Below are positions 1 to 64,000 of a stretch of DNA of 64,000 nucleotides, piece after piece. Position 1 is the first letter of the stretch. Each line of letters starts with the position of its first letter. The stretch is from Bdellovibrio sp. GT3 (GTDB taxonomy: Bacteria > Bdellovibrionota > Bdellovibrionia > Bdellovibrionales > Bdellovibrionaceae), in NCBI RefSeq assembly GCF_037996765.1, contig NZ_JBBNAD010000004.1:620001-684000 (forward strand), read 5' to 3'. The position numbers were made by a program, and so were the translations under genes. Under the pieces are notes generated by a model. That model saw nothing but the letters and a program-made list of their open reading frames with translations. It was not told where the DNA came from and made no database searches.

Positions 1-683
1 TAAGAACCTCGTTGTTCTTTTGGATGTCGTTCAGGATGATGCTCGAAAACTCTTCCTCGGACTGATAGGTCTTGGAGGCGAAATCGAATTTGAAGTAGCT
101 GGCCATGGCAGCCTGATTGCCCTGCGGGTTGAAAATCTGTCCCTGATGAAGGTTGTAGGAGTGCGAAACCACCTCTACCAAACCGGATTTCATCATTTCC
201 TTAAGCTGCTTCCAAGAGCTCATTTTAGGATTTGAATCCTTAAAACCGTAATCAGGGGCCGCGCCTTCTTCGGTCCATTTACCAACGACTGCGAAGACCG
301 CCGGGAACTTATAAGTTTTCAGTAATGGATATACGTTGTCATGGAAAGAGCTCAAGCCATCATCGACAGTGATCAGAACCGCTTTGGGTGGAAGATTCTT
401 TTTGCCTTGGTTGGAATCGCGAACATCCTGGAGGCTGATGACGTTGTAGTGCGCCTTTAGATATTCGAACTGTTCGACAAGGTCTTTGGTGCGAATGCTG
501 AAGGAGTTGCCGATAAAGCCGTTGTTCACATCGTGATAGCACAAAGCCACGAAAGAGTTTGCTGGAACATCAGGAGTCAGCAGTGGAGAGTTCGGAACGA
601 GTTCTTGTGGTTGCGCGTTCGCGAATACACCAAAGAACGCGATAAGCGATGAAAGGAGTAAAAATCGGGCTGATTTCAGCATC
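1..683 (-). CDS. Polysaccharide deacetylase, PgaB-like (3' part outside window)
   Basis: The visible N-terminal ~227 codons encode a secreted carbohydrate esterase 4 family protein. A signal peptide (MLKSARFLLLSS...GVFANA) is followed by a CYHDV segment, the NodB motif 1 variant TVDDG with the paired Asp residues, and the metal-site motif SHSYNLH, the form typical of PgaB/IcaB poly-N-acetylglucosamine deacetylases. By family it would remove N-acetyl groups from an amino-sugar polymer in the periplasm or at the outer membrane. The substrate could be a self-made exopolysaccharide or, in a predator, wall or capsule glycan; that is inference. The start at 683 gives the best signal peptide; an upstream ATG near 718 may be out of frame. 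The stop codon lies beyond base 1. Confidence 0.85.
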
Positions 684-927
684 AATTTTGGAAGGCTCAC
701 GTCGTGGACGGAATTCATTTTATTTCACCGCTTGGGGCACTATGCACCCGTTCTATTTGTGGCAAATCTGTAATCCAAATTGGACTGGGCGTCAATGGGT
801 CAAATAGCGGCTGCCGCGGCTCTGAAAAGAACCTCGCAAATGGGGTTGATTGTAATATCGGGAATGGCCCTAATTGCTTGCGGGAAGGGCCGGGGAATTT
901 GGATGTGTTAAGCGGTGTGAAATAATT

Positions 928-1815
928 CTACTGGCTGGTAGAGACCTTGTCGGAGATGTTCAGGATCCCGTTCGCATAGTCCCGGCTGTTGTTATATTTC
1001 ATTAGAGCCGTGATTTGAGCTTCCAGATTTTTCGCCTGCCAGCCGCTTTGCTTTAGATAGTTCGCCACAGACATGATGGCGTCGGCGGGGTTTGATAGAT
1101 TTGGCGTTGCATCAGGTTTGAGCGAGGCTGAAAAGTCACGGTAGCTGGAAGGGATGAATTGCGGAAGCCCAAAAGCACCCGCATAGGAACCGCGAAGTTC
1201 CGTCAGGTTCAGGTGCTTTTTCTTACGAACCTCAGCCAGAGCTATGAGTTGCTCCTCCGCCCATTTTGATTTGCTTTCAACGCGCTTTTTCATCAAGGCC
1301 ACCAATTCGGGGCGCGTATATTTTTTTACTGACTTGTTTTTAAGCAAAGCCATTTGCGTCAGGATTTTCAGGTTCTCAGGATTGCGGGATTGGATCAGAT
1401 GCAGATAGACGCTAACAATGTGAAAGGAACCGGTGTCTTCGCCGTGGCGGGTTTCGATCCATAGCAGGGAGGAAACCACTTCAGCTGGAACGCCAAACTG
1501 TTGTTGGGCAGTTTTGAATGCTTCGCTGTTTTCTTTGATAAAACTTGCGGCTTTTCGAACGGCTTTAGGATCAAGCTCCGTCAGGTGAGCGCCGGAGGGA
1601 GTCAGAAAACCCAACAGGTTCAGAGAAACCACTCGGCCAAAGGATTTTGGTTCATAGTTAGTCACGGATTCTTCCGTGAAGGATTTTGAAAATCCAAAGC
1701 GAAGCATGTATTGGCGCAGCCAATCGGCGTCCTGTGCTTGCAAATCTTTGTGAGTGGGGGCGGCACTTGCTGTGCATGCCAGAACTGTGAAGATCAAAGC
1801 TAGTAATGTCCGCAC
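928..1815 (-). CDS. Lytic murein transglycosylase, MltB-like
   Basis: Secreted peptidoglycan lytic transglycosylase of the MltB/SLT_2 family, cleaving the MurNAc-GlcNAc bond to 1,6-anhydro products. The catalytic Glu is in WIETRHGEDTG (about residue 121), and the GAFGLPQFIPSSYRDF stretch is the family signature. C-terminal text (SNPADAIMSVANYLKQSGW) is also typical. I use the GTG start at 1815: it is preceded by AGGAG at good spacing and begins a clean signal peptide (RTLLALIFTVLACTASA). The open frame extends 33 codons further upstream without a leader. At 295 aa it is a short MltB with no lipobox, so probably soluble in the periplasm. Confidence 0.88.
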   Translation of the reverse strand: MRTLLALIFTVLACTASAAPTHKDLQAQDADWLRQYMLRFGFSKSFTEESVTNYEPKSFGRVVSLNLLGFLTPSGAHLTELDPKAVRKAASFIKENSEAFKTAQQQFGVPAEVVSSLLWIETRHGEDTGSFHIVSVYLHLIQSRNPENLKILTQMALLKNKSVKKYTRPELVALMKKRVESKSKWAEEQLIALAEVRKKKHLNLTELRGSYAGAFGLPQFIPSSYRDFSASLKPDATPNLSNPADAIMSVANYLKQSGWQAKNLEAQITALMKYNNSRDYANGILNISDKVSTSQ

Positions 1816-1960
1816 TGAAAATCTCCTGACCCCTTCAGATTCCCTAAAGCTCCATCCTAGTATATTCGCATCTTGATGGCTTCCAATGAATGAAAAACGG
1901 ACCTGAAGTCGCAAAGACTAAGGTCTTGTGTCCATCTACAGGCGCTGCTACGCTTTGGAT

Positions 1961-3214
1961 ATGATTTCAATGAATGAAGCCCAAAGAAAAAAAGCGCTGA
2001 TCGTTGTTTCCTCCATCTTTTTTATGTGGGGATTTTTAACCTGTCTTAATGACATTCTGATTCCACACCTGAAGGGTGTTTTCTCTTTGAGTTACACCGA
2101 GAGTGCATTAATTCAATTCACGTTCTTCGGTGCCTATTTCATTATGTCGTTGCCGGCGGGAAGCCTGGTCACAAGATTAGGTTATAAAAACAGCATCTCC
2201 TTGGGGCTTTTGGTTTCCGCAGTCGGTGCCTTTATCTTTTTGCCGGCAGCCAAGATGGAATCTTATCCCTTGTTTCTGGGAGCACTTTTTGTGCTGGCAT
2301 CAGGGATCACGGTTTTGCAAGTAGCTGCCAATGCCTATGTGACGTTGTTGGGAACAGAGGAGACCGCCTCCAGTCGTCTGAATCTGGCGCAGGCCTTGAA
2401 TTCGTTGGGTACCACGGTTGCTCCCAAGATTGGCGGATTTTTTATTCTGTCGGCGACAGTCTTAACTGCGGATCAACTGGCAAACATGGGAGTGGCTGAG
2501 CGATTGGCTTACAAAACCGAGCAAGCACAGGCCGTTCAAGGACCTTATCTGGTGCTGGGATTAATTTTGTTGTTACTGGCCGTGGGCATGTACTTGCTGA
2601 AGCTTCCAAATTTGAAGGAGCAAAACTCCGGGGATGTGAAAAGTGAATCCACTTTCTCGCAGGCATTGAAGCACTCCAACCTGATTTTGGGCGTGATTGC
2701 ACTTTTTCTGTATGTGGGAGCGGAAGTTTCGATCGGCAGTTTTTTGATCAACTTCATTTCGCAAGCGGATGTCATGGGTGTTTCTGAAAGTGCAGCGGCC
2801 GGGCTGGTTCCAATTTATTGGGGCGGAGCTTTACTGGGACGATTTGTCGGAGCCTTGCTGATGAGAAAATGGAATCCGGCAAAAATGCTGGGATTTGCGG
2901 CAACTTTTGCGGCGCTCTTGGTGTTGGCAGCGGTCTTAAGCACAGGTCACATTGCTGCTTGGCTGTTGCTTTCAGTGGGGTTGTTTAACTCGATCATGTT
3001 TCCAACGATTTTCAGTCTGGGAATCCGAGGGTTGGGTGCGGCGACGGAGAAAGCTTCAAGCCTGCTAGTCATGGCTATCGTTGGTGGTGCCATCATTCCG
3101 CTGCTTCAGGGTGTGATCGCCGATCATTGGAATTTGCATCACGCATTCCTTTTGCCGATGGTTTGTTATTTGTTCATTTGTTTTTATGGATTCAAAGAGG
3201 GAAAACGCACTTAG
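1961..3214 (+). CDS. Sugar:H+ symporter, FucP/GluP-type MFS transporter
   Basis: About 417 aa with 12 predicted membrane segments. The N-terminal FFMWGFLTCLNDILIPHLK segment is the signature of the fucose/glucose-galactose permease family (FHS), and the N-rich helix around QVAANAYVTLLG is also typical. By family it is an inner-membrane proton-coupled importer of a hexose such as fucose, glucose or galactose; the substrate cannot be read from sequence. The start is uncertain: ATG at 1961 or 1970 (a GGAT lies 8 bases before 1970) or a GTG at 1928 preceded by AAGG. The gene is divergent from the MltB-like gene, so both promoters must lie in about 1816-1960. Confidence 0.85.
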   Translation: MISMNEAQRKKALIVVSSIFFMWGFLTCLNDILIPHLKGVFSLSYTESALIQFTFFGAYFIMSLPAGSLVTRLGYKNSISLGLLVSAVGAFIFLPAAKMESYPLFLGALFVLASGITVLQVAANAYVTLLGTEETASSRLNLAQALNSLGTTVAPKIGGFFILSATVLTADQLANMGVAERLAYKTEQAQAVQGPYLVLGLILLLLAVGMYLLKLPNLKEQNSGDVKSESTFSQALKHSNLILGVIALFLYVGAEVSIGSFLINFISQADVMGVSESAAAGLVPIYWGGALLGRFVGALLMRKWNPAKMLGFAATFAALLVLAAVLSTGHIAAWLLLSVGLFNSIMFPTIFSLGIRGLGAATEKASSLLVMAIVGGAIIPLLQGVIADHWNLHHAFLLPMVCYLFICFYGFKEGKRT

Positions 3215-3261
3215 ATTTGGGATGCGCTGCGGAACATTGTCCGAGGGATTTGGAACCAAGG

Positions 3262-3291
3262 TTGACTGGTGTGGTCTTGGCGCCGTCTAAT
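3262..3291 (+). promoter_or_regulatory. Candidate sigma70 promoter giving a leaderless start
   Basis: TTGACT at 3262-3267 and TCTAAT at 3286-3291 are separated by 18 bases. The expected transcription start is about seven bases downstream, which falls on the ATG at 3298. No Shine-Dalgarno sequence is present before either candidate ATG (3292, 3298). Confidence 0.5.
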
Positions 3292-3729
3292 ATGTCCATG
3301 AGAACTATTACATCACTTTTTGTACTTGCAGCTTTGATTCCTTCCCTTTCTTTTGCAGCACGTTTGTCTGATGGAAAAGACCATCACAAATTGTCCGGCA
3401 AAAAAATCATGACTACTTTGGATAAGGGTTTTCACTTCAATACCGAAGCTCCGGCAGGACTTTACATTGATGGCGAAATGGGTGCGATTGAGCCCTCTAA
3501 AAAAACTGAAAAGTTGATTGTTTTTGATGCGTCAAAAGCCAAAGACAAAACATTCACAGTCAGTTTTTATGTTTGTGATGATGCAGAGACAGTCTGTGAG
3601 TCGCACGAAGTTGCTTTGCAGATCGTAAAGAAGAAACTGGTTCAGGTTAACAAAGAACAAGTTCCTATGGTGAAACCGGAAACGGGAGCACCTGTTCCAC
3701 CTCCAGCCAACCCTAAATCTGTTCAGTAA
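3292..3729 (+). CDS. Small secreted protein of unknown function
   Basis: I do not recognise a family. The protein (145 aa, or 143 if ATG 3298 is used) has a signal peptide (MRTITSLFVLAALIPSLSFAA), a compact domain with a single CDDAETVC cysteine pair that could form a disulfide, and a Pro-rich C-terminus (PETGAPVPPPANP). It is expected in the periplasm or outside the cell. The longer open frame that begins at 3127 overlaps the transporter and has no leader, so the signal peptide decides the start. The MOSC gene follows after six bases, so the two probably share a transcript. Confidence 0.72.
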   Translation: MSMRTITSLFVLAALIPSLSFAARLSDGKDHHKLSGKKIMTTLDKGFHFNTEAPAGLYIDGEMGAIEPSKKTEKLIVFDASKAKDKTFTVSFYVCDDAETVCESHEVALQIVKKKLVQVNKEQVPMVKPETGAPVPPPANPKSVQ

Positions 3730-3735
3730 AAAAAC

Positions 3736-4530
3736 ATGAAAGTTTCAGAGCTGAACATTTATCCATTGAAGTCGGGCAGGGCGCAGTCTTTGTCCTTGAT
3801 GAATATCACCCATGAAGGTCCCGAAGGGGATCGTGAATGGATGTTGGTGGATGAAACGGGTAAATTCGTTTCACAGCGAACGCTGGCAAAGCTGGCGACT
3901 GTGAATGCAGTTTATGATCCGACGTCTTTGACTCTGGCTTTCGAAAAAATGTTTTTTAAAATCGGACGCAAAACCTCGTTCAGTCGCGAAGTGAAAGTTC
4001 AGGTCTGGAACGACTCTTTCACCGCGGCACTTGAACCCGATCTTTACTCTCAGGCATTGTCACAATATTTGGGCGTGAATGTTCGCTTGGTGCGATATGC
4101 GCCGTATTCGCAACGCCGGGTTTTATCCACCAATAAAGAATGGAAACCGGAAGTGCGTTTTGCCGATGCTCGTCCGGTGTTGTTGGTGAACACCAAAAGT
4201 CTTGAGGATCTGAACTCGCGCATGCCAGCTCCTGTGCCGATGAACCGTTTCCGTCCCAATATTGTTATTGATGGGCAGAAGGCCTATGAAGAGGACACTT
4301 GGAAGCGGATCAAGATTGGCAACGTGTATTTATCCCAGCCAAAGCTGAGTGCTCGCTGTAAGATCACCACCATCGACCAACAAAGCGGCGTCAGCCAAGG
4401 GATGGAGCCGTTGGCTACTTTGGCCAACTATCGCCGCGATACCAGCAACAGGGTGAACTTTGGAACCCTTTGGATTCCCGAAAATGACGGAACAATCCTC
4501 GTGAATGACACGCTGGAGATCATTTCCTAG
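3736..4530 (+). CDS. MOSC-domain molybdenum-sulfur carrier protein (YcbX/MARC-like)
   Basis: 264 aa with an N-terminal MOSC beta-barrel domain (MKVSELNIYPLKSGRAQ, GDREWMLVDETG) and a C-terminal MOSC domain carrying FRPNIVIDG and the cysteine-containing LSARCKITTIDQQSG, the position that ligates molybdenum in YcbX/mARC enzymes. Family members bind Mo cofactor and reduce N-hydroxylated compounds such as hydroxylated bases. Unlike E. coli YcbX there is no C-terminal ferredoxin domain, so a separate electron donor would be needed. It starts six bases after the preceding gene, with no clear Shine-Dalgarno, suggesting translational coupling. Confidence 0.87.
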   Translation: MKVSELNIYPLKSGRAQSLSLMNITHEGPEGDREWMLVDETGKFVSQRTLAKLATVNAVYDPTSLTLAFEKMFFKIGRKTSFSREVKVQVWNDSFTAALEPDLYSQALSQYLGVNVRLVRYAPYSQRRVLSTNKEWKPEVRFADARPVLLVNTKSLEDLNSRMPAPVPMNRFRPNIVIDGQKAYEEDTWKRIKIGNVYLSQPKLSARCKITTIDQQSGVSQGMEPLATLANYRRDTSNRVNFGTLWIPENDGTILVNDTLEIIS

Positions 4531-4651
4531 TTATCGGTTTTCCTGGTTTTTTTTATCTTTCAGATAATCTTAACAATATTCAGACAATTGAATTCCCACT
4601 TCTAGGTTAAAAGGGTTGTCGTTGAAACACCAATAACCTAAAGGACTCTCT

Positions 4652-4987
4652 ATGAAATCACTTATCGCTATCGCTGCTATTTTGATCTCTAACTCTGCTT
4701 TCGCTGCTGACACTCTAAAATGCGAAGGTCCTTTGAATGGCGGAACTTTTGTTGAGTTTGAATTGCCAGCAACTGGTAACGCAACTTTGGCATTTGACTA
4801 CCGTGAATTCGTCATCGACATGAGCTGCACAACGTTTGCTGCAGATATTCCAGTGACTGAGTGTGTGGAGATCATCCCTGGCGGTAACAAGTATATCGTT
4901 CAAGTTGGAATGAATCAGGCGTACGTAACACAGGAAAGCAATGATCCTTCAGTGAGAATTGCCAAAGGTACTTTGAGCTGCAAATAG
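4652..4987 (+). CDS. Small secreted protein of unknown function
   Basis: 111 aa. A signal peptide (MKSLIAIAAILISNSAFAA) precedes a ~92-residue mature domain with four cysteines (KCEG, DMSCTTF, VTECVEI, TLSCK) that could form two disulfides. AAGGA lies seven bases before the ATG. The gene has its own unit: an AT-rich upstream stretch and a strong terminator 10 bases after its stop. No family recognised. Confidence 0.72.
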   Translation: MKSLIAIAAILISNSAFAADTLKCEGPLNGGTFVEFELPATGNATLAFDYREFVIDMSCTTFAADIPVTECVEIIPGGNKYIVQVGMNQAYVTQESNDPSVRIAKGTLSCK

Positions 4988-4996
4988 TTCAAACAA

Positions 4997-5025
4997 AAAA
5001 AAGGCCGCTGAAGAGCGGCCTTTTT
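4997..5025. terminator. Bidirectional rho-independent terminator
   Basis: Perfect stem AAAAAGGCCGCT / AGCGGCCTTTTT with a GAAG loop lies between two convergent genes. A-run and T-run on both sides let it serve both strands. Confidence 0.93.
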
Positions 5026-5045
5026 AGTTTGTGACATTGGTTATC

Positions 5046-6128
5046 TTAGTTTTGATTGATGGCCTTACACATATAAGCTGCTGTGTAAGAACCCTCGGGT
5101 AAGTTGGAAGCGAAAGTGACAGTTGTACCGCTGATAGAGTAACCAGTGGAAACTTTTTGTCCTTTGGTGTCGACCAATGCGAAATCCAAATTTCCGTCAC
5201 CGTCAGCGTCCTCTGGCATGCAGCCCAGATTGATAGAGCGAACAAGCTCAACAGTTTTCACACCCATCGAAGTCAAAATAGAAGTGTAGTCAGTGGCGCA
5301 AACAGAACCCATCAAGCCACCAGTCAGCTTGGCCATGGCCTCGTAGATCGGTGTCAATACAGCTGTTTTGCAATTCGCATCAGTAGCGGCTCTGGCGATG
5401 GAGTTGAACATGAATACTTTGTCCATGCCAAAGCGGCTTTGAATCATTTTAACCAGGTTTTCAGGAACGCTTTTTTCTGGAGCTTTCGCACACTTTCCGT
5501 TTGAGCACTCGTCTTCGTCAGAGATCGCAATCACAACCAGTTTGGATTTTTCACGGAAGAAATCCTGATTTGCAGGAGTGTCAGCCGTGCGTTCAATCGC
5601 TCGGTAAGATGAGTTGATCGCACGCTCGTCACCGGAACCCAAAAGGCCCACGTTGATCGCTGCAGAAAGTTTAGCCTGGGCATCACTCAAAGAGTGTTGA
5701 CTCGCTTTCAATACGAATAGACTGCCTGAATCAGAATCGAAAGGACGGAATTGTCCGTCACTCCAAGCACGGCTGACTTTGTCAGCAGCAGGAGTCGTCG
5801 CGTTGGGATCTGTTGTTGTCAAAGCGACATGCCAGTTTGCATCTTTGATAATATTCATGAAGCCATTGATCTTGGAAGAAAAGTTCTTTTGCTCCTCTGC
5901 CATAGAGCCGGAGTTGTCGACAACAAATAAGATGTCGATATCTGCATTGGATTTAACTTCCACGCTTTGGGAGAATGCCTGGTATTTGGGCCCTGTTACA
6001 GTGCCACCGCCACCACCGCTAATGGATGACAGATCCTGAGCCGTCATGAACTCCACATCCGGAGCACAAGCACTAAGAAGTAAGCCTGATGAAATAACTG
6101 AGATGACTCCAAAGAACTGATTTTTCAT
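5046..6128 (-). CDS. VWA-domain lipoprotein
   Basis: 360 aa. The N-terminus MKNQFFGVISVISSGLLLSAC has a lipobox (LSAC, Cys21), so the protein should be a lipoprotein. A Gly-rich linker leads to a von Willebrand A domain with an intact MIDAS start (DNSGSM, Asp71-Ser73-Ser75); later acidic stretches include ISDEDECSNG. VWA domains bind protein ligands through a divalent cation. The C-terminal ~80 residues contain a DADGDGNLD calcium-loop-like segment. The start at 6128 is chosen because GGGGGAAAAG lies just upstream and the leader follows; the open frame runs 49 codons further. A role in envelope adhesion or assembly is inference. Confidence 0.85.
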   Translation of the reverse strand: MKNQFFGVISVISSGLLLSACAPDVEFMTAQDLSSISGGGGGTVTGPKYQAFSQSVEVKSNADIDILFVVDNSGSMAEEQKNFSSKINGFMNIIKDANWHVALTTTDPNATTPAADKVSRAWSDGQFRPFDSDSGSLFVLKASQHSLSDAQAKLSAAINVGLLGSGDERAINSSYRAIERTADTPANQDFFREKSKLVVIAISDEDECSNGKCAKAPEKSVPENLVKMIQSRFGMDKVFMFNSIARAATDANCKTAVLTPIYEAMAKLTGGLMGSVCATDYTSILTSMGVKTVELVRSINLGCMPEDADGDGNLDFALVDTKGQKVSTGYSISGTTVTFASNLPEGSYTAAYMCKAINQN

Positions 6129-6252
6129 AACTTTTCCCCCACACCAGATTCTATATGCAAGGTGAGGGCCAGTCGGGAAGGGCCTAAATTCGTTCCCGGT
6201 GTAGAACAAGGAAACATTGTCTAGAATACTGATAGTGTTTTCACGTGGAATC

Positions 6253-6282
6253 TTGATAAGAGACGGTGAAGTCATCTAGAAT
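6253..6282 (+). promoter_or_regulatory. Candidate promoter giving leaderless SRAP mRNA
   Basis: TTGATA (6253-6258), 18-base spacer, TAGAAT (6277-6282). Seven bases separate the -10 from ATG 6290, so the expected transcript begins at or within one base of the start codon. There is no Shine-Dalgarno. Confidence 0.55.
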
Positions 6283-6289
6283 TTCAAGT

Positions 6290-6958
6290 ATGTGTGCAAG
6301 CTACGGAGCCGCGAGCGAGTTTAATCTGTTACATAAGACCTACAGGGTTGAGCTTCCTCCTGTGCTGTTTGTTCCAAAACAAGTCATTTACCCTCACACA
6401 CCAGCCCCGGTCATAGTAAAAGGCGCTCAAAGCCGTGAAGTTCATGCGATGAACTACTCCCTGGTGCCTGAGTGGTCGCGTACAAAAAAACCTAAGTTCG
6501 CGACTTATAACGCCAGAATTGAAGAAGTTTTAAACAAGCCTTCTTGGAAGAAACCCTTCGAATCCAGGCATTGTCTCGTTCCGATACGAGAGTTTTATGA
6601 GGCAGCTTACACCGGGGATTTTGCCGGTCATTGGATTTCCATCAAGGGCGGCCATGACGAAGTACTGACGGCCGCGGGTATTTGGGATGTATGGCAGGAT
6701 TCGGCGACTGGAGAGGTTGTGGATTCGTTTGCCATTATCACCACAGAGCCAACAGCTGAAATCATAAAAGCCGGACACGATCGTTCACCGTTGTTTTTAA
6801 ATGCGGATGCTTTTGACGAGTGGCTTGAAGCCAAAAAATCAGGAAAAGAGTGGGTCCGATTTTTAAATGAGCATCGCGATTTTTCTGATTTGGATTTCGC
6901 TGCGGGCGAAAAATTAAAAGGTTATACAGGTCAAATGAGTCTTTTTGATGACGAGTAG
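6290..6958 (+). CDS. SRAP-family abasic-site processing protein (YedK/HMCES)
   Basis: 222 aa. By family this protein forms a covalent thiazolidine crosslink through Cys2 to abasic sites in single-stranded DNA, shielding them at forks. The active site is intact: Cys2 directly after Met (MCASYG), Asn74 (YNARIE), Glu104 (EFYE) and His163 (AGHDRSP). The start at 6290 is required because Cys must be exposed after Met removal; an in-frame upstream ATG at 6266 would destroy this. It is divergent from the VWA lipoprotein. No LexA-type box was seen in the short promoter. Confidence 0.92.
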   Translation: MCASYGAASEFNLLHKTYRVELPPVLFVPKQVIYPHTPAPVIVKGAQSREVHAMNYSLVPEWSRTKKPKFATYNARIEEVLNKPSWKKPFESRHCLVPIREFYEAAYTGDFAGHWISIKGGHDEVLTAAGIWDVWQDSATGEVVDSFAIITTEPTAEIIKAGHDRSPLFLNADAFDEWLEAKKSGKEWVRFLNEHRDFSDLDFAAGEKLKGYTGQMSLFDDE

Positions 6959-6964
6959 TCGGCA

Positions 6965-6993
6965 TTAAACATCTGAAATATTTTTTATATAAT
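6965..6993 (+). promoter_or_regulatory. Possible promoter of the MHS transporter
   Basis: A perfect TATAAT at 6988-6993 lies in an AT-rich stretch, with a weak TTAAAC 17 bases upstream. The predicted 5' leader would be about 40 bases and contains AAGGAG at 7031-7036. Confidence 0.4.
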
Positions 6994-7041
6994 TTGTGTC
7001 TTTTTAAATAGTTCTTAAAACTGGGGCCGTAAGGAGAATCT

Positions 7042-8400
7042 ATGGCCACAACGACAACAAATTCTCAGATGTCTGAAAAAAGCAAAATTTGGAAAGTCAT
7101 CGGTGCATCCAGTGCCGGAACTTTGATCGAATGGTACGACTTCTATATTTTCGGAAGTTTGGCCACGATTATCTCCTCTCACTTCTTCCCCCACGGAAAT
7201 GAAACTGTCGCTTTGCTAAGTACGCTGGCTACATTTGCCACGGGCTTCATTGTGCGCCCTTTCGGTGCCCTGGTGTTTGGGCGGATCGGTGACGTTGTAG
7301 GACGTAAATACGCCTTTATGGTGACCTTGCTGATCATGGGTTTATCAACCACCTTGATTGGTTTATTACCAACCTATGATCAAGTCGGAATGCTTGCGCC
7401 TATTTTGCTTTTGTTGATGCGCTTGTTGCAGGGTTTGGCCTTAGGGGGCGAGTACGGTGGAGCCGCCACCTATGTGGCAGAGCACAGTCCTGATGGTAAG
7501 CGGGGATATTATACGAGCTTTATCCAGACGACTGCAACCTTGGGACTATTTGTGTCGTTAGGGGTGATTCTGGCAACACGTTTGGGTTTGGGAGAAGATC
7601 AATTCAAAAGCTTCGGATGGCGTATTCCATTTCTTCTGTCTGTGGTGCTGGTGATCTTCTCGTACTTCATTCGTATGCGTATGCAGGAGTCGCCGGTCTT
7701 TATGCAAATGAAGGCAGAAGGTAAAGCATCAAAGAGTCCACTGCGTGACAGCTTTATGCATCCCGAGAACCGTCGCCTGGTAATTTTGTCATTGCTGGGT
7801 GCCACGATGGGGCAGGGGGTTGTCTGGTATACCGGACAATTCTATGCACTTTATTATTTGCAGACGGTTTTGAAGGTCGATTTCGTAATGGCCAATAAAA
7901 TTATCGCGATTGCCTTGCTGCTGGGGACACCGTTCTTCATTGTCTTCGGTGGACTGTCAGATAAAATCGGTCGCAAAAAAATCATTATGGCCGGTTGTTT
8001 AATCGCAGCGGTTTCGTACATTCCGATTTATAAGGCGATGGAGTTTTATTCCGGATGGGATGCTGCAAATCCAACGGCCACGCCGTTGAATCCCAATGTG
8101 AATATGCTGATCTTGATGGTATGGATCCAAGTGATCTTCGTGACCATGGTTTACGGTCCGATCGCAGCCTTCCTGGTCGAATTGTTCCCGACGAACATTC
8201 GCTACACCTCCATGTCGCTTCCATATCATATCGGAAACGGGGTGTTCGGGGGATTGGTACCATTTATCGGGACCGCATTGGTGGCCAGCACTGGCAATCA
8301 CTTTGCGGGGCTTATGTATCCGATCACGATAGCAGTCATTACCTTCATCATCGGTACGCTGTTTATTAAAGAGCGGACTAATGTAAAGTGGCATAGCTAA
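7042..8400 (+). CDS. MHS-family metabolite:H+ symporter (ProP/ShiA-like MFS)
   Basis: 452 aa, 12 membrane segments. The TLIEWYDFYIFG helix, RPFGALVFGRIGDVVGRKYAF loop and LLQGLALGGEYGGAATYVAEH region are hallmarks of the metabolite:proton symporter family (ProP, ShiA, KgtP). It would import a small organic solute such as a carboxylate, betaine or osmolyte; the substrate is not resolved. AAGGAG sits five bases before the ATG. The gene is single and is closed by a strong terminator. Confidence 0.9.
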   Translation: MATTTTNSQMSEKSKIWKVIGASSAGTLIEWYDFYIFGSLATIISSHFFPHGNETVALLSTLATFATGFIVRPFGALVFGRIGDVVGRKYAFMVTLLIMGLSTTLIGLLPTYDQVGMLAPILLLLMRLLQGLALGGEYGGAATYVAEHSPDGKRGYYTSFIQTTATLGLFVSLGVILATRLGLGEDQFKSFGWRIPFLLSVVLVIFSYFIRMRMQESPVFMQMKAEGKASKSPLRDSFMHPENRRLVILSLLGATMGQGVVWYTGQFYALYYLQTVLKVDFVMANKIIAIALLLGTPFFIVFGGLSDKIGRKKIIMAGCLIAAVSYIPIYKAMEFYSGWDAANPTATPLNPNVNMLILMVWIQVIFVTMVYGPIAAFLVELFPTNIRYTSMSLPYHIGNGVFGGLVPFIGTALVASTGNHFAGLMYPITIAVITFIIGTLFIKERTNVKWHS

Positions 8401-8404
8401 AAAT

Positions 8405-8436
8405 AAAAAACCCAGGATTTTGTCCTGGGTTTTTTG
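8405..8436. terminator. Rho-independent terminator (convergent genes)
   Basis: Stem CCCAGGA / TCCTGGG with a TTTTG loop, A-run before and T-run after, between the symporter and the convergent PA14 gene. Confidence 0.92.
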
Positions 8437-8454
8437 TTTCTGATCCGGATTTTT

Positions 8455-9741
8455 TTACGGAGTGATCAAGATGTCCGGAGAGCTGGTCACTGCAGCGCCG
8501 CTTTGGTCCACAGAAACAGCGTTGATCACATAGTAGATTCCAGCTACCAGACCGTCGAGTTCAACAACGTGGTTTGTTACCAGATCGCTGCTGACTGCGG
8601 TATATATAACCTCGCCCGTGAAGAAGTTGGTGATTTTCACCTGACTGCTTGCTGGAATATTTGTTTTCCAAGTAATTGTGGCTTTCGGAGCCGTCGCGTA
8701 AGGAACAATCAAATCTGAAATTGCAAGTGGCTCCTGACTACATGGATTAACCTTTTTCTCAGGCATCTTGAAGTTGGCATTTGCAATTGTTTTCCAGCCT
8801 GATGCTGTCAACCAATTGGTGACATAAGTTGGCTTGCCAGTTCTGGAGCTATAGAATAGTTCGTTGCCTTTTTGACCACAAACCCAGTTGTCCAGAATGG
8901 ACTTCTTATATGCTTTCACGTCTTTGTGGTGCTTCCACATTAAAACGTTGGCGATGTGATTGCGGGCCCCTTGGTAATATAAAACCTTGATAGGCACTTC
9001 TGTCCCAGGCTGCATATTGATGGTTCTATAAGCGCACCCGAAACGTGATGGATGATTACCATCATTATTGATCAGTTCTTTCCATTGGTCCGCTTCTTTA
9101 AAGAAGATACGAGCACCGTCATCAGAGATAACGCCCAGTTCGTATTCGCCAGACTTGTCTGAGTCAGACAATTTCAAAATGGAGTTGTATTCCAATGCGA
9201 AGTTTTCAATCAGAGTATTGCCATCGCCGTCAACCAATACGGAGCCACTTTCAGTGGTAAAGCCCTTGGTGAATTGACGGGTAGGTACGTTGATGGATGG
9301 GAAGTAGAGTTCTTGTTCAAGGCGAATACCCTGGTTGTAGTAGTCCATCACTCCAGTGACAGTACTCATCTCAGGACTTCGAACGATAAGTTTTGCCGCA
9401 AGACCATTTGAGCGTGATTCAGAAGGCGTCCCCGTAAGAGGGTCGCATACAGTCTGATCCGGATTTTCAGGAAATTCAAAAACGGCATTAGGGTCCACAC
9501 CATAGTTGTTACCGCGATAAGAATAAGTAATTCGTTTCAGCAGTCCCAAAGTTTTACGAAGCTCTTCCAGCTTTTGTTTTTCAGTCTTTGCAGCGGAAGA
9601 ACTGGATGACTTTGAACTGGCTGGAGCCCGAGATTCCTGCTTGGGAGGACTAAAGATAGATTTAAGAAAATCCCCCAGCGAGAAAGCGTGAGCCGGAGAA
9701 CATGCCATAGACGCTACAACCAAAACGGCGATTTTTTTCAT
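8455..9741 (-). CDS. Secreted PA14-domain protein
   Basis: 428 aa. Signal peptide (MKKIAVLVVASMACSPAHA), then a Ser-rich linker (about residues 38-52) with a short helix, then a PA14-type beta-barrel around residues 110-260. That domain shows GEYELGVISDDGARIFF, INNDGNH and VLYYQGARNH, the pattern of carbohydrate-binding PA14 domains. The C-terminal ~90 residues look like a fibronectin-III-type module (ATITWKTNIPASSQVKI). By family PA14 modules bind glycans. A lectin-like role on the cell surface or in prey is inference. A TATAAT lies about 80 bases upstream of the start on this strand. Confidence 0.82.
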   Translation of the reverse strand: MKKIAVLVVASMACSPAHAFSLGDFLKSIFSPPKQESRAPASSKSSSSSAAKTEKQKLEELRKTLGLLKRITYSYRGNNYGVDPNAVFEFPENPDQTVCDPLTGTPSESRSNGLAAKLIVRSPEMSTVTGVMDYYNQGIRLEQELYFPSINVPTRQFTKGFTTESGSVLVDGDGNTLIENFALEYNSILKLSDSDKSGEYELGVISDDGARIFFKEADQWKELINNDGNHPSRFGCAYRTINMQPGTEVPIKVLYYQGARNHIANVLMWKHHKDVKAYKKSILDNWVCGQKGNELFYSSRTGKPTYVTNWLTASGWKTIANANFKMPEKKVNPCSQEPLAISDLIVPYATAPKATITWKTNIPASSQVKITNFFTGEVIYTAVSSDLVTNHVVELDGLVAGIYYVINAVSVDQSGAAVTSSPDILITP

Positions 9742-9870
9742 CTTAACGTACCTCTTACGTGAATAACGTCAGAATAACAACTTATGTCGTGGAACAAAAG
9801 ATTTGGTTATTGGCTATATTATAGTGAGACAAACAATGTGAAATTTAGAAAGATTTCTGTAACGATAATC

Positions 9871-12800
9871 TTATAGACCCAGATGAGACTTTATCAAATT
9901 GAGATCTTTTTCAAGCTTCTCATTTTTCTTTTTAAGTTCTTCGTTTTCTTTTTTAAGTTTTTCAAGCTCTGCTTGCGTGCTGCTTTGCACATCTTCAACA
10001 GAGGCTAAGCGGCGATCCTGAGAACTGACTTTCGCATCCGTCGCCGTGATCTTCGCATAGAGAGATTTCACTGCTTCGATAAGCGGTGCAACCAAGTGAT
10101 CATAGGCAACCGCTTTTAAACCTGATTTTGGATCCGTATAAACAACTTCCGGGAAGACCTGTTCAACATCCTGAGCGATGACGCCCACTTGCTTTTGCTC
10201 AGTGAAACGATTTTTGTCGATATAGGTGTAAGACACACCATCGAGTTTCAGGATGTTATCCAATGAGTTCTGCAGGGGAGTGATATCTTCTTTAAGTCTT
10301 CTATCTGAAGAAGACAGACATCCCGCCGAAGTACAAATTGTTGTGCCGGCAATTCGGTAATTGGTGCTGGTGTTGATGTCGCCACCCACATCCAAGCGGT
10401 AGGCAGGTAAACCGACCCCAATACCCACGCTACCTGTATTTGTCATGACGAAGTTGATATTTAAAGTTGGAGAGTTGTCGGCCTTGGTCATGAACATGAT
10501 TTTGCCGCCATAGCCAGCCGCTCCTCCGGACCCGTCAGTAAAGGCTTGAATGGATGCCAGAGTTTTGTTGCCACTGTTGTTGGAGGCAATGAAGTTCATT
10601 TTTCCGGCAGTTGTTCCCGCACTTACTGTGGCAAGAGGGTTATTCATTTCCAATATGCCGGAATCAGCTGTAGTGGCGCCGGGACCGTTGAGGGTAAGAA
10701 CACCGGGACCATTGGCGCCTGCAATATTCGTGATGGGACCGCCGAATGCCGCAGCACCACTCGCATCAATCACGAAGCGTGTTTTCGCCGCGATATCATC
10801 ATTGATTGCGAAAGCTCCTGAACCGTATGCCGAACCGGTGCCTCCCGTATTCAATGTGAAACTCTTATTGGAATTGAAATTTGTGATATTCAGTGCGGTG
10901 CCTGTTGCTGCCGTGCCACCCACGGAAAGAGGGTAGGCCGAGTTACTTACACCAATACCCACGTTGCCCGCGGGGTTGATGTTGATGCGTGTGGCGCCAG
11001 CAGTTTTAATATTTAAGTTATATGAATCATTTAAACCAATATTGGCATCAGCACCGAAGGAGTTTCCGCCATTTACAAAGAAATTGGGAACAACCCATTT
11101 CAAACCGTTTGCTTCCGCGGAATCAGAGACCAAGAATTGGCCATTTGTGCCCGCTGGCAAACGAGTGTTGGCTGTGCCGCTAGAAACTACCAAATCACCT
11201 TTGGTGGTCAAAGGCGAAAGATTGTTGAATGCGACAGCCTTCGTTGAGCCACCAGTTCCACCTTGTGTGATCGGCAGGATAACGGAAAGACCGCCGGCAA
11301 CCACGTTCGTCAGTTGTGAACCATCAACAGCAGGGAGTCGGGCGGAGGAATCCAGCGCTACTACTTTGTTCGCTGTGGTGCCCGTATCCACTTGCAGAGA
11401 ACCGGTATTTAAAAACAACCCTGAACTGATGTTCAGTCCGATGCTTGAGCCGGTCACATTCAGTGGAGCAAGTGTTCCAAGGGCTGCATAGGTGCCAGGG
11501 CCGGTTCTTTGAACAAGGCCGGTGCCGGTTATCGTGCTTAAATCAGGTGCGGAACTGACACTGATAATACCTGATGCTGCAGACAGACCGGAACCTGCTT
11601 GCATCACACCCATAGTGGATGAAGAGGCGCTCGATACACTAATCAGTGGTGTCGTGGATCCGTTTGTCACACTGATTGGAGAAGTTCCCGAAACACTTGT
11701 CACACCAGAACCCGCCACACCCAATGTTTGAGTCGTAGATCCATCCCAAAATTTGATTTGGTTGGACGTGGAGTTAAACCAGACTTTTCCTTTATCAGCA
11801 GTGGACAAGGACGGGTCAGTTATATTGTTTGAAAGATGCAGGGATTTATTCGCTGACATCGTCACGAAGCCGACGTTGGTAAGATTATTGCCACCCATGT
11901 CGATGGCACCAGACATCGAGCCGCCAGCCAAAGGAAGTTTGGTGGCATCCGTGCTGGATGGAGTGATCCATTGCAAGGCGGAGCCAGAGTACGAAAGGAC
12001 CTGTCCCGCTGTGGCTCCGGTTGGAATTTCTTTTGGTGTGTTGGTCAGGGCAGAGCCATCGACCGCTGGAAGTTTGCCAGTTGCATCGAGTTTGACGATT
12101 TGGCCGGCGCTGGTTCCAGTGTTCACTCGCGCGACGCCGGAAGTGACTTGTATCCCTGATGTTGCCAGGTCTGTGTCGAATTGGACAAGGCCCTTCACAG
12201 AATAAGATGAATCCCCTGGAGTTGAGCCGGAAAGATCATCTGCCACCGAGAATGCGGTGCCGTTGTATTTAAGAATTTTTCCGGCAGCCAGTCCGGTCAT
12301 ATCAAGATTAACACCTTTGATACGATTAACCACGGTTGCGCCTTGAGTGCCACCGACATCACCGGCCAGGGAGCCCGTGAAATTCGTCGCTGTTTGCGCG
12401 GTCAATGTTCCGCCGGTATAAGCTGAAAGCAAAGAATCCAAAGTCGTGTAGCGGGCTAAAACACTTTCCAGATTGGCCTGAGTCGTGCCCAGCGCTGCAT
12501 TCACCTGCAAGAAGTCCGAAGCCCCTTTGTCAGCAAGTTTTTGCGAGTTGATGGACGTGGGAATATTTCCGACGGTCACATCAGGAGTCAAATCTGTGCC
12601 AGCAACATTGATGCGTAGGGCGCGCGTGGTGAAACCCGCCATCGACACGGCCGAAGCACCTTGGCAGTTTACAGAACCCGCAGATGCAAAAATGCGATCC
12701 GCAGTGTTGTTGGTGGTATCCGTGCGTGTGCCGGTGCCGACGATGACAGAAAATTCTCCCACCGAACCCGGAGTGATGTTTTGAGTTTCAGAATAAAGAA

Positions 12801-12969
12801 CACAAGAACCGTACAGAACCGAGAAAGTCACAGTTTGCGGCGCAGTGATGGGAGTGCCACCAGAGTCGGTCAACACGCCCTCATAAGTCAGCAAAGAGCC
12901 CGGAGACACTGCCAGGGCCGCTTTGGCAAAGAATACGAAGAAGAGTGAAATCATGAAGCGTGTTTTCAT
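9871..12969 (-). CDS. Trimeric fibre/adhesin with S74 intramolecular chaperone (MAT-like)
   Basis: 1032 aa. A signal peptide (MKTRFMISLFFVFFAKAALA) leads to an N-terminal beta domain (~20-150), then Ser/Thr/Gly-rich shaft repeats. Two near-identical linkers, LPAVDGSALTN and LPAVDGSQLTN, recur about 240 residues apart. The C-terminus has the S74 endosialidase-type chaperone (SDRRLKEDITPL from about residue 888, GVIAQDVEQVFPEVV) and ends in a charged coiled coil (~965-1030). S74 domains drive trimerisation of phage tail fibres. Bdellovibrio uses chimeric trimeric fibres of this layout (MAT proteins) to recognise prey, so a prey-binding or surface role is likely. The start codon overlaps the upstream lipoprotein stop (ATGA). 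No other phage gene is nearby. Confidence 0.88.
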   Translation of the reverse strand: MKTRFMISLFFVFFAKAALAVSPGSLLTYEGVLTDSGGTPITAPQTVTFSVLYGSCVLYSETQNITPGSVGEFSVIVGTGTRTDTTNNTADRIFASAGSVNCQGASAVSMAGFTTRALRINVAGTDLTPDVTVGNIPTSINSQKLADKGASDFLQVNAALGTTQANLESVLARYTTLDSLLSAYTGGTLTAQTATNFTGSLAGDVGGTQGATVVNRIKGVNLDMTGLAAGKILKYNGTAFSVADDLSGSTPGDSSYSVKGLVQFDTDLATSGIQVTSGVARVNTGTSAGQIVKLDATGKLPAVDGSALTNTPKEIPTGATAGQVLSYSGSALQWITPSSTDATKLPLAGGSMSGAIDMGGNNLTNVGFVTMSANKSLHLSNNITDPSLSTADKGKVWFNSTSNQIKFWDGSTTQTLGVAGSGVTSVSGTSPISVTNGSTTPLISVSSASSSTMGVMQAGSGLSAASGIISVSSAPDLSTITGTGLVQRTGPGTYAALGTLAPLNVTGSSIGLNISSGLFLNTGSLQVDTGTTANKVVALDSSARLPAVDGSQLTNVVAGGLSVILPITQGGTGGSTKAVAFNNLSPLTTKGDLVVSSGTANTRLPAGTNGQFLVSDSAEANGLKWVVPNFFVNGGNSFGADANIGLNDSYNLNIKTAGATRININPAGNVGIGVSNSAYPLSVGGTAATGTALNITNFNSNKSFTLNTGGTGSAYGSGAFAINDDIAAKTRFVIDASGAAAFGGPITNIAGANGPGVLTLNGPGATTADSGILEMNNPLATVSAGTTAGKMNFIASNNSGNKTLASIQAFTDGSGGAAGYGGKIMFMTKADNSPTLNINFVMTNTGSVGIGVGLPAYRLDVGGDINTSTNYRIAGTTICTSAGCLSSSDRRLKEDITPLQNSLDNILKLDGVSYTYIDKNRFTEQKQVGVIAQDVEQVFPEVVYTDPKSGLKAVAYDHLVAPLIEAVKSLYAKITATDAKVSSQDRRLASVEDVQSSTQAELEKLKKENEELKKKNEKLEKDLNLIKSHLGL

Positions 12970-13535
12970 TGAGACACCCTTCCCTGAATCACGAAGCTGC
13001 CACCGGAGGCTGTTCTTTGTTGATGAGAAACGATGCGGCCTTTAAGAACCATGCCGGAGCCCGTTTGAATTTGGGCTCCCGCCAAGACGCCTTGTTTGAT
13101 TTGTGCCGGTGGCACAAAGCGGACAGTGGCGTCGCGTTCAACGTATTGGCCGGAAGCGCGGGACCATGCACGGAAGTTCACTGTGAAAGTGTCACCGTTG
13201 TTGATCGTCATCGAGTTCATCGGTGCTTTCGTATTGGACAGATCAATTTGAAATTTGCCATCGGTGGAACACATCACAGTGTCTGAATCATAAGTGGTGG
13301 AGGAGATCCAGGTGGAGCCTCCATCAAATGATAGATCTACAGAAGTTATAAAACGCGAGCACTCCGCATTCAGCGAGATAGACGATAAAGTGGAAGTGAC
13401 ATGGTCTTTGCTGGGTTTGAACTCGAAGTTATCGATGGGACGCAAAAATGAGACCTTCGGATCTGCATCCGAACATCCCAAAATAAAAAGTACAGAGAAT
13501 ACAGCCACTAAGGACTGAACAAATTCTTTTTGCAT
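12966..13535 (-). CDS. Lipoprotein co-encoded with the fibre
   Basis: 189 aa. A leader with lipobox (VLFILGC, Cys21) precedes a beta-rich domain containing VDLSFDGGSTWISS, which resembles an Ig/fibronectin-like fold, and an unstructured Gly/Ser-rich tail. No named family recognised. It overlaps the fibre start by four bases (ATGA), so the two proteins are almost certainly co-translated. An anchoring or secretion role for the fibre at the outer membrane is inference. There is no Shine-Dalgarno; a bipartite hairpin ends right at the start codon. Confidence 0.78.
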   Translation of the reverse strand: MQKEFVQSLVAVFSVLFILGCSDADPKVSFLRPIDNFEFKPSKDHVTSTLSSISLNAECSRFITSVDLSFDGGSTWISSTTYDSDTVMCSTDGKFQIDLSNTKAPMNSMTINNGDTFTVNFRAWSRASGQYVERDATVRFVPPAQIKQGVLAGAQIQTGSGMVLKGRIVSHQQRTASGGSFVIQGRVSQ

Positions 13536-13572
13536 CTACAGAAATATCGGAATAATCCAATACTTACTGTAG
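13536..13572 (-). promoter_or_regulatory. Hairpin abutting the lipoprotein-fibre operon start
   Basis: On the minus strand CTACAG and CTGTAG close a stem that also holds TATTGGA / TCCGATA (one T-G wobble) with a TTAT loop. The 37-base element fills nearly the whole gap after the MATE stop and touches the ATG at 13535. It could gate translation, or its GATATT could be a -10 for a leaderless transcript. Confidence 0.5.
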
Positions 13573-13577
13573 TACTA

Positions 13578-14924
13578 CTAAGCAATGAATCTCTTACTGA
13601 GACGGTGAAAGCGATATGTTAGTAGGATTGAGGCAAAAATGAGTCCTATCAAAAGTCCTATCCATATTCCGACCGGTCCGACCCCCAGGTGAAAGGCCAG
13701 CAAGTAACCGCCCGGCAAGCCCATAATCCAGTAAGCAAAAAACGCAATCACACTCGGCCATTGAGTATCACTCATGCCACGAAGTGCACCGATGGCAACA
13801 GCCTGAACGCCGTCGAAAACTTCAAACAACGCGACGACCACGAAAAACTGCGCGGCCCATGCAATAACATCTGGATCAGAAACATAAAGAGTCGGGAACC
13901 AGTGGCGCAGGATCAGGAATCCCAATCCGCACAAACTCATGTAGGCGCCCCCCAGCATGATGGATGTCAGGCCCGCGTGACGAGCCATTTTGTAATCGCC
14001 GCGGCCCAATTCAAAGCCCACGCGAATACTTGAGGCGATGCCGATTCCCAGTGTCACCATGAAACTTGTTGAGGCAAGGCTGATGGCGATTTGATGAGCT
14101 GCCAATGGCACCGCTCCAAACCAACCCATCATCACCGCGCAGGATGCAAAGGCGCCCACTTCAAAAAAGAAAGTGAAGCCATTTGGAATCCCTAAGCGAA
14201 TCATGTTTTTCAAAGTCTGTTGATCAAAGGAATGTATCCACGGATTTTTTAGATAGCGTTTAAATTCCGGATGCAGATGCACGTAGGCGATCATCGCCAG
14301 CATCATGATCGTGCGGGCCCAGAAGCTTGCCCATGCGGCTCCGTCCAGACCCATTTTCGGGAAACCCCAGTGGCCATGAATCAAAACCCAGTTGCCGACC
14401 ACGTTGAAAAGGACGCCAACAATCATCACGTACATGGCGACTTTGGTGCGACCAATCCCGTCAGTGAATTGTTTGTAGGCCTGGTAAATTAAGGCCGGCA
14501 GAATCGACATCGCGATGATTTTATAAAAACTGGTTCCGGCTTTTAGTATTTCCGGCGTTTGACCAAAAATGTGCAGATAGGGAAGCAAGCCCATCAGAAT
14601 TGCGGTGATGACCGCTCCAATCCCGACGGCAATAATCAGACTGTGCCCCAAGAGCACTCCACCGCGTGGGTGGTCATCCTGTCCTTGAGCGTGAGCAAAC
14701 ATCGCCGTCATCGGAGCGAGCATGCCCAAACCAAAAATCAAAAAGACGATATAGACACTTCCCGCAAATGCAGAAGCACCCAAGGCCACCGGCCCCAGAG
14801 CGCCCACCATCAAAGTGTCAGCCAGTTGGATCAGGTTCTGACCCAATTGTCCGACAATGATAGGACCGGCAAGTTTTAAAAGTAATTTAGACTCGTGAAT
14901 GGTCTCAGATCGCAAGAACTTCAT
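13578..14924 (-). CDS. MATE-family efflux transporter (NorM-like)
   Basis: 448 aa with about 12 membrane helices in two homologous halves. The N-terminal KLAGPIIVGQLGQNLIQLADTLMVGALGPVALGA segment is the first MATE repeat, and the acidic/aromatic pattern in helix 1 and helix 7 is typical. By family it is a Na+ or H+ driven exporter of cationic drugs and metabolites. Its start overlaps the end of the Nfu gene by 20 bases, so they are co-transcribed; the fibre operon follows 42 bases after its stop. Confidence 0.92.
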   Translation of the reverse strand: MKFLRSETIHESKLLLKLAGPIIVGQLGQNLIQLADTLMVGALGPVALGASAFAGSVYIVFLIFGLGMLAPMTAMFAHAQGQDDHPRGGVLLGHSLIIAVGIGAVITAILMGLLPYLHIFGQTPEILKAGTSFYKIIAMSILPALIYQAYKQFTDGIGRTKVAMYVMIVGVLFNVVGNWVLIHGHWGFPKMGLDGAAWASFWARTIMMLAMIAYVHLHPEFKRYLKNPWIHSFDQQTLKNMIRLGIPNGFTFFFEVGAFASCAVMMGWFGAVPLAAHQIAISLASTSFMVTLGIGIASSIRVGFELGRGDYKMARHAGLTSIMLGGAYMSLCGLGFLILRHWFPTLYVSDPDVIAWAAQFFVVVALFEVFDGVQAVAIGALRGMSDTQWPSVIAFFAYWIMGLPGGYLLAFHLGVGPVGIWIGLLIGLIFASILLTYRFHRLSKRFIA

Positions 14925-15459
14925 GAATTTCCGGGAACAATTCTTTCATACGAACTTCGATACCGTCTTTCAAAGTCGCCTGAGAAGAAGGGCAGCCCGC
15001 GCAGGCGCCACGCATATGGATGTAAAGCTTGCCGTCTTCGAATTTATTGAAAACGATATCGCCGCCGTCCAACGCCACCACTGGGCGGATTTCGCGATTC
15101 AAAACGGATTTGATGTTTCTCACCATGGGGGAGTCGTTGGGATCATCAACATCAGTGTGCTGAACGATTTTAACAACCACAGGCTCTTTGCTGTCCATGT
15201 GTTCCTGAATAAGGCCACTCAATGGCTGAGCCAAGAGTTCCCAGTCGACCCAGTCTTGCTTGGTCACAGTGATGAAATCAGAACCCACGTAAACGGAGCT
15301 GGTCCAAGGAAAGCCGAAGATTTTAGTCGCCAGCGGAGAGCGCTCTGCTTCTTGCGCAGAGGGACAATCAAAGCCCTCGTCTGCCACTTTGGTGTGCAAA
15401 AGGAACTTCATGGTCGCTGGATTTGGTGTGGCTTCGAAGGAAACTCTGTTTGTGCTCAT
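14905..15459 (-). CDS. NfuA-type Fe-S cluster carrier (Nfu N-terminal + NifU C-terminal)
   Basis: 184 aa. The N-terminal domain (ATPNPATMKFLL) is the Nfu/Scaffold N domain of mitochondrial NFU1-type proteins, and the C-terminal NifU domain carries the conserved CAGCPSS (CxxC) that binds a bridging 4Fe-4S cluster between two monomers. It would deliver clusters to cytoplasmic Fe-S enzymes. The start at 15459 is set by AGAGGT six bases upstream; a longer frame begins at 15489. The 20-base overlap with the MATE gene makes an operon, with no obvious functional link. Confidence 0.92.
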   Translation of the reverse strand: MSTNRVSFEATPNPATMKFLLHTKVADEGFDCPSAQEAERSPLATKIFGFPWTSSVYVGSDFITVTKQDWVDWELLAQPLSGLIQEHMDSKEPVVVKIVQHTDVDDPNDSPMVRNIKSVLNREIRPVVALDGGDIVFNKFEDGKLYIHMRGACAGCPSSQATLKDGIEVRMKELFPEIHEVLAI

Positions 15460-15637
15460 CGTGGTACCTCTGGGAAAATCGATGCCCACATTATACCACG
15501 GCTTCCCTAATGAAAAGGACCAGTACTGCGGGGTGTGTTATTTTCAGTCAGAATGTTGATTATCCCTAGAAAGTTCACTACCTTTGAGCCCGCTAATTGA
15601 CTGAGCATTCACATTTTTTACCATTTCTGGAGAATAC

Positions 15638-16564
15638 ATGACACCAAGAGTTAGAGAGATTTTGAGCTGGTACGGATCCGACAACCCAGGCGTTTTGACG
15701 AACCTGGCTCGTATTATGAACCACGGTAAATTGGCGGGAACTGGTAAGATGGTTATTCTTCCGGTGGATCAAGGTTTCGAACACGGTCCGGCTCGTTCAT
15801 TTGCAAAAAATCCAGATGGTTATGATCCTAACTATCATATCGAGTTGGCGATCGAATCTGGTTGCAACGCTTATGCAGCACCACTTGGTTTCATTGAAGC
15901 TGTGTCTCGTGACTACGCTGGCGAAATTCCATTGATCTTGAAAATCAACAACTCTGAAACTCTTTACGGCAACAAAGCGCCAATCTCTGCAGTGACGTCT
16001 TACATCGACGATGCTTTGAGACTGGGTTGCGTGGGTATCGGTTTCACAATCTACCCGGGCTCTGCAGAACGCAAAACCATGTACGAAGAGATCGCTGAAG
16101 CATCTCGCTTGGCAAAACAAGCGGGTCTGGTTGTGGTTATCTGGTCTTACGCTCGTGGTGAGCAGATCTCTAAAGATGGTGAAACAGCTATCGACGTGAT
16201 CGCATACTCTGCACACATCGCAGCTCAATTGGGCGCACACATCATCAAAGTAAAACCACCAACAGCACACATTGAGCAAGCAGCGGCTGCAAAAGTCTAC
16301 GCTGAACAAGGTATCAAAGTTTCCACTCTGACTGATCGTATCCGTCACGTGGTTCAATCCTGCTTCAACGGCAAACGCATCGTGATCTTCTCCGGTGGTG
16401 AGGCTAAAGGCACTGAAGAGCTTCTGAAAGAAGTTCAGGAGATGGCACAAGGTGGAGGCTTCGGTTCCATCATGGGCCGTAATGCATTCCAACGTCCTAA
16501 GAAGGAAGCAATCGCTCTTCTTCAAGGTGTGATGGAAGCTTTTGCCGGTAAAAAACTTAACTAA
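15638..16564 (+). CDS. fbaB: Class I fructose-bisphosphate aldolase, archaeal/DhnA type
   Basis: 308 aa, FbaB/DhnA family. It cleaves fructose-1,6-bisphosphate to DHAP and glyceraldehyde-3-phosphate through a Lys Schiff base, without metal. Visible signatures are ILPVDQGFEHGP near the N-terminus, IKINNSETLYG, GFTIYPGS, the HIIKVKPP segment that contains the likely Schiff-base Lys, and IFSGGEAKG for phosphate binding. TGGAGA lies just before the ATG. Codon choice looks strongly biased, consistent with high expression. lysS follows closely and could be co-transcribed. Confidence 0.93.
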   Translation: MTPRVREILSWYGSDNPGVLTNLARIMNHGKLAGTGKMVILPVDQGFEHGPARSFAKNPDGYDPNYHIELAIESGCNAYAAPLGFIEAVSRDYAGEIPLILKINNSETLYGNKAPISAVTSYIDDALRLGCVGIGFTIYPGSAERKTMYEEIAEASRLAKQAGLVVVIWSYARGEQISKDGETAIDVIAYSAHIAAQLGAHIIKVKPPTAHIEQAAAAKVYAEQGIKVSTLTDRIRHVVQSCFNGKRIVIFSGGEAKGTEELLKEVQEMAQGGGFGSIMGRNAFQRPKKEAIALLQGVMEAFAGKKLN

Positions 16565-16587
16565 GCCTTTTTAGGTATTTGGAAACT

Positions 16588-18066
16588 ATGTCGATTCAAG
16601 AAAACGCGCTTCGCGCGGAGAAACGTAAAAAATTACACGCCCTTCGCGAGAAGGGCATTAATCCGTATCCATACACGTTTGAAAATAAAACGGCGATCGC
16701 TGAGATCGTGGAAAAACACGCAGCTGGTTTGCAAGCAGGCGAAAAGAAGCCTGAATCTGTATACCGTATTGCGGGTCGTTTGATGACTTTGCGTGCGATG
16801 GGTAAGGCTTGCTTCTTTAACGTTCAGGACCAAACAGGGACTGTTCAAGTTTACGTAAAAACTGAAGAGTTGGCAGAGAAAGAAAAAGCCGCATTTGATC
16901 TTGTGGACCTTGGCGACATCGTGGGTGTTGAAGGTTACGTTTTCAAATCACAAAAGGGTGAATTCTCCATTTACCTAAAGCACTTCGAAATTTTGACAAA
17001 AACGATCGAACCATTGCCAGAGAAATTCCACGGCGTGCAAGACGTAGAGATCAAGTACCGTCACAGACATTTGGATTTGATGACGGATGCGGATTCTCGC
17101 AAGGTTTTCGTAACTCGTTCTAAAATCATCTCTGAAATCCGCAGATTCCTGGATTCTCGCGGTTTCATGGAAGTTGAAACTCCAACACTTCAGCCAATCT
17201 ATGGTGGTGCAGCGGCGACTCCGTTCACAACTCATCACAAAGCATTGGATATGAAATTGTACATGAGAATTTCGCCAGAGCTTTACCTGAAACGTCTTTT
17301 GGTGGGCGGCTTCGAGAAAGTTTACGAAATTTCCAAAAACTTCCGTAACGAAGGTATCGACAGAACTCACAATCCGGAGTTCTCGCTGCTTGAGTTCTAC
17401 GAAGCTTACACAGACTACAATTATCAAATGGATCAATTCGAGGAACTTGTTTCTCAATTGGCTTTGAAAATCACGGGCAGCATGAAGGTTTCTTACCAAG
17501 GTAAGGAAATCGATTTCACGCCGCCATGGAGACGTTTGACGGTTCACGACGGTGTTCGTGAATACGCGAAGATTGATCCGGATAAGGCAACTGATCAGGA
17601 GCTTTTCGAAGCGGTAAACAAAATGGGCGGCGACCTGGATGCTCCAGGAAAACGCGGCGAAATGATCATGGAGTTGTTCGAGCTGACAGCGGAACAACAT
17701 TTGTGGCAGCCAACATTTGTTATGGATCATCCGAAAGAAATCTCTCCATTGACGAAAATTCACCGCGGTGATGATCGCCTGGTAGAGCGTTTTGAGCCAT
17801 TCGCAGCTTGCATGGAAATCGGCAACTCATACTCAGAGTTGAATGATCCGGAAGACCAATTGGCACGTTTGAAAGAACAAGAAGCATCTCGTGGTACGGA
17901 CGAAGAAGCTCATCCGATGGATGAAGATTTCTTGTTGGCCATCGATGCAGGTATGCCTCCAACAGGGGGTGTAGGCTTGGGTATTGAACGTATCGTAATG
18001 ATTCTGACAGACAGACCGTCTATCCGAGACATTATTTTCTTCCCTACCATGAGGATAACTAAGTAG
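16588..18066 (+). CDS. lysS: Lysyl-tRNA synthetase, class II
   Basis: 492 aa. It charges tRNA-Lys using ATP. An N-terminal OB-fold anticodon-binding domain (~50-160; IAGRLMTLRAMGKACFF) is followed by the class II core with motif 1 (VETPTLQPIYGGA), motif 2 (FRNEGIDRTHNPEFSLLEFY) and motif 3 (GVGLGIERIVMILTD). The family length is normal. I start at ATG 16588 (MSIQENALRAEK) rather than the TTG three codons upstream. It follows fbaB by 23 bases and is followed by a REP-like hairpin rather than a T-tract terminator. Confidence 0.96.
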   Translation: MSIQENALRAEKRKKLHALREKGINPYPYTFENKTAIAEIVEKHAAGLQAGEKKPESVYRIAGRLMTLRAMGKACFFNVQDQTGTVQVYVKTEELAEKEKAAFDLVDLGDIVGVEGYVFKSQKGEFSIYLKHFEILTKTIEPLPEKFHGVQDVEIKYRHRHLDLMTDADSRKVFVTRSKIISEIRRFLDSRGFMEVETPTLQPIYGGAAATPFTTHHKALDMKLYMRISPELYLKRLLVGGFEKVYEISKNFRNEGIDRTHNPEFSLLEFYEAYTDYNYQMDQFEELVSQLALKITGSMKVSYQGKEIDFTPPWRRLTVHDGVREYAKIDPDKATDQELFEAVNKMGGDLDAPGKRGEMIMELFELTAEQHLWQPTFVMDHPKEISPLTKIHRGDDRLVERFEPFAACMEIGNSYSELNDPEDQLARLKEQEASRGTDEEAHPMDEDFLLAIDAGMPPTGGVGLGIERIVMILTDRPSIRDIIFFPTMRITK

Positions 18067-18083
18067 GATAGTGGAAGCGGCCC

Positions 18084-18167
18084 TCAAGGCACCAGCTGAC
18101 GGCGTTGCTCGTCGTCGGCGTACGAGGAGTACGCCTTCCTCTTCGCGCCTTGCATCTGGTACCTTGA
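18084..18167. repeat. REP-like imperfect palindrome after lysS
   Basis: 84 bp. Ends are inverted copies (TCAAGGCACCAG / CTGGTACCTTGA). The centre is a perfect GGCGTAC-GAGGA-GTACGCC hairpin (18117-18135), and the flanks pair imperfectly. There is no T-run, so it is not a plain terminator. It resembles intergenic REP/BIME elements; whether it is multicopy cannot be seen here. Confidence 0.6.
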
Positions 18168-18199
18168 TGACCACTTGTTGTGGGCCTTTTGGGGGATAT

Positions 18200-19129
18200 A
18201 TGCGTATTTTTATTTTGATCCTATCGTTGTTTTTAGCGGTTGTTTCCTGCCAAACAAAACCCACGATTGTCACATCTGAAACGGGTGTGGTTGGGGCTCC
18301 GGAAAGACTGATGGAGGGGAGTCCGGTTATTTTGGATGTTCGTCCTCCGTTTGAATTCAACCTTTCTCATGTTCCGGGTGCGATCAATGTTCGTTGGGAG
18401 GACTTTTCCTCCCAGGATCCTAACTCCCGTGGCGTCCTTCAGGATGATTTGTTTGCAATTGCCCGTCGTTTGTCTTTGATTGGAATTGATCCGGATTCAA
18501 AAGTCGTGATTCTGGGTAAAGGATCATTGGGAGCTGGTGAGGAAGGGCGTATCGCTTGGACTTTGGAAGTCTTGGGTGTAAAGAACGTTCACACGGCACT
18601 GTACACGGTGGCGCGATCCATGAATCCAAAAGGCGACGAGCCCTTGGTTAAAAACAAACCAATGTGGAAGCCCGTGGTGGATGAGTCTTTGTTCATTGAT
18701 TCAAAAAACTTCAAAGCCTATGCGACTCACAAGCTTTCGCCGCTGAAAATGACCGGTAAAAAGAAAAGCAAAAAAGCCATGGATCTGCCGGTAAGTTCTT
18801 TGTTTGGAATGAACTTCAACGAAGCCAAGTCCAAAGTTGTGATTCTGGATGTGCGCTCTTCTGCAGAGTACGGCATCAATAACCTGTCCAAATATAAGAA
18901 TGTAAAGACACCCGTCGTGCAACTTGAGTGGAAAGAGTTCTTTACCGAATCCAACGCAGTTTCCAAAGACCTTGCTAAAAAGCTGGAATCCAAAGGGATC
19001 ACCCAGGATAAAATCATTATGGTGATCAGCAATCACGGCGTGCGCTCCGGAGCTGTGACCTTTGCATTGCGTGAAATGGGCTACCGTCAAAGTGTGAATT
19101 TTGCCGGGGGCTATGAGCAATGGAAATAG
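18200..19129 (+). CDS. Lipoprotein with two rhodanese folds lacking the catalytic Cys
   Basis: 309 aa. Leader MRIFILILSLFLAVVSC with lipobox (Cys17). Two rhodanese modules follow: first VILDVRPPFEFNLSHVPGAINVRWEDF, second VVILDVRSSAEYGINN. In both, the active-site loop has lost Cys: ILGKGSLGAGEEGR in the first and VISNHGVRSG in the second. The fold is thus present but sulfurtransferase chemistry is not expected. A ligand- or anion-binding envelope role is inference. The start at 18200 has GGGGG just upstream and gives the leader; the longer frame reads through the REP-like element. It overlaps the thioesterase gene by 10 bases. Confidence 0.85.
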   Translation: MRIFILILSLFLAVVSCQTKPTIVTSETGVVGAPERLMEGSPVILDVRPPFEFNLSHVPGAINVRWEDFSSQDPNSRGVLQDDLFAIARRLSLIGIDPDSKVVILGKGSLGAGEEGRIAWTLEVLGVKNVHTALYTVARSMNPKGDEPLVKNKPMWKPVVDESLFIDSKNFKAYATHKLSPLKMTGKKKSKKAMDLPVSSLFGMNFNEAKSKVVILDVRSSAEYGINNLSKYKNVKTPVVQLEWKEFFTESNAVSKDLAKKLESKGITQDKIIMVISNHGVRSGAVTFALREMGYRQSVNFAGGYEQWK

Positions 19130-19584
19130 ACGCTCAGGATTTTATTCAAGTACTGTCTGACAAAATCAAACTTTATGAACACCTGGGAATCACAGTCGCA
19201 GAACTGAATTCCCATCGAGTTGTCTTCAATGTGTCGCTGGAAAAAAACTTAAATCACAAAGGCACGGCCTTCGGTGGAAGCCTTTATGCGACTGGAGTTC
19301 TTAGCGCCTATGCCCTGGTTTTGGCCGGGCTGAAAGCTTATCATATCGACACGGAAAACATCGTCATCGCCAAAGGCGTGATTGAATACCATCGTCCGAT
19401 TGATTCTGATTTTACCATCGTCTGTGAATTTCTTGATTTGCAAACAGAGCAGGCTTTTTATCAGGAACTGCAAGATCAGCACAGAGTGCGTGCTGACCTG
19501 AATGTTCAGATATTTAAAGAGGGCGGCTCCGGTGGTCGCTCCTTAGGGGCTTCTCTGGTTGGAAGCTTCGTGGTCAGGATGTGA
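19120..19584 (+). CDS. YiiD C-terminal-type hotdog thioesterase
   Basis: 154 aa. A hotdog-fold protein with the helix-preceding motif HKGTAFGGSLYATG, seen in the YiiD_C thioesterase family. By family it may hydrolyse acyl-CoA or acyl-ACP in the cytoplasm; the substrate is unknown. It begins inside the last codons of the rhodanese lipoprotein (10-base overlap) and ends 79 bases inside the convergent histidine kinase gene, so both 3' ends are coding on both strands. Confidence 0.85.
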   Translation: MEIDAQDFIQVLSDKIKLYEHLGITVAELNSHRVVFNVSLEKNLNHKGTAFGGSLYATGVLSAYALVLAGLKAYHIDTENIVIAKGVIEYHRPIDSDFTIVCEFLDLQTEQAFYQELQDQHRVRADLNVQIFKEGGSGGRSLGASLVGSFVVRM

Positions 19585-21662
19585 GTCAAAGTATCCAAAA
19601 CTTCCGCTTTCTTAACCGGTTTCACCATATACATGTCGCAACCAGCGACCAGGGTTCGTTGTAAGTCCTCAAGGACTGCGGTGGCCGTCAGGGCGATGAT
19701 CGGTGTGTGGCCCAGTCGATTCTCTTTTTCATAGTGACGGATCAACTCTGTGGCTTTGTATCCAGACATAATGGGCATCTGCATATCCATGAAAATGAAA
19801 TCGAATTTTCCTTCTTTGAATTTATCAACGGCTTCTTTGCCATTCACGGCTTCGGTAAATGTGAACGGTTGATTTTTTAAGTAGTGAGTTAACAGCAGGC
19901 GGTTGTCCTGGGAATCATCAACCAGCAGCAAGGAAAACACTCTGCCTTTGAATTGTTCGGCCCAATTGGGTGCCGTGGTGGGTTTGACTTCGGTGGCCGC
20001 CACAGTTTCGGGACGATGTGGAAGCAGTATTCTGAAAGTGGTGCCGCGCCCTGAGAGGCTGCGAAGTTCCAGCTTTCCTCCCATAATCTCCACCAGATTT
20101 TTGGAGATGACCAGCCCCAGTCCGGTGCCGCCGTAACGTCGTGTGGTGGTGTCTTCCGCCTGGAAGAACGGAGAAAAAAGACTGCTTTGTTTGTCGCGGG
20201 GAATACCGATGCCGGTATCACGGATTTCCAATAACAGTTGTGCTTCCGCGGAGTCTGGATTTTCCACGCCCACATAAATTTCAACTTCACCTTCTTCGGT
20301 GAATTTCAGGGCATTTCCAATCAGGTTAAATAGAACCTGACGTAAACGGGTGGGATCACCGCGCTGATACAGTGGGACCTGGGGATCTATTTGCAATTGA
20401 AAGTTAAGACCTTTTTCCTCGGCTTTGATTTGCAGAATTTCAAAAACAGAGCGCACGGTGCTGTGTAAGTTATAAGTCGTGCTTTCGATGGACAAGGCCT
20501 TGGCTTCAATTTTTGAAAAATCCAGCAGGTCATTGATTAAAGCTTTCAGGTTTTCTCCGGCATGACTGAACAAAGTCAGATATCGTTCCTGATCCTTGCT
20601 GAGGTTGGTTTCCTTTAATAGCTCCAGCATGCCCAGAACCGAATTCAGTGGTGTGCGAATTTCATGACTCATTCGGGCCAGGAAGTCTGATTTTGCGCGG
20701 GAGGCTTCTTCGGCTGTTTCCTTGGCGGTTTTTAGTTCTTGTTCAGTAAAGCGCAATCGGTCGATCTTGTCAGTCAATCCAGAGACTGCTGCACCAGCCA
20801 TCAAAGCTGAAAAGCACAAAGTCACGAGTGTCGCTGGAGTTTGAATCGCAGAGAAGTCCTGGGGCCAGGGATTTCCCATCGCCACTGGTAAGGCTAAAGC
20901 TAAAAATGCCACCCAGGTGTTGACCAGAATCGCGGTCTTTAAGCCGTACCAACTTGCACAAAATAGAACGATGATTCCATAGGCATACCAGGATTGAGTC
21001 AGGGGTATTTTCAAGCTCAGCGCCAAACTGATGGCCAGCAAAGAGAACATAACGATTTTTTCGCGTTGGGACAGATGGTGAAACCAGCGCATCTCGATGT
21101 CTTCTGCCGGGAACAGGGAGAGTCTTTTTTTCTCTAGCCAAGGGGTCAGCAGAATCAAAATAGGAAGTGAAATTACCACGCCACTCATGAAGTTACCGAT
21201 GACATTCAAAACGCTGGTCCACAGAAACTGATCACGGGTGATGACACCGGCACCCAATAAAATTCCCTGAACTCCCAGAGTCAGCAGTATGGACGGAATA
21301 ATGATTCCATACACAGTATAAAGACTGATGCCTTTAGGTGTGGGGCTCCACACATCATGTCGGAATCTTTCTTTGACCAGAATCCAGGCTAAAAAGACGT
21401 GCAGTGTTTCGGGGAGAGCATGGACGGGAAAAAACAGAGGGTTGGTGGCTCCCCATAAGGGAGCACTGACGGTGGCATTCAGAAATAATGGCACCAGCAC
21501 ACCGGGGCCCCACCACAAAGTCATGGGAATTGCGAATGCCACGGGAAAGTTAAAAAACGATGTTCCGGTTGTCGCTATATAGAGGATGTTTAGCTGTGTG
21601 TTGATATGGAAAATGGCAAAGCACACAATCCATATCCACCAAGGTAAGCGCTTTTTATTCAT
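19506..21662 (-). CDS. MASE1-type hybrid sensor histidine kinase
   Basis: 718 aa. Residues 1-300 form a multi-helix membrane sensor resembling MASE1. Then a short coiled linker, HisKA with phospho-acceptor His333 (MSHEIRTPLNS), HATPase_c (~435-555; LFNLIGNALKFTEEGEV, DTGIGIP, GTGLGLVI) and a C-terminal receiver (~575-700; LLVDDSQDN, phosphorylated Asp in FIFMDMQMP, Lys in MVKP). It is a membrane sensor with an internal relay step. No separate response regulator is adjacent, so a phosphotransfer partner would be elsewhere. The Pro-rich C-terminal tail is encoded opposite the thioesterase end. Confidence 0.93.
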   Translation of the reverse strand: MNKKRLPWWIWIVCFAIFHINTQLNILYIATTGTSFFNFPVAFAIPMTLWWGPGVLVPLFLNATVSAPLWGATNPLFFPVHALPETLHVFLAWILVKERFRHDVWSPTPKGISLYTVYGIIIPSILLTLGVQGILLGAGVITRDQFLWTSVLNVIGNFMSGVVISLPILILLTPWLEKKRLSLFPAEDIEMRWFHHLSQREKIVMFSLLAISLALSLKIPLTQSWYAYGIIVLFCASWYGLKTAILVNTWVAFLALALPVAMGNPWPQDFSAIQTPATLVTLCFSALMAGAAVSGLTDKIDRLRFTEQELKTAKETAEEASRAKSDFLARMSHEIRTPLNSVLGMLELLKETNLSKDQERYLTLFSHAGENLKALINDLLDFSKIEAKALSIESTTYNLHSTVRSVFEILQIKAEEKGLNFQLQIDPQVPLYQRGDPTRLRQVLFNLIGNALKFTEEGEVEIYVGVENPDSAEAQLLLEIRDTGIGIPRDKQSSLFSPFFQAEDTTTRRYGGTGLGLVISKNLVEIMGGKLELRSLSGRGTTFRILLPHRPETVAATEVKPTTAPNWAEQFKGRVFSLLLVDDSQDNRLLLTHYLKNQPFTFTEAVNGKEAVDKFKEGKFDFIFMDMQMPIMSGYKATELIRHYEKENRLGHTPIIALTATAVLEDLQRTLVAGCDMYMVKPVKKAEVLDTLTHILTTKLPTREAPKERPPEPPSLNI

Positions 21663-21741
21663 GACTTCATTTTAGAAGCTATTCCAAAAGCCGCACTTCA
21701 ACTTTGCATTAACTGTGAAGGAACAATGACCGCGCCAGACT

Positions 21742-22674
21742 TTACTCTGGCATTCCAGCGTCGATCCAGCGTTTTAGATAATCCGCTTCGGCCGGTGTCA
21801 GTTGCATCTTCGTTCGTGCCGGGGGCATGATGCTGTCGGTAAGACCGGGCACTGTGATTTTATATAGCAGACTTTCGGATCCTTTATAAGGAACAGCGAT
21901 CGGAAGATTCGCATAATCTTTCGCAAGCAGGATGTTCGCGATGGAATCCAGCATCGGATCCTTCGGGCGAGCCGCAGAACTGCTGTGGCAGTTCAAGCAT
22001 TTGGCATCGTAGAAGGCCATGCGCAGATTTTTATAGCTTAATTCCAATTGTCCCAGATCCGGTTGTGGATTGGGGACGGGTGCTTCTGGCGGAGCCGGTG
22101 TTGGCTCACCTGGCGCCGGAGGCGGACCTGGTGGCGTCGGCGGTCCCGGTGGCCCGGGAGGAGCCGGTGGAGCAGGCGGAACAGGAGGCATCGGAGGTGC
22201 AGGAGGAATTGGCGATGCCGTTGGAGACGGCGTTGCAGTCGGCGCAGGTGCTGGGATGTCAGCGCAAGCAGACAATTCCTTCACACGCTGAGGGGGGCGC
22301 TGGTTGGTTTTGTTATCGAAATAAGAGCGCAGAATCTGCAACTCACACTCCGTCAGTGGCTTATAACCTTTGCGTTGTGGAGGCATGTCGCCAGTCTCAA
22401 CAGTGGCCATGATGTCTTCGCGATACTCATAGACTTTTGCTTCGCTATCCAGAATTGGTGCTTTGCTGGAGTGGCAGTCAAGGCAGGTTTTAAGTGCGGT
22501 GTTGCTAACAACGTAGTAGTCGATCAGAGATTCGGAAAACTCATTCACCTTGGGAGTTTTTAAAATAATCTCTCCGGCCTTGAACAAACCCATCTCTTCC
22601 AGAGCATAGCCGCACCCGGAAAGCGCAAATGTCACAACGATGGTTTGTAAAAAAAGACCCCAAGTTTTCATCAC
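21742..22674 (-). CDS. Di-haem cytochrome-c-like lipoprotein with Pro-rich linker
   Basis: 310 aa. Lipobox FALSGC (Cys21). Two modules each carry a CxxCH haem site: CLDCHSS (Cys64-His68) and CLNCHSSSA (~residue 230). Each is followed by a Met-containing MPP motif (GDMPPQRK, SIMPPARTK) and a WxxAG-type end, the layout of planctomycete-type (PSCyt1) cytochrome domains. A ~60-residue Pro/Ala/Gly-rich spacer separates them. It would be a lipid-anchored periplasmic electron carrier. The Pro-rich DNA is GC-skewed and produces long spurious open frames on the other strand. Confidence 0.87.
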   Translation of the reverse strand: MMKTWGLFLQTIVVTFALSGCGYALEEMGLFKAGEIILKTPKVNEFSESLIDYYVVSNTALKTCLDCHSSKAPILDSEAKVYEYREDIMATVETGDMPPQRKGYKPLTECELQILRSYFDNKTNQRPPQRVKELSACADIPAPAPTATPSPTASPIPPAPPMPPVPPAPPAPPGPPGPPTPPGPPPAPGEPTPAPPEAPVPNPQPDLGQLELSYKNLRMAFYDAKCLNCHSSSAARPKDPMLDSIANILLAKDYANLPIAVPYKGSESLLYKITVPGLTDSIMPPARTKMQLTPAEADYLKRWIDAGMPE

Positions 22675-22771
22675 CTAGGGTTTTATCAAAGAATTCAATC
22701 TCTTGGGAGTAGCTCTCGAGGGAAGGGAAAAACTTCCTCAAGGTGTCACAATTTTTGACACTTTCGGAGGG

Positions 22772-23161
22772 CTATTTGCCTTTTTTGACTTTAAGGGATT
22801 GATAATTTGCGTTTTGCGATGCCGGTTTACGATCGGAACGGGCCGAATCCATGCAGCTGAGACGTTGGGCATCTGTCATTTCGGTTTCTTCGCCACATTT
22901 ATCCAGGGAGCCTGGGTTGAAGGCCTGATTCTGAATGGAGTCAAAGCACTTCCAGAACTGTTGATCGTCTTTTTGCAGATTGCAAACTGTAACGGCGTAC
23001 CAGTCGACGTTTTGATTGTTTTGCATTTTTTCCTGGCAGGCTTTGGCTTCGGATTCACCAATGAAGCGATCACAAACCCCTGGAGGATTTGTTGGTTCAA
23101 TAGCCAAAGCGATCAGTGGAATTGATGCGATCAAAACGAGTGAATACCAAATGTGTTTCAT
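22772..23161 (-). CDS. Small secreted Cys-containing protein
   Basis: 129 aa. Signal peptide (MKHIWYSLVLIASIPLIALA) and six cysteines in the mature part (VCDRF, ACQEK, VCNLQ, KCFDS, KCGEE, SCMDS), spaced as in helical disulfide-bonded domains. No family recognised. It starts six bases before the end of the HD-GYP gene region, so it is probably co-transcribed with that gene. Confidence 0.72.
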   Translation of the reverse strand: MKHIWYSLVLIASIPLIALAIEPTNPPGVCDRFIGESEAKACQEKMQNNQNVDWYAVTVCNLQKDDQQFWKCFDSIQNQAFNPGSLDKCGEETEMTDAQRLSCMDSARSDRKPASQNANYQSLKVKKGK

Positions 23162-23166
23162 GTGTC

Positions 23167-24111
23167 CTACGCTGCTTTAATTTTAAAAAGTACTGAATAC
23201 AGTGCCTTCAGCATGTCGGGATCATAACGACCCGCCAGCTTTTCTTTCATCATGGTCACAGCATCTATCGGCGTAAGTGGGACATTATATGAGCGTTGAG
23301 TTGTCATTGCATCGTATGTATCGGTAATAGCCACGATACGGGCGAACGGGTGGATCTCGTCACCTATCAATTGTTGGGGGTAACCATTCCCAGACCAGGA
23401 CTCATGGTGCTCAAAGCAGGCCGCTTTAATGGCATCTGAGATGTTCGGGTGGTTGTTCAGGATAACTAGACCATATTGGGGATGCATTTTCATCTGCTCC
23501 CACTCAGCATCCGTCAAGCCGCCCTTTTTGCAAAGGATGTCCAGGCTGACGTTGCGTTTACCGATGTCGTGGAAAAGAGCGCCTACGCCCAGTTCTTCAA
23601 GTTGTTTCGGAGAATAACCCAGGGCTTTTCCCAAACCCAAAGAGTAGATGCTGACATCCAGTGAGTGGTTGTAGGTATAGAAATCATGGCCTGACAAAGA
23701 GATCATGAAACCCATCGCCTCTGGAGCGTTTTCCATAAGGTCAATAAAGTCCGTGATGATCGGGCGGGACTCATCCAGTGCTTTGTTTACATCCGGATTT
23801 TCAAAAAGATCTTCCATCAATGCGACAGAGGACTCGCGCAGGATTTTTGCTTTCTCAAAAGAATCCAGCTTGTCGGAATTCATTTCTTCTTTCACCCAGT
23901 CGCGGTAGTTCTGTTTGTCCTCCATGCGAACAAAGAAGGAATCACCGGTGTCACGGGCATGCAGACGGGAAATCTTTCCATCAGACAGTTTATCGCCAGC
24001 ACGAAGATACAAAATATACTTGCCATCGACCTGCACAAAAATATCAAAACTTGTAACTTTGTCAGGGCGGATCGTGCTTAAACGTATGCGGAAATACTGA
24101 GTGTCTGTCAT
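23167..24111 (-). CDS. HD-GYP cyclic-di-GMP phosphodiesterase
   Basis: 314 aa. The C-terminal half is an HD-GYP domain with ALFHDIGKR (HD at 181-182), HHESWSGNGYP (GYP 243-245) and AITDTYDAMTTQRSY, the complete metal and substrate motifs, so c-di-GMP hydrolysis is expected. The N-terminal ~125 residues have no recognised sensor domain and no membrane segment. The first ~65 residues look like a small beta domain (FDIFVQVDGKYILYLRAGDKL), a form I associate with the DUF3391-type or PilZ-like inputs only loosely. c-di-GMP controls motility and predatory switching in Bdellovibrio in general. Confidence 0.92.
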   Translation of the reverse strand: MTDTQYFRIRLSTIRPDKVTSFDIFVQVDGKYILYLRAGDKLSDGKISRLHARDTGDSFFVRMEDKQNYRDWVKEEMNSDKLDSFEKAKILRESSVALMEDLFENPDVNKALDESRPIITDFIDLMENAPEAMGFMISLSGHDFYTYNHSLDVSIYSLGLGKALGYSPKQLEELGVGALFHDIGKRNVSLDILCKKGGLTDAEWEQMKMHPQYGLVILNNHPNISDAIKAACFEHHESWSGNGYPQQLIGDEIHPFARIVAITDTYDAMTTQRSYNVPLTPIDAVTMMKEKLAGRYDPDMLKALYSVLFKIKAA

Positions 24112-24299
24112 AGGGAAATTCTGCCAGCAAATTACTGCCTTAGGAATAAAATCCGCTGCGCATTTTAACTATGGCCCTTGGTCCAGCTCAAGGCCCCCGA
24201 AGGCTCCTCACAAAGTACCAAACTGAGTCGAATGGTTACAACGATGGTAACAATAAGTTTTATCTATTGAAGCAACGTTAGCATGCCGAACAGTTCACT

Positions 24300-25982
24300 A
24301 TGAGAGTCGAATTCACTTCTGTCCTTTGGCTATTTTTGTCGTTTTTGATGCCGTCAATTGTACAGGCGCAAATGTCCTGTGAAACATTCTCCGCTAAAAG
24401 TTGTGTGGGACCGCGGGAGCATCTGAAAGCCACCATCCAGTCCTGTGAGCTTGAAATGAAAGCCGCAAAGTGTGACGAATGGTTTAAGGATCGTCCCGAT
24501 GCGAAGAAATCAAAACGCATTTGCGATCCCGCAGAAGTTTGCCCGGTGCCGGTTAAAATAGCCTCACTTGCAGAATCCTGCGCTGATGGTGCGTGGAATA
24601 GTTCTGTCGATTTGGTGAAGGGGGCGATTGATTTCGTCGTGGGAAGTTCCAAAATTTCGCCGGAAGTTAAAGCCCGCGAAGACTTTTTCAAAAAATGTGT
24701 CAGTCCCGAATGTAAAATCGAAATGCTGGGGCCTTATGCGGATCTATTTACCCCTGAAGAAATCCTAGGAACCCGGGATCCAAAATTGCGCCCGGATGAT
24801 GTGCAAAATCAGGTATATCTAAATGGTTACAGTGCCAAAACATTGTATCGCAAGCTTCAGGAGAAACTTCGTAAGCGCGCGAAAAATGGAAACACCACAG
24901 ATACTTGGATAGAGCCGTGGTCGGGGAATCCAGCTGCTCCCACAAGATCCGTTGATGATTTGGTTGAGGACGTGATTACGGCTGCGGGGATGGGGAATAC
25001 AGCCTGCTATAGACCGGAAAAAGTGTGGGAAGCCAGATGTTATGCTTTAGCCTCTGTTTTAGATCCTTTGGCGGCGGGGCTTGCGATTTTAAAAATTAAA
25101 AAAATAGCCGGATTGTTGCACGCTTCAGACAGTAAACGTATTGCGAAAGCGGCCAAGCGTGATGATCACATTGCTAAGAATGTCATGAGTGGATCCACGA
25201 TTGATGTGGAGAAATTCAAAAGTAGTACGGCCGGTATTTGGGCTGACAAAAATCTGACGGACCAGCAAAAGGCGCAGGCGGTTTTTGAAAAATACTACGA
25301 GATGAGAACAGCCAACCTGGATTCATATCTTAAGAATCATGCAGATAACGTCATGGGTGATGTTCAATATACAAAAGGCTCCAAGGGGCAGTACAATATT
25401 CTAACTCAGAAAATATTGATCGGCAGTGACTATGTCGAAGTTCCCGTAAACCACTATCTGACCTTGGCGCATGAGTTTGAGCATGTCGTTCAATATCCGG
25501 AACGCACCTCTTTCATAACACGCCATCTGGCAAGTAAATTGGAACAGAAAATAGAAAAACTGGAGCGGCCAAGAGGAGTGAACTCACGACTGCAGGCGGA
25601 ATTTGAAGCGATGAGCAGTCAATGGGATTTCTTGCAGGCAGTTCCCCAGGAAGTGCGGGATCGATCCATTGCTATGATTCAGGCAAACCCCAAGATTCCC
25701 AAAAGGGTCAAGGACGCTTCCATCGCGGACATTCAAAATGCAAACTTAAACAGGTCAGATTATTTAAAAACTGTTGCTGGCAAGCATGGTTACACAAGCT
25801 TTCAAATGTCGGAGGCGAAAAAATCGGCCATCGGCTCCGCGATCATGATGCAGTTTGTTGCTGATGGTGCGACGGATTTGAAGCAGAAACTCTATGAACG
25901 GGAACAGGAAGCAAATAAAAAGGCTGTCTATGAAATGATGAGGATGGATCAGCCTGTCGTCACTGAGTCGACAAGTCCTTAA
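24300..25982 (+). CDS. Secreted putative zinc metalloprotease (HExxH)
   Basis: 560 aa. Signal peptide (MRVEFTSVLWLFLSFLMPSIVQA) and a Cys-rich N-terminal region (Cys-containing segments up to ~140). HEFEH at 391-395 within LTLAHEFEHVVQYPE fits the zincin HExxH motif, and Glu434/Glu436 about 40 residues later could be the third ligand. No other family signature was recognised, so the protease call rests on this motif plus secretion. The central region contains a hydrophobic segment (LDPLAAGLAILKIKKIAGLL). It precedes recG with a 42-base gap that holds a promoter. Confidence 0.68.
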   Translation: MRVEFTSVLWLFLSFLMPSIVQAQMSCETFSAKSCVGPREHLKATIQSCELEMKAAKCDEWFKDRPDAKKSKRICDPAEVCPVPVKIASLAESCADGAWNSSVDLVKGAIDFVVGSSKISPEVKAREDFFKKCVSPECKIEMLGPYADLFTPEEILGTRDPKLRPDDVQNQVYLNGYSAKTLYRKLQEKLRKRAKNGNTTDTWIEPWSGNPAAPTRSVDDLVEDVITAAGMGNTACYRPEKVWEARCYALASVLDPLAAGLAILKIKKIAGLLHASDSKRIAKAAKRDDHIAKNVMSGSTIDVEKFKSSTAGIWADKNLTDQQKAQAVFEKYYEMRTANLDSYLKNHADNVMGDVQYTKGSKGQYNILTQKILIGSDYVEVPVNHYLTLAHEFEHVVQYPERTSFITRHLASKLEQKIEKLERPRGVNSRLQAEFEAMSSQWDFLQAVPQEVRDRSIAMIQANPKIPKRVKDASIADIQNANLNRSDYLKTVAGKHGYTSFQMSEAKKSAIGSAIMMQFVADGATDLKQKLYEREQEANKKAVYEMMRMDQPVVTESTSP

Positions 25983-25986
25983 TCCA

Positions 25987-26015
25987 TTGACTTAAAGTCA
26001 AAACCCGCAATACTC
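25987..26015 (+). promoter_or_regulatory. Candidate recG promoter with palindrome over -35
   Basis: TTGACT (25987-25992), 17-base spacer, ATACTC (26010-26015). The -35 forms the left half of the palindrome TTGACTTAAAGTCAA (25987-26001). Predicted start is within a few bases of ATG 26025, so recG mRNA would have almost no leader. Confidence 0.45.
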
Positions 26016-26024
26016 AGAAGTGCC

Positions 26025-28112
26025 ATGGCACTTCGTCTCGACACGCAAATCATGTATCTCAAAGGAGTGGGTCCCAAACTGGGGGACTTGTTCGCACGTA
26101 AAGGTTTAAAAACCTTGCGGGATCTATTTGAGTTCTATCCTCGAGCTTTCGAGGATCAGCGTGCCGCGCGCAATATCGCAAGTCTTAGACCTAATGACAT
26201 TGTCAGCATCAAAGCGACGGTAGTTTCTGTTCATGGCGTGAACATGGGGCGCTCTTCCAGAAAGATGTACGATGTGGTGGTGCGCGATGCCTCGGGGCAG
26301 ATTCACTGCAAATACTTCCGTGTTCCTTACAAAGGTTACTTCGAACGCTTTAAACCGTTTTCCGAAGTGCGTGTGGTGGGGAAAGTCACCGAGTATCGCG
26401 GCCGTATCGAATTTCATCATCCCGATATTCGTGACATCGATCCTGAAGAGGAAAATCAGGACGCTTTGATTCCGCTGTACACAGAAATCGAAGGCTTGGC
26501 GACAGCGAAAATCATGAAACTGGTTCGCACCGGCATGGCACAAATCGAAGAATGGCCGGAAGAGACTTTACCCAAGTGGATGCGTGAAAAATACGATCTG
26601 AAGGCGCGCAAAGATGCGCTGATTGAAATTCATAATCCCAATCCTTCCAAAGCGCAGGAATACACGGAATTCAAAAGTGCGGCCCAACGTCGCTTGATTT
26701 TCGAGGAATTCTTTTGGTTGGAGCTATTTCTTGCAGCCAAAAAAACCGGCTTCCAAAAAGAAGCCGCGCCATTGATCCAAAACGAGGGCAAAAAACTTTC
26801 GGCCTTGGAAAAATCACTGCCATTTCCTTTAACGGGTGCGCAGAAACGGGTTTTTGCAGAAATCAAAAATGATCTTGAAAAAGGCCATCCGATGCATCGT
26901 CTGGTTCAAGGTGACGTGGGCAGTGGTAAAACTCTGGTCAGTTTCATGGCGGCCGTTTACGCCGCTGAAAGCGGTTTTCAATCCTGCCTGATGGCGCCAA
27001 CCGAAATCCTAGCGGAACAGCACTATAAGAACGCACAAAAAGTTTTGGCACCTTTGGGGATCACCGTGTCTTTGCTGGTTGGTAAAACCAAAACAGCAGA
27101 GCGCAAGCAGGTTCTTTTAGATCTGGCCAGCGGCGAGACCGATTTGATTATCGGCACGCATGCATTGATTGAAGAAGAAGTGCGCTTTGAAAACCTGGGC
27201 CTGGCGATTATCGACGAACAACATCGCTTTGGTGTTGAACAACGGGGCATCCTGAAAAACAAAGGCAATTCGCCGCATTTCCTGATTATGACGGCAACTC
27301 CGATTCCTAGAACATTGGCTATGACCGTGTATGGTGATCTGGATGTTTCAATTATCGATGAAATGCCTCCGGGACGCAGTCCGATTCAAACCCGCGCGAT
27401 TTTTGAAAACAAAAGGGCGCAGGCCTTGCAGTTTATGCTGGAGCAATTGCAAAAAGGCCGACAGGCCTACTTCGTCTATCCGCTGGTGGAAGAGTCTGAA
27501 AAGATCGATCTGAAAAACGCGGTGGAAGAGTACGAAAAGCTTAAAGTTCAATTTCCTAAAGTCACCTTTGGTCTGCTTCATGGAAAAATGAAGCCCGACG
27601 AAAAAGATGCGGTGATGAACCAATTCCGTCGTCAGGAGATTCAAGTTCTGGTTTCCACCACAGTGATCGAAGTCGGTGTCGACGTTCCCAATGCCAATAT
27701 CATGATCATCGAACATGCCGAACGTTTTGGTTTGTCGCAGCTTCATCAATTGCGCGGTCGTGTCGGTCGGGGGGAGCACAAGTCCTTTTGTATTTTGATC
27801 ATGGGCTATGCGGTTTCTGAAGAAGGCAAACAGCGCACAGAATTCATGGAAAAAACCACCGACGGATTCAAGATTTCCGAATTCGATTTGGAAATGCGCG
27901 GCCCGGGTGAATTCATGGGGACCCGCCAATCCGGTCTTGCTGGATTTAAAATGGCCAATCTGGTTCGTGATATGGAGCTTTTGCAGATGGCGCGTGAAGC
28001 GGCTTTTGAAGTGCTTAAAAAAGATCCATCTCTGGTGTGGCCGGATAATCGCCCGATGAAGCAGGAGTTATTGCGCGAACACGGTCCGGCGGCTTTGGCC
28101 TCCATTGCCTAA
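26025..28112 (+). CDS. recG: ATP-dependent DNA helicase RecG
   Basis: 695 aa, full length. RecG reverses stalled forks and branch-migrates Holliday junctions. The N-terminal helix-hairpin region (YLKGVGPKLGDLFARKGL) and OB wedge (~60-150) precede helicase motifs: Walker A GDVGSGKT, DEQH box IIDEQHRFG, MTATPIPRTLA, and RGRVGRG. The C-terminal TRG region (GPGEFMGTRQSGL) is intact. The start at 26025 fits family length. Confidence 0.97.
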   Translation: MALRLDTQIMYLKGVGPKLGDLFARKGLKTLRDLFEFYPRAFEDQRAARNIASLRPNDIVSIKATVVSVHGVNMGRSSRKMYDVVVRDASGQIHCKYFRVPYKGYFERFKPFSEVRVVGKVTEYRGRIEFHHPDIRDIDPEEENQDALIPLYTEIEGLATAKIMKLVRTGMAQIEEWPEETLPKWMREKYDLKARKDALIEIHNPNPSKAQEYTEFKSAAQRRLIFEEFFWLELFLAAKKTGFQKEAAPLIQNEGKKLSALEKSLPFPLTGAQKRVFAEIKNDLEKGHPMHRLVQGDVGSGKTLVSFMAAVYAAESGFQSCLMAPTEILAEQHYKNAQKVLAPLGITVSLLVGKTKTAERKQVLLDLASGETDLIIGTHALIEEEVRFENLGLAIIDEQHRFGVEQRGILKNKGNSPHFLIMTATPIPRTLAMTVYGDLDVSIIDEMPPGRSPIQTRAIFENKRAQALQFMLEQLQKGRQAYFVYPLVEESEKIDLKNAVEEYEKLKVQFPKVTFGLLHGKMKPDEKDAVMNQFRRQEIQVLVSTTVIEVGVDVPNANIMIIEHAERFGLSQLHQLRGRVGRGEHKSFCILIMGYAVSEEGKQRTEFMEKTTDGFKISEFDLEMRGPGEFMGTRQSGLAGFKMANLVRDMELLQMAREAAFEVLKKDPSLVWPDNRPMKQELLREHGPAALASIA

Positions 28113-28176
28113 TCGAAAAGCAAATACGAGTTTTTTATTCCGCGAAGTTTAGAGGCGTGATAGTGAATCACCCCTT

Positions 28177-29424
28177 ATGCATCATGATTTACACAACGTT
28201 GACGACGGATTAAGCAATCCGCATGTGCCGCTATTTCCCTCGGTGGCAGATGATCAAAAAATACGCAAAGACTTGTTTTCTGCTTCATCAGAGCTGATCA
28301 GGAAAATTCGCAGACTTGAAAAAGATCATGCTGATTTTTTGCTTTGTGATCAAACCATGTATCAGGACTGGCATGCACTGACTTTCCGTGAAGAGCTTCA
28401 AGAGTTGGAAATGCTGGAAAAGCGTCATCGTATTTTGACGACTTTTGAAGTTCATTTGAATCATGTGGCTGCAACCTCCAAGGTTTCCCGGCACCAGGCC
28501 TATAATATGCTGAAAGAGGAAGAGGGGCAGTACCAAGCCGGCGATGATGTCTGGAAGTTTGTCATCGACAACCTTCGCAAGAGTCGTTTCCATGCGGCAA
28601 CTCTGGATTCAGGATTGTCCTCTGAAAGTCGGAAACCGCTTGAAAGTGCTGCGGTGGATTTTGCAGAAGTCTTTTTCAAGGACGACTCTTTACTGAGCGG
28701 GCTTAAGCGCCGGGCTCGGTCGGTGTATCACTATCTGAATGATATCGATGATGGAAAGATGGTTCAGCATATGGAGGTGCCTCTGGCTGGATACCGTCTT
28801 TTCAGGGAGAGTCTGCAGATTGCCATGAAGTGTGGTGATTGGCGTCTTTTGGGGCGCGTCTGGAAAACCGCCAACCCAGCCTATCAACAAAGATATCTCC
28901 GTAACATGCCTCTGCATCTGAAAAAGTTCATGCAAAGAATCATCGCAGAAAACGAACGCGAAGAGGCCCTTGAAGACCAGCAGACTCAAGGTTCAGGGGA
29001 GCTGCGTGATACGTATCAGAAGTTAATGCGCATCTTGCATCCAGATAAACAGACGGGTGAAACTTTTGAGCGTCAGCAATGGGCTTCAGTTAAATGGCAG
29101 CGGGTTCAAGATGTGTTTGCTGAACAAAATCTGGAATCGCTGAAGCGGATCGAGTTGGTCTGTCGGGCGGAGTTGGGGCAGTTGAATGACCTGACCGTGG
29201 ATGAGATTCATCAAAGTACGGCTTTACTGGAAGAGGAGTTTGAAGATCTTAAGAAAAGCTTCAGCGCCTGTCGTCAGCACCCGGCCTGGAAGTTTTCAAG
29301 CCGTCGCGGTTATGAAAATCTGAAAGAGCAGGCGCTGGCTGATTTGGAAAAGCGTCTTGAGCCGTTGCGGGAGGAGGTTTTGAAACTTGAGGAGGCTCTG
29401 CAAAGTTTTGCCGCAGCGAAATAG
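28177..29424 (+). CDS. J-domain protein, otherwise unknown
   Basis: 415 aa, cytoplasmic (no signal). Residues ~278-325 form a J domain with the HPD motif (ILHPDKQ, 288-290) preceded by the helix II pattern LRDTYQKLMR. It would stimulate a DnaK-type ATPase. The rest is largely helical; residues ~25-95 and ~330-415 are predicted coiled coil. There is no Gly/Phe or zinc-finger region, so it is not a general DnaJ. J placement near the C-terminal half is unusual. It follows recG by 64 bases and may be co-transcribed. Confidence 0.8.
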   Translation: MHHDLHNVDDGLSNPHVPLFPSVADDQKIRKDLFSASSELIRKIRRLEKDHADFLLCDQTMYQDWHALTFREELQELEMLEKRHRILTTFEVHLNHVAATSKVSRHQAYNMLKEEEGQYQAGDDVWKFVIDNLRKSRFHAATLDSGLSSESRKPLESAAVDFAEVFFKDDSLLSGLKRRARSVYHYLNDIDDGKMVQHMEVPLAGYRLFRESLQIAMKCGDWRLLGRVWKTANPAYQQRYLRNMPLHLKKFMQRIIAENEREEALEDQQTQGSGELRDTYQKLMRILHPDKQTGETFERQQWASVKWQRVQDVFAEQNLESLKRIELVCRAELGQLNDLTVDEIHQSTALLEEEFEDLKKSFSACRQHPAWKFSSRRGYENLKEQALADLEKRLEPLREEVLKLEEALQSFAAAK

Positions 29425-29534
29425 CGCTGTGTTAAAATATAATTTTTGCCGCTTGCCTTGGGAAACATATTTACCCTATCCTTTTGTTAGAGCTGTTTGG
29501 ATTTCGGCTTCTAGTACACAAGGACGTGTTCAAA

Positions 29535-29942
29535 ATGAATAAGTGTTTCATCAGCATGATGGCTGCTTCTATTCTTATATCTTCGGCGGCATTAGCTGCT
29601 GTTCCTCAATATAAAGTTAACATGCGCGTGGGTCTTAAAGGATCTTCTCCTATTTCAATCAACACAGTGACCAAGTCCGGAAAAAAAGCTTACATCAGCG
29701 AGTTTTCTGACGACGGACAAAGCGAAACGATCGTCGAAGTGATGGCTCGCAAGTCCAAGCAAAACAGCAAGGCTGGTTTGTATATGGATGTGACTGTGAC
29801 GAAGCGCGTTCGTGGGCAGAAAAAGATCTCTGAGCGCACACAGGTTTTCGCTCCTGATAATCAAGAAGCTGAGTTCGGAATGAACTCAAAAGGTCGGATG
29901 ACAGGGAATCTTTCTCTAGCCGTCATGGCGCATCAACTTTAA
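29535..29942 (+). CDS. Small secreted protein of unknown function
   Basis: 135 aa. Signal peptide (MNKCFISMMAASILISSAALAA) followed by a beta-rich, Lys/Ser-rich, basic domain without cysteine. It lies 68 bases upstream of the subtilase gene on the same strand. The start at 29535 gives the leader; the frame opens 17 codons earlier. A link to the protease, such as a pro-domain-like inhibitor, is only a guess from proximity. Confidence 0.7.
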   Translation: MNKCFISMMAASILISSAALAAVPQYKVNMRVGLKGSSPISINTVTKSGKKAYISEFSDDGQSETIVEVMARKSKQNSKAGLYMDVTVTKRVRGQKKISERTQVFAPDNQEAEFGMNSKGRMTGNLSLAVMAHQL

Positions 29943-30010
29943 TAAATACAGTTAAGTTCTTTACACCTGAGAGTTCATCATGATGGAATTTTTCCGCAGA
30001 GGGGGAATTT

Positions 30011-32122
30011 ATGCAAAGATGGACTCATCTTATGGTTACGTCAGCACTTGTGGCTTCGGTTGCAAGTCCAGTCTACGCAGGGAGCTTGTTGCGTTTTAAT
30101 TCAGGAACAGTAAATCCTGGAATGGAAGCTCAAGCAGTGGCATTGGTTCAAGACCAATCGGTCAGCGACTATATCGTTCAGTTTTCAAATAAAATTACTG
30201 CCAAGGATCGCGCAGCCCTAAAAGCTCGCTTTGAAGTGTTCGGCTATTTCCCGGATGATGCTTTGGTTGTGCGCGGATCGTTTGCGGATTTGAATTCTTT
30301 CCGTCAAACTCACCCGGGTGTTTATGCGGTCATCAAGTATCACGCTCAATATAAAATCAGCAGTGATATCATGCCTGTAAGCGTATTTAATAAAGATCAA
30401 TCTCAAAGTGTTTTGATTCAGCTTTTCAAAGCAGCAGACGCCAAGTCCGTTGTTTCAGCGCTGAAAAAAATGAAAGCAGAACTTCAAGTTGTTAACGGTA
30501 AGTCTATCGTTGCCTTGGTTTCTCGCGCACAAATCTACAACATCGCAAATTTGACGGGTGTTGAGCACGTGCAAAGCACGCCAGTGATCACGACAATGGA
30601 TTTCCCATTGGATCAACAAATGAATATGGCGACAAAAGGTGCTGGTGATTATTCAGACATCACTGGTAACGAAACTGGAACTCAAGTTATGAAATTCGAT
30701 TCTGCATGGAACTTGGGTTTGACCGGTCGTGGTCAAACTGTCTCCATGGCGGATACGGGTTTGGATTCTGGTGACATCAACCAAATCGCTTCTGACTTTT
30801 CCGGTGCGGTAAAATCAGGTTATGCCTTCGGTTTGTGGTCCAGAACTTGGGAAGATCCAATGGGTCACGGAACTCACGTTGCGGGTTCTATCATGTCTCG
30901 CGGGACAGCTTCAGGCGGTCGCCTTAAAGGTGGCGCATACGATGCAATGATGGTTGCAGAGGGTATGTGGTCCAAGATGCTTAATGGTTTAGGTGTTCCT
31001 TCCAAGCTTGCGGATTTGTTTGATAAAGCAAACAACGATGGTGCTCGTGTTCACTCCAACTCATGGGGTGCAGTGAAGAACTTCGGTGCTTACGACGGTA
31101 TGGCCGTGCAAGTGGATGAGTGGATGTCCAACAATCCAGACATGCTTGTGATCTTCGCGGCTGGTAACAGCGGTGTGGATATGAACAAAGACGGTCGTAT
31201 CGACGGTGGTTCTATCGGAACTCCAGGCACAGCGAAAAACGTTTTGACTGTGGGCGCTTCCAAAAACAGAACTAAAACCGGTGGTATCCAGGTTCCAGTC
31301 AGCAAGCTTCGTGCAGCGGCTGAAGTTTGGTCTGCAGAGCCGATTTTCTCTTCCATGATGTCGGACCGTGAAGACGGTATCGCGATGTTCTCTTCCCGTG
31401 GTCCAACTTTGGATGGCCGTGTGAAGCCTGAAATCGTGGCTCCAGGCACAAACATTCTTTCCAACCGTTCTCACATCAAAGACGCATCTCCTCTATGGGG
31501 CGCTTACAATGATGATTACGCTTGGTCTGGTGGTACATCCATGGCGACTCCGCTGACAGCGGGTGCAGTGGCGATCGCTCGTCAAATGTTGGTTGAAAAA
31601 TGGGGCGTGCAAAATCCATCAGCAGCTGTGATGAAAGCAATGATCATGCACTCTGCGGATGATATGTACCCAGGTCAGTTCGGTGAGGTGGGCGCAGCTC
31701 GTGGTCAGGAAATCCTGACTCGCAGACCAAACTCTGATGAGGGTTACGGTCGTGTGAACATGGATAACATGGTTCAAATGATGAAAAACACTTTCGTTGT
31801 GGATGACCGTGATGGTTTGGCGACAAATCAATCCGAAGACTACACTTTCAAACTTTCTGGTTCCGGCAAATTATATGCGAACTTGGTTTGGACTGATGCA
31901 GCTGGTTCCGCCAATGCTTCCAAAGCATTGGTAAATGACTTGGACTTGGTTTTGACGGGTCCAAATGGAGCAGTTTCCATGAACGATCACATCAACAATG
32001 CTGAGATGATTGAAATGACTTTACCGGCCGGCGACTACAAGCTGACGGTTAAGGGTGCGAACGTTCCTGCCGGTAAAAACGGTGGTCGTCAGCCTTACGC
32101 TCTTGTTTTTAGCGTGAAGTAG
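30011..32122 (+). CDS. Secreted subtilisin-like serine protease (S8)
   Basis: 703 aa. Signal peptide, then a ~200-residue inhibitor-like propeptide (VSDYIVQFSNKITAKDRAAL), and an S8 catalytic domain with the full triad: Asp248 (SMADTGLD), His286 (GHGTHVAG), oxyanion Asn385 (AAGNSG) and Ser510 (GGTSMATP). After ~residue 590 a jelly-roll C-terminal domain (YTFKLSGSGKLYANLVWTD, DLDLVLTGPNG) is similar to P/PPC-type domains. It is a secreted endoprotease and in a predator may degrade prey proteins (inference). A strong terminator follows. Confidence 0.94.
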   Translation: MQRWTHLMVTSALVASVASPVYAGSLLRFNSGTVNPGMEAQAVALVQDQSVSDYIVQFSNKITAKDRAALKARFEVFGYFPDDALVVRGSFADLNSFRQTHPGVYAVIKYHAQYKISSDIMPVSVFNKDQSQSVLIQLFKAADAKSVVSALKKMKAELQVVNGKSIVALVSRAQIYNIANLTGVEHVQSTPVITTMDFPLDQQMNMATKGAGDYSDITGNETGTQVMKFDSAWNLGLTGRGQTVSMADTGLDSGDINQIASDFSGAVKSGYAFGLWSRTWEDPMGHGTHVAGSIMSRGTASGGRLKGGAYDAMMVAEGMWSKMLNGLGVPSKLADLFDKANNDGARVHSNSWGAVKNFGAYDGMAVQVDEWMSNNPDMLVIFAAGNSGVDMNKDGRIDGGSIGTPGTAKNVLTVGASKNRTKTGGIQVPVSKLRAAAEVWSAEPIFSSMMSDREDGIAMFSSRGPTLDGRVKPEIVAPGTNILSNRSHIKDASPLWGAYNDDYAWSGGTSMATPLTAGAVAIARQMLVEKWGVQNPSAAVMKAMIMHSADDMYPGQFGEVGAARGQEILTRRPNSDEGYGRVNMDNMVQMMKNTFVVDDRDGLATNQSEDYTFKLSGSGKLYANLVWTDAAGSANASKALVNDLDLVLTGPNGAVSMNDHINNAEMIEMTLPAGDYKLTVKGANVPAGKNGGRQPYALVFSVK

Positions 32123-32173
32123 ATCTGTTTATAGTTTGAACGATATTTGATTAAGTATTTGAAATCATTTATC

Positions 32174-32202
32174 AAAAGCCCCGTTTTTGACGGGGCTTTT
32201 TT
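32174..32202 (+). terminator. Rho-independent terminator of the subtilase
   Basis: Perfect stem AAAAGCCCCGT / ACGGGGCTTTT with a short T-rich loop and a T-run, 50 bases after the protease stop. Confidence 0.93.
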
Positions 32203-32280
32203 CGTTTAAAAAGCACTGAAATCTTTTCCAATGCGCTGCTCAGATTTGATAACTCGTGTCAAATTTGATAGAACTACCAC

Positions 32281-32300
32281 GGTTATAAGTGGCTATAAGT
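32281..32300 (+). repeat. Two 10-bp direct repeats before carD
   Basis: GGTTATAAGT and GGCTATAAGT lie in tandem immediately before the GGAGGT ribosome site of carD. Upstream are two TTTGATA copies. They could be alternative -10 elements or a regulator site. Confidence 0.45.
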
Positions 32301-32312
32301 GGAGGTTTCCTG

Positions 32313-32807
32313 ATGCTCACGTTCAATATCGGCGATAATGCAGTTTATCCTGGCTACGGCGTAGTTAAAGTGGTCGCGATCGAGACGAAAGAGATGCTTG
32401 GAACTAAAATCTCGTTCTACAACATGCAGTTGGTAGATACGGGCCTAAAAATCATGATCCCAACTACAAACGTTAAATCAGCGGGTCTTCGTCCCATCAT
32501 CTCCAAAGATGAAGCTGCTCGTGTTGTAGGCATTTTGAAAGAAAAAGACGTTAAAATCGACAATCAAACATGGAATCGCCGTTACCGCGAATACATGGAA
32601 AAGATCAAAACGGGTTCTGTGTTCGAAATCGCTGAAGTTTTGCGCGACTTGTTCCTTTTGAAAGCAGATAAAGAGCTTTCTTTCGGTGAACGCAAGATGC
32701 TTGATGCTGCACGTTCTTTGCTTTTGAAAGAGCTTACATTGGCGACATCTGAAGCTGAGCTTTTCAACGAAGAAGAAGTGAAAGCGATCTTCGGTATCAC
32801 TGGTTAA
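32313..32807 (+). CDS. carD: CarD/CdnL-family transcription regulator
   Basis: 164 aa. The N-terminal Tudor-like CarD/TRCF RID domain (FNIGDNAVYPGYGVVKVVAIE) binds the RNA polymerase beta subunit, and the helical C-terminal domain (~65-160) contacts promoter DNA. The family stabilises open complexes, especially at rRNA and other growth promoters, and is essential in myxobacteria and mycobacteria. The start at 32313 is set by GGAGGT seven bases upstream. It is followed by a terminator and the gltX-cysS genes. Confidence 0.93.
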   Translation: MLTFNIGDNAVYPGYGVVKVVAIETKEMLGTKISFYNMQLVDTGLKIMIPTTNVKSAGLRPIISKDEAARVVGILKEKDVKIDNQTWNRRYREYMEKIKTGSVFEIAEVLRDLFLLKADKELSFGERKMLDAARSLLLKELTLATSEAELFNEEEVKAIFGITG

Positions 32808-32840
32808 TTCTGGACGATTCTAAAAATTCATATTAGGTTT

Positions 32841-32868
32841 AAGGCTCGGAATTTCCGGGCCTTTTTTC
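32841..32868 (+). terminator. Rho-independent terminator after carD
   Basis: Stem AAGGCTCGG / CCGGGCCTT with an AATTT loop and a T6 run, between carD and gltX. Confidence 0.85.
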
Positions 32869-32885
32869 ATTTTTGGAGCCGATTC

Positions 32886-34373
32886 ATGTCCTCACAGATT
32901 TCCAATCCTGTTCGCGTTCGTTTTGCACCTTCTCCGACGGGTTACTTGCACGTTGGTGGCGCGAGAACTGCCTTGTACAATTATCTATTCGCCAAGAAAA
33001 ACGGCGGTGAATTCATTCTGCGTATTGAAGACACGGATGAGGCTCGTTCCACTCAGGAATCTTTGCGTGGCGTGGTCGACGATTTGGTCTGGTTGAATCT
33101 TTTGTGGGCAGAGGGCGTAGATCCTGTGACTTTGAAAGATCAAGGTCCCAATGGTCCTTATAAGCAAAGCGAACGCATGCACATTTACAAGCAAATCGCT
33201 GAACAACTTCTGGCCGAGGGCAAAGCTTATTACTGCTTCCTGACGGATGCGGAAATTGAAGTGCAACGTGAAGCTCAAATGAAAGCAGGCGGGCAGCCAC
33301 ACATTCAGTCTCCTTACGCTGATTGGACTTTGGATCAAGCTAAAGCCAAAATGGCAGAGGGCGGAACTCCACCGGTGGTGCGTTTTAAAACCAAACATCT
33401 TAAAAAAGACTACATCTTTAACGACATCGTTCGCGGTGAAGTGAAGTTCCCATCTGACATGGTGGGTGACTTCGTTCTTCTGCGTGGCGGTGGTATGCCG
33501 GTTTATAACTTCTGCTGTGTGGTGGATGATCATTTGATGAAAATGTCCCACGTCTTCCGTGCGGAAGAACATCTGCCAAACACTCTTCGTCAGTTGATGA
33601 TTTACGAAGCGATGGGATGGAAGGCGCCTCAATTTGGCCATATGGCTTTGATCTTGGATGAAGACCGTCAAAAGCTTTCCAAACGTAAAGGTGCTGTGGC
33701 TTGCGGTCAGCTAAAAGACGAAGGCTACCTGGCTTCTGCAGTGTTGAACTTTATCGCACTTCTTGGTTGGTCACATCCTGAAGGTAAGGAGATCATGTCG
33801 GTCGACGATATGGTTGCTGCATTTGATATCTCTCGTTTAAATCAATCGGGCGCGATCTTTGACCGCGTGAAATTCAAGTGGATGAATGCGCAGCACTTGC
33901 GTGCTTTGCCAAATGCAGAGTTGTGGAAAGCGATTCAGCCGTTCCTGGCTCGCGAAAATATGCAATTGCCTTCGGATCCGGTATGGCAGGACAAGTCTTT
34001 GAATTTGTTTAAGCCTTATATGGAAGTATTGGCCGATGCGATCACTTTGTATCGTCCGTTGAACGACAACTCGTACGTGATTCAGCCAGACGCTGAAGAA
34101 GTGATGAAGCTTGAAACGACGAAAGCCGTGCTGACTGCATGGAAAGAATTGGTTCAAGCCCACGGCTCTGAATACATGAGCGAAGAAGAGTTCCTGAAAA
34201 TCCAGGACGAAGTAAAAAATAAAACCGGCGCTAAAGGTAAAAACCTGTTCCAACCCATCCGCGTGGCGGTCATCGGACAACCACACGGTGCTGAACTAAA
34301 AATCCTGGTGCCACTGATGAAAAAGCAATCCCTAGTAGCCCGCGCCGAAAAAGCCCTGGCAACTTTGGCGTAA
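32886..34373 (+). CDS. gltX: Glutamyl-tRNA synthetase
   Basis: 495 aa, class Ic. It charges tRNA-Glu. The HIGH-equivalent is PSPTGYLHVGGAR near the N-terminus, the GGxxV...H region and HLPNT segment are typical, and KLSKRKGA forms the KMSKS loop. Length is normal. It starts 18 bases after the carD terminator's T-run, so its promoter must overlap or a portion of carD transcripts read through. cysS follows with 12 bases between. Confidence 0.96.
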   Translation: MSSQISNPVRVRFAPSPTGYLHVGGARTALYNYLFAKKNGGEFILRIEDTDEARSTQESLRGVVDDLVWLNLLWAEGVDPVTLKDQGPNGPYKQSERMHIYKQIAEQLLAEGKAYYCFLTDAEIEVQREAQMKAGGQPHIQSPYADWTLDQAKAKMAEGGTPPVVRFKTKHLKKDYIFNDIVRGEVKFPSDMVGDFVLLRGGGMPVYNFCCVVDDHLMKMSHVFRAEEHLPNTLRQLMIYEAMGWKAPQFGHMALILDEDRQKLSKRKGAVACGQLKDEGYLASAVLNFIALLGWSHPEGKEIMSVDDMVAAFDISRLNQSGAIFDRVKFKWMNAQHLRALPNAELWKAIQPFLARENMQLPSDPVWQDKSLNLFKPYMEVLADAITLYRPLNDNSYVIQPDAEEVMKLETTKAVLTAWKELVQAHGSEYMSEEEFLKIQDEVKNKTGAKGKNLFQPIRVAVIGQPHGAELKILVPLMKKQSLVARAEKALATLA

Positions 34374-34385
34374 AGGTCGAAAGCA

Positions 34386-35837
34386 ATGTCTTTGAAGATT
34401 TACAACTCTCAGTCACGACAATCCGAAGAGTTTGTTCCCTATGATCCGAAGCACGTAAAGATGTATGTGTGCGGACCGACGGTCTACAATTTTCTGCATG
34501 TGGGTAACTTCCGTGGGCCGGTTGTGTTTAATATGGTTCGTAATTGGTTGGAGTACTTGGGTTACAAAGTAACCTATGCGCTGAACTTCACAGACGTAGA
34601 TGATAAAATCATCAATAAAGCCAATGAACTGGGCATGAAACCAGTTGAAGTTTCTGAGAAGTATATCGCTGAATACAAGAAAGACTTCGCAAGCTTGGGG
34701 CTGCGTGCGCATGATATGAACCCTAAGGTGACAGAGCACATGGAAGACATCCTTTCCATGGTCGGCACACTGATCGACAAAAAAGTGGCCTACGAAGCGC
34801 AAGGCGACGTGCTTTACTCGATCGAAACCTTCAAAGACTATGGCAAACTTTCTGGTCGTCATACAGATGAGCTTCTGGCGGGAGCCCGCGTGGAAGTGGA
34901 CGAGAAAAAACGTTCACCGATGGACTTCGCTTTATGGAAGTCTGCAAAACCAGGCGAGATTTCCTGGCCGTCTCCGTGGGGGCCGGGACGCCCTGGCTGG
35001 CATATTGAGTGCTCAGCGATGATCAAGAACATCTTCGGTGATCAGATCGACATTCATGGCGGCGGTATGGATTTGATTTTCCCGCATCATGAAAATGAGA
35101 TCGCGCAATCTGAAGGCTGCACTGGCAAACACTTCGTAAAATACTGGATGCACAATAACATGCTGAACTTTGGTGGTCAGAAGATGTCAAAATCTTTGGG
35201 CAACATAGTTTCTTTGCGTGATTTCGTGGCGATGTATAATGCTGAGATCTACAAGTGGATGATTCAATCCGTGCACTATCGCACGATGAGTGAGTTCGGT
35301 GATGCGGCGGTGGAGCGTGCTATTTCTGGCTTGGCCCGTGTGTATTCGGCAATGGCCATGGCAGAAAGCTATCTGACGCCCGAAGTGACAGCAGTGGATG
35401 CGGGCTTTGCTAAAATCACGGACGAAGCTTGGAAAAAAGTAGAGTCGGCGATGAATGATGACTTTGGAACGCCTGAAGTATTTGCGTCGATGTTCGAAGT
35501 GGTTCGCCAGTTCAACAGCCAAGTTCGTCGCGGCATGAAGGCCAATCCTGCGATCCAAGGCAAGGCCTTGGTGTTCAGTCAGTTTATCAAAAAAATGGGC
35601 TCGATGCTGGCGATGTTCCAAGAGCCGGCTCATGATTTCCTGATTAAGCTGGATGACATGTTATTGGATAAAGCCGGTATCAAACGCGCTGATGTCGATG
35701 CGGTTGTTGCTGAGCGCGGGCAAGCTCGAGTGAATAAAGACTTTGCTAAGTCAGATGAACTTCGTAACAAGCTTGTGGCGATGAACATTTCTGTGAGCGA
35801 TACGCCAGAAGGTTCCTTCTGGGAAGTCACAAAATAG
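34386..35837 (+). CDS. cysS: Cysteinyl-tRNA synthetase
   Basis: 483 aa. It charges tRNA-Cys. Motifs: CGPTVYNFLHVGNFRG (Zn Cys and HIGH), GRPGWHIECSAM and HGGGMDLIFPHHENE (zinc ligands), KMSKSLGN. It is close to gltX and therefore in the same operon. The window also holds the cognate tRNA-Cys gene at 61998, which has an odd elbow, so the pair is worth reading together. Confidence 0.96.
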   Translation: MSLKIYNSQSRQSEEFVPYDPKHVKMYVCGPTVYNFLHVGNFRGPVVFNMVRNWLEYLGYKVTYALNFTDVDDKIINKANELGMKPVEVSEKYIAEYKKDFASLGLRAHDMNPKVTEHMEDILSMVGTLIDKKVAYEAQGDVLYSIETFKDYGKLSGRHTDELLAGARVEVDEKKRSPMDFALWKSAKPGEISWPSPWGPGRPGWHIECSAMIKNIFGDQIDIHGGGMDLIFPHHENEIAQSEGCTGKHFVKYWMHNNMLNFGGQKMSKSLGNIVSLRDFVAMYNAEIYKWMIQSVHYRTMSEFGDAAVERAISGLARVYSAMAMAESYLTPEVTAVDAGFAKITDEAWKKVESAMNDDFGTPEVFASMFEVVRQFNSQVRRGMKANPAIQGKALVFSQFIKKMGSMLAMFQEPAHDFLIKLDDMLLDKAGIKRADVDAVVAERGQARVNKDFAKSDELRNKLVAMNISVSDTPEGSFWEVTK

Positions 35838-35844
35838 AAAATCG

Positions 35845-36044
35845 AAAACTGGCCCCCGAGAGTGTGGCGGCCAGTATCCCAAACTTTCATAAACCCAAAG
35901 GACTTCAATTATTTACGACACGGCCATCCGGGCCTCACTGCGCGAACTTACCGCTTCGTGCGGGCGCAGAGGTCGTAAATAATTGAAGTCCTTTGGGTTT
36001 AAGAAAGAAGTAGAATTAGTTCGCCACACTCTCGGGGCCAGTTT
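35845..36044. repeat. Nested inverted repeat between cysS and the glycosyltransferase
   Basis: The inner pair 35890-35919 / 35972-36001 is a perfect 30-bp inverted repeat, extended by five more bases past one mismatch. The outer pair (AACTGGCCCCGAGAGTGTGGCG-type) at 35846-35869 / 36022-36043 is inverted with a one-base indel. The 52-base core holds GGCC-ATCCG-GGCC and a CTGCGC...GCGCAG stem with CCGC-TTCGT-GCGG inside. The whole forms a ~200-base snapback. There is no T-run on either side. Confidence 0.85.
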
Positions 36045-36103
36045 CTAAACATTACATAACTTAATGCAGAACCGATGTCGGTTCCGCACGGCAGCAAGGG
36101 TGG

Positions 36104-37888
36104 TTAAGAGCTTTTGCTTTCGATTGCAGTCGGAGTTTCAAATATTCTTACGACTGCCTTTATACGTTCGATGATGAAGACGATGCCGAGGCTGCTCCAC
36201 ATCAGAATGACTCCGTCAAAAGGAGCGCGGAAACGATTTTCTGATTTAAAAATGTAAACGGTGAAAAAGATCGTCAGCATAAGTAAGGCGCTGACCTCGG
36301 CGTAGTTATTGCGACGGCGGGCAAAGGCCAGGGCGCCCAGCAATGCCAATGGCAACAATCCCCATTCAAATACCGGTGCCCAAATGTCGTACATGAATCC
36401 AACCTTGGATCCCGAGATGGGCCAAGTGCTGTTGCCATAGAATAAGTAGTTAATAAAACGCAGACTCTCGACCATCACCCAAGGATTTTCACGAACACAT
36501 TCGGCGCCAGCCTTCCAAAAGTAGGCTTGATCGGTGAAGGGGCGATCCCATTTTTTGAAAGCAGTTTCATTTAAAGTGACGAAGAGAGGTGACATCCACG
36601 AAGAGCCCGAGGAGTCGGCGTTGTTCTTCCAAGGGCATTTTCCCTCGACAAAATTCAATGCGCCGGCAGTGGGGCCCCATTGCATTTGGTTGTAGGCGAT
36701 TTTGGTAAATGCCAGATGGGGAGTCATGACCAAAAGGCAGCCCAATGCCATCATCGAGACTTTCAAAACGGCGTTTTTAAATTGAGCACGTTCACGATAC
36801 AACAGCCATAAGCTGAATGCCGGAATGAAGAACGCATGGTTGCCCTTGAAATAGAACGACACCATCATCAAAATTCCCACGATGAAGTAGTCGCGCATAC
36901 GCGAAGACTCCAAGGCCTTCATAATCCACCACAGTGTGGCCATTATTAAAAAGCTATAAGGGGATTCTGCCATATAGCGCGCGGTGAATCCGATTTGCGG
37001 GACGTCCAGTGCGACAAACAGCAAGGTCAGAAATGCGGCAGCTTTACCAAAGTTTTTCAGCACCAATAGATAAGCCAGCAGCACTGTGCCCATGGAAACA
37101 AAGATGCTGACCCATTTGTGCAATTCCCAATCTCCTGCAAGTCTTAATAGCAGACCGTAGACAGTGTATCCGATAGGTTGAAATGTCTGGCCTGCATCGA
37201 AGGATCCACGAAGCATTTGTATCCCGCGATGAAAGTAGGCCGCCATGTCCGAGAATAGAAACATCTCTGGTGGCATGGCGATTTGTGTGGTCCAAAAGCG
37301 CAGGAGAAAGGCCAGGATAAAAATGCTGATCACCGGGATCTTCCAGCGATCACTATCAACGGGAAGCTTTGCCCACAACATTCCGGCCAAGGCGAGACAA
37401 AGGATGATCATACCGAAAACTAAAGGGGGCGCACTCCAGTCTTTATCCAGATAAAAACCAAAGCTTCCGCCAAAGGAGTCACCGGTCAAATTCCAGGTTG
37501 TGGTTTTGCCAAGGACATTCGTGCTTGAATAAAGCGGCAGGCCGCGTTCGTTATTACAGCGGATATCGGGTGAAGTGGGGAGTTTCCAACTAACGCTGTC
37601 AGTGGAGAGGCTGTTAATGCAGCTCAAAGTTCTAAGTCGAAGGTGTTTTAAGTTTAAAAAATCCGGCAAGTAAGAGGCACTGGTTTTAAACTTTATCCAG
37701 AAAAGTCCCCCCTCGTCGGGATTGTAGTCTTTCATAATCAATGAAGTCGGAGCGTTGTACTCGGTCACCAGATTGGGACGGACAACTTCAATGTTTTCCA
37801 TTTTCGGTGTCAGCAATTGAAACCAGTTCAGGCACAAAACTCCAATAAATAGACTGAACCAAAACAGACGCGTTCTTGCAATTTCCAT
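36104..37888 (-). CDS. GT-C-type membrane glycosyltransferase (GT39/ArnT-like)
   Basis: About 594 aa. One N-terminal membrane anchor, a ~120-residue extracytoplasmic segment with two cysteines, then at least nine membrane helices. The SDMAAYFHRG loop after the first helices provides the acidic residue expected in GT-C enzymes, which use polyprenyl-phosphate sugars. A late loop (NFVEGKCPWKNN...) is periplasmic and contains Cys. By family it would add a sugar to a protein or lipid outside the inner membrane. The start at 37888 is chosen because the anchor follows directly; ATG codons at 37912 and 37924 are also possible. The gene ends close to the nested inverted repeat. Confidence 0.78.
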   Translation of the reverse strand: MEIARTRLFWFSLFIGVLCLNWFQLLTPKMENIEVVRPNLVTEYNAPTSLIMKDYNPDEGGLFWIKFKTSASYLPDFLNLKHLRLRTLSCINSLSTDSVSWKLPTSPDIRCNNERGLPLYSSTNVLGKTTTWNLTGDSFGGSFGFYLDKDWSAPPLVFGMIILCLALAGMLWAKLPVDSDRWKIPVISIFILAFLLRFWTTQIAMPPEMFLFSDMAAYFHRGIQMLRGSFDAGQTFQPIGYTVYGLLLRLAGDWELHKWVSIFVSMGTVLLAYLLVLKNFGKAAAFLTLLFVALDVPQIGFTARYMAESPYSFLIMATLWWIMKALESSRMRDYFIVGILMMVSFYFKGNHAFFIPAFSLWLLYRERAQFKNAVLKVSMMALGCLLVMTPHLAFTKIAYNQMQWGPTAGALNFVEGKCPWKNNADSSGSSWMSPLFVTLNETAFKKWDRPFTDQAYFWKAGAECVRENPWVMVESLRFINYLFYGNSTWPISGSKVGFMYDIWAPVFEWGLLPLALLGALAFARRRNNYAEVSALLMLTIFFTVYIFKSENRFRAPFDGVILMWSSLGIVFIIERIKAVVRIFETPTAIESKSS

Positions 37889-37980
37889 GTCCCTGCATTT
37901 ATTCAATGTCATGAATGGCTGCAAGTTACTAACCAGTCATTTTTGACTGGGTTCAAAATGTTGGGATCAGTCCTCAAACA

Positions 37981-38047
37981 CGGACCATACTGCGAAGGCC
38001 TTGCGAACTCTCGGGGGGCAGCATTGGCTTAAGCTGGTAATGGTCCG
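37981..38047. repeat. Structured intergenic element bounded by CGGACCAT / ATGGTCCG
   Basis: 8-bp inverted ends enclose AAGGCCTT and GCTTAAGC palindromes and an ACTCTCGGGG stretch that is also present in the outer arm of the nested inverted repeat at ~36030. It lies downstream of the outer-membrane protein gene and may act as a weak terminator. Confidence 0.45.
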
Positions 38048-38075
38048 TTCTTTTAATTGGTCACGGGGTTGGTAG

Positions 38076-39419
38076 CTAGTTATAGTTGCGTTTCAAACCA
38101 AACTTGTAACTGAACGTTAGGTTGAACTGTTTGCCACCGAAAGCCATCGTGGTCGCTTTTGTACCTGACTTATATTTCGGTGTGACCTCGCCATACTCAA
38201 CACCGACAGTCAGATTTTTTACACCCAACAGATTCCTGCATGCAGAGCCCAGCGTCCAACCTTTTAGGCCTCTCACGTTGCCAGAAGTGAACTCGCCGTC
38301 GTTCGACTCTGAATCAAAAACGTGTTGGTTGTAGTAGAAGTCCCAAGTGCATGTGTCAGTTTCCAAACCTCGGTAGGCGATTTCCGCACCCGTCGCATTT
38401 GAGTTCACAAGTTTGGTATGAGTACCATCACCGTTACCTTCTGGGTTTCGTACGAATTGTGATCTAAATACGCGAACCTCCGCCTGGCCCTTGCTGGATG
38501 TGAACATGTAACCCAGGTAAGTTGTCAGATCATCTTGCACGCGCTTTTGATTAGGATAGCTGCCGGTGTCGCCACGAGCGCCTGTCACACCAATATAAAG
38601 GTCATGATTTTTCAAGTAGGGAGAGCTTTTAGCATAAACTTTGCGAAGTGCATTTGTGATTCGCATTTCCATCGTACCAGCTGCTGATGGATATGAGTTT
38701 GCACGGGAGTCAAATGGAGTGACATTAGATTCACCTTTGATACCGTCGCCATCAATCACCGAGAAGGACGCAAGGAGTACCCGGTCTAACTCTTCCTTCA
38801 GTTCATAATTAACCTGAATACCTTGATCGTAGCGGACCTGAATTCCGTAAGGTGCCGTCATATAATAGCGACTTGGTTTTCCTTCCAAGGGTGATAGTCC
38901 ACTGGCTGCAAAGCTTCCAGCTAGGATTGTTACATCCTGGGATTTGCTAATATCGATATTTGCACCAATTGCACCCAAGAACCAAGGGCGATCAACATAG
39001 CCGTCAGCGCGCATGCGATTGGCATTGTGAAAGTTCCGGCGATCCTTCTCGTTATAGTCAAGTACTTGATTTTTAGGGATTGCACTGACTGTGATAAAGA
39101 TCTGTTTGATTCGCGAGTTGGCAAAGTTCTTGGAAACCTTTGCATCACCTTGAATGACGGTATCTCCAACTGACGTTTCATTGCCGCCGTGTTTGCGAAG
39201 ATCATTATTTAGTACTGCTGCAACCTGTCCGGTAACTGTTGCGGCAACGCAAACGCCTTTCGCTAAAACCCCACCTGCAAGATAGCATTCCAAGTCTTCG
39301 TTGGTGCTGTGGGGAGCTTGATTATAATATGATGAACTCTGTGCTTGGCCCACCGAGCCTGCAAGCAGCAACGTACCCATCATTATTGTTCTTAAGTGAT
39401 TACCTTTTGTGTTCGTCAT
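38076..39419 (-). CDS. Putative outer-membrane beta-barrel protein
   Basis: 447 aa. Signal peptide (ending near GSVGQAQ), then alternating hydrophobic/polar strands through to a terminal FSYKFGLKRNYN. Strand-like segments (QIFITVSAIP, LYIGVTGARGD, LTVGVEYGEV, FNLTFSYKFG) suggest a porin-like or channel barrel. A GANIDISK motif and scattered Cys pairs are seen. No named family. The start has TTTTCTCC context on + i.e. GGAGAAAA on the coding strand just before the ATG. Confidence 0.72.
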   Translation of the reverse strand: MTNTKGNHLRTIMMGTLLLAGSVGQAQSSSYYNQAPHSTNEDLECYLAGGVLAKGVCVAATVTGQVAAVLNNDLRKHGGNETSVGDTVIQGDAKVSKNFANSRIKQIFITVSAIPKNQVLDYNEKDRRNFHNANRMRADGYVDRPWFLGAIGANIDISKSQDVTILAGSFAASGLSPLEGKPSRYYMTAPYGIQVRYDQGIQVNYELKEELDRVLLASFSVIDGDGIKGESNVTPFDSRANSYPSAAGTMEMRITNALRKVYAKSSPYLKNHDLYIGVTGARGDTGSYPNQKRVQDDLTTYLGYMFTSSKGQAEVRVFRSQFVRNPEGNGDGTHTKLVNSNATGAEIAYRGLETDTCTWDFYYNQHVFDSESNDGEFTSGNVRGLKGWTLGSACRNLLGVKNLTVGVEYGEVTPKYKSGTKATTMAFGGKQFNLTFSYKFGLKRNYN

Positions 39420-39823
39420 GTTTTCTCCTTGTTTACATGACGAACTTTGGTTTCAAGTTGTGTACCAAATGCACCCAAAGCAAATTATCAACAGCATGAA
39501 CAGCAAGAAGGGTGTTTTTGAATTCATTGTTGAAAAATGTAGGTTCAATTGATGAATATGAATTCGACAAATTTTGCAAAGAGCGCCTGAATTACGATGG
39601 AACGTTTGGGCTTGTTCGGTGAAAAAAGAGTCATCGACTCGGAAAAGAAAAAATCATCCTCCTGGTTTTCCACCATATCGTCCAGTGCTTTCCCATGCTG
39701 GGAGATTCTATCCGTTAGCGGAGTGATGTAGTTGCATTGGGTAGAAAATAGAAAAGGGAGCCGCTTGGCTCCCTTTTCTTTCGCGGCACATCCCAAAAAG
39801 GGAACCCTGTTACCTAGATCAAG
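39420..39823. other. 404-bp intergenic stretch
   Basis: It is AT-rich and holds one strong terminator (39752-39777) for the small secreted gene above. A minus-strand open frame from 39676 to 39545 (43 codons from MVENQEDDFF) has no ribosome site and lies after the terminator; I do not call it. The promoter of the outer-membrane protein must be near 39430-39540. Confidence 0.6.
39752..39777. terminator. Rho-independent terminator
   Basis: Perfect stem AAAAGGGAGCC / GGCTCCCTTTT with a GCTT loop, downstream of the small secreted gene that ends at 39824 on the minus strand. Confidence 0.93.
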
Positions 39824-40228
39824 CTAACAACAATCGCCTTGCCCGCGGCACTCGATTTCCTGACCAGTTCGTTCGTCTACCAAGAAGATTCGGTAGTTAT
39901 CAACCGTATTACGTAAATCCAAATGCAGTTTGCCTGGGACTGAATAGTAGCCAAAACCTTTTGCTTTACCAAGGCCACCCCAGTTGCGTTCAGCTTCCTG
40001 AGTTTTAACCATAATGGCAGAACTGTTTCCTTGAACAACAGTCACTTCGCCAAGCTCCATGGAGGCATTAACTATTTGGCCTTGTCTGTAGGAGGAGTGA
40101 TACTTAAACACCTCATTTTGAGTGTAGATAGCGATGTCTTTGCCGCAAACCAATGATGGTGAAGTTCCAGCCAGGGCATTTGCGGCAATCAGGGAAAAAA
40201 CAGCCGTTTTAAGAAAGAGAACTTTCAT
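39824..40228 (-). CDS. Small secreted protein with C-terminal cysteines
   Basis: 134 aa. Signal peptide (MKVLFLKTAVFSLIAANALAG); mature part has VCGKD and a C-terminal ECRGQGDCC, so up to four cysteines. No family recognised. It lies 40 bases downstream of a similar-sized secreted gene on the same strand, so the two may form an operon. GGAAAATTCC precedes the ATG. Confidence 0.7.
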   Translation of the reverse strand: MKVLFLKTAVFSLIAANALAGTSPSLVCGKDIAIYTQNEVFKYHSSYRQGQIVNASMELGEVTVVQGNSSAIMVKTQEAERNWGGLGKAKGFGYYSVPGKLHLDLRNTVDNYRIFLVDERTGQEIECRGQGDCC

Positions 40229-40268
40229 GGAATTTTCCTTTGTTTAATTTGTTCGTTCTTCTATTTTA

Positions 40269-40655
40269 CTATTTGCACGTGTATCTAGCCCAAACGCCCG
40301 TAGTATAGGTTTGGTCCAACGCCACAGTTGAATTTGGGTGAATGTCCGCGAAACCTTGATTGGTGGAGAACCACTGAACATTGTTAAATGCTTGGCATCC
40401 TTGGTTGGCTTTGCTGTACGTGAAATCTGCACCGTAGTGACCATCACTGCCCATCCACTTCACTGCACCAATACATGTGCCAGTTGCGCCGGCACCCTTG
40501 ATGGCGATCTGGTTGCCGTTGAATTGAACCAGGATCTCGGAATCCGCTTGTACCGCGTTTCCAGCGTTTTTCAGGCTGCAGACATAATATGGTTTTGCCG
40601 CGAAGGCTGTAGAACTAAGACCCAACATTAAAAGTGCACAGAATACTTGTTTCAT
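40269..40655 (-). CDS. Small secreted protein of unknown function
   Basis: 128 aa. Signal peptide (MKQVFCALLMLGLSSTAFAA). Four cysteines in the mature part (YVCSLK, TGTCIG, NQGCQAF, RYTCK) probably form two disulfides. The sequence is beta-rich and acidic-poor. AGGAG lies upstream of the ATG. No family recognised. Likely first gene of a two-gene unit with 39824-40228. Confidence 0.7.
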   Translation of the reverse strand: MKQVFCALLMLGLSSTAFAAKPYYVCSLKNAGNAVQADSEILVQFNGNQIAIKGAGATGTCIGAVKWMGSDGHYGADFTYSKANQGCQAFNNVQWFSTNQGFADIHPNSTVALDQTYTTGVWARYTCK

Positions 40656-41052
40656 CGAAGACTCCTATGTGTTTTAGGTTCATTTGCTATTAATAACTTC
40701 AAATGCAATATACCCTCGGAAATTGACCAAAAAAAGATAGATGTTCTTAATTAGTATACGGTTTGTTCATAATAGGTGTACGAATGTCTGATTTTTATAC
40801 GGCAGCCGTAGTCAGCTATAGGCGATTTGCCCGGTCATGACGTAAGCATCAATAGGAGTGAATGGGCGGATGGAGCGAATTCCCAGAATCGCAAGATCGT
40901 ACGGGATTGGGCGGGTTTTACTAGCTCCCGGTTAGCCCCAGTCGGGGCGGGGAGTGCAACATAATGACTTATTATCGGTGTTCTTTTTAAGGAAAGCCCA
41001 CTGTTAGCTCTGTTGGTTGCTTAGAAATTTGCGTTTGTATGTCTTGGACCTA
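40656..41052. other. 397-bp intergenic stretch with a gene relic
   Basis: It contains the penicillin acylase-like relic (40814-40915), a GCCCC-AGTC-GGGGC hairpin near 40934, and the AT-rich promoter side of the small secreted gene. Nothing else is recognisable. Confidence 0.65.
40814..40915 (-). pseudogene. Relic of a second penicillin acylase gene
   Basis: These 102 bases align without gaps to 42801-42902 inside the intact acylase gene, with 13 differences. On the minus strand the two encode the same 33-34 residues ([13 protein letters not shown]...QIAYS) except for one Thr to Ser change. An in-frame TGA follows directly and a TAA lies seven codons before. The mostly silent differences indicate a formerly functional paralogue that was later lost, not a recent copy. 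Confidence 0.88.
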
Positions 41053-43353
41053 TTATTCCAAAATCAATTCGTGGGATTTATCCTTTTCGATTTCGGCTGA
41101 GTCCATGAGTTGTGGGCGGTGTTTTCCGGTTACGAACATTTCAATTTGATTGGCGTAAAAGGGCGAAAGCATGTGGCCCGAAATTCCGATGGGGTTGATG
41201 CCCCAGCTGTGCTTTGCGTTTGCGAAATCAATCACTCGGCGAGTAGAGGCTCCGGCTGTAACCTTGAAGTCACCACCCAGGGCGCGCGCTTTGTTGTTGG
41301 TGATTTCGTTATAAGCTCCGCCCATGGGGAAGGGGCCTAAGTTGAAGATAGCACTTAAGGGTTTCTCGCGACCCAAGGGGTGGATGTATTCAATCGTATG
41401 GATTTTGCCCCACATCGGTGGCTCTGACCACTTCGCGAATGTATTGCGAAGTCCTTGCGTGAAGACCTGTTCTGGTTTCACCAGCTCCCACCAAGGAGAA
41501 TTCGGGTTTTGAGTCACACGCTCAAAAAACATCCAGGAGTGGGGCGTGCCAAGATAAGCTTCGCGCTGGTCTTCCAGTGGAGCCAGCATTAGTAGCAAAC
41601 TCTCATTCACCCACGTATAATAAAGACTGGCTTCCTGCGAGTTGGCGTCTGAATTCAAATTCCAGTTTTTTAGCTTTTCAATCCAAGGAGCAAACTTGTT
41701 TTGCTCTTCGGCCGTCAATTTAAGGAAGCCTGTCATTTTTTCGATCAAATTTCTATTGGCCAGATTCAGGTTCTTCACCTGCAATGCGCGCATTTCTTCG
41801 CTGTTCCATTTTTCCTTTTTGGCAAGTTCCGTGAGCAGAGTGTTTTGACGGTCCGCACTTTGCCAGTCGCCGCGAATTTCAGAATCAATATTTGCCGGGC
41901 GAGTGTTGGCGGTGACGATCACGCCCGATGCTGGATTCACGGAATGAGGTTTTTCCTCCCACGAAAGTACGCGCTTGTATTCATCGTTAAGGCTGGTTCC
42001 ATCCAAAATCAATTCTGAATTGGGATTTCCCTTCACGGCGACTTCACCGAACATCCACCACGCAATGTTTTCGGCGTCCGCGTACATGACATTTAAACCG
42101 GGAGCTGTTCCGGGTTTTAGCGCGTTTTCAAACGTCTTCATGTCCTTGGCTTCGCCCATGATATAAAGAGCCTGCAAAGGGTCGTTGTCCACGTTGTGAA
42201 AAGCCCACTTCAAAGAAATATCTGATTCAATCACATGATTCATCAATGGACCGTGAGGGGTCTCGATGATCTCAATCGTCAGGGGATCTTGCTTTTTAAT
42301 TTTGATGACTTCAGTGCGTGTCGCATATTCCTGCGGCTTATGGTTATAAAGTAAAGTCTTGTTGGTGCGATCAATGCTTTCGCGGTACAGATCCATGTCA
42401 TCCGTTTGCGACATGGTGAATCCCCAGGCGTGTTGAGGTGTGTGTCCTAAAATCGCGAATGGCACTAGCGGCAGATAGTGTCCGTAGATTTCAAAATCCG
42501 GGGTGTGAATGTGGGCTTCGAACCAAACCGATGGATGAGAAAAGGCGATGTGTGGATCGTTGGCAAAAATACTTTTGCCGCTGGCTGAACGTTGCGGGGC
42601 CAAGAGCCACGCATTACTGCTGTCAAAAAGAGTGGCGAAGGACGCGTTGTCGGCCACTTCCCAAAGGGGGCTCAAGTCGACATCGCCGGCAAGTCTTAGC
42701 GGAGTTTTAAGCTGATCATTGCGAAGTTCCTGAAACTGTTTATGCGGAAGTTTTTTAGCGAGTGCCGTCATCATGGGATCGGTTTTAAGTGCGATACCAA
42801 AGCTATAGGCGATTTGACCGGTCATAACGTAAGCATCAATCGGCGTGAAGGGGCGGATCGTGCGAATTCCCAGGATGGCCAGATCATAAGGGATCGGGCG
42901 GGTGGAGGCGTACTGGTTCGCGCCGTCACAGAAGGCTTCCATCAGTTTCCACATTTCCGGATCCAGGGTGCCGTCCTTGCGTTTTTTCTCGATCACGCTG
43001 GCAGCAGTTTGTTTAAGTCCCAGGCTGCGATATAGCAGGTCGGATTTTAGGGTTTTTTCGCCGACCACTTCGGAAAGTTCACCTTGGGTTTGTCTGCGTC
43101 CCATTTCCATTTGAAACAGACGCTCGCTGGCCATCACATATCCCAAAGCTTTAAAGGCATCAGTTTTGTTTTGGGCGTAAATATGAGGGATGCCAAAGGA
43201 ATCGCGCTGAATTTTTACGGGAGCCGAGAGATTTTCAAGATCGATTTTTCCATCCAATGGTGCCAGTGACTGACGCATGTAAATGTAAGTGCCAGATAGA
43301 ATTAAAAGCAGAACTAGAACCAGATAACGCAGGGATTTTTTCAGCAGTTTCAT
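41053..43353 (-). CDS. Penicillin acylase family N-terminal nucleophile hydrolase
   Basis: 766 aa. One N-terminal membrane anchor or signal (residues 8-26), then the alpha chain with [14 protein letters not shown] and [18 protein letters not shown], and the beta chain starting at Ser246 (SNAWLLAPQ), the autoprocessing nucleophile. The downstream [12 protein letters not shown] calcium/oxyanion region is intact. The family hydrolyses amides, including beta-lactams and N-acyl homoserine lactones; the true substrate is unknown. It is likely periplasmic. A relic of a paralogue lies downstream. Confidence 0.93.
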
Positions 43354-43470
43354 AGGTTCCCACTGTCACAAAGACCAGAAGCTGAGGCAAGTCACAAGAT
43401 GTCACTATGCAATGCGATTTCGTGGAAGCGGACTAGGAAATCGTGCACGGCTTGTGCTACGATCAGAGGG

Positions 43471-45549
43471 ATGGCCAAAACCTATAAAAAGAACTTTCAA
43501 CTGGTGTCTGAGTTTAAACCTTCTGGGGATCAACCCAAAGCTATTCAACAGATGGTGGAAAACATCGGCGCGGGACTAAAACAGCAAACCTTACTGGGAG
43601 TGACCGGCTCGGGCAAAACCTTCAGTATGGCGCACACTATTGCGCAAATGAATCAGCCGGCCTTGGTGCTGGCGCCAAATAAAACCCTGGCGGCGCAATT
43701 ATACTCTGAATTCAAAGAGTTGTTTCCCAATAATGCAGTAGAGTACTTCGTCAGTTATTACGATTACTATCAACCCGAAGCCTACATCCCTTCGACGGAC
43801 ACGTATATTGAGAAGGACTCGGCAATCAATGAGCAAATTGATCGCATGCGCCACTCGGCGACACGTTCTTTATTTGATCGTCGCGATGTGATCATCGTGA
43901 GTTCTGTTTCCTGTATTTATGGTTTGGGTTCGCCGGAAGCCTACGAAGGCATGATGATTCAGATTGTCTCGAACACCGAGATGAAACGCGATCATCTTTT
44001 ACGTGAACTAATACGTGTACAATATCAACGCAACAACGTGGATTTTTCCCGGGGAACGGTGCGCGTTCGTGGCGACAATGTCGAGATTTTCCCGCCCTAC
44101 GAGGAAGACCGCGCGATTCGTGTCGAATTTTTCGGGGACTTCGTCGAGCGCTTGTCATGGATTGATCCTTTGACAGGACAGGTTCTGGAAGAGATCGACC
44201 AAATCGGTATCTATCCGGGTAGTCACTATGCCACGGGTGATGACAACTTAAAGCGGGCAATCAAAACCATTCAGGATGAACTGCGTGATCAGTTGCAGAA
44301 TCTGAATCAGAATATGAAATTCCTCGAGGCGCAGCGACTGGAACAAAGAACCTATTACGACATCGAGATGATGGAACAAATGGGTTTTTGTCAGGGCATC
44401 GAGAACTACTCCCGCCACTTGACGGGGCGTGGTCCGGGCGAGCCACCTCCGACACTGCTGGAGTACTTTCCAAAGGACTTTATCACTTTCATCGACGAGT
44501 CCCACGTCACAGTACCGCAAATTGGTGGTATGTACCGCGGGGACCGCGCGCGTAAATCCACATTGGTGGAGCACGGCTTCCGTATGCCTTCGGCGTTGGA
44601 TAACCGTCCGCTGAATTTCCAGGAATTTGAAAAGATGATGGACAAAGTCGTCTACGTTTCGGCAACTCCGGGAAATTATGAACTGGAAAAATCAGAAGGA
44701 ATTATCGTCGAGCAGATCATTCGCCCTACAGGGTTGATTGATCCTGTGGTTGAGGTGCGCCCGGTAAAACACCAGGTTGATGATCTGTTAAAAGAAATTC
44801 GCGAGCGTATTAAAGTTAAGGAACGCGTGCTTATCACAACTTTGACCAAGCGTTCAGCCGAGGATTTGACCGAGTACTACGAAAATCTGGGAATCAAAAT
44901 CAAATACCTGCACAGTGATATCGACACCATTGAACGTTCGGAAATCCTGCGCGATTTGCGTCTGGGTGTGTTCGATGTCCTGGTCGGGATCAATTTGTTA
45001 AGAGAAGGTTTGGATATTCCTGAAGTGAGTCTGGTGGGGATCACCGATGCCGACAAAGAGGGGTTCCTGCGTTCCGAGCGTTCGTTGATTCAAACTATCG
45101 GCCGTGCTGCTCGTAACCTCAATGGCCGGGTGATCTTGTACGGGGATACTATCACTGAGAGTATGCGCAAAGCCATTGGCGAGACCGACCGTCGTCGTCG
45201 CATTCAGCAGGAACACAATGAAGCCAACGGCATCACTCCGCAAAGCATCCGTAAGAAAATCCGCGATGGCCTTGGAGAAGCATTCGATGGTTCTGTGGGT
45301 GGATCTCCGCTGAAGGGCGAGGACCGTCAACAGGCGATCATGAACAAGTTTGCTCATGAGCCGAATAAGCTGACAGAGGAAATCGATAAGCTGCGCGAAA
45401 AGATGCGGGCTCTTTCCAAAAAGCTGGAGTTTGAAGAGGCGGCCAAGGTTCGCGATGAAATCAAACGTCTGCAGATTTTGGAACTGAACTTGCGCAGTGG
45501 GGAAGTGGAATCCGAAAGTGCCGAGGTGAATAAGAATGGCCTCAAGTAA
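43471..45549 (+). CDS. uvrB: Excinuclease ABC subunit B
   Basis: 692 aa. Damage-verification helicase of nucleotide excision repair. Walker [11 protein letters not shown], the beta-hairpin region around [26 protein letters not shown] box, helicase motifs ([16 protein letters not shown]) and the C-terminal UVR domain (~650-690; [18 protein letters not shown]) are all present. The start at 43471 is set by AGAGGG and the family N-terminus ([15 protein letters not shown]); an in-frame ATG at 43399 adds an unrelated leader. It overlaps uvrC by 14 bases. No LexA-type box was evident upstream. Confidence 0.97.
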
Positions 45550-47425
45550 GTTCGAGGAGATCCGCGAACGGGTGCGCGAATTCCCCACGCAAAGTGGCGT
45601 GTACCTGATGAAGGGACCCGGCGATAAGATCATTTATATCGGTAAAGCCAAAAGTCTGCGCAATCGTGTGCGCAGTTATTTTACGGATAGTAAGGATCAC
45701 ACGCCGAAAACTCGTCTGCTGGTTTCGAATATTCTGGAAGTAGAATACATTCTAACCAAGACCGAGGTTGAAGCGTTTCTACTGGAAGCTTCGTTAATTA
45801 AAAAACATCGTCCCAAATACAATATTCGTCTGCGGGATGATAAGGCCTATCCTTACATTCGCTTCAGTTGGTCCGAGGAATTTCCTAGATTGTATTTGGC
45901 TCGCAAAGTTAAAAAAGACGGCTCCCTGTATTTCGGTCCGTACACTTCGGGCCTGGCAGTCCAGGGAACCATTCGCTTTTTGAATCGCACTTTTAAAATT
46001 CGTGACTGTAACGATGCGATGTTTGCCACCCGCAAACGTCCTTGCATGACCTATCAGATCGGTCGTTGCACAGCGCCCTGTGTGGATTATATCTCTCAGG
46101 AAGAATATAAAAGTGAGGTTGAGGGTGCGAAACTTTTCCTTAAAGGCCAGAATAAGAAAGTCATCAAAACTCTGAAAGAGAAAATGATGGGTGCCGCCGA
46201 AGAGGAAAAATTCGAAGTGGCAGCGCGCTTGCGAGATTCCATTGATGCGATCAAAGCCATTTTGGAAAAACAGTCTGTCATTAATGACACTTCTGAAAAA
46301 GATCAGGATGCCGTGGGGTATTTTGGTGACGAACGCGGTTGTCTGATTGAAACCGTGCACGTTCGTGCCGGTCGGGTGATTGGCACACGCCCGCACTTCC
46401 TGCCGCATTTTGATCCGAACGATGCCGTCGAGGATCCACGTGAATGGATGGTGGATTTCCTGAATCAATATTACGAAGACAACTTTATCCCGGATGATGT
46501 TCTGTTGCCGTTGGATATCGGCAGTGATTTGAACAAGCTGATGGAAGATGTTTTGATGGAGCGATCGGGGTCTAAATCCTCAGTCCGTTTTGCGACCGAT
46601 GAGCGCGGCCGGAATTTGGTCGATATGGCCAACGAAAATGCCAAGGCGCATTTCCTAAAGTACGTTTCCAAATCCGAAGAAAAGCTCCGTGGGCTTCAGG
46701 AAATCAAAGAGAAATTCAACCTTCCGGAAATGCCAAGACGTATCGAGTGTTATGATATTTCGACCTTCCAGGGGGCGGAAACAGTGGCCTCGCAGGTGGT
46801 GTTCGAAGAGGGCGTTCCGGCCAAGGATCATTATCGCCGATACAAAATCAGAACAGTTCAAGGGATCAATGACTTTGCCTCCATGTACGAGGTTCTAAGC
46901 CGTCGCTTTAAGCATACTGAATATGAAGACCCGCAATTGATCGTCATCGATGGCGGTAAAGGACAGCTCTCCCAGGCTATTAAGATTTTAACTGAAATCG
47001 GGCGTAATGATATACCTGTGGTGGGGCTTGCGAAGGCCCGCACCGAAAGTGATTTCCAAAAAGCAGAAGTTGAATCCACGGATGAGCGGTTCTTTTTGCC
47101 GGGGCGTCAAAACCCGGTGATTTTCAAAACCAATTCAGAGGCGCAGCACATTTTGGTGGGAATTCGTGATGAGGCCCATCGTTTTGCCATCACTTATCAC
47201 CGTAAGCTCCGTGAAGGCACCTCCCTGGAGAGTGAACTTGATTACGTCGTGGGTCTTGGCGAAAAAAGAAAGAAAACTCTTTTGACTCAGTTTAACTCTA
47301 TTGATGAAATCAGAATGGCTGACCCGAGTGAGATTGCCAAACTTAAAGGTTTCAACCGCGTACTGGCGGAGCGAATCGTTTTGCAATTGAATGAATCGGA
47401 AGAAGAAGAAGTCGAAGCTGAGTAA
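45536..47425 (+). CDS. uvrC: Excinuclease ABC subunit C
   Basis: 629 aa. It makes both incisions in nucleotide excision repair. N-terminal GIY-YIG nuclease ([20 protein letters not shown]), Cys-rich region ([15 protein letters not shown]), UVR domain (~195-235), RNase H-like endonuclease ([29 protein letters not shown]) and C-terminal helix-hairpin-helix (~570-620). It starts inside the end of uvrB (14-base overlap), so the two are co-translated. Finding uvrB and uvrC adjacent is less common than in scattered genomes and supports a repair operon. Confidence 0.97.
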
Positions 47426-47448
47426 TTTCGTCATCGAATAGAGAGCAC

Positions 47449-49014
47449 ATGAAGAATCACGCCATTTTAGTGGGAATTGGTATTTTTTTAAGCCGCATCG
47501 CAGGTTTGGTGCGGGAACGTGTTTTTGCCCACTATTTCGGAAATTCCGCAGCCGGGGATGCATTTAAGGCGGCCCTGAAAATTCCTAATTTCCTGCAAAA
47601 TCTATTCGGTGAAGGCGTGCTGTCAGCAAGCTTTATTCCCGTTTATGCGCAACTCCTGGCAAAAAAGCATGATGAGGAAGCCGCGAAGGTCGCATCTGTC
47701 ATTGGCAGCTTAATGTTCTTAATGACCTCCGTACTCGTTATCGCAGGGGTCTTTGCAACTCCGATGCTGATTGATCTGATTGCCCCGGGCTTTGAAGGTG
47801 AAAAACGGGAGCTGACCATTCAGATTGTGCAGATTCTTTTTCCGGGCACAGGCTTTCTGGTTATGTCTGCTTGGTGTCTGGGGATTTTGAATTCTCATAA
47901 AAAGTTTTTTCTTTCCTATGTGGCGCCGGTTATTTGGAATTTGACGATCATTGCGACACTGGTGATGTGGGGCTCGCAGCAGACGCAATTTGATTTGGCA
48001 GTCACTGTGGCCTGGGGCTTGGTTGCAGGTAGTTTCTTGCAGTTCTTCGTGCAGCTGCCTTCGGCATTGCGTTTGGGTAAAAAGATTTGGCCGTCGGTGG
48101 ATATGAAAGTATCCAGTGTCAAAACAGTGCTTAAAAACTTTGTTCCGGTTGTAGTGTCTCGTGGGGTGGTGCAAGTCAGTGCCTATATCGACAGTATGTT
48201 GGCCAGCTTGTTGCCGACAGGGGCCGTGTCTTCACTGGCCTATGCGCAAACTCTGTACCTGCTGCCGGTCAGTTTGTTTGGAATGAGTGTTTCAGCGGCG
48301 GAACTCCCTTCAATGTCCCAGGCGGTGGGCAGTGACGAGGAAATTCGCAGGTATCTTCAAGGCCGTTTGAATCGGGGCTTGCAGCAAATTGCTTTCTTCG
48401 TGATTCCCAGTGTGGTGGCGTTTTTGTTATTGGGCGATCTGATTGTGGGGGCCGTATTCCAAACAGGGCAGTTTGATGCCAAGAATACTCACACGGTGTG
48501 GATGGTTTTGATTGGTGCGACCGTGGGTCTTTTGGCTTCAACTTTGGGTCGACTTTATTCTTCGGCGTTTTATTCTCTGAAAGACACACGCACACCACTG
48601 AAGTTTGCGATTTTGCGAGTGATTGCAACCACCGGGCTTGGGGTGTTGTTTGCGTTTTATCTGCCTAAATGGGTGGGTTTGACTGAAGAGTGGGGAACAC
48701 CCGGCTTGACCGCTTCGGCCGGAATCGCTGGCTGGATCGAGTTTTATTTATTGCGCAGATCCTTGAATAAAAAAGTCGGCAGCACCGGCTTACCGGTTTT
48801 ATTTCAATTCAAAGTCTGGGCGATTGCTCTGGTAAGTGCCGGTTTTGCGGCCGCAGTAGTGCGCTTGGCTGTGATGCCGGAAATTCATGTCATCATTCGT
48901 GCGGTGATCGCCGTCGCAATCTACGGCCTGCTGTATTTTGGATTGGGTTTTGCCTTCCAAGTCGAGCAGGCCCGTGGGTTTATTGATAAAGTACTGCGAA
49001 GATTGAAGCGCTAG
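47449..49014 (+). CDS. murJ: Lipid II flippase MurJ (MviN)
   Basis: 521 aa with 14 predicted membrane segments. It moves lipid II across the inner membrane for peptidoglycan assembly. N-terminal FLSRIAGLVRERVFAHYFG and the NFLQNLFGEGVLSASFIPVY segment are the family signature with the conserved Arg residues. It follows uvrC by 23 bases in the same direction and may be in the operon. Its stop overlaps the convergent secreted gene by four bases. Confidence 0.94.
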   Translation: MKNHAILVGIGIFLSRIAGLVRERVFAHYFGNSAAGDAFKAALKIPNFLQNLFGEGVLSASFIPVYAQLLAKKHDEEAAKVASVIGSLMFLMTSVLVIAGVFATPMLIDLIAPGFEGEKRELTIQIVQILFPGTGFLVMSAWCLGILNSHKKFFLSYVAPVIWNLTIIATLVMWGSQQTQFDLAVTVAWGLVAGSFLQFFVQLPSALRLGKKIWPSVDMKVSSVKTVLKNFVPVVVSRGVVQVSAYIDSMLASLLPTGAVSSLAYAQTLYLLPVSLFGMSVSAAELPSMSQAVGSDEEIRRYLQGRLNRGLQQIAFFVIPSVVAFLLLGDLIVGAVFQTGQFDAKNTHTVWMVLIGATVGLLASTLGRLYSSAFYSLKDTRTPLKFAILRVIATTGLGVLFAFYLPKWVGLTEEWGTPGLTASAGIAGWIEFYLLRRSLNKKVGSTGLPVLFQFKVWAIALVSAGFAAAVVRLAVMPEIHVIIRAVIAVAIYGLLYFGLGFAFQVEQARGFIDKVLRRLKR

Positions 49015-49430
49015 TAGTAAGTGCCCCAGCCATAAAGATCCAGGTAAATGGTGCCAGAGCTTAGATAAAATCTAACCTGGCCGTTGTGATATCCCTCCCA
49101 CATGGGACGGAATCCCACTTGCGTGAAGCAACTTTGACCAGGTCTAAGTTTGCCATAGCAGTTGGTGTTGTAGGTAAACGACTGACCCCATAACTGGACG
49201 TTGTTCACGCGAACATCGCAGTCGGCATTGTTGGTCAGCCGGAAGGTTGAGTACCGTGTGTAGTAGGTCGGCGTATTCGGGAAGGTGTAGCTGTAGTATT
49301 GGGACGATCCGCGATCGTTATCAATCACCAGTTCTGCTGTGACTGTGGGTTTTTCGACACTCGCGTAAGTTGAAACGGGAGCCGCGAGGAGTACAAGGGC
49401 ACTTAAGGTCATAAGACATAATGCTTTCAT
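49011..49430 (-). CDS. Small secreted beta-rich protein
   Basis: 139 aa. Signal peptide (MKALCLMTLSALVLLAAPVSTYA), then an Ig-like fold with FRLTNNADCDVRVNNVQLWG and RPGQSCFTQVGFRPMWEGYHNGQVRFYLSSG, similar to ASPM/SPD-2/Hydin-type beta-sandwich repeats. Three Cys residues. Role unknown; adhesion or envelope interaction is inference. Convergent with murJ. Confidence 0.72.
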   Translation of the reverse strand: MKALCLMTLSALVLLAAPVSTYASVEKPTVTAELVIDNDRGSSQYYSYTFPNTPTYYTRYSTFRLTNNADCDVRVNNVQLWGQSFTYNTNCYGKLRPGQSCFTQVGFRPMWEGYHNGQVRFYLSSGTIYLDLYGWGTYY

Positions 49431-49504
49431 GGGTCCTCCTTACGAATAGTTTTGTTGAAGAAGAAATTGGTCGCAAAGGATATTCGTAGTATGCTTTTTT
49501 CGTC

Positions 49505-50716
49505 ATGAATGATTCATCACTGTGGTCGCCACTAAAAATTTCGGTTTATCGTAACTTTTGGATCTGTGCTTTTTTGTCAAATCTTGGAACTTGGATTCAG
49601 GATGTGGCAGCAAGCTGGGTGATGACACATCTATCGACTTCGCCCCTTATCATTTCACTTTTATCTTTCACCAGTAATTTACCAGTCGTGTTCTTAAGTA
49701 TCGCCGCGGGATATTTTGCGGACCTGGGATTTCGTCGTCGGATTTTATTGATTTCTGAAAGCATGATGTTCGTCGCGGCGGCAGTGCTGGCGTACTTGGT
49801 CTGGTCTGAAAACATCACAGAGGGACTGTTGTTATTGTTGTCACTGGTCATGGGGATTGGGTTTGCTCTTTCAAATCCACCGTTTCAAAGTGTTCTGACT
49901 GATTTGGTACCCAGTGAAAAACAGGCGCAGGCCGTCTTGGTTTATTATATCGGTATCAACGTCACGCGGGTTCTGGGACCGACAATCGGTGGAGTTATTC
50001 TGGGTGGTGCCGGCCCGGCGATTGCGTTCCTGTTGAATAGTTTATCTTTTCTGGGGCTGATTTTATTTTTCTGGAAGTGGCCAGTGAAAGAGGCAGCCGT
50101 TCCCAAGGACGAGAAAAAAGAAGTTAAATTCAGCCAGGATGAATTCAATTTTCTGTTCTCGTTTCACAACATGAAGTTGTGGGTGGAAATTTTCATCGTT
50201 ACATTTTTCGCCTCGAGTTTGTGGGCACTGTATCCGACCCGCGGGCGCGTGGAGTTGGGGTTGAACAGCTGGCAGTACGGTTCATTGCTAGGATTTTTAG
50301 GTCTAGGAGCTTGTTTTAGTTCAATTTACTCCAGCAAGATCATGCAGCCAGAGCGAACATCCCTGTCACTGGCGGGAGCTTACTTTGTCTATGCCGTCGG
50401 CTTGTTTTTCATTGGTGTGGCCCCTAGTTATATTTTCATGTGCCAAGGGATGTTCTTTGCGGGGATTGGCTGGCTGATTTTGGCGACATTGATGAACATG
50501 AGTTCCCGACAGTTGACGGGCAAATCTCATTTGAAAGCCACCATGCTGGGTGTGTTTCTGGCTGTGTTCTATGCGGGTATGGCACTGGGATCTGTCAGTT
50601 GGGGTGCGTTTGCGCGCATGGGAACTTCGACAGCTGCAATGACAACATCAGCGGCTGGACTTACGGTCATTGCTTTGTATAAGTTTTTAAGCTCCAAGAA
50701 AATCGTCGAGTCATAG
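49505..50716 (+). CDS. MFS_3-type exporter (EntS-like)
   Basis: 403 aa, about 12 membrane helices. RNFWICAFLSNLGTWIQDVAASWVMTHL and ALSNPPFQSVLTDLVP are typical of the MFS_3 / EntS-like family that exports siderophores or drugs. The substrate is unknown; no siderophore genes are adjacent. It is divergent from the small secreted gene at 49430. Confidence 0.87.
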   Translation: MNDSSLWSPLKISVYRNFWICAFLSNLGTWIQDVAASWVMTHLSTSPLIISLLSFTSNLPVVFLSIAAGYFADLGFRRRILLISESMMFVAAAVLAYLVWSENITEGLLLLLSLVMGIGFALSNPPFQSVLTDLVPSEKQAQAVLVYYIGINVTRVLGPTIGGVILGGAGPAIAFLLNSLSFLGLILFFWKWPVKEAAVPKDEKKEVKFSQDEFNFLFSFHNMKLWVEIFIVTFFASSLWALYPTRGRVELGLNSWQYGSLLGFLGLGACFSSIYSSKIMQPERTSLSLAGAYFVYAVGLFFIGVAPSYIFMCQGMFFAGIGWLILATLMNMSSRQLTGKSHLKATMLGVFLAVFYAGMALGSVSWGAFARMGTSTAAMTTSAAGLTVIALYKFLSSKKIVES

Positions 50717-50793
50717 CCTGCCAACTTGTAAGGTGTGAGCAGGTTGGTGTCGGGATAATATTTATTCAGTCTTCCTTATCCCGGAGGCACACG

Positions 50794-51537
50794 ATGAAAA
50801 TATTATTTTTCTTTTTTCTTCTTACTTCCATGGCCCATGCTGAAACAACGGAGCTGGGTCCCCCCGAGAATATTGGTTTGGGGCAGGCATCAAGTTTCGT
50901 AAAGAAAGATGATGCCCAAAACATAACCTCCTTGGGAATTGTCTTTTCTGGCAAAGTTTTGGAAGGACTTCCGGCAGATGTGAGCGGGCATGAGTATGAA
51001 TACATTCTAAAGCTTCCCGCAGGAGTTACGATCCCTCCGTTCAATCACCTCACAATGAATTGGAATCCGCACGGTCACGACCCTGATGTTATTTATGGAG
51101 TTCCCCATTTTGATTTTCATTTTTACTTTATAAGCGAACATCAGCGTCACCAGATCAAGTGTGATGGATCAGACGATGCCGTCTGTATGAAGCAACCCAT
51201 CGCTGAATATAAACCTGCCTACTACATTGCGGGACCCGGTGGCGTGCCGATGATGGGGTGGCATTGGGTGGATCTGCGCTCGCCGGAATTTAATGGTAAG
51301 CCTTTTACGGCGACCTATATTTATGGGTTTTATAATGGTGAGATGATTTTCCTGGAGCCGATGATCGCGCTATCGTATTTACAGACGAAACCGCAATTCG
51401 CGGCAGACATTCCACTTCCTCAGAAAGTGGCTTTTCCAGGAAAGTATCCGAACCGTTATTCTTTAAGTTATGATTCTGTTCAAGACACCTATTGGTTGTC
51501 TCTCGAAAACCTGACAGATATCACGGGGCTGAATTAA
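50794..51537 (+). CDS. Secreted TTHB210-like protein (DUF5602)
   Basis: 247 aa. Signal peptide (MKILFFFFLLTSMAHA). The central motif WNPHGHDPDVIYGVPHFDFHFYF places four histidines in a short stretch, as in the TTHB210-like family of unknown function from Thermus and others. The His cluster suggests metal binding (inference). GGAGGC lies before the ATG. It is convergent with the small secreted gene that ends at 51539. Confidence 0.78.
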   Translation: MKILFFFFLLTSMAHAETTELGPPENIGLGQASSFVKKDDAQNITSLGIVFSGKVLEGLPADVSGHEYEYILKLPAGVTIPPFNHLTMNWNPHGHDPDVIYGVPHFDFHFYFISEHQRHQIKCDGSDDAVCMKQPIAEYKPAYYIAGPGGVPMMGWHWVDLRSPEFNGKPFTATYIYGFYNGEMIFLEPMIALSYLQTKPQFAADIPLPQKVAFPGKYPNRYSLSYDSVQDTYWLSLENLTDITGLN

Positions 51538-51538
51538 C

Positions 51539-52036
51539 TTATAATCCTTTGGTGGTTGCGACTCTTAAGGCCGCTTCGCTGTTGGTGATTGTAGCCGGCA
51601 CGCGGGTCTCTTTGCTCACAATACCAAAAGGAATATCACCCCACCAGTTTTCGATGATGGTGCCATCTTCATTGGTCGTGCTCAGTTTGCAGGTCTCGTA
51701 TTTTCCCGGAGTCGTTTGCAAAGTCTCAATGGTGCCGCCGTTTTTTTGGCAGTTGGCCAGGGTCTCTTTATATTTTTCGGGTGTAAATAAATCTGCGGAT
51801 TCGATGGTTTCTGAAAGTGACTCTGAGCCCAGCTTGGTGTGAACTTTAACTTTCCAAAGCTTGCTGCTGGAGTTGAAGCCAATGACCTCTTTGGTGATCT
51901 GAACTTCGGAGGTGTTTCCGGTGGCTGTTTTGATATTTCCTGACCACGTCACTTTGTCGCCGATGTTGGGGTAGGCCTGAACGATGGCGGAATAAAAAAT
52001 CACAAATGTAAAAAGATATGCGGTACGTGTTGTCAT
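51539..52036 (-). CDS. Small secreted protein of unknown function
   Basis: 165 aa. Signal peptide (MTTRTAYLFTFVIFYSAIVQA), beta-rich mature domain, single pair of Cys (ANCQKN, YETCKL). GGAGGT five bases before ATG 52036 fixes the start. No family recognised. Confidence 0.72.
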   Translation of the reverse strand: MTTRTAYLFTFVIFYSAIVQAYPNIGDKVTWSGNIKTATGNTSEVQITKEVIGFNSSSKLWKVKVHTKLGSESLSETIESADLFTPEKYKETLANCQKNGGTIETLQTTPGKYETCKLSTTNEDGTIIENWWGDIPFGIVSKETRVPATITNSEAALRVATTKGL

Positions 52037-52204
52037 AGGGACCTCCAAAGTGCCTTATTGGCAGGCTTTAATGAGGATGGCATAGGGACTTCGTCTTGGG
52101 GGACGAATTTCTTCCATGGGATGTTAGGAATCAAGGTGAACAAAGCAGTGCATTAAATCCGGTTTTAATGGTCTAGGAATTTCCCTCGAGGTAAGCTTCC
52201 GGCC

Positions 52205-52714
52205 ATGAAGGACTATCTGAAATATTTAGACGAAGTTTTGGGCCTGCAAAAGGTCATGTTGGGCGACATGCCATCTGCTGCGGTCGTGAATGCCACAGAG
52301 ACTAGAACACAATTCTTCACGCAAAAAGGTCCTTACTCCACTTCCGAGATGGTTCACCGGGAGTTGGTGTTTTTAAATATTCTGACTCAATCCAAAGAAA
52401 GTTTCTTCCTGAAAGAAACCCGCGATCTTTTTGATAAAATGAAAGTCGCGATGAAACTTAAAAATATTCAGGTGCTGGAGCTCGATTGCACGGTCGAGGA
52501 TCGTTCGTTGTTGCCCTCAGAGCTTGCCAAGTTTTGCGAAAGCAAAGTGGTGGTCGTGTTCAGTTCCTTTCCTAAGGATCTGGGCGAGATGATCTACAAA
52601 GGCCCTGGTAAATGGATTGAAACCTACAGTCCGGCGTATTTGCTGGAGGACGCGGCGGCAAAAAAAGTCGTCTGGAATGATCTACAAAAAGTCATGAAGG
52701 AGTTAAGTCTGTGA
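52205..52714 (+). CDS. UDG-like fold protein, degenerate
   Basis: 169 aa, cytoplasmic. The C-terminal half aligns in my reading with family 4/5 uracil-DNA glycosylases: RDLFDKMKVAMKLKN resembles the QLLDKML helix, VVVVFSSFPKDLGEM the central strand, and ETYSPAYLLEDAAAKKVVWNDLQKVM the HPS leucine-loop and final helix. The catalytic His is replaced (SPAYLL), and no Cys cluster for an Fe-S site is present, so it is unlikely to be an active glycosylase. It overlaps the NfeD gene by four bases (GTGA), a tight coupling with no known reason. Confidence 0.65.
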   Translation: MKDYLKYLDEVLGLQKVMLGDMPSAAVVNATETRTQFFTQKGPYSTSEMVHRELVFLNILTQSKESFFLKETRDLFDKMKVAMKLKNIQVLELDCTVEDRSLLPSELAKFCESKVVVVFSSFPKDLGEMIYKGPGKWIETYSPAYLLEDAAAKKVVWNDLQKVMKELSL

Positions 52715-54000
52715 ACTCGCTCTTTGTCTCTGTACTTCTGTTAATGATGTTGGGGACAAGCGTGTCCCAGGCTGCGACCTGCACACTGGCTGTGACCGTT
52801 AATGATGCTATCACAGCATCAACCACTGATTATCTGGAAAGAGCTGAAAAGCGCGCCGTCGAAAATGGCTGCGAATCCATATTCGTCAGAGTGAATACGC
52901 CGGGTGGAAGTCTGCAAAGCACGCGAAGAATCGTGGAGCGCATGCTGGCCTCAAAAATTCCTTACCTGTGCCTGATCACTCCGCAAGGAGGACACGCCGG
53001 CAGTGCGGGCGCGATCATTCTGCAAGCCTGTCATGTCAATGGGGGAGTGAAGGCCACCAATGTCGGGGCGGCGACGCCGATTCTGGGTACTGGCGAAAAA
53101 ATGCCGGACGATCTTCGTAACAAGATGATCAATGATACCGTCAGCTGGCTGGAAGGCGTTACCAAGCTTCGCTGTCGTGATTTAAAGTTTTCCAAAGAAA
53201 TTGTCACAGATGCCAAGTCATACAGCTCCACTGAAGCGGTTGAAATGAAAGCCCTGGATATTTTGGGTGAGGATGAATCAGACTTTCTGCAAAAGTCCGA
53301 AGGACGAAAAGTCCTGATCGCGGGCAATGAAACTATCGCAGTCAAAGTTGGCGATCTGCGCGAGTTCTCTCCGGATACGCGCTATCGTATTTTAAGCTTC
53401 ATCGCAGATCCGGAGTTTGCCTATTTGCTTTTCATGGGAAGTTTGGGGCTGTTGTATGTGGAACTGACACATCCGGGGCTGGTGGCACCAGGTGTGATCG
53501 GTGGCATTGGTCTGGTGTTTTCCCTGATCGCATTTCACAAATTGGAAGTCGTATGGGGCGGTCTTGCCTTGATCCTTCTGGGAATTGCCTTTTTGATCGC
53601 AGAAATATTCATTCCAAGCTTTGGGATATTGGGTATCGGTGGTCTAGTATCGCTGTTCGTTGGAAGTGTATTCCTGTTTGATAAAGCCACTGGATATTCA
53701 TTGCCATACACAGTGATCCTGCCAGTGGTGCTGGCCATTGGGGCTGTGTTCTTTGGTATTGGATATTTGGCTTTAAAAACTTTGCGTCTGAAGTCCAAGG
53801 ACTCGGATGCAGATTTGAAAGATTCTGTAGGCAAGGTGACCACGGTCGACGAGACAGGACACAAAGGACAGATCAGTATCATGGGGGAAACCTGGAATTT
53901 TGTTTCCGAGGATTCCCTGAAAGCTGGTGAGCGGGTCACGGTGACGGCTCGTCAGGGTTTAACTTTAAATGTAAAAAGATATAACAAGGAGCAAGTGTAA
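52711..54000 (+). CDS. NfeD-family membrane serine protease (ClpP-class, 1510-N-like)
   Basis: 429 aa, GTG start overlapping the previous stop (GTGA). Signal/TM (1-22), ClpP-class protease domain with Ser98 (GHAGSAG) and Lys138 (LRNKMI), matching the S97-K138 dyad of archaeal 1510-N, four to five membrane segments (~235-355), then a C-terminal NfeD OB-fold (~375-425). By family it cleaves the C-terminal hydrophobic region of the stomatin/slipin partner, which is encoded immediately downstream. Confidence 0.93.
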   Translation: MNSLFVSVLLLMMLGTSVSQAATCTLAVTVNDAITASTTDYLERAEKRAVENGCESIFVRVNTPGGSLQSTRRIVERMLASKIPYLCLITPQGGHAGSAGAIILQACHVNGGVKATNVGAATPILGTGEKMPDDLRNKMINDTVSWLEGVTKLRCRDLKFSKEIVTDAKSYSSTEAVEMKALDILGEDESDFLQKSEGRKVLIAGNETIAVKVGDLREFSPDTRYRILSFIADPEFAYLLFMGSLGLLYVELTHPGLVAPGVIGGIGLVFSLIAFHKLEVVWGGLALILLGIAFLIAEIFIPSFGILGIGGLVSLFVGSVFLFDKATGYSLPYTVILPVVLAIGAVFFGIGYLALKTLRLKSKDSDADLKDSVGKVTTVDETGHKGQISIMGETWNFVSEDSLKAGERVTVTARQGLTLNVKRYNKEQV

Positions 54001-54750
54001 ATGGAATTTATGATAATTATACTGGTGTTCGCAGGTATCATCCTGAGCGCCATGGTTAAAATTTTGAATGAGTGGGATCGTGGTGTGGTTCTGCGTCTGG
54101 GTAAAGCTGTCGGAGTGCGCGGACCTGGTTTGATTATTTTGATTCCCTTCATCGAGAAAATGATCAAAGTCGATACTCGTACAATTGCCATGGACGTAAA
54201 ACCTCAAGACGTGATCACGAAAGACAACGTCTCCATGCAGGTGAACGCTGTGGTTTATTTCAAAGTGATCTCGCCAATGGAAGCGATCACTAAAATTGAA
54301 GACTTCTATTTTGCTACAAGTCAGTTGGCGCAAACCACTTTGCGTTCTGTGATGGGCCAATACCCATTGGATGACGTGCTTGAACACCGTGATAAGATCA
54401 ACGGCGCACTTCAAGGCATTCTTGATAAGCATACTGAGTCGTGGGGAATCAAAGTAACGATGGTTGAAGTGAAGCAAATCGACCTTCCCAAAGAAATGCA
54501 ACGTGCGATGGCGCGTGAGGCAGAGGCTGAGCGTGAACGCCGTGCGAAGGTTATTAGCGCCGACGGGGAGGTTCAGCGTTCTGAAAAGCTTGCGGCCGCT
54601 TCCCAAATGCTGGCAAGTTCCCCATCTGCTCTGCAGTTGGCGTATTTGCAGACTTTGACAGAGATTGCTGGCGATAAGACCAACACAATCATCTTCCCAT
54701 TGCCGCTGGATATGGTTAGACCGTTCCTGAACGCCGCAAACGAAAACTAG
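54001..54750 (+). CDS. Slipin (SPFH/band 7 membrane protein)
   Basis: 249 aa. One N-terminal membrane segment followed by an SPFH domain ([37 protein letters not shown] is typical of stomatin-like slipins) and a charged coiled-coil region ([19 protein letters not shown]). It starts directly after the NfeD stop, the classical nfeD-slipin pair, which forms membrane complexes thought to control membrane quality. A strong terminator follows. Confidence 0.94.
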
Positions 54751-54795
54751 ACTTTCATCCTTCGGGGTTTGTTTGGTTTAATAGAAGAACTGCTG

Positions 54796-54828
54796 AAAGA
54801 GGCCCAAGGATTGGGGCCTCTTTTTTTT
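54796..54828 (+). terminator. Rho-independent terminator of the nfeD-slipin operon
   Basis: Stem AAAGAGGCCC / GGGCCTCTTT (with one extra G) and a T8 run. Confidence 0.92.
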
Positions 54829-54851
54829 AATCTCTAGGACGGAGACAAGTT

Positions 54852-56033
54852 TTGAGAATTTTCTGGGCAATCACCTGCTTCATAGTTGCACTCACCTTGG
54901 CGATTTCCGATGTGCAGGCACAGACTCCCGCTAAAACAGCTCCGCAATTTGACAAAGAACTGGTTCGAGTTCGCATTTTAACAAACTCCAAAAAAGTTCA
55001 AGTCGCTGGTCAAAGTCTGCGTTTTCAGATTCTGTCACAACCGTATCGTCCTGTGGCGATCCCACAAAGTGGTGCAGCTGAAGTGCGCGTGATGCGAAAA
55101 AATGGCAAACACGTCTGGGCGTTGCGCCTGAACAATCGCGATAATGAGCATCTGTTTAAGGAAAAGTATCTGATGATCCAAGGCGAGAACCTGCGCGTCG
55201 GTGGTCAAAGCCTTCCATCCCGTGTGATGCTGGCTAAGGGTGCCGGCGATCAAGTGGATGTGGTAGGTGTGTTGCCATTGGATGAATATATCGCAGGTGT
55301 CCTGGCTTCAGAAATGCCGATCAGCTGGCCGTTGGAAACGTTGAAGGCTCAGGCCGTGGCCGCAAGATCATATGCACTGGCAGTGATGGCAGAGCGTGAA
55401 GACAAAGCCTATCACTTGGAAAGCTCCGTGTTGGATCAGGTGTTTCGTCATATTGCTGGGGACGATTCCGATCCCAAGCTAAAGAAAGCCCTTCAGGCTG
55501 TGCATGAAACTGCGGGAATCAAACTTATCGATCGCAGTCATAAAGTTTTAAAAGCCTACTATCACGCCGACTGCGGGGGACACACGACTCACGCAAAAAA
55601 TGTGTGGAGTGGGGGCGTTAACAGCGGTGTTGCCGTTGATAATTCCTGCCCGACAAATCCCAAAGCCAACTGGACGGTGAAATTCACCCGTTCAGAGATT
55701 GCCGATAAATTGAAACTTCCATCCATTCAGGAAATCACGTTGGATCGCATGACTGGCGACACCCGTATTCGTGGCGTGCAGGTCGCAGTCAATGAAACAG
55801 ATAGCAAATATATCTCAGCGAATGAATTTCGTCAGGCCCTGGGATTTACAGAGTTGCGAAGCACATTGTTTGACCTGAAAAAGAATCAGGATGAATTTGT
55901 GTTTACGGGGCGTGGGTTTGGTCATGGTGTCGGACTTTGTCAGTGGGGCAGCAGAGCCTTGGGACTTAAAGGGAAAAACTTTAATCAGATTTTAAAGCAC
56001 TACTATCCAGCTGCGCAAATAGCTCAGAACTAA
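54852..56033 (+). CDS. SpoIID/LytB-domain protein
   Basis: 393 aa, TTG start with GGAG seven bases upstream. Signal peptide (MRIFWAITCFIVALTLAISDVQA). SpoIID domain ~135-385 with Glu154 (VLASEMPISWPLETLKAQAVAARSYA) and the CGGHT pair expected in the active lytic transglycosylase. SpoIID cleaves denuded glycan strands after amidase removal of peptides during engulfment in Bacillus. In a wall-remodelling predator a similar task is plausible (inference). The C-terminal GFGHGVGLCQWG is a family signature. Confidence 0.92.
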   Translation: MRIFWAITCFIVALTLAISDVQAQTPAKTAPQFDKELVRVRILTNSKKVQVAGQSLRFQILSQPYRPVAIPQSGAAEVRVMRKNGKHVWALRLNNRDNEHLFKEKYLMIQGENLRVGGQSLPSRVMLAKGAGDQVDVVGVLPLDEYIAGVLASEMPISWPLETLKAQAVAARSYALAVMAEREDKAYHLESSVLDQVFRHIAGDDSDPKLKKALQAVHETAGIKLIDRSHKVLKAYYHADCGGHTTHAKNVWSGGVNSGVAVDNSCPTNPKANWTVKFTRSEIADKLKLPSIQEITLDRMTGDTRIRGVQVAVNETDSKYISANEFRQALGFTELRSTLFDLKKNQDEFVFTGRGFGHGVGLCQWGSRALGLKGKNFNQILKHYYPAAQIAQN

Positions 56034-56872
56034 TAATAGAAATCAAACGGAGGCAGTGAAGGCACTGCCTCGAATGCTTGTACCTTCGGTGTGAAAGAGA
56101 AAATCTGCACACGCTTTTGACCTTTGACGCCAACCCAGTTTTCCAGGATGTCGTTGTAGCCCCCAGAAGCCTTTAGCATGCCCAAACCCAATTCAAACTT
56201 TTTAACCAGTTCCTTGGTGTCCTTGTGGGACTTGGAAAAGTGAACATAAATGGGTTCTTCAGACATCTCCATGACGATTTGAAACTGGTTTTTGAATTCG
56301 GGAGTCGTCCTTAAATAGTAGTAGTAGACAAACTCATCCACCGCCGCGAACGAGACACGATTGGATTTAAGCATCATCAACGAGGTCTGATCACTGGAAG
56401 TGAAGACTTTATTGATATTCATGTTGTCGTCGAACTCTTTACCAAAAGGAAACTCCGCCGGCAGAGCCACGGATTGCCCTTCCAGATCTTTGATCTTTGA
56501 GGGTTTCTTTTTGGCGGTGATGGCGTTGGCGATGATCAGGCCTTTGCTTTTAAAGAGAGGCTCTTTGGGAAAAACAACGGAAAGATCCAGCTCCTTGGAG
56601 CGGGCGGAATTAAAACAGGCGACATATTTGCCGGTTTGAGTTTGCGCAATACAACGAGTGTAGGGGACTTGGACGAGTTCGACCTCTTCGCCAGCATTTT
56701 TAAATGCTTTCAGGACGATATCAACGGACATCCCTACGGGGCGATTGTCTTTTTTAAATGCAAATGGAGGCCAGGAGTCTTCGACAAGGATTTTAATCGG
56801 TTTAGATAGGGCCACAGTCGGCAGCACAAGGAGGAACGCGAGAGCGAATATATAGAAACAAACCGATTTCAT
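56030..56872 (-). CDS. Family 3 extracellular solute-binding protein
   Basis: 280 aa. Signal peptide (MKSVCFYIFALAFLLVLPTVALS), then a type-II periplasmic-binding fold (IKILVEDSWPPFAFKKDNRPVGMSVDIVLKAF). The family binds polar amino acids; the ligand is not resolved. No ABC permease or ATPase is adjacent, so this may be a sensor or orphan binding protein. Its stop overlaps the SpoIID stop by four bases on the opposite strand. Confidence 0.87.
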   Translation of the reverse strand: MKSVCFYIFALAFLLVLPTVALSKPIKILVEDSWPPFAFKKDNRPVGMSVDIVLKAFKNAGEEVELVQVPYTRCIAQTQTGKYVACFNSARSKELDLSVVFPKEPLFKSKGLIIANAITAKKKPSKIKDLEGQSVALPAEFPFGKEFDDNMNINKVFTSSDQTSLMMLKSNRVSFAAVDEFVYYYYLRTTPEFKNQFQIVMEMSEEPIYVHFSKSHKDTKELVKKFELGLGMLKASGGYNDILENWVGVKGQKRVQIFSFTPKVQAFEAVPSLPPFDFYY

Positions 56873-56927
56873 GGCTGTGGTTTAACAGGCAGAGTATCGG
56901 CATACAGCTTACTTATCTGTAATTGAA

Positions 56928-57005
56928 CTAAAAACCCATGAATACTCGGGCAGCAAACATAAATACAGCACCGAGAATTAAAACATTTGTTGCAGAGACA
57001 GTCAT
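56928..57005 (-). CDS. Candidate 25-aa hydrophobic peptide
   Basis: MTVSATNVLILGAVFMFAARVFMGF would span the membrane once. AAAGGA lies six to eight bases before the ATG, a better ribosome site than many annotated genes here, and the codon run is intact to TAG. It is close to the solute-binding gene's start but on the same strand, so it is upstream of it. Very short membrane proteins of this kind often act as regulators or subunits; function unknown. Short length leaves some chance of accident. Confidence 0.45.
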   Translation of the reverse strand: MTVSATNVLILGAVFMFAARVFMGF

Positions 57006-57254
57006 TTCGCGTCCTTTTTGAATTGTGATACATCCCATTTCGGTAATGTTAGGAAAAATCTTAAATGTTATTTTTGCGTCTAACTAATGTGCATGTCTTA
57101 TTTTTAGAAAAGGTGCCCTTTTTGCGCTCGCCCCTTGGTGGTTAGTCACTGGAAGGGTGTTTGTTTCAGATTGAGAAACCGCATAAATCCCAAGTTAAAT
57201 TAGATAATTACAAGGCCTTCAGGATCTTGGCACAGGCATAGCAATACCCAACCT

Positions 57255-57284
57255 CGAGGGCTCACCTTTGAAAACGAGCCCTTG
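57255..57284 (+). promoter_or_regulatory. Hairpin just upstream of a lipoprotein ribosome site
   Basis: AGGGCTC / GAGCCCT stem with a 12-base loop, followed within a few bases by AGAGGATGGT and ATG 57297. There is no T-run. It could affect translation or be a processed 5' end. Confidence 0.4.
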
Positions 57285-57296
57285 AAAGAGGATGGT

Positions 57297-58082
57297 ATGA
57301 ACAACAAATTTAACGCTCCAATGATGATCTTGGTTACTGCAGTGGCACTGATGGGTGTCGGGTGCGGAAACAATAAGATGGTCGTCGCAGGTTCAAATCA
57401 GTCTGTGAATACATCCGGCAACGAAACAGGATATATTCCAACTTCACCAGATGGCAGCACGGGTACTGACACAGGTACAGGCTCTACTGCTTATTCAAAT
57501 GAGGCGACATTCACTCCAGTGAATATGAATGAGTTGAATGCTTATGTTGGAACTCGTCCATTGAATGATCCGCAAAATATCAAAATCAAGATTCAACTAT
57601 CTCAAGTTGAAAGCACAGGCCGCTTCGCTGGCTCAGTTTCTTTGTCTTATACAGATACTGGCATGGTTTACACTGGAACTTTCTCTGCGGGTTCTGGCAG
57701 AAATGCTGAATACAAGGGTTTGAAAGACAACAATTCCCTGGAAGCGACTTATAATACTTGGTTCAAAATCAATGGCAGCTCTGTGTTCACGGGTTTCTTC
57801 CAGGATCAATGGGGCGGTGTTGTGTTGGTTATCGATAAATTGACCACTCAAGGTGATATCTCTGGCGGTGGCGGTATGGTTGCTTCCGGTTCTTTGTACT
57901 ACAAGAACTTTGCTCAATCCTACGCAACTCAGTCTCCGTACAGATTCTGCTGGTTCATCTATGACGGTCCTTACAACTGCCGCGCGGATTCAGTGATCAA
58001 CAAATCATCTCTGACTCCAGGTAACGGTTATAAGAAGCTTGGTACTTTCACTGGAATCTCTTACACGGCGGCTTTCCAGTAA
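57297..58082 (+). CDS. Lipoprotein, first of a pair
   Basis: 261 aa. Leader with lipobox LMGVGC (Cys near 18). A Ser/Thr/Gly-rich spacer (SPDGSTGTDTGTGSTA) precedes a beta-rich domain with two C-terminal Cys (FCWFIYDGPYNC). No family recognised. The start at 57297 has AGAGG upstream. A second lipoprotein of similar style follows 56 bases later, and the pair is closed by a terminator, so they are likely one operon. Confidence 0.76.
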   Translation: MNNKFNAPMMILVTAVALMGVGCGNNKMVVAGSNQSVNTSGNETGYIPTSPDGSTGTDTGTGSTAYSNEATFTPVNMNELNAYVGTRPLNDPQNIKIKIQLSQVESTGRFAGSVSLSYTDTGMVYTGTFSAGSGRNAEYKGLKDNNSLEATYNTWFKINGSSVFTGFFQDQWGGVVLVIDKLTTQGDISGGGGMVASGSLYYKNFAQSYATQSPYRFCWFIYDGPYNCRADSVINKSSLTPGNGYKKLGTFTGISYTAAFQ

Positions 58083-58138
58083 TTGAGTGAATTGAAATAG
58101 AATTGAATTTTAGAAGTTAAATAAATCGAGGAGTAACT

Positions 58139-58795
58139 ATGGAAAATTATGAATATAGAAAGCTGAGCTTTCCGGGAATGATCCTGCGTTTGGCAGGTGC
58201 ATTGGCGGTGACAGCTTTGATGACAGCTTGCCCAGGTAAAAATGATGGTCCAAACGGTAACAGTTGGGTCACAGCAGCCAACTTCGTAAGTCCCACTCAA
58301 ATGGGATCTGTACAAGGTGTGAACCCGATGAACTCGGTTTCATTGGCCTTGAATGTGATCGTTGAGAGCGGTGCTGCAACTTACAATGGCACTTATCAAA
58401 ATGGATATTACCCGGCGAACTATAACACTGGTTATTATCCAAACGGCACTGTTCCTGGTTACTCCAATATTGGTACGAATCTGAACCTTTACACAGGCCC
58501 CGTGGCTTTCCAAGGGACAATGACGGTTGGTACTAACTGGTATGATCTTTATGGTTCCGGTTGTCAGGTTGCACCGGGCACTTACACGGTAGAGACTGCA
58601 ACTCGCGGTAACATGGCGAATGCGGGAATGATGTCGACAGTGGTGCTTGTGGCAAATCCAGGTAACATCGTGATGGAAATCAACGGCGGAATGATCAATG
58701 GCAACCGTTTGGTGGCCCTTCCTCCAGGTGGTATCCACGTAGCTCAAGTAAACGGCGCTGTTTGCAGCCCGGTGTTTGGCGGATCTTTTAACTAA
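58139..58795 (+). CDS. Lipoprotein, second of a pair
   Basis: 218 aa. Lipobox ALMTAC (Cys near 31; a longer N-terminal basic segment MENYEYRKLSFPG precedes the hydrophobic core). The mature part is rich in Tyr, Asn and Gly with repeats NGYYPANY / TGYYPNG, then a beta-rich region (GTYTVETATRGN). Two Cys (GSGCQV, GAVCSP). No family recognised. GAGGAG lies before the ATG. Confidence 0.76.
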   Translation: MENYEYRKLSFPGMILRLAGALAVTALMTACPGKNDGPNGNSWVTAANFVSPTQMGSVQGVNPMNSVSLALNVIVESGAATYNGTYQNGYYPANYNTGYYPNGTVPGYSNIGTNLNLYTGPVAFQGTMTVGTNWYDLYGSGCQVAPGTYTVETATRGNMANAGMMSTVVLVANPGNIVMEINGGMINGNRLVALPPGGIHVAQVNGAVCSPVFGGSFN

Positions 58796-58822
58796 GACGC
58801 TTCTTCAGATGGCTTAAAATTG

Positions 58823-58866
58823 AAAACCGTCCGGTGCTGACCTCGCAGCAACGGGCGGTTTTTTAT
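58823..58866 (+). terminator. Rho-independent terminator of the lipoprotein pair
   Basis: Imperfect stem AAAACCG...GGTGCTG / CAGCAAC...CGGTTTT with a T-rich end. Confidence 0.85.
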
Positions 58867-58925
58867 TTTGTTTTAGTGACATAATATTTCTTGCGCTCCG
58901 TCTAAAGTCTGGTTCTAATATTCTT

Positions 58926-59804
58926 ATGGAACTACCTCTTTGGATCGACTTCTTTGATGAACTGCAAAACGTACGTGGACGTTCCCAAAATACGGTGATG
59001 GCGTATCGCCGTGACCTGGAACTCTATATCGAATATCGCAAAACCCATAATAACGTGACTGGCTTCTACGAATTTATGAAGAAGCAAAAGCTTTCCACGC
59101 GCTCTCAAGCCCGTGTGATCTCTTCCTTGCGCACGTACTTTAAGTTTTGTGAGACCCGTGGCCACAACAGCCCGGAGCTGCGTGAGCTAAGACCACCAAA
59201 GGTGAAGGTCGGCTTACCGAAGGTTTTGACTCCCCAGGAGTTCCAGCAGCTGTTTGATGCGGCTGAGGTGAATGATCCGGTGAAAACCGCGCGCAATCAG
59301 CTGACGCTGTTATTCCTTTATGGTTTGGGCTGTCGTGTTTCCGAATTGATTTCTCTTAATGTGACGGATTTTAATCAAACAGATCGTTGGATCAAAGTTC
59401 TTGGCAAGGGCAGCAAGGAACGTTTGGTTCCTTTGACTGAAAAACTGGCGGAAACATTGACTCAGTATCTGCGCGAGCACCGCTCAGTTCTGACGAAAGA
59501 CAACACTCCATCAATCCTGATCAATGACCGCGGTCATCGTCCTTCCCGTGTTGACGTGTGGAGATGGCTTGCCAGCTGGTCGACGCGTGCAGGGTTTGCT
59601 GAACCGGTAAATCCACATCGCTTCCGTCATGGCTGTGCCACGGCTTTGTTGGAAAGTGGCGCGGACCTGCGTTCGATCCAAATGTTGTTGGGACATGCAA
59701 GTATTCAGACGACCCAGATTTATACGAATGTGACGACGAACACGATGACTCGCACTATTGAGGAACATCATCCACTGTCGCAAATGGCGGAAGTGGAAAA
59801 ATAG
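58926..59804 (+). CDS. XerC/XerD-type tyrosine recombinase
   Basis: 292 aa, the usual size. N-terminal SAM-like core-binding domain (LWIDFFDELQNVRGRSQNTVMAYRRDL) and a catalytic domain with all residues: Arg137 (GCRVSEL), Lys161 (GKGSKER), His231/Arg234 (HRFRHG), His257 (LGHASI) and Tyr266 (QIYTNV). It resolves chromosome dimers at dif with its partner. XerC versus XerD cannot be decided here. No att site or cassette is adjacent. A terminator follows. Confidence 0.93.
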   Translation: MELPLWIDFFDELQNVRGRSQNTVMAYRRDLELYIEYRKTHNNVTGFYEFMKKQKLSTRSQARVISSLRTYFKFCETRGHNSPELRELRPPKVKVGLPKVLTPQEFQQLFDAAEVNDPVKTARNQLTLLFLYGLGCRVSELISLNVTDFNQTDRWIKVLGKGSKERLVPLTEKLAETLTQYLREHRSVLTKDNTPSILINDRGHRPSRVDVWRWLASWSTRAGFAEPVNPHRFRHGCATALLESGADLRSIQMLLGHASIQTTQIYTNVTTNTMTRTIEEHHPLSQMAEVEK

Positions 59805-59837
59805 TCCGGACCTCGGTTTGAAATTTTCTAATTTCTA

Positions 59838-59867
59838 AAAAAGCCCACACTGGTTGTGGGCTTTTTC
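59838..59867 (+). terminator. Rho-independent terminator of the Xer gene
   Basis: Perfect stem AAAAAGCCCACA / TGTGGGCTTTTT with a short loop, followed within 20 bases by the next start codon. Confidence 0.93.
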
Positions 59868-59886
59868 TTTGCTGGCAGTGTCTGCC

Positions 59887-61335
59887 ATGAAATTAAAATC
59901 ACTTATTCGCGAAAATGATGTCCTCGTTCCGGTCGAGGTGGAAATCAACTTTACTCCGGGCCTGCCGCAAATCCAGTTTCTGGGTTTGCCTGACCAGGGA
60001 ATTCGGGAAAGTATTCACCGAATCAAAAGCGCCATTCGTGCGCAAGGTTTTGAATTCCCCAAATCACAACAAGTTTTGGTTAATCTGCGCCCTAATCACT
60101 TGAAAAAATCCTCCCGCGGCCTGGAGCTTGCCGTGGCCATGGGGATTTTGTGGGAGTCAGAACAAATCCCGAAGCCTGATGACACTGTGATGGTGTACGG
60201 GGAGCTGGGACTTTTAGGAGAAGTTTACGAGCCCGGGGATCTGACCACGGATTTTGAGCCTGACGGAAAAGTCTTAGTATGGACAGGGCAGACACAAAAT
60301 ACTTCGGCGGTTTTTGATCGCTACGAGCTTGGTTGTTTGCAGGATATTCGAGAGCCGGTGGAGATCGCAGCGGTTCCGCGCGAATACGAGGTGCGAAGAC
60401 CCGAGGCAGATTTGCAGCTTCGCTTTCCGGAACGGCAGGCAAGGCTTTTGGAAGTGATTGCGCTGGGCGAACACTCGGTGCTTTTGGCGGGGCCTGCGGG
60501 TTCTGGCAAAAGCACCATCGCACGCACGCTTTCGGCTTTGCTCGCGGCGCCCACCCAGGAAGACATGCACACAATTTCAAAAAATAATCGGGGCGGCAGC
60601 GAGGCCCCTCTTCGCTGGCGTCCCGTGGTTCATCCCCATCATTCGACCACCGCTCTTGGGTTGATTGGTGGGGGTGTGCCCCCTTTCAAGGGCGAGATCA
60701 CCCGGGCCCACAAGGGCATCATGATTCTGGATGAGCTGCTCGAGTTCAACGTGCGCGCGCAGGAGGCTTTGCGCGAGCCCATGGAGGAATCCATGATCCG
60801 CATTCGCCGCAGTCGCTACGTTGAGGAGTTCCCGGCAGAGTCATTGATGATTGCGACGACCAACTTATGCCCGTGCGGTGATTGGGTGCCGAAATCGAAA
60901 GTCGTCTGCGGCAGATCACTTAAAAAATGTCAGTCCTATATGGAGCGCCTCTCGGGTCCGTTGGTGGATCGGTTTCATATTACGTTTTTCACCAAAAAAC
61001 GTGAGGACGGGGACTCGGTATCTGGCGAGGAAATCCTGGAAAAGTTGGAGGCCAGTCGCCGCTTTCGCGCGAAGCTTTCGATTCAAGATGCGCGCTTTAA
61101 GAAGCTCGCCAGTCGGTGGAGTTTTGAAGAATTGGTTTTGGATCTGCCCAGCTTTTACATGAAAGAACTCTTCCCTAAAGAGATCTCCAGCCGCCGTCGC
61201 GAGCTCGCGACGCTGCGAGTCGCCAGAACTCTGGCCGACCTCGAGCAAGTCGAAAAGCTTCAGCCTCAGCATGTTGAGAAGGCCCTCAAGATGACCTTTG
61301 AACCCGTCGAAGCGTTAAAACGTCTTGGATGTTGA
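59887..61335 (+). CDS. ComM/YifB-like Mg-chelatase-type AAA+ ATPase
   Basis: 482 aa. N-terminal ChlI domain (RIKSAIRAQGFEFPKSQQVLVNLRP), AAA+ core with Walker A GPAGSGKS (about residue 209) and DE box (IMILDELLEF), C-terminal Mg-chelatase domain. ComM promotes branch migration in natural transformation; in non-competent bacteria the same family is found with unknown role. The start at 59887 (MKLKSLIREND) is the family start. No Shine-Dalgarno is visible and the terminator lies just upstream, so it probably starts from a close promoter or weak leader. Confidence 0.9.
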   Translation: MKLKSLIRENDVLVPVEVEINFTPGLPQIQFLGLPDQGIRESIHRIKSAIRAQGFEFPKSQQVLVNLRPNHLKKSSRGLELAVAMGILWESEQIPKPDDTVMVYGELGLLGEVYEPGDLTTDFEPDGKVLVWTGQTQNTSAVFDRYELGCLQDIREPVEIAAVPREYEVRRPEADLQLRFPERQARLLEVIALGEHSVLLAGPAGSGKSTIARTLSALLAAPTQEDMHTISKNNRGGSEAPLRWRPVVHPHHSTTALGLIGGGVPPFKGEITRAHKGIMILDELLEFNVRAQEALREPMEESMIRIRRSRYVEEFPAESLMIATTNLCPCGDWVPKSKVVCGRSLKKCQSYMERLSGPLVDRFHITFFTKKREDGDSVSGEEILEKLEASRRFRAKLSIQDARFKKLASRWSFEELVLDLPSFYMKELFPKEISSRRRELATLRVARTLADLEQVEKLQPQHVEKALKMTFEPVEALKRLGC

Positions 61336-61358
61336 AATATGCATAAAATATGTATAAT
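61332..61358 (+). promoter_or_regulatory. Promoter/operator of the toxin-antitoxin-like pair
   Basis: TATAAT at 61353-61358 with TTGAAA 15 bases before. Two 11-bp tandem copies, AAATATGCATA (61335-61345) and AAATATGTATA (61346-61356), fill the spacer, as expected for an RHH repressor site. Confidence 0.6.
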
Positions 61359-61375
61359 ATATTCGGAGGTGCTTA

Positions 61376-61636
61376 ATGCCGAGAATTAGGTACCTTCAGT
61401 CTATTTTGTTCGGGATGTCCGTGTGGATTTACTATAGTGATCATGGTTTTCCCCATGTCGAAATTTACCAGGGCAAGCCGGAAAATTTTGAAGCCCATTT
61501 AAAGCTGAATATTCTGAATTTTGAACCTCTCGAAGTGAATGGCTTTTCCGAGCGCTCGGTTCGACTGATTATTAAAAAGCTCCAGCCGTACCGGGAAGCG
61601 TTGTTAAAGGATTGGTATGAAATCGTCAAAGAGTAA
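61376..61636 (+). CDS. DUF4160 protein, candidate toxin
   Basis: 86 aa. GFPHVEIYQGKPENFEAHLKL and the SVRLIIKKLQPYREALLKDWYEI ending match the DUF4160 family, which is frequently paired with small antitoxin-like genes. GGAGGT five bases before the ATG. The next gene overlaps by 20 bases. The activity of DUF4160 is not known to me; a toxin role is inferred from the pairing. Confidence 0.75.
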   Translation: MPRIRYLQSILFGMSVWIYYSDHGFPHVEIYQGKPENFEAHLKLNILNFEPLEVNGFSERSVRLIIKKLQPYREALLKDWYEIVKE

Positions 61637-61889
61637 GTTAAATTACGGCAACATCGAAGTGGATGAGCGAATCTTTGATCCCGAAAGTACGAAAGTACGC
61701 ATTTCAACTATGATTGATGCGGACGTCGTTTTCGCATTAAGGGAGCGGGCGAAAAATGAGAAAACAAAGTATCAGACTCTCATAAATAAGATTTTGCGCC
61801 AGGCGGTTATGGGGGGAGACCCTCTTCATATTGATGAGATCGAGGCAGCATTGCTAAAGCGAGGCTTCGTTAAGAAAGCTCGTGGATAG
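61617..61889 (+). CDS. RHH (BrnA-like) DNA-binding antitoxin
   Basis: 90 aa. A disordered N-terminus followed by a ribbon-helix-helix: KVRISTMIDADVVFALRERAKNEKTKYQTLINKILRQ, close to BrnA-type antitoxins. It starts inside the DUF4160 gene (20-base overlap). It would bind its own operator (two 11-bp repeats upstream) and the partner protein. Confidence 0.82.
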   Translation: MKSSKSKLNYGNIEVDERIFDPESTKVRISTMIDADVVFALRERAKNEKTKYQTLINKILRQAVMGGDPLHIDEIEAALLKRGFVKKARG

Positions 61890-61900
61890 GCTTAAGCTCA

Positions 61901-61930
61901 CTTTTAAAGCATTTTAAAGCGTTTTGAAGA
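61901..61930 (+). repeat. Three 10-bp A/T repeats upstream of the tRNA promoter
   Basis: CTTTTAAAGC, ATTTTAAAGC and GTTTTGAAGA in tandem, 18 bases before the tRNA -35. The helical spacing suits a bent UP-like element or a protein site. Confidence 0.5.
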
Positions 61931-61947
61931 TCACATAATGTTTAAAG

Positions 61948-61976
61948 TTGACTTAAAACACTGATTTCAATAGATT
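61948..61976 (+). promoter_or_regulatory. Promoter of the tRNA-Cys gene
   Basis: TTGACT (61948-61953), 17-base spacer, TAGATT (61971-61976). The expected start is about 15 bases before the tRNA 5' end. Confidence 0.7.
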
Positions 61977-61997
61977 GGGTCTTCGCGTTTACTCAGA

Positions 61998-62071
61998 GGT
62001 GGGTTGGCCGAGAAGCTAGGCACGGCTCTGCAAAAGCCGCTAGAGCGGGGCGGTACCGCTATCCACCTCCA
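61998..62071 (+). tRNA. tRNA-Cys (GCA) with abnormal D and T loops
   Basis: 74 bases including encoded CCA. Acceptor GGTGGGT/ATCCACC (7 bp, one G-T), discriminator T as in tRNA-Cys, anticodon arm CGGCT-CTGCAAA-AGCCG (GCA at 62030-62032), variable CTAG as in E. coli tRNA-Cys, T stem AGCGG/CCGCT. The D stem is three pairs (GCC/GGC) with loop GAGAAGCTA, which lacks G18-G19, and the T loop is GGCGGTA rather than TTCRANY. Own promoter and terminator. It may be a functional variant, a minor isoacceptor, or decayed. Confidence 0.82.
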
Positions 62072-62076
62072 ATTTT

Positions 62077-62107
62077 AAAAACCGCCTTTCCAGGCGGTTT
62101 TTTTATT
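62077..62107 (+). terminator. Rho-independent terminator of the tRNA
   Basis: Stem AAAACCGCCT / AGGCGGTTTT with TTCC loop and T run, directly after the CCA end. Confidence 0.93.
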
Positions 62108-62119
62108 TCTGCTTACAGT

Positions 62120-62389
62120 CTATTGATGTTCTTTGATCGATCCGTCGGAATCCTTCATATCACGGGTTCCTTGCGGTGCTTTGAGTGACTCGTCAATACG
62201 AGGATCTGAAGTGGCACGACGGTCTCGATTGATTTCCTGAGAGCTGGATGAGCGGGTGGGTTTCGTGCCGAATTGATCATCGTGCTCGTAAGTTGGATCG
62301 CCGGGTTTCACTTCCGTCGAAGTCCGTGGTGCTGCAAAAGTCGTGATTGAGCCCAAAATAAACAAGCTGGCAAGTATAAGTGTTTTCAT
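62120..62389 (-). CDS. Small secreted acidic/basic protein
   Basis: 89 aa. Signal peptide (MKTLILASLFILGSITTFAA); the mature part is disordered and rich in charged residues, Ser and Thr (RSSSSQEINRDRR). AAGGAG precedes ATG 62389; a longer frame begins at 62419. No family recognised. Confidence 0.72.
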   Translation of the reverse strand: MKTLILASLFILGSITTFAAPRTSTEVKPGDPTYEHDDQFGTKPTRSSSSQEINRDRRATSDPRIDESLKAPQGTRDMKDSDGSIKEHQ

Positions 62390-62480
62390 AAGATCTCCTT
62401 CACAAAGACATCGTAGCAATCTTTGAAAGGAGAGGACATTGGACGTTGTTGGAATACATGGATCAGACCGAGGGCAGGCC

Positions 62481-63086
62481 CTATCGGGTGTGGATCAGGC
62501 TGTACTCTTCGTTGACCTTCAGGCAGTTCATGTCCGCAGAGTGAGCTGCTTGAATTCCCAAGACAGCGTCTTCAAAAACCAGACAGTCCGACGGCGTGAT
62601 TTTCATCTGATGGGCGGCCATTAGGAAACAATCCGGTGCCGGCTTTCCTTGCGTATAGTCTTCGGCACAAACCAAGAGTTCAAAATAAGGCTGAAGCTTC
62701 AGTTGATTCATGGTCAGTTCAACGATCTTTCGGCGGCTGCCAGTCACGATCGCCATCGGCAATTTACCGTGATAGTGCTCGATCACATTCATCACTGATT
62801 TGATGGTGCTGACTTCGTGCAGACCTTCCAGGTAATGCACTTCTTTTTCTTTCAGGAATTGCTCAGGATTGATGGAAGACTTATGCAATTCATTCATCAT
62901 CTCCACGATGCGATGAGTGGGGCGGCCCGCCCAGGACATGTGCTGTTCGCGGCTCATGGAAAGGTCGTATTTCGCGAGCGCCTTGTTCCAGGCGCTTAAG
63001 TGCGCTGGCATCGTGTCTGCCACCGTGCCGTCAAAATCAAACAACAGAGCCTTAAATTCTTGCGCGGGAAAAAACTGCTTCAACAT
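62481..63086 (-). CDS. HAD-like phosphatase (beta-phosphoglucomutase/YqaB type)
   Basis: 201 aa. HAD motif I DFDGTVADTMP (nucleophile Asp), motif II IVTGSRR, motif III-IV KPAPDCFLMAAHQM and VFEDAVLGIQAA. Cap-domain pattern fits the sugar-phosphate phosphatase/phosphoglucomutase branch; exact substrate unresolved. Upstream ORF neighbours are FKBP and an outer-membrane protein; a 17-base gap precedes the FKBP gene end. Confidence 0.9.
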   Translation of the reverse strand: MLKQFFPAQEFKALLFDFDGTVADTMPAHLSAWNKALAKYDLSMSREQHMSWAGRPTHRIVEMMNELHKSSINPEQFLKEKEVHYLEGLHEVSTIKSVMNVIEHYHGKLPMAIVTGSRRKIVELTMNQLKLQPYFELLVCAEDYTQGKPAPDCFLMAAHQMKITPSDCLVFEDAVLGIQAAHSADMNCLKVNEEYSLIHTR

Positions 63087-63103
63087 GACTGCAGTCTAGC
63101 ACA

Positions 63104-63439
63104 CTATTCGCGAGGGCGCGACTCTAATAGTTCCACCTCGAAGGTCAGATCCGAGTGAGGTGGAATCTTGCCCATGGTCCGCTCGCCATAGGCCAAGACT
63201 GCGGGGATGTGAATTTTCCGTTTGCCGCCGACCTTCATTCCCAAGACTCCCAGGCTCATGCCTTGGATGACTTTTTTGGAGCCCACCACAAATTCAAAAG
63301 GACGTCCGTGATTTAAGGAAGAGTCAAATACGGAGCCGTCGCTCAGGGTGCCGGTGTAGTGAATGAAGACCAGGGCGCCCTTGCTGGCGATTTCGCCATG
63401 GCCAAGGTTGTGATCGGTGATTTGAACTTGCGCATCCAT
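63104..63439 (-). CDS. FKBP-type peptidyl-prolyl isomerase
   Basis: 111 aa, single FKBP domain without signal peptide. GALVFIHYTGTLSDGSVFDSS, FVVGSKKVIQGMSLGVLGMKVGGKRKIHIPAVLAYGE and IPPHSDLTFEVELL keep the active-site aromatic/acidic residues. It catalyses proline isomerisation in the cytoplasm. It starts directly at the stop codon of the upstream outer-membrane gene (TAA-ATG). Confidence 0.93.
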   Translation of the reverse strand: MDAQVQITDHNLGHGEIASKGALVFIHYTGTLSDGSVFDSSLNHGRPFEFVVGSKKVIQGMSLGVLGMKVGGKRKIHIPAVLAYGERTMGKIPPHSDLTFEVELLESRPRE

Positions 63440-64000
63440 TTAGAACCTCAAATACAAGTGAAAGTTGACGCCGGGATTGCGGGTGAAAGTGTGTTCCTGT
63501 GCGAAATCAATATTGGGCTGAACTTGATAATCCAATATGTTTTCGTAGAGCACCTGCACGAAGGCCACCGACAGGTTGTAAGAGTACAGTTGGTAGTTCG
63601 GGCGATTTTTTGAAGTAAAGAAGATATTGTACGAGATACTTTCCGATTTGGTGAACCATTGTCCCAGAGCCACACCGTTGGTGACGGTATAAAGATGATC
63701 GCGATCGATATAATCTCCTTCATTGATGAAGGTCAGATTGAAATGCCGGCTCAGGTAAAAGTTGAAATTGATTGCCTGAAAAGTCCCTGTGCCTTTTTCT
63801 GCATCGGCATAAAACTGCAATTTGGGATTGATGTGATAGTCGCTGGTTCTTTCAGCGATACTTTCAAACGTCAGTGTGTGTGAAAAGCTGGGTGTCGCAG
63901 TAAAGTTGATGCGCGGTTGAAACGATGTCCTTACGTTTCCCAATTGTCGAAAAAAACCAAAAGTCGCGCCGGGGTTTCTTTCTCTGGGAGCATTACGCAC
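63440..64000 (-). CDS. Outer-membrane beta-barrel protein, C-terminal part
   Basis: The visible 186 codons continue past the right edge of the window. Alternating strands (NLTFINEGDYIDRDHLYTVTNG, SYNIFFTSKNRPNYQLYSYNLSVAF) and a final aromatic residue (VNFHLYLRF-stop), the BAM recognition end, show an outer-membrane barrel. It is in the same operon as the FKBP. Family unknown from this part. Confidence 0.75.
   Translation of the reverse strand: MRNAPRERNPGATFGFFRQLGNVRTSFQPRINFTATPSFSHTLTFESIAERTSDYHINPKLQFYADAEKGTGTFQAINFNFYLSRHFNLTFINEGDYIDRDHLYTVTNGVALGQWFTKSESISYNIFFTSKNRPNYQLYSYNLSVAFVQVLYENILDYQVQPNIDFAQEHTFTRNPGVNFHLYLRF

Follow-up and report, generated by a model that had tools for sequence, protein, structure and literature searches.

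The window, a stretch of 64,000 nucleotides from Bdellovibrio sp. GT3, holds between two convergent genes an element of about 200 bp, in which there is no transposase-sized ORF. Two nested inverted repeats enclose a structured centre, and the locus is organised as follows (coordinates are those of the window).

34386 to 35837, plus strand: cysS, the upstream neighbour, whose stop codon lies about 7 nt before the element.
35845 to 35869, plus strand: left terminal inverted repeat (AAAACTGGCCCCCGAGAGTGTGGCG), which over 33 nt is an 88% match to one end of an IS1-like element (G000:C5:1472441).
35884 to 35919, no strand assigned: left stem arm, of a sequence specific to the locus, unlike other copies and pairing with its own partner.
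35920 to 35971 (52 nt), minus strand as the likely functional one: conserved apex core, a three-way junction, delineated from the alignment, pair counts, covariance model R1 and strand asymmetry.
35922 to 35934, minus strand: apex hairpin 1, GGCC-ATCCG-GGCC on the plus strand, loop CGGAT on the minus strand.
35938 to 35969, minus strand: apex stem 2, with a 7-nt bulge and a terminal hairpin, CCGC-TTCGT-GCGG on the plus strand, loop ACGAA on the minus strand.
35972 to 36007, no strand assigned: right stem arm, likewise specific to the locus, unlike other copies and pairing with its own partner.
36022 to 36045, minus strand: right terminal inverted repeat, reading GAAACTGGCCCCGAGAGTGTGGCG on that strand, with an end motif as in IS1-like elements.
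36049 to 36088, no strand assigned: dispersed REP-like hairpin (GCAGAACCGATGTCGGTTCCGCA) beside the element, common to the two closest copies.
36104 to 37924, minus strand: gene for a PMT_2-like membrane glycosyltransferase, the convergent neighbour, which has the likely folded strand on its downstream side.

The initial annotation of this DNA had described a perfect inner repeat of 30 bp, a near-perfect outer repeat and a 52-base core folding on its own, and all three are indeed present. Pairing of the outer arms (35845-35869 with 36022-36045) is perfect over 16 nucleotides and continues for about 8 more beyond a one-C bulge, the inner arms (35884-35919 and 35972-36007) are 36 nt long and 97% complementary, their inner 30 positions being perfect, and the core forms two small hairpins. 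In a scan of the 64-kb window for inverted repeats within 250 bp, the arms of the element were the longest at such fidelity. Folded as RNA, the region 35838-36060 reaches -121.6 kcal/mol on the plus strand (z -14.9) and -125.9 kcal/mol on the minus strand (z -14.1), and none of 200 shuffles was as stable on either strand. The terminator scan found no T-run or intrinsic terminator at the element, in line with the earlier view that it is not a simple terminator, and no promoter-like match was found there. No Rfam family matched the window copy at gathering score, and a loose threshold gave nothing credible for the other copies.

Further copies are present in the same genome. A second copy lies on contig C6 (20638-20819), with a near-identical apex and with stems that differ yet pair with themselves. 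At a third site, C5:1472441, the match is confined to the outer arm, and the place is the end of an insertion sequence. The REP-like hairpin also abuts the C6 copy, and has many further matches in the genome, mostly to a shorter stretch. As the exact core pattern (GGCCATCCGGGCCTCACTGCGC) had no match in the genome contigs, a degenerate apex pattern was used instead. It retrieved 26 copies in 11 of 24 congeners, against none for a reversed control pattern, and 5 matches, all titled Bdellovibrio sp., in the GTDB species set, which may omit records very near the window genome. The covariance model R1, built from these 26 apices, matches 23 of the 24 congeners and, across the class, 52 of 144 genomes; its E-values are only approximate, and any match scoring under about 45 bits is tentative. 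Among the weak matches, three (L169-L171) share the apex and have an additional hairpin within the bulge. A tRNA origin of weak matches of 93-98 nt was discarded, ARAGORN finding no tRNA at the six loci tested. The element is thus neither a single copy nor devoid of conservation, whereas the initial annotation had named a single, unconserved copy with no transcript as the outcome that would speak against it. We found no earlier description of the family in the part of the literature that was covered, and this element family in Bdellovibrio appears to be previously undescribed.

The insertion sequence at C5:1472441 encodes a 300-aa transposase, has matching ends and is flanked by a duplicated target. 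The best NCBIfam match of the partner transposases is IS1 (NF033558, E 2e-9 to 2e-14), at 37-54 bits, below the curated cut-off of 100 bits for IS1 family membership, and we therefore call them IS1-like only. This transposase family is found in 60 of the 144 genomes of the class, with many copies having AAACTGnCCC-like ends. In a related genus, genome G029 carries eight related MITE copies, three of which (L144, L145 and L146) are flanked by perfect 9-bp target duplications (TATCGAGTA, AAACTAGAA and TGAAAGGCT, respectively), those of the remaining copies being imperfect or absent, all as read by eye. The G029 copies (L142-L149) share ends and apex, and differ over some 15 bp in the middle of the stem, where both arms have changed jointly. 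No target duplication is recognisable at the window copy. After cysS, the element is absent from all 19 congeners readable there (as read from the region downstream of the gene), among them G011, G022 and G021, whose CysS proteins are 93-95% identical. Since such close relatives lack it, the window copy most likely entered the lineage after those splits. It shares its ends with a transposase-encoding element, has no transposase gene, belongs to a set of dispersed copies and corresponds to an empty site in relatives. Judged from its sequence, it is a lineage-specific non-autonomous mobile element, as the MITE-like reading of the initial annotation had it.

The IS1-like elements may also shed light on the interior. 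In four of them (L183, L184, L185 and L186), the 200-260 bp separating the transposase stop codon from the right end form a single long hairpin, whose loops on the transposase-sense strand are of the NGGAN type; the tail of L187 is also a long hairpin, with a different centre. As model R1 does not detect these tails and strand energies are mixed (in L184 and L187, two of the five, the sense-strand fold is not the better one), kinship with the MITE hairpin is a reading of folds by eye, from which some IS1-like elements may carry a related hairpin after their transposase gene. In L173, L175 and L178, the tails are short and leave no room for a hairpin. Within the set L173-L212, 12 of 27 IS1-like elements begin 0-15 nt past the stop codon of an ORF that runs in their own direction; in a control with the end inserted at random positions, 1.6% did so. 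Such adjacency could reflect selection for harmless sites or true targeting.

The conserved part of the family is the apex. A 4-bp hairpin with loop NTCCN, then a 6-bp stem that has a bulge of 7 nt and ends in another 4-bp hairpin, form a three-way junction with two 5-base loops, kept between copies, that closes the long stem. The stems are near-unrelated between copies, even at orthologous sites, and about 90% still paired. At such sites (downstream of ssb, and at two rplL-rpoB places), most apex bins are about 80-100% identical, and many stem bins are at about 45-55% identity, with some 80-91% of paired cells still Watson-Crick. Both sides have changed in 18 of 27 pairs. Doubly changed cells number 132, where shuffles give 46.6, and the covariation score of 0.444 compares with 0.117 in shuffles (0 of 500 reaching it). 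The tested structure was drawn from the same sequences, which gives it an advantage over slid controls. A stem whose sequence changes and whose pairing stays points to a fold, of RNA or of a single DNA strand, that would be kept by selection. The idea that stem arms serve as guides to local targets was rejected, the longest word shared with the 1.4-kb flanks averaging 8.6, against 8.7 in the control.

The question arises as to whether selection is needed at all, as a palindrome may be maintained neutrally if template switching during replication repeatedly rewrites one arm from its partner (quasipalindrome correction), the fold then having no function. Nearly every stem change replaces one Watson-Crick pair fully by another, and wobble intermediates are very rare on the core strand, as this process would produce. 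Downstream of ssb, the 3' end of ssb is copied inverted in the outer arm (L044, L055, L079 and L137), clearly in G011, G021 and G022 and more weakly in the window genome, G000; such a copy is expected from outward copying. However, template switching leaves the conservation of apex loops across genera unexplained, and it is strand-symmetric, which the mismatches are not. In the ungapped stems of 65 copies, read on the complement of the apex as written (in the window, its minus strand), we counted GA 98, GU 59, GG 28, AA 8, CU 6, AC 5, UU 4 and CC 1. A symmetric process would not yield 59 GU against 5 AC, nor 98 GA against 6 CU. In 49 non-redundant copies, the counts are GA 70, GU 42, GG 15, AA 7, CU 3, AC 5, UU 3 and CC 1, and 28 of these copies have a GU, against 5 with an AC. 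The rule used to extend the stems scored only Watson-Crick pairs as matches, so that GU was not favoured; GA pairs recur at conserved places, so that their count is not independent and GU versus AC is the cleaner contrast. In addition, 49 of 70 copies fold better on the minus-equivalent strand. This asymmetry speaks against template switching as the sole cause, and we hold a purely neutral origin to be unlikely. A strong mutational asymmetry may also be a source of the mismatch bias. As far as sequences can tell, the bias implies selection on a single-stranded fold of the minus-equivalent strand, for which RNA would be the simplest molecule.

A fold acting at the DNA level, for instance a single-stranded hairpin formed in replication or transposition and read by the transposase as a signal, is another candidate explanation. 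GG, GT and GA, the tolerated mismatches, are also the most stable ones in DNA, the hairpin is retained in MITEs that have no transposase gene, and its orientation relative to neighbours is mixed. On the other hand, IS1-like transposases are DDE enzymes that act on double-stranded ends, members of the family bear terminal repeats of the ordinary kind together with 9-bp duplications, and the short tails mentioned above cannot accommodate the hairpin. We tend to consider a DNA-level role as rather unlikely.

The setting of the window copy, where cysS and the minus-strand gene converge on a hairpin that is extremely stable on both strands, suggests a bidirectional transcription barrier or a stabiliser of mRNA ends between convergent genes. 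The barrier proposed in the initial annotation may thus hold for this copy, but it does not explain the family: copies are also found ahead of genes, between genes of the same direction and behind genes already having a terminator. A terminator-type T-run is absent. If the hairpin stabilised the upstream mRNA, wobble pairs should be favoured on the core strand, and the reverse is observed. Sites are mixed: in many copies, 30-60 nt past a stop codon, the folded strand runs antisense to the gene, and others precede a gene in sense. Overall, we regard this explanation as distinctly unlikely. At several loci (L043, L059, L061, L070, L074, L078 and L122; between rplL and rpoB, among others), two elements face one another, with a constant relative orientation.

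We consider it likely, on the whole, that the element is a MITE moved in trans by IS1-like transposases, whose hairpin is selected as a one-strand fold, most likely of RNA. The IS1-like transposases of Bdellovibrionaceae would mobilise it in trans, and almost its whole interior is one long hairpin with the conserved three-way junction at its apex. This hairpin would be under selection as a single-stranded fold, that of the minus strand in the window and most likely RNA. In autonomous relatives, this RNA would be the 3' UTR of the mRNA for the transposase, and in the MITE the whole internal transcript. Stems would drift freely provided pairing holds, while the apex loops would be retained. The folded RNA would most likely be a protein-binding or RNase-protected module serving the element, and kept at some old sites. 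We infer here that the element is transcribed, that RNA rather than single-stranded DNA is the folded molecule, that it has a binding partner and that a benefit ensues. Of the structured RNA proposed in the initial annotation, the structured fold stands, and the RNA level is probable only. As the folded strand is often antisense to the neighbouring gene, its expression would require a dedicated promoter.

A more specific proposal, that the fold is the transposon's own functional RNA, with stems that drift freely, on which the spread or the choice of sites (often right after stop codons) of an IS1-like DDE element and its derived MITEs would depend, appears very unlikely at present. Two known identities were also considered. 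The architecture had prompted the idea of a retron, which was dropped, no reverse transcriptase being seen among the neighbours. Eight attack-phase sRNAs have been reported for strain HD100 (PMC3627812, Table 2); none overlaps the copies at 423496 and 3086139 of G006, which was taken as HD100, and a published HD100 sRNA was rejected on these coordinates.

How does this family compare with known systems? In ordinary MITEs, the ends are conserved and the interior is free, whereas here the centre is conserved, and the adjoining stems vary and covary. Members of the bcr1 (Bacillus cereus), Correia and BOX families are likewise short mobile intergenic repeats, folding stably when transcribed; their sequences are unrelated to the present element, and to our knowledge they keep their stem sequences, in contrast with stems that are near-unrelated between copies. 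CsrB and RsmY/Z, RNAs that titrate CsrA, present GGA in hairpin loops, and the folded strand has similar small loops (CAGGATG, CCGGATG), loop 1 being nearly always NGGAN and loop 2 usually NGGAN or ACGAN. CsrA is encoded in all 24 congeners. The present element, however, has two loops only, the second frequently reading CACGATG in place of a GGA motif, and long variable stems; a protein-binding RNA function by analogy with CsrA targets is offered as a lead only. With the IS1 family, the partner elements share the best NCBIfam match of the transposase and the 9-bp target duplication, but the matches are under the curated cut-off, the ends are AAACTGnCCC-like, and some have a structured tail of 200-260 bp after the transposase gene. 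Finally, IS-derived MITEs such as MITEAba12 (PMC6382973) are likewise small, intergenic and multicopy, without a transposase, have terminal inverted repeats matching a resident IS, and are flanked by target duplications, which are seen here in relatives.

For comparative work, the family is a clean example of a mobile element retained for how it folds rather than for its sequence, and it shows which strand should be tested. Should the RNA be expressed, Bdellovibrio would contain many related structured RNAs beside essential genes (ssb, rplL-rpoB, rpoD), and the element would be a candidate for a new regulatory or transposon-serving RNA in predatory bacteria, in which few non-coding RNAs have been described. 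Were the fold the transposon's own RNA, this would be a case of RNA-assisted transposition distinct from the IS200/IS605 and IS110 types already known.
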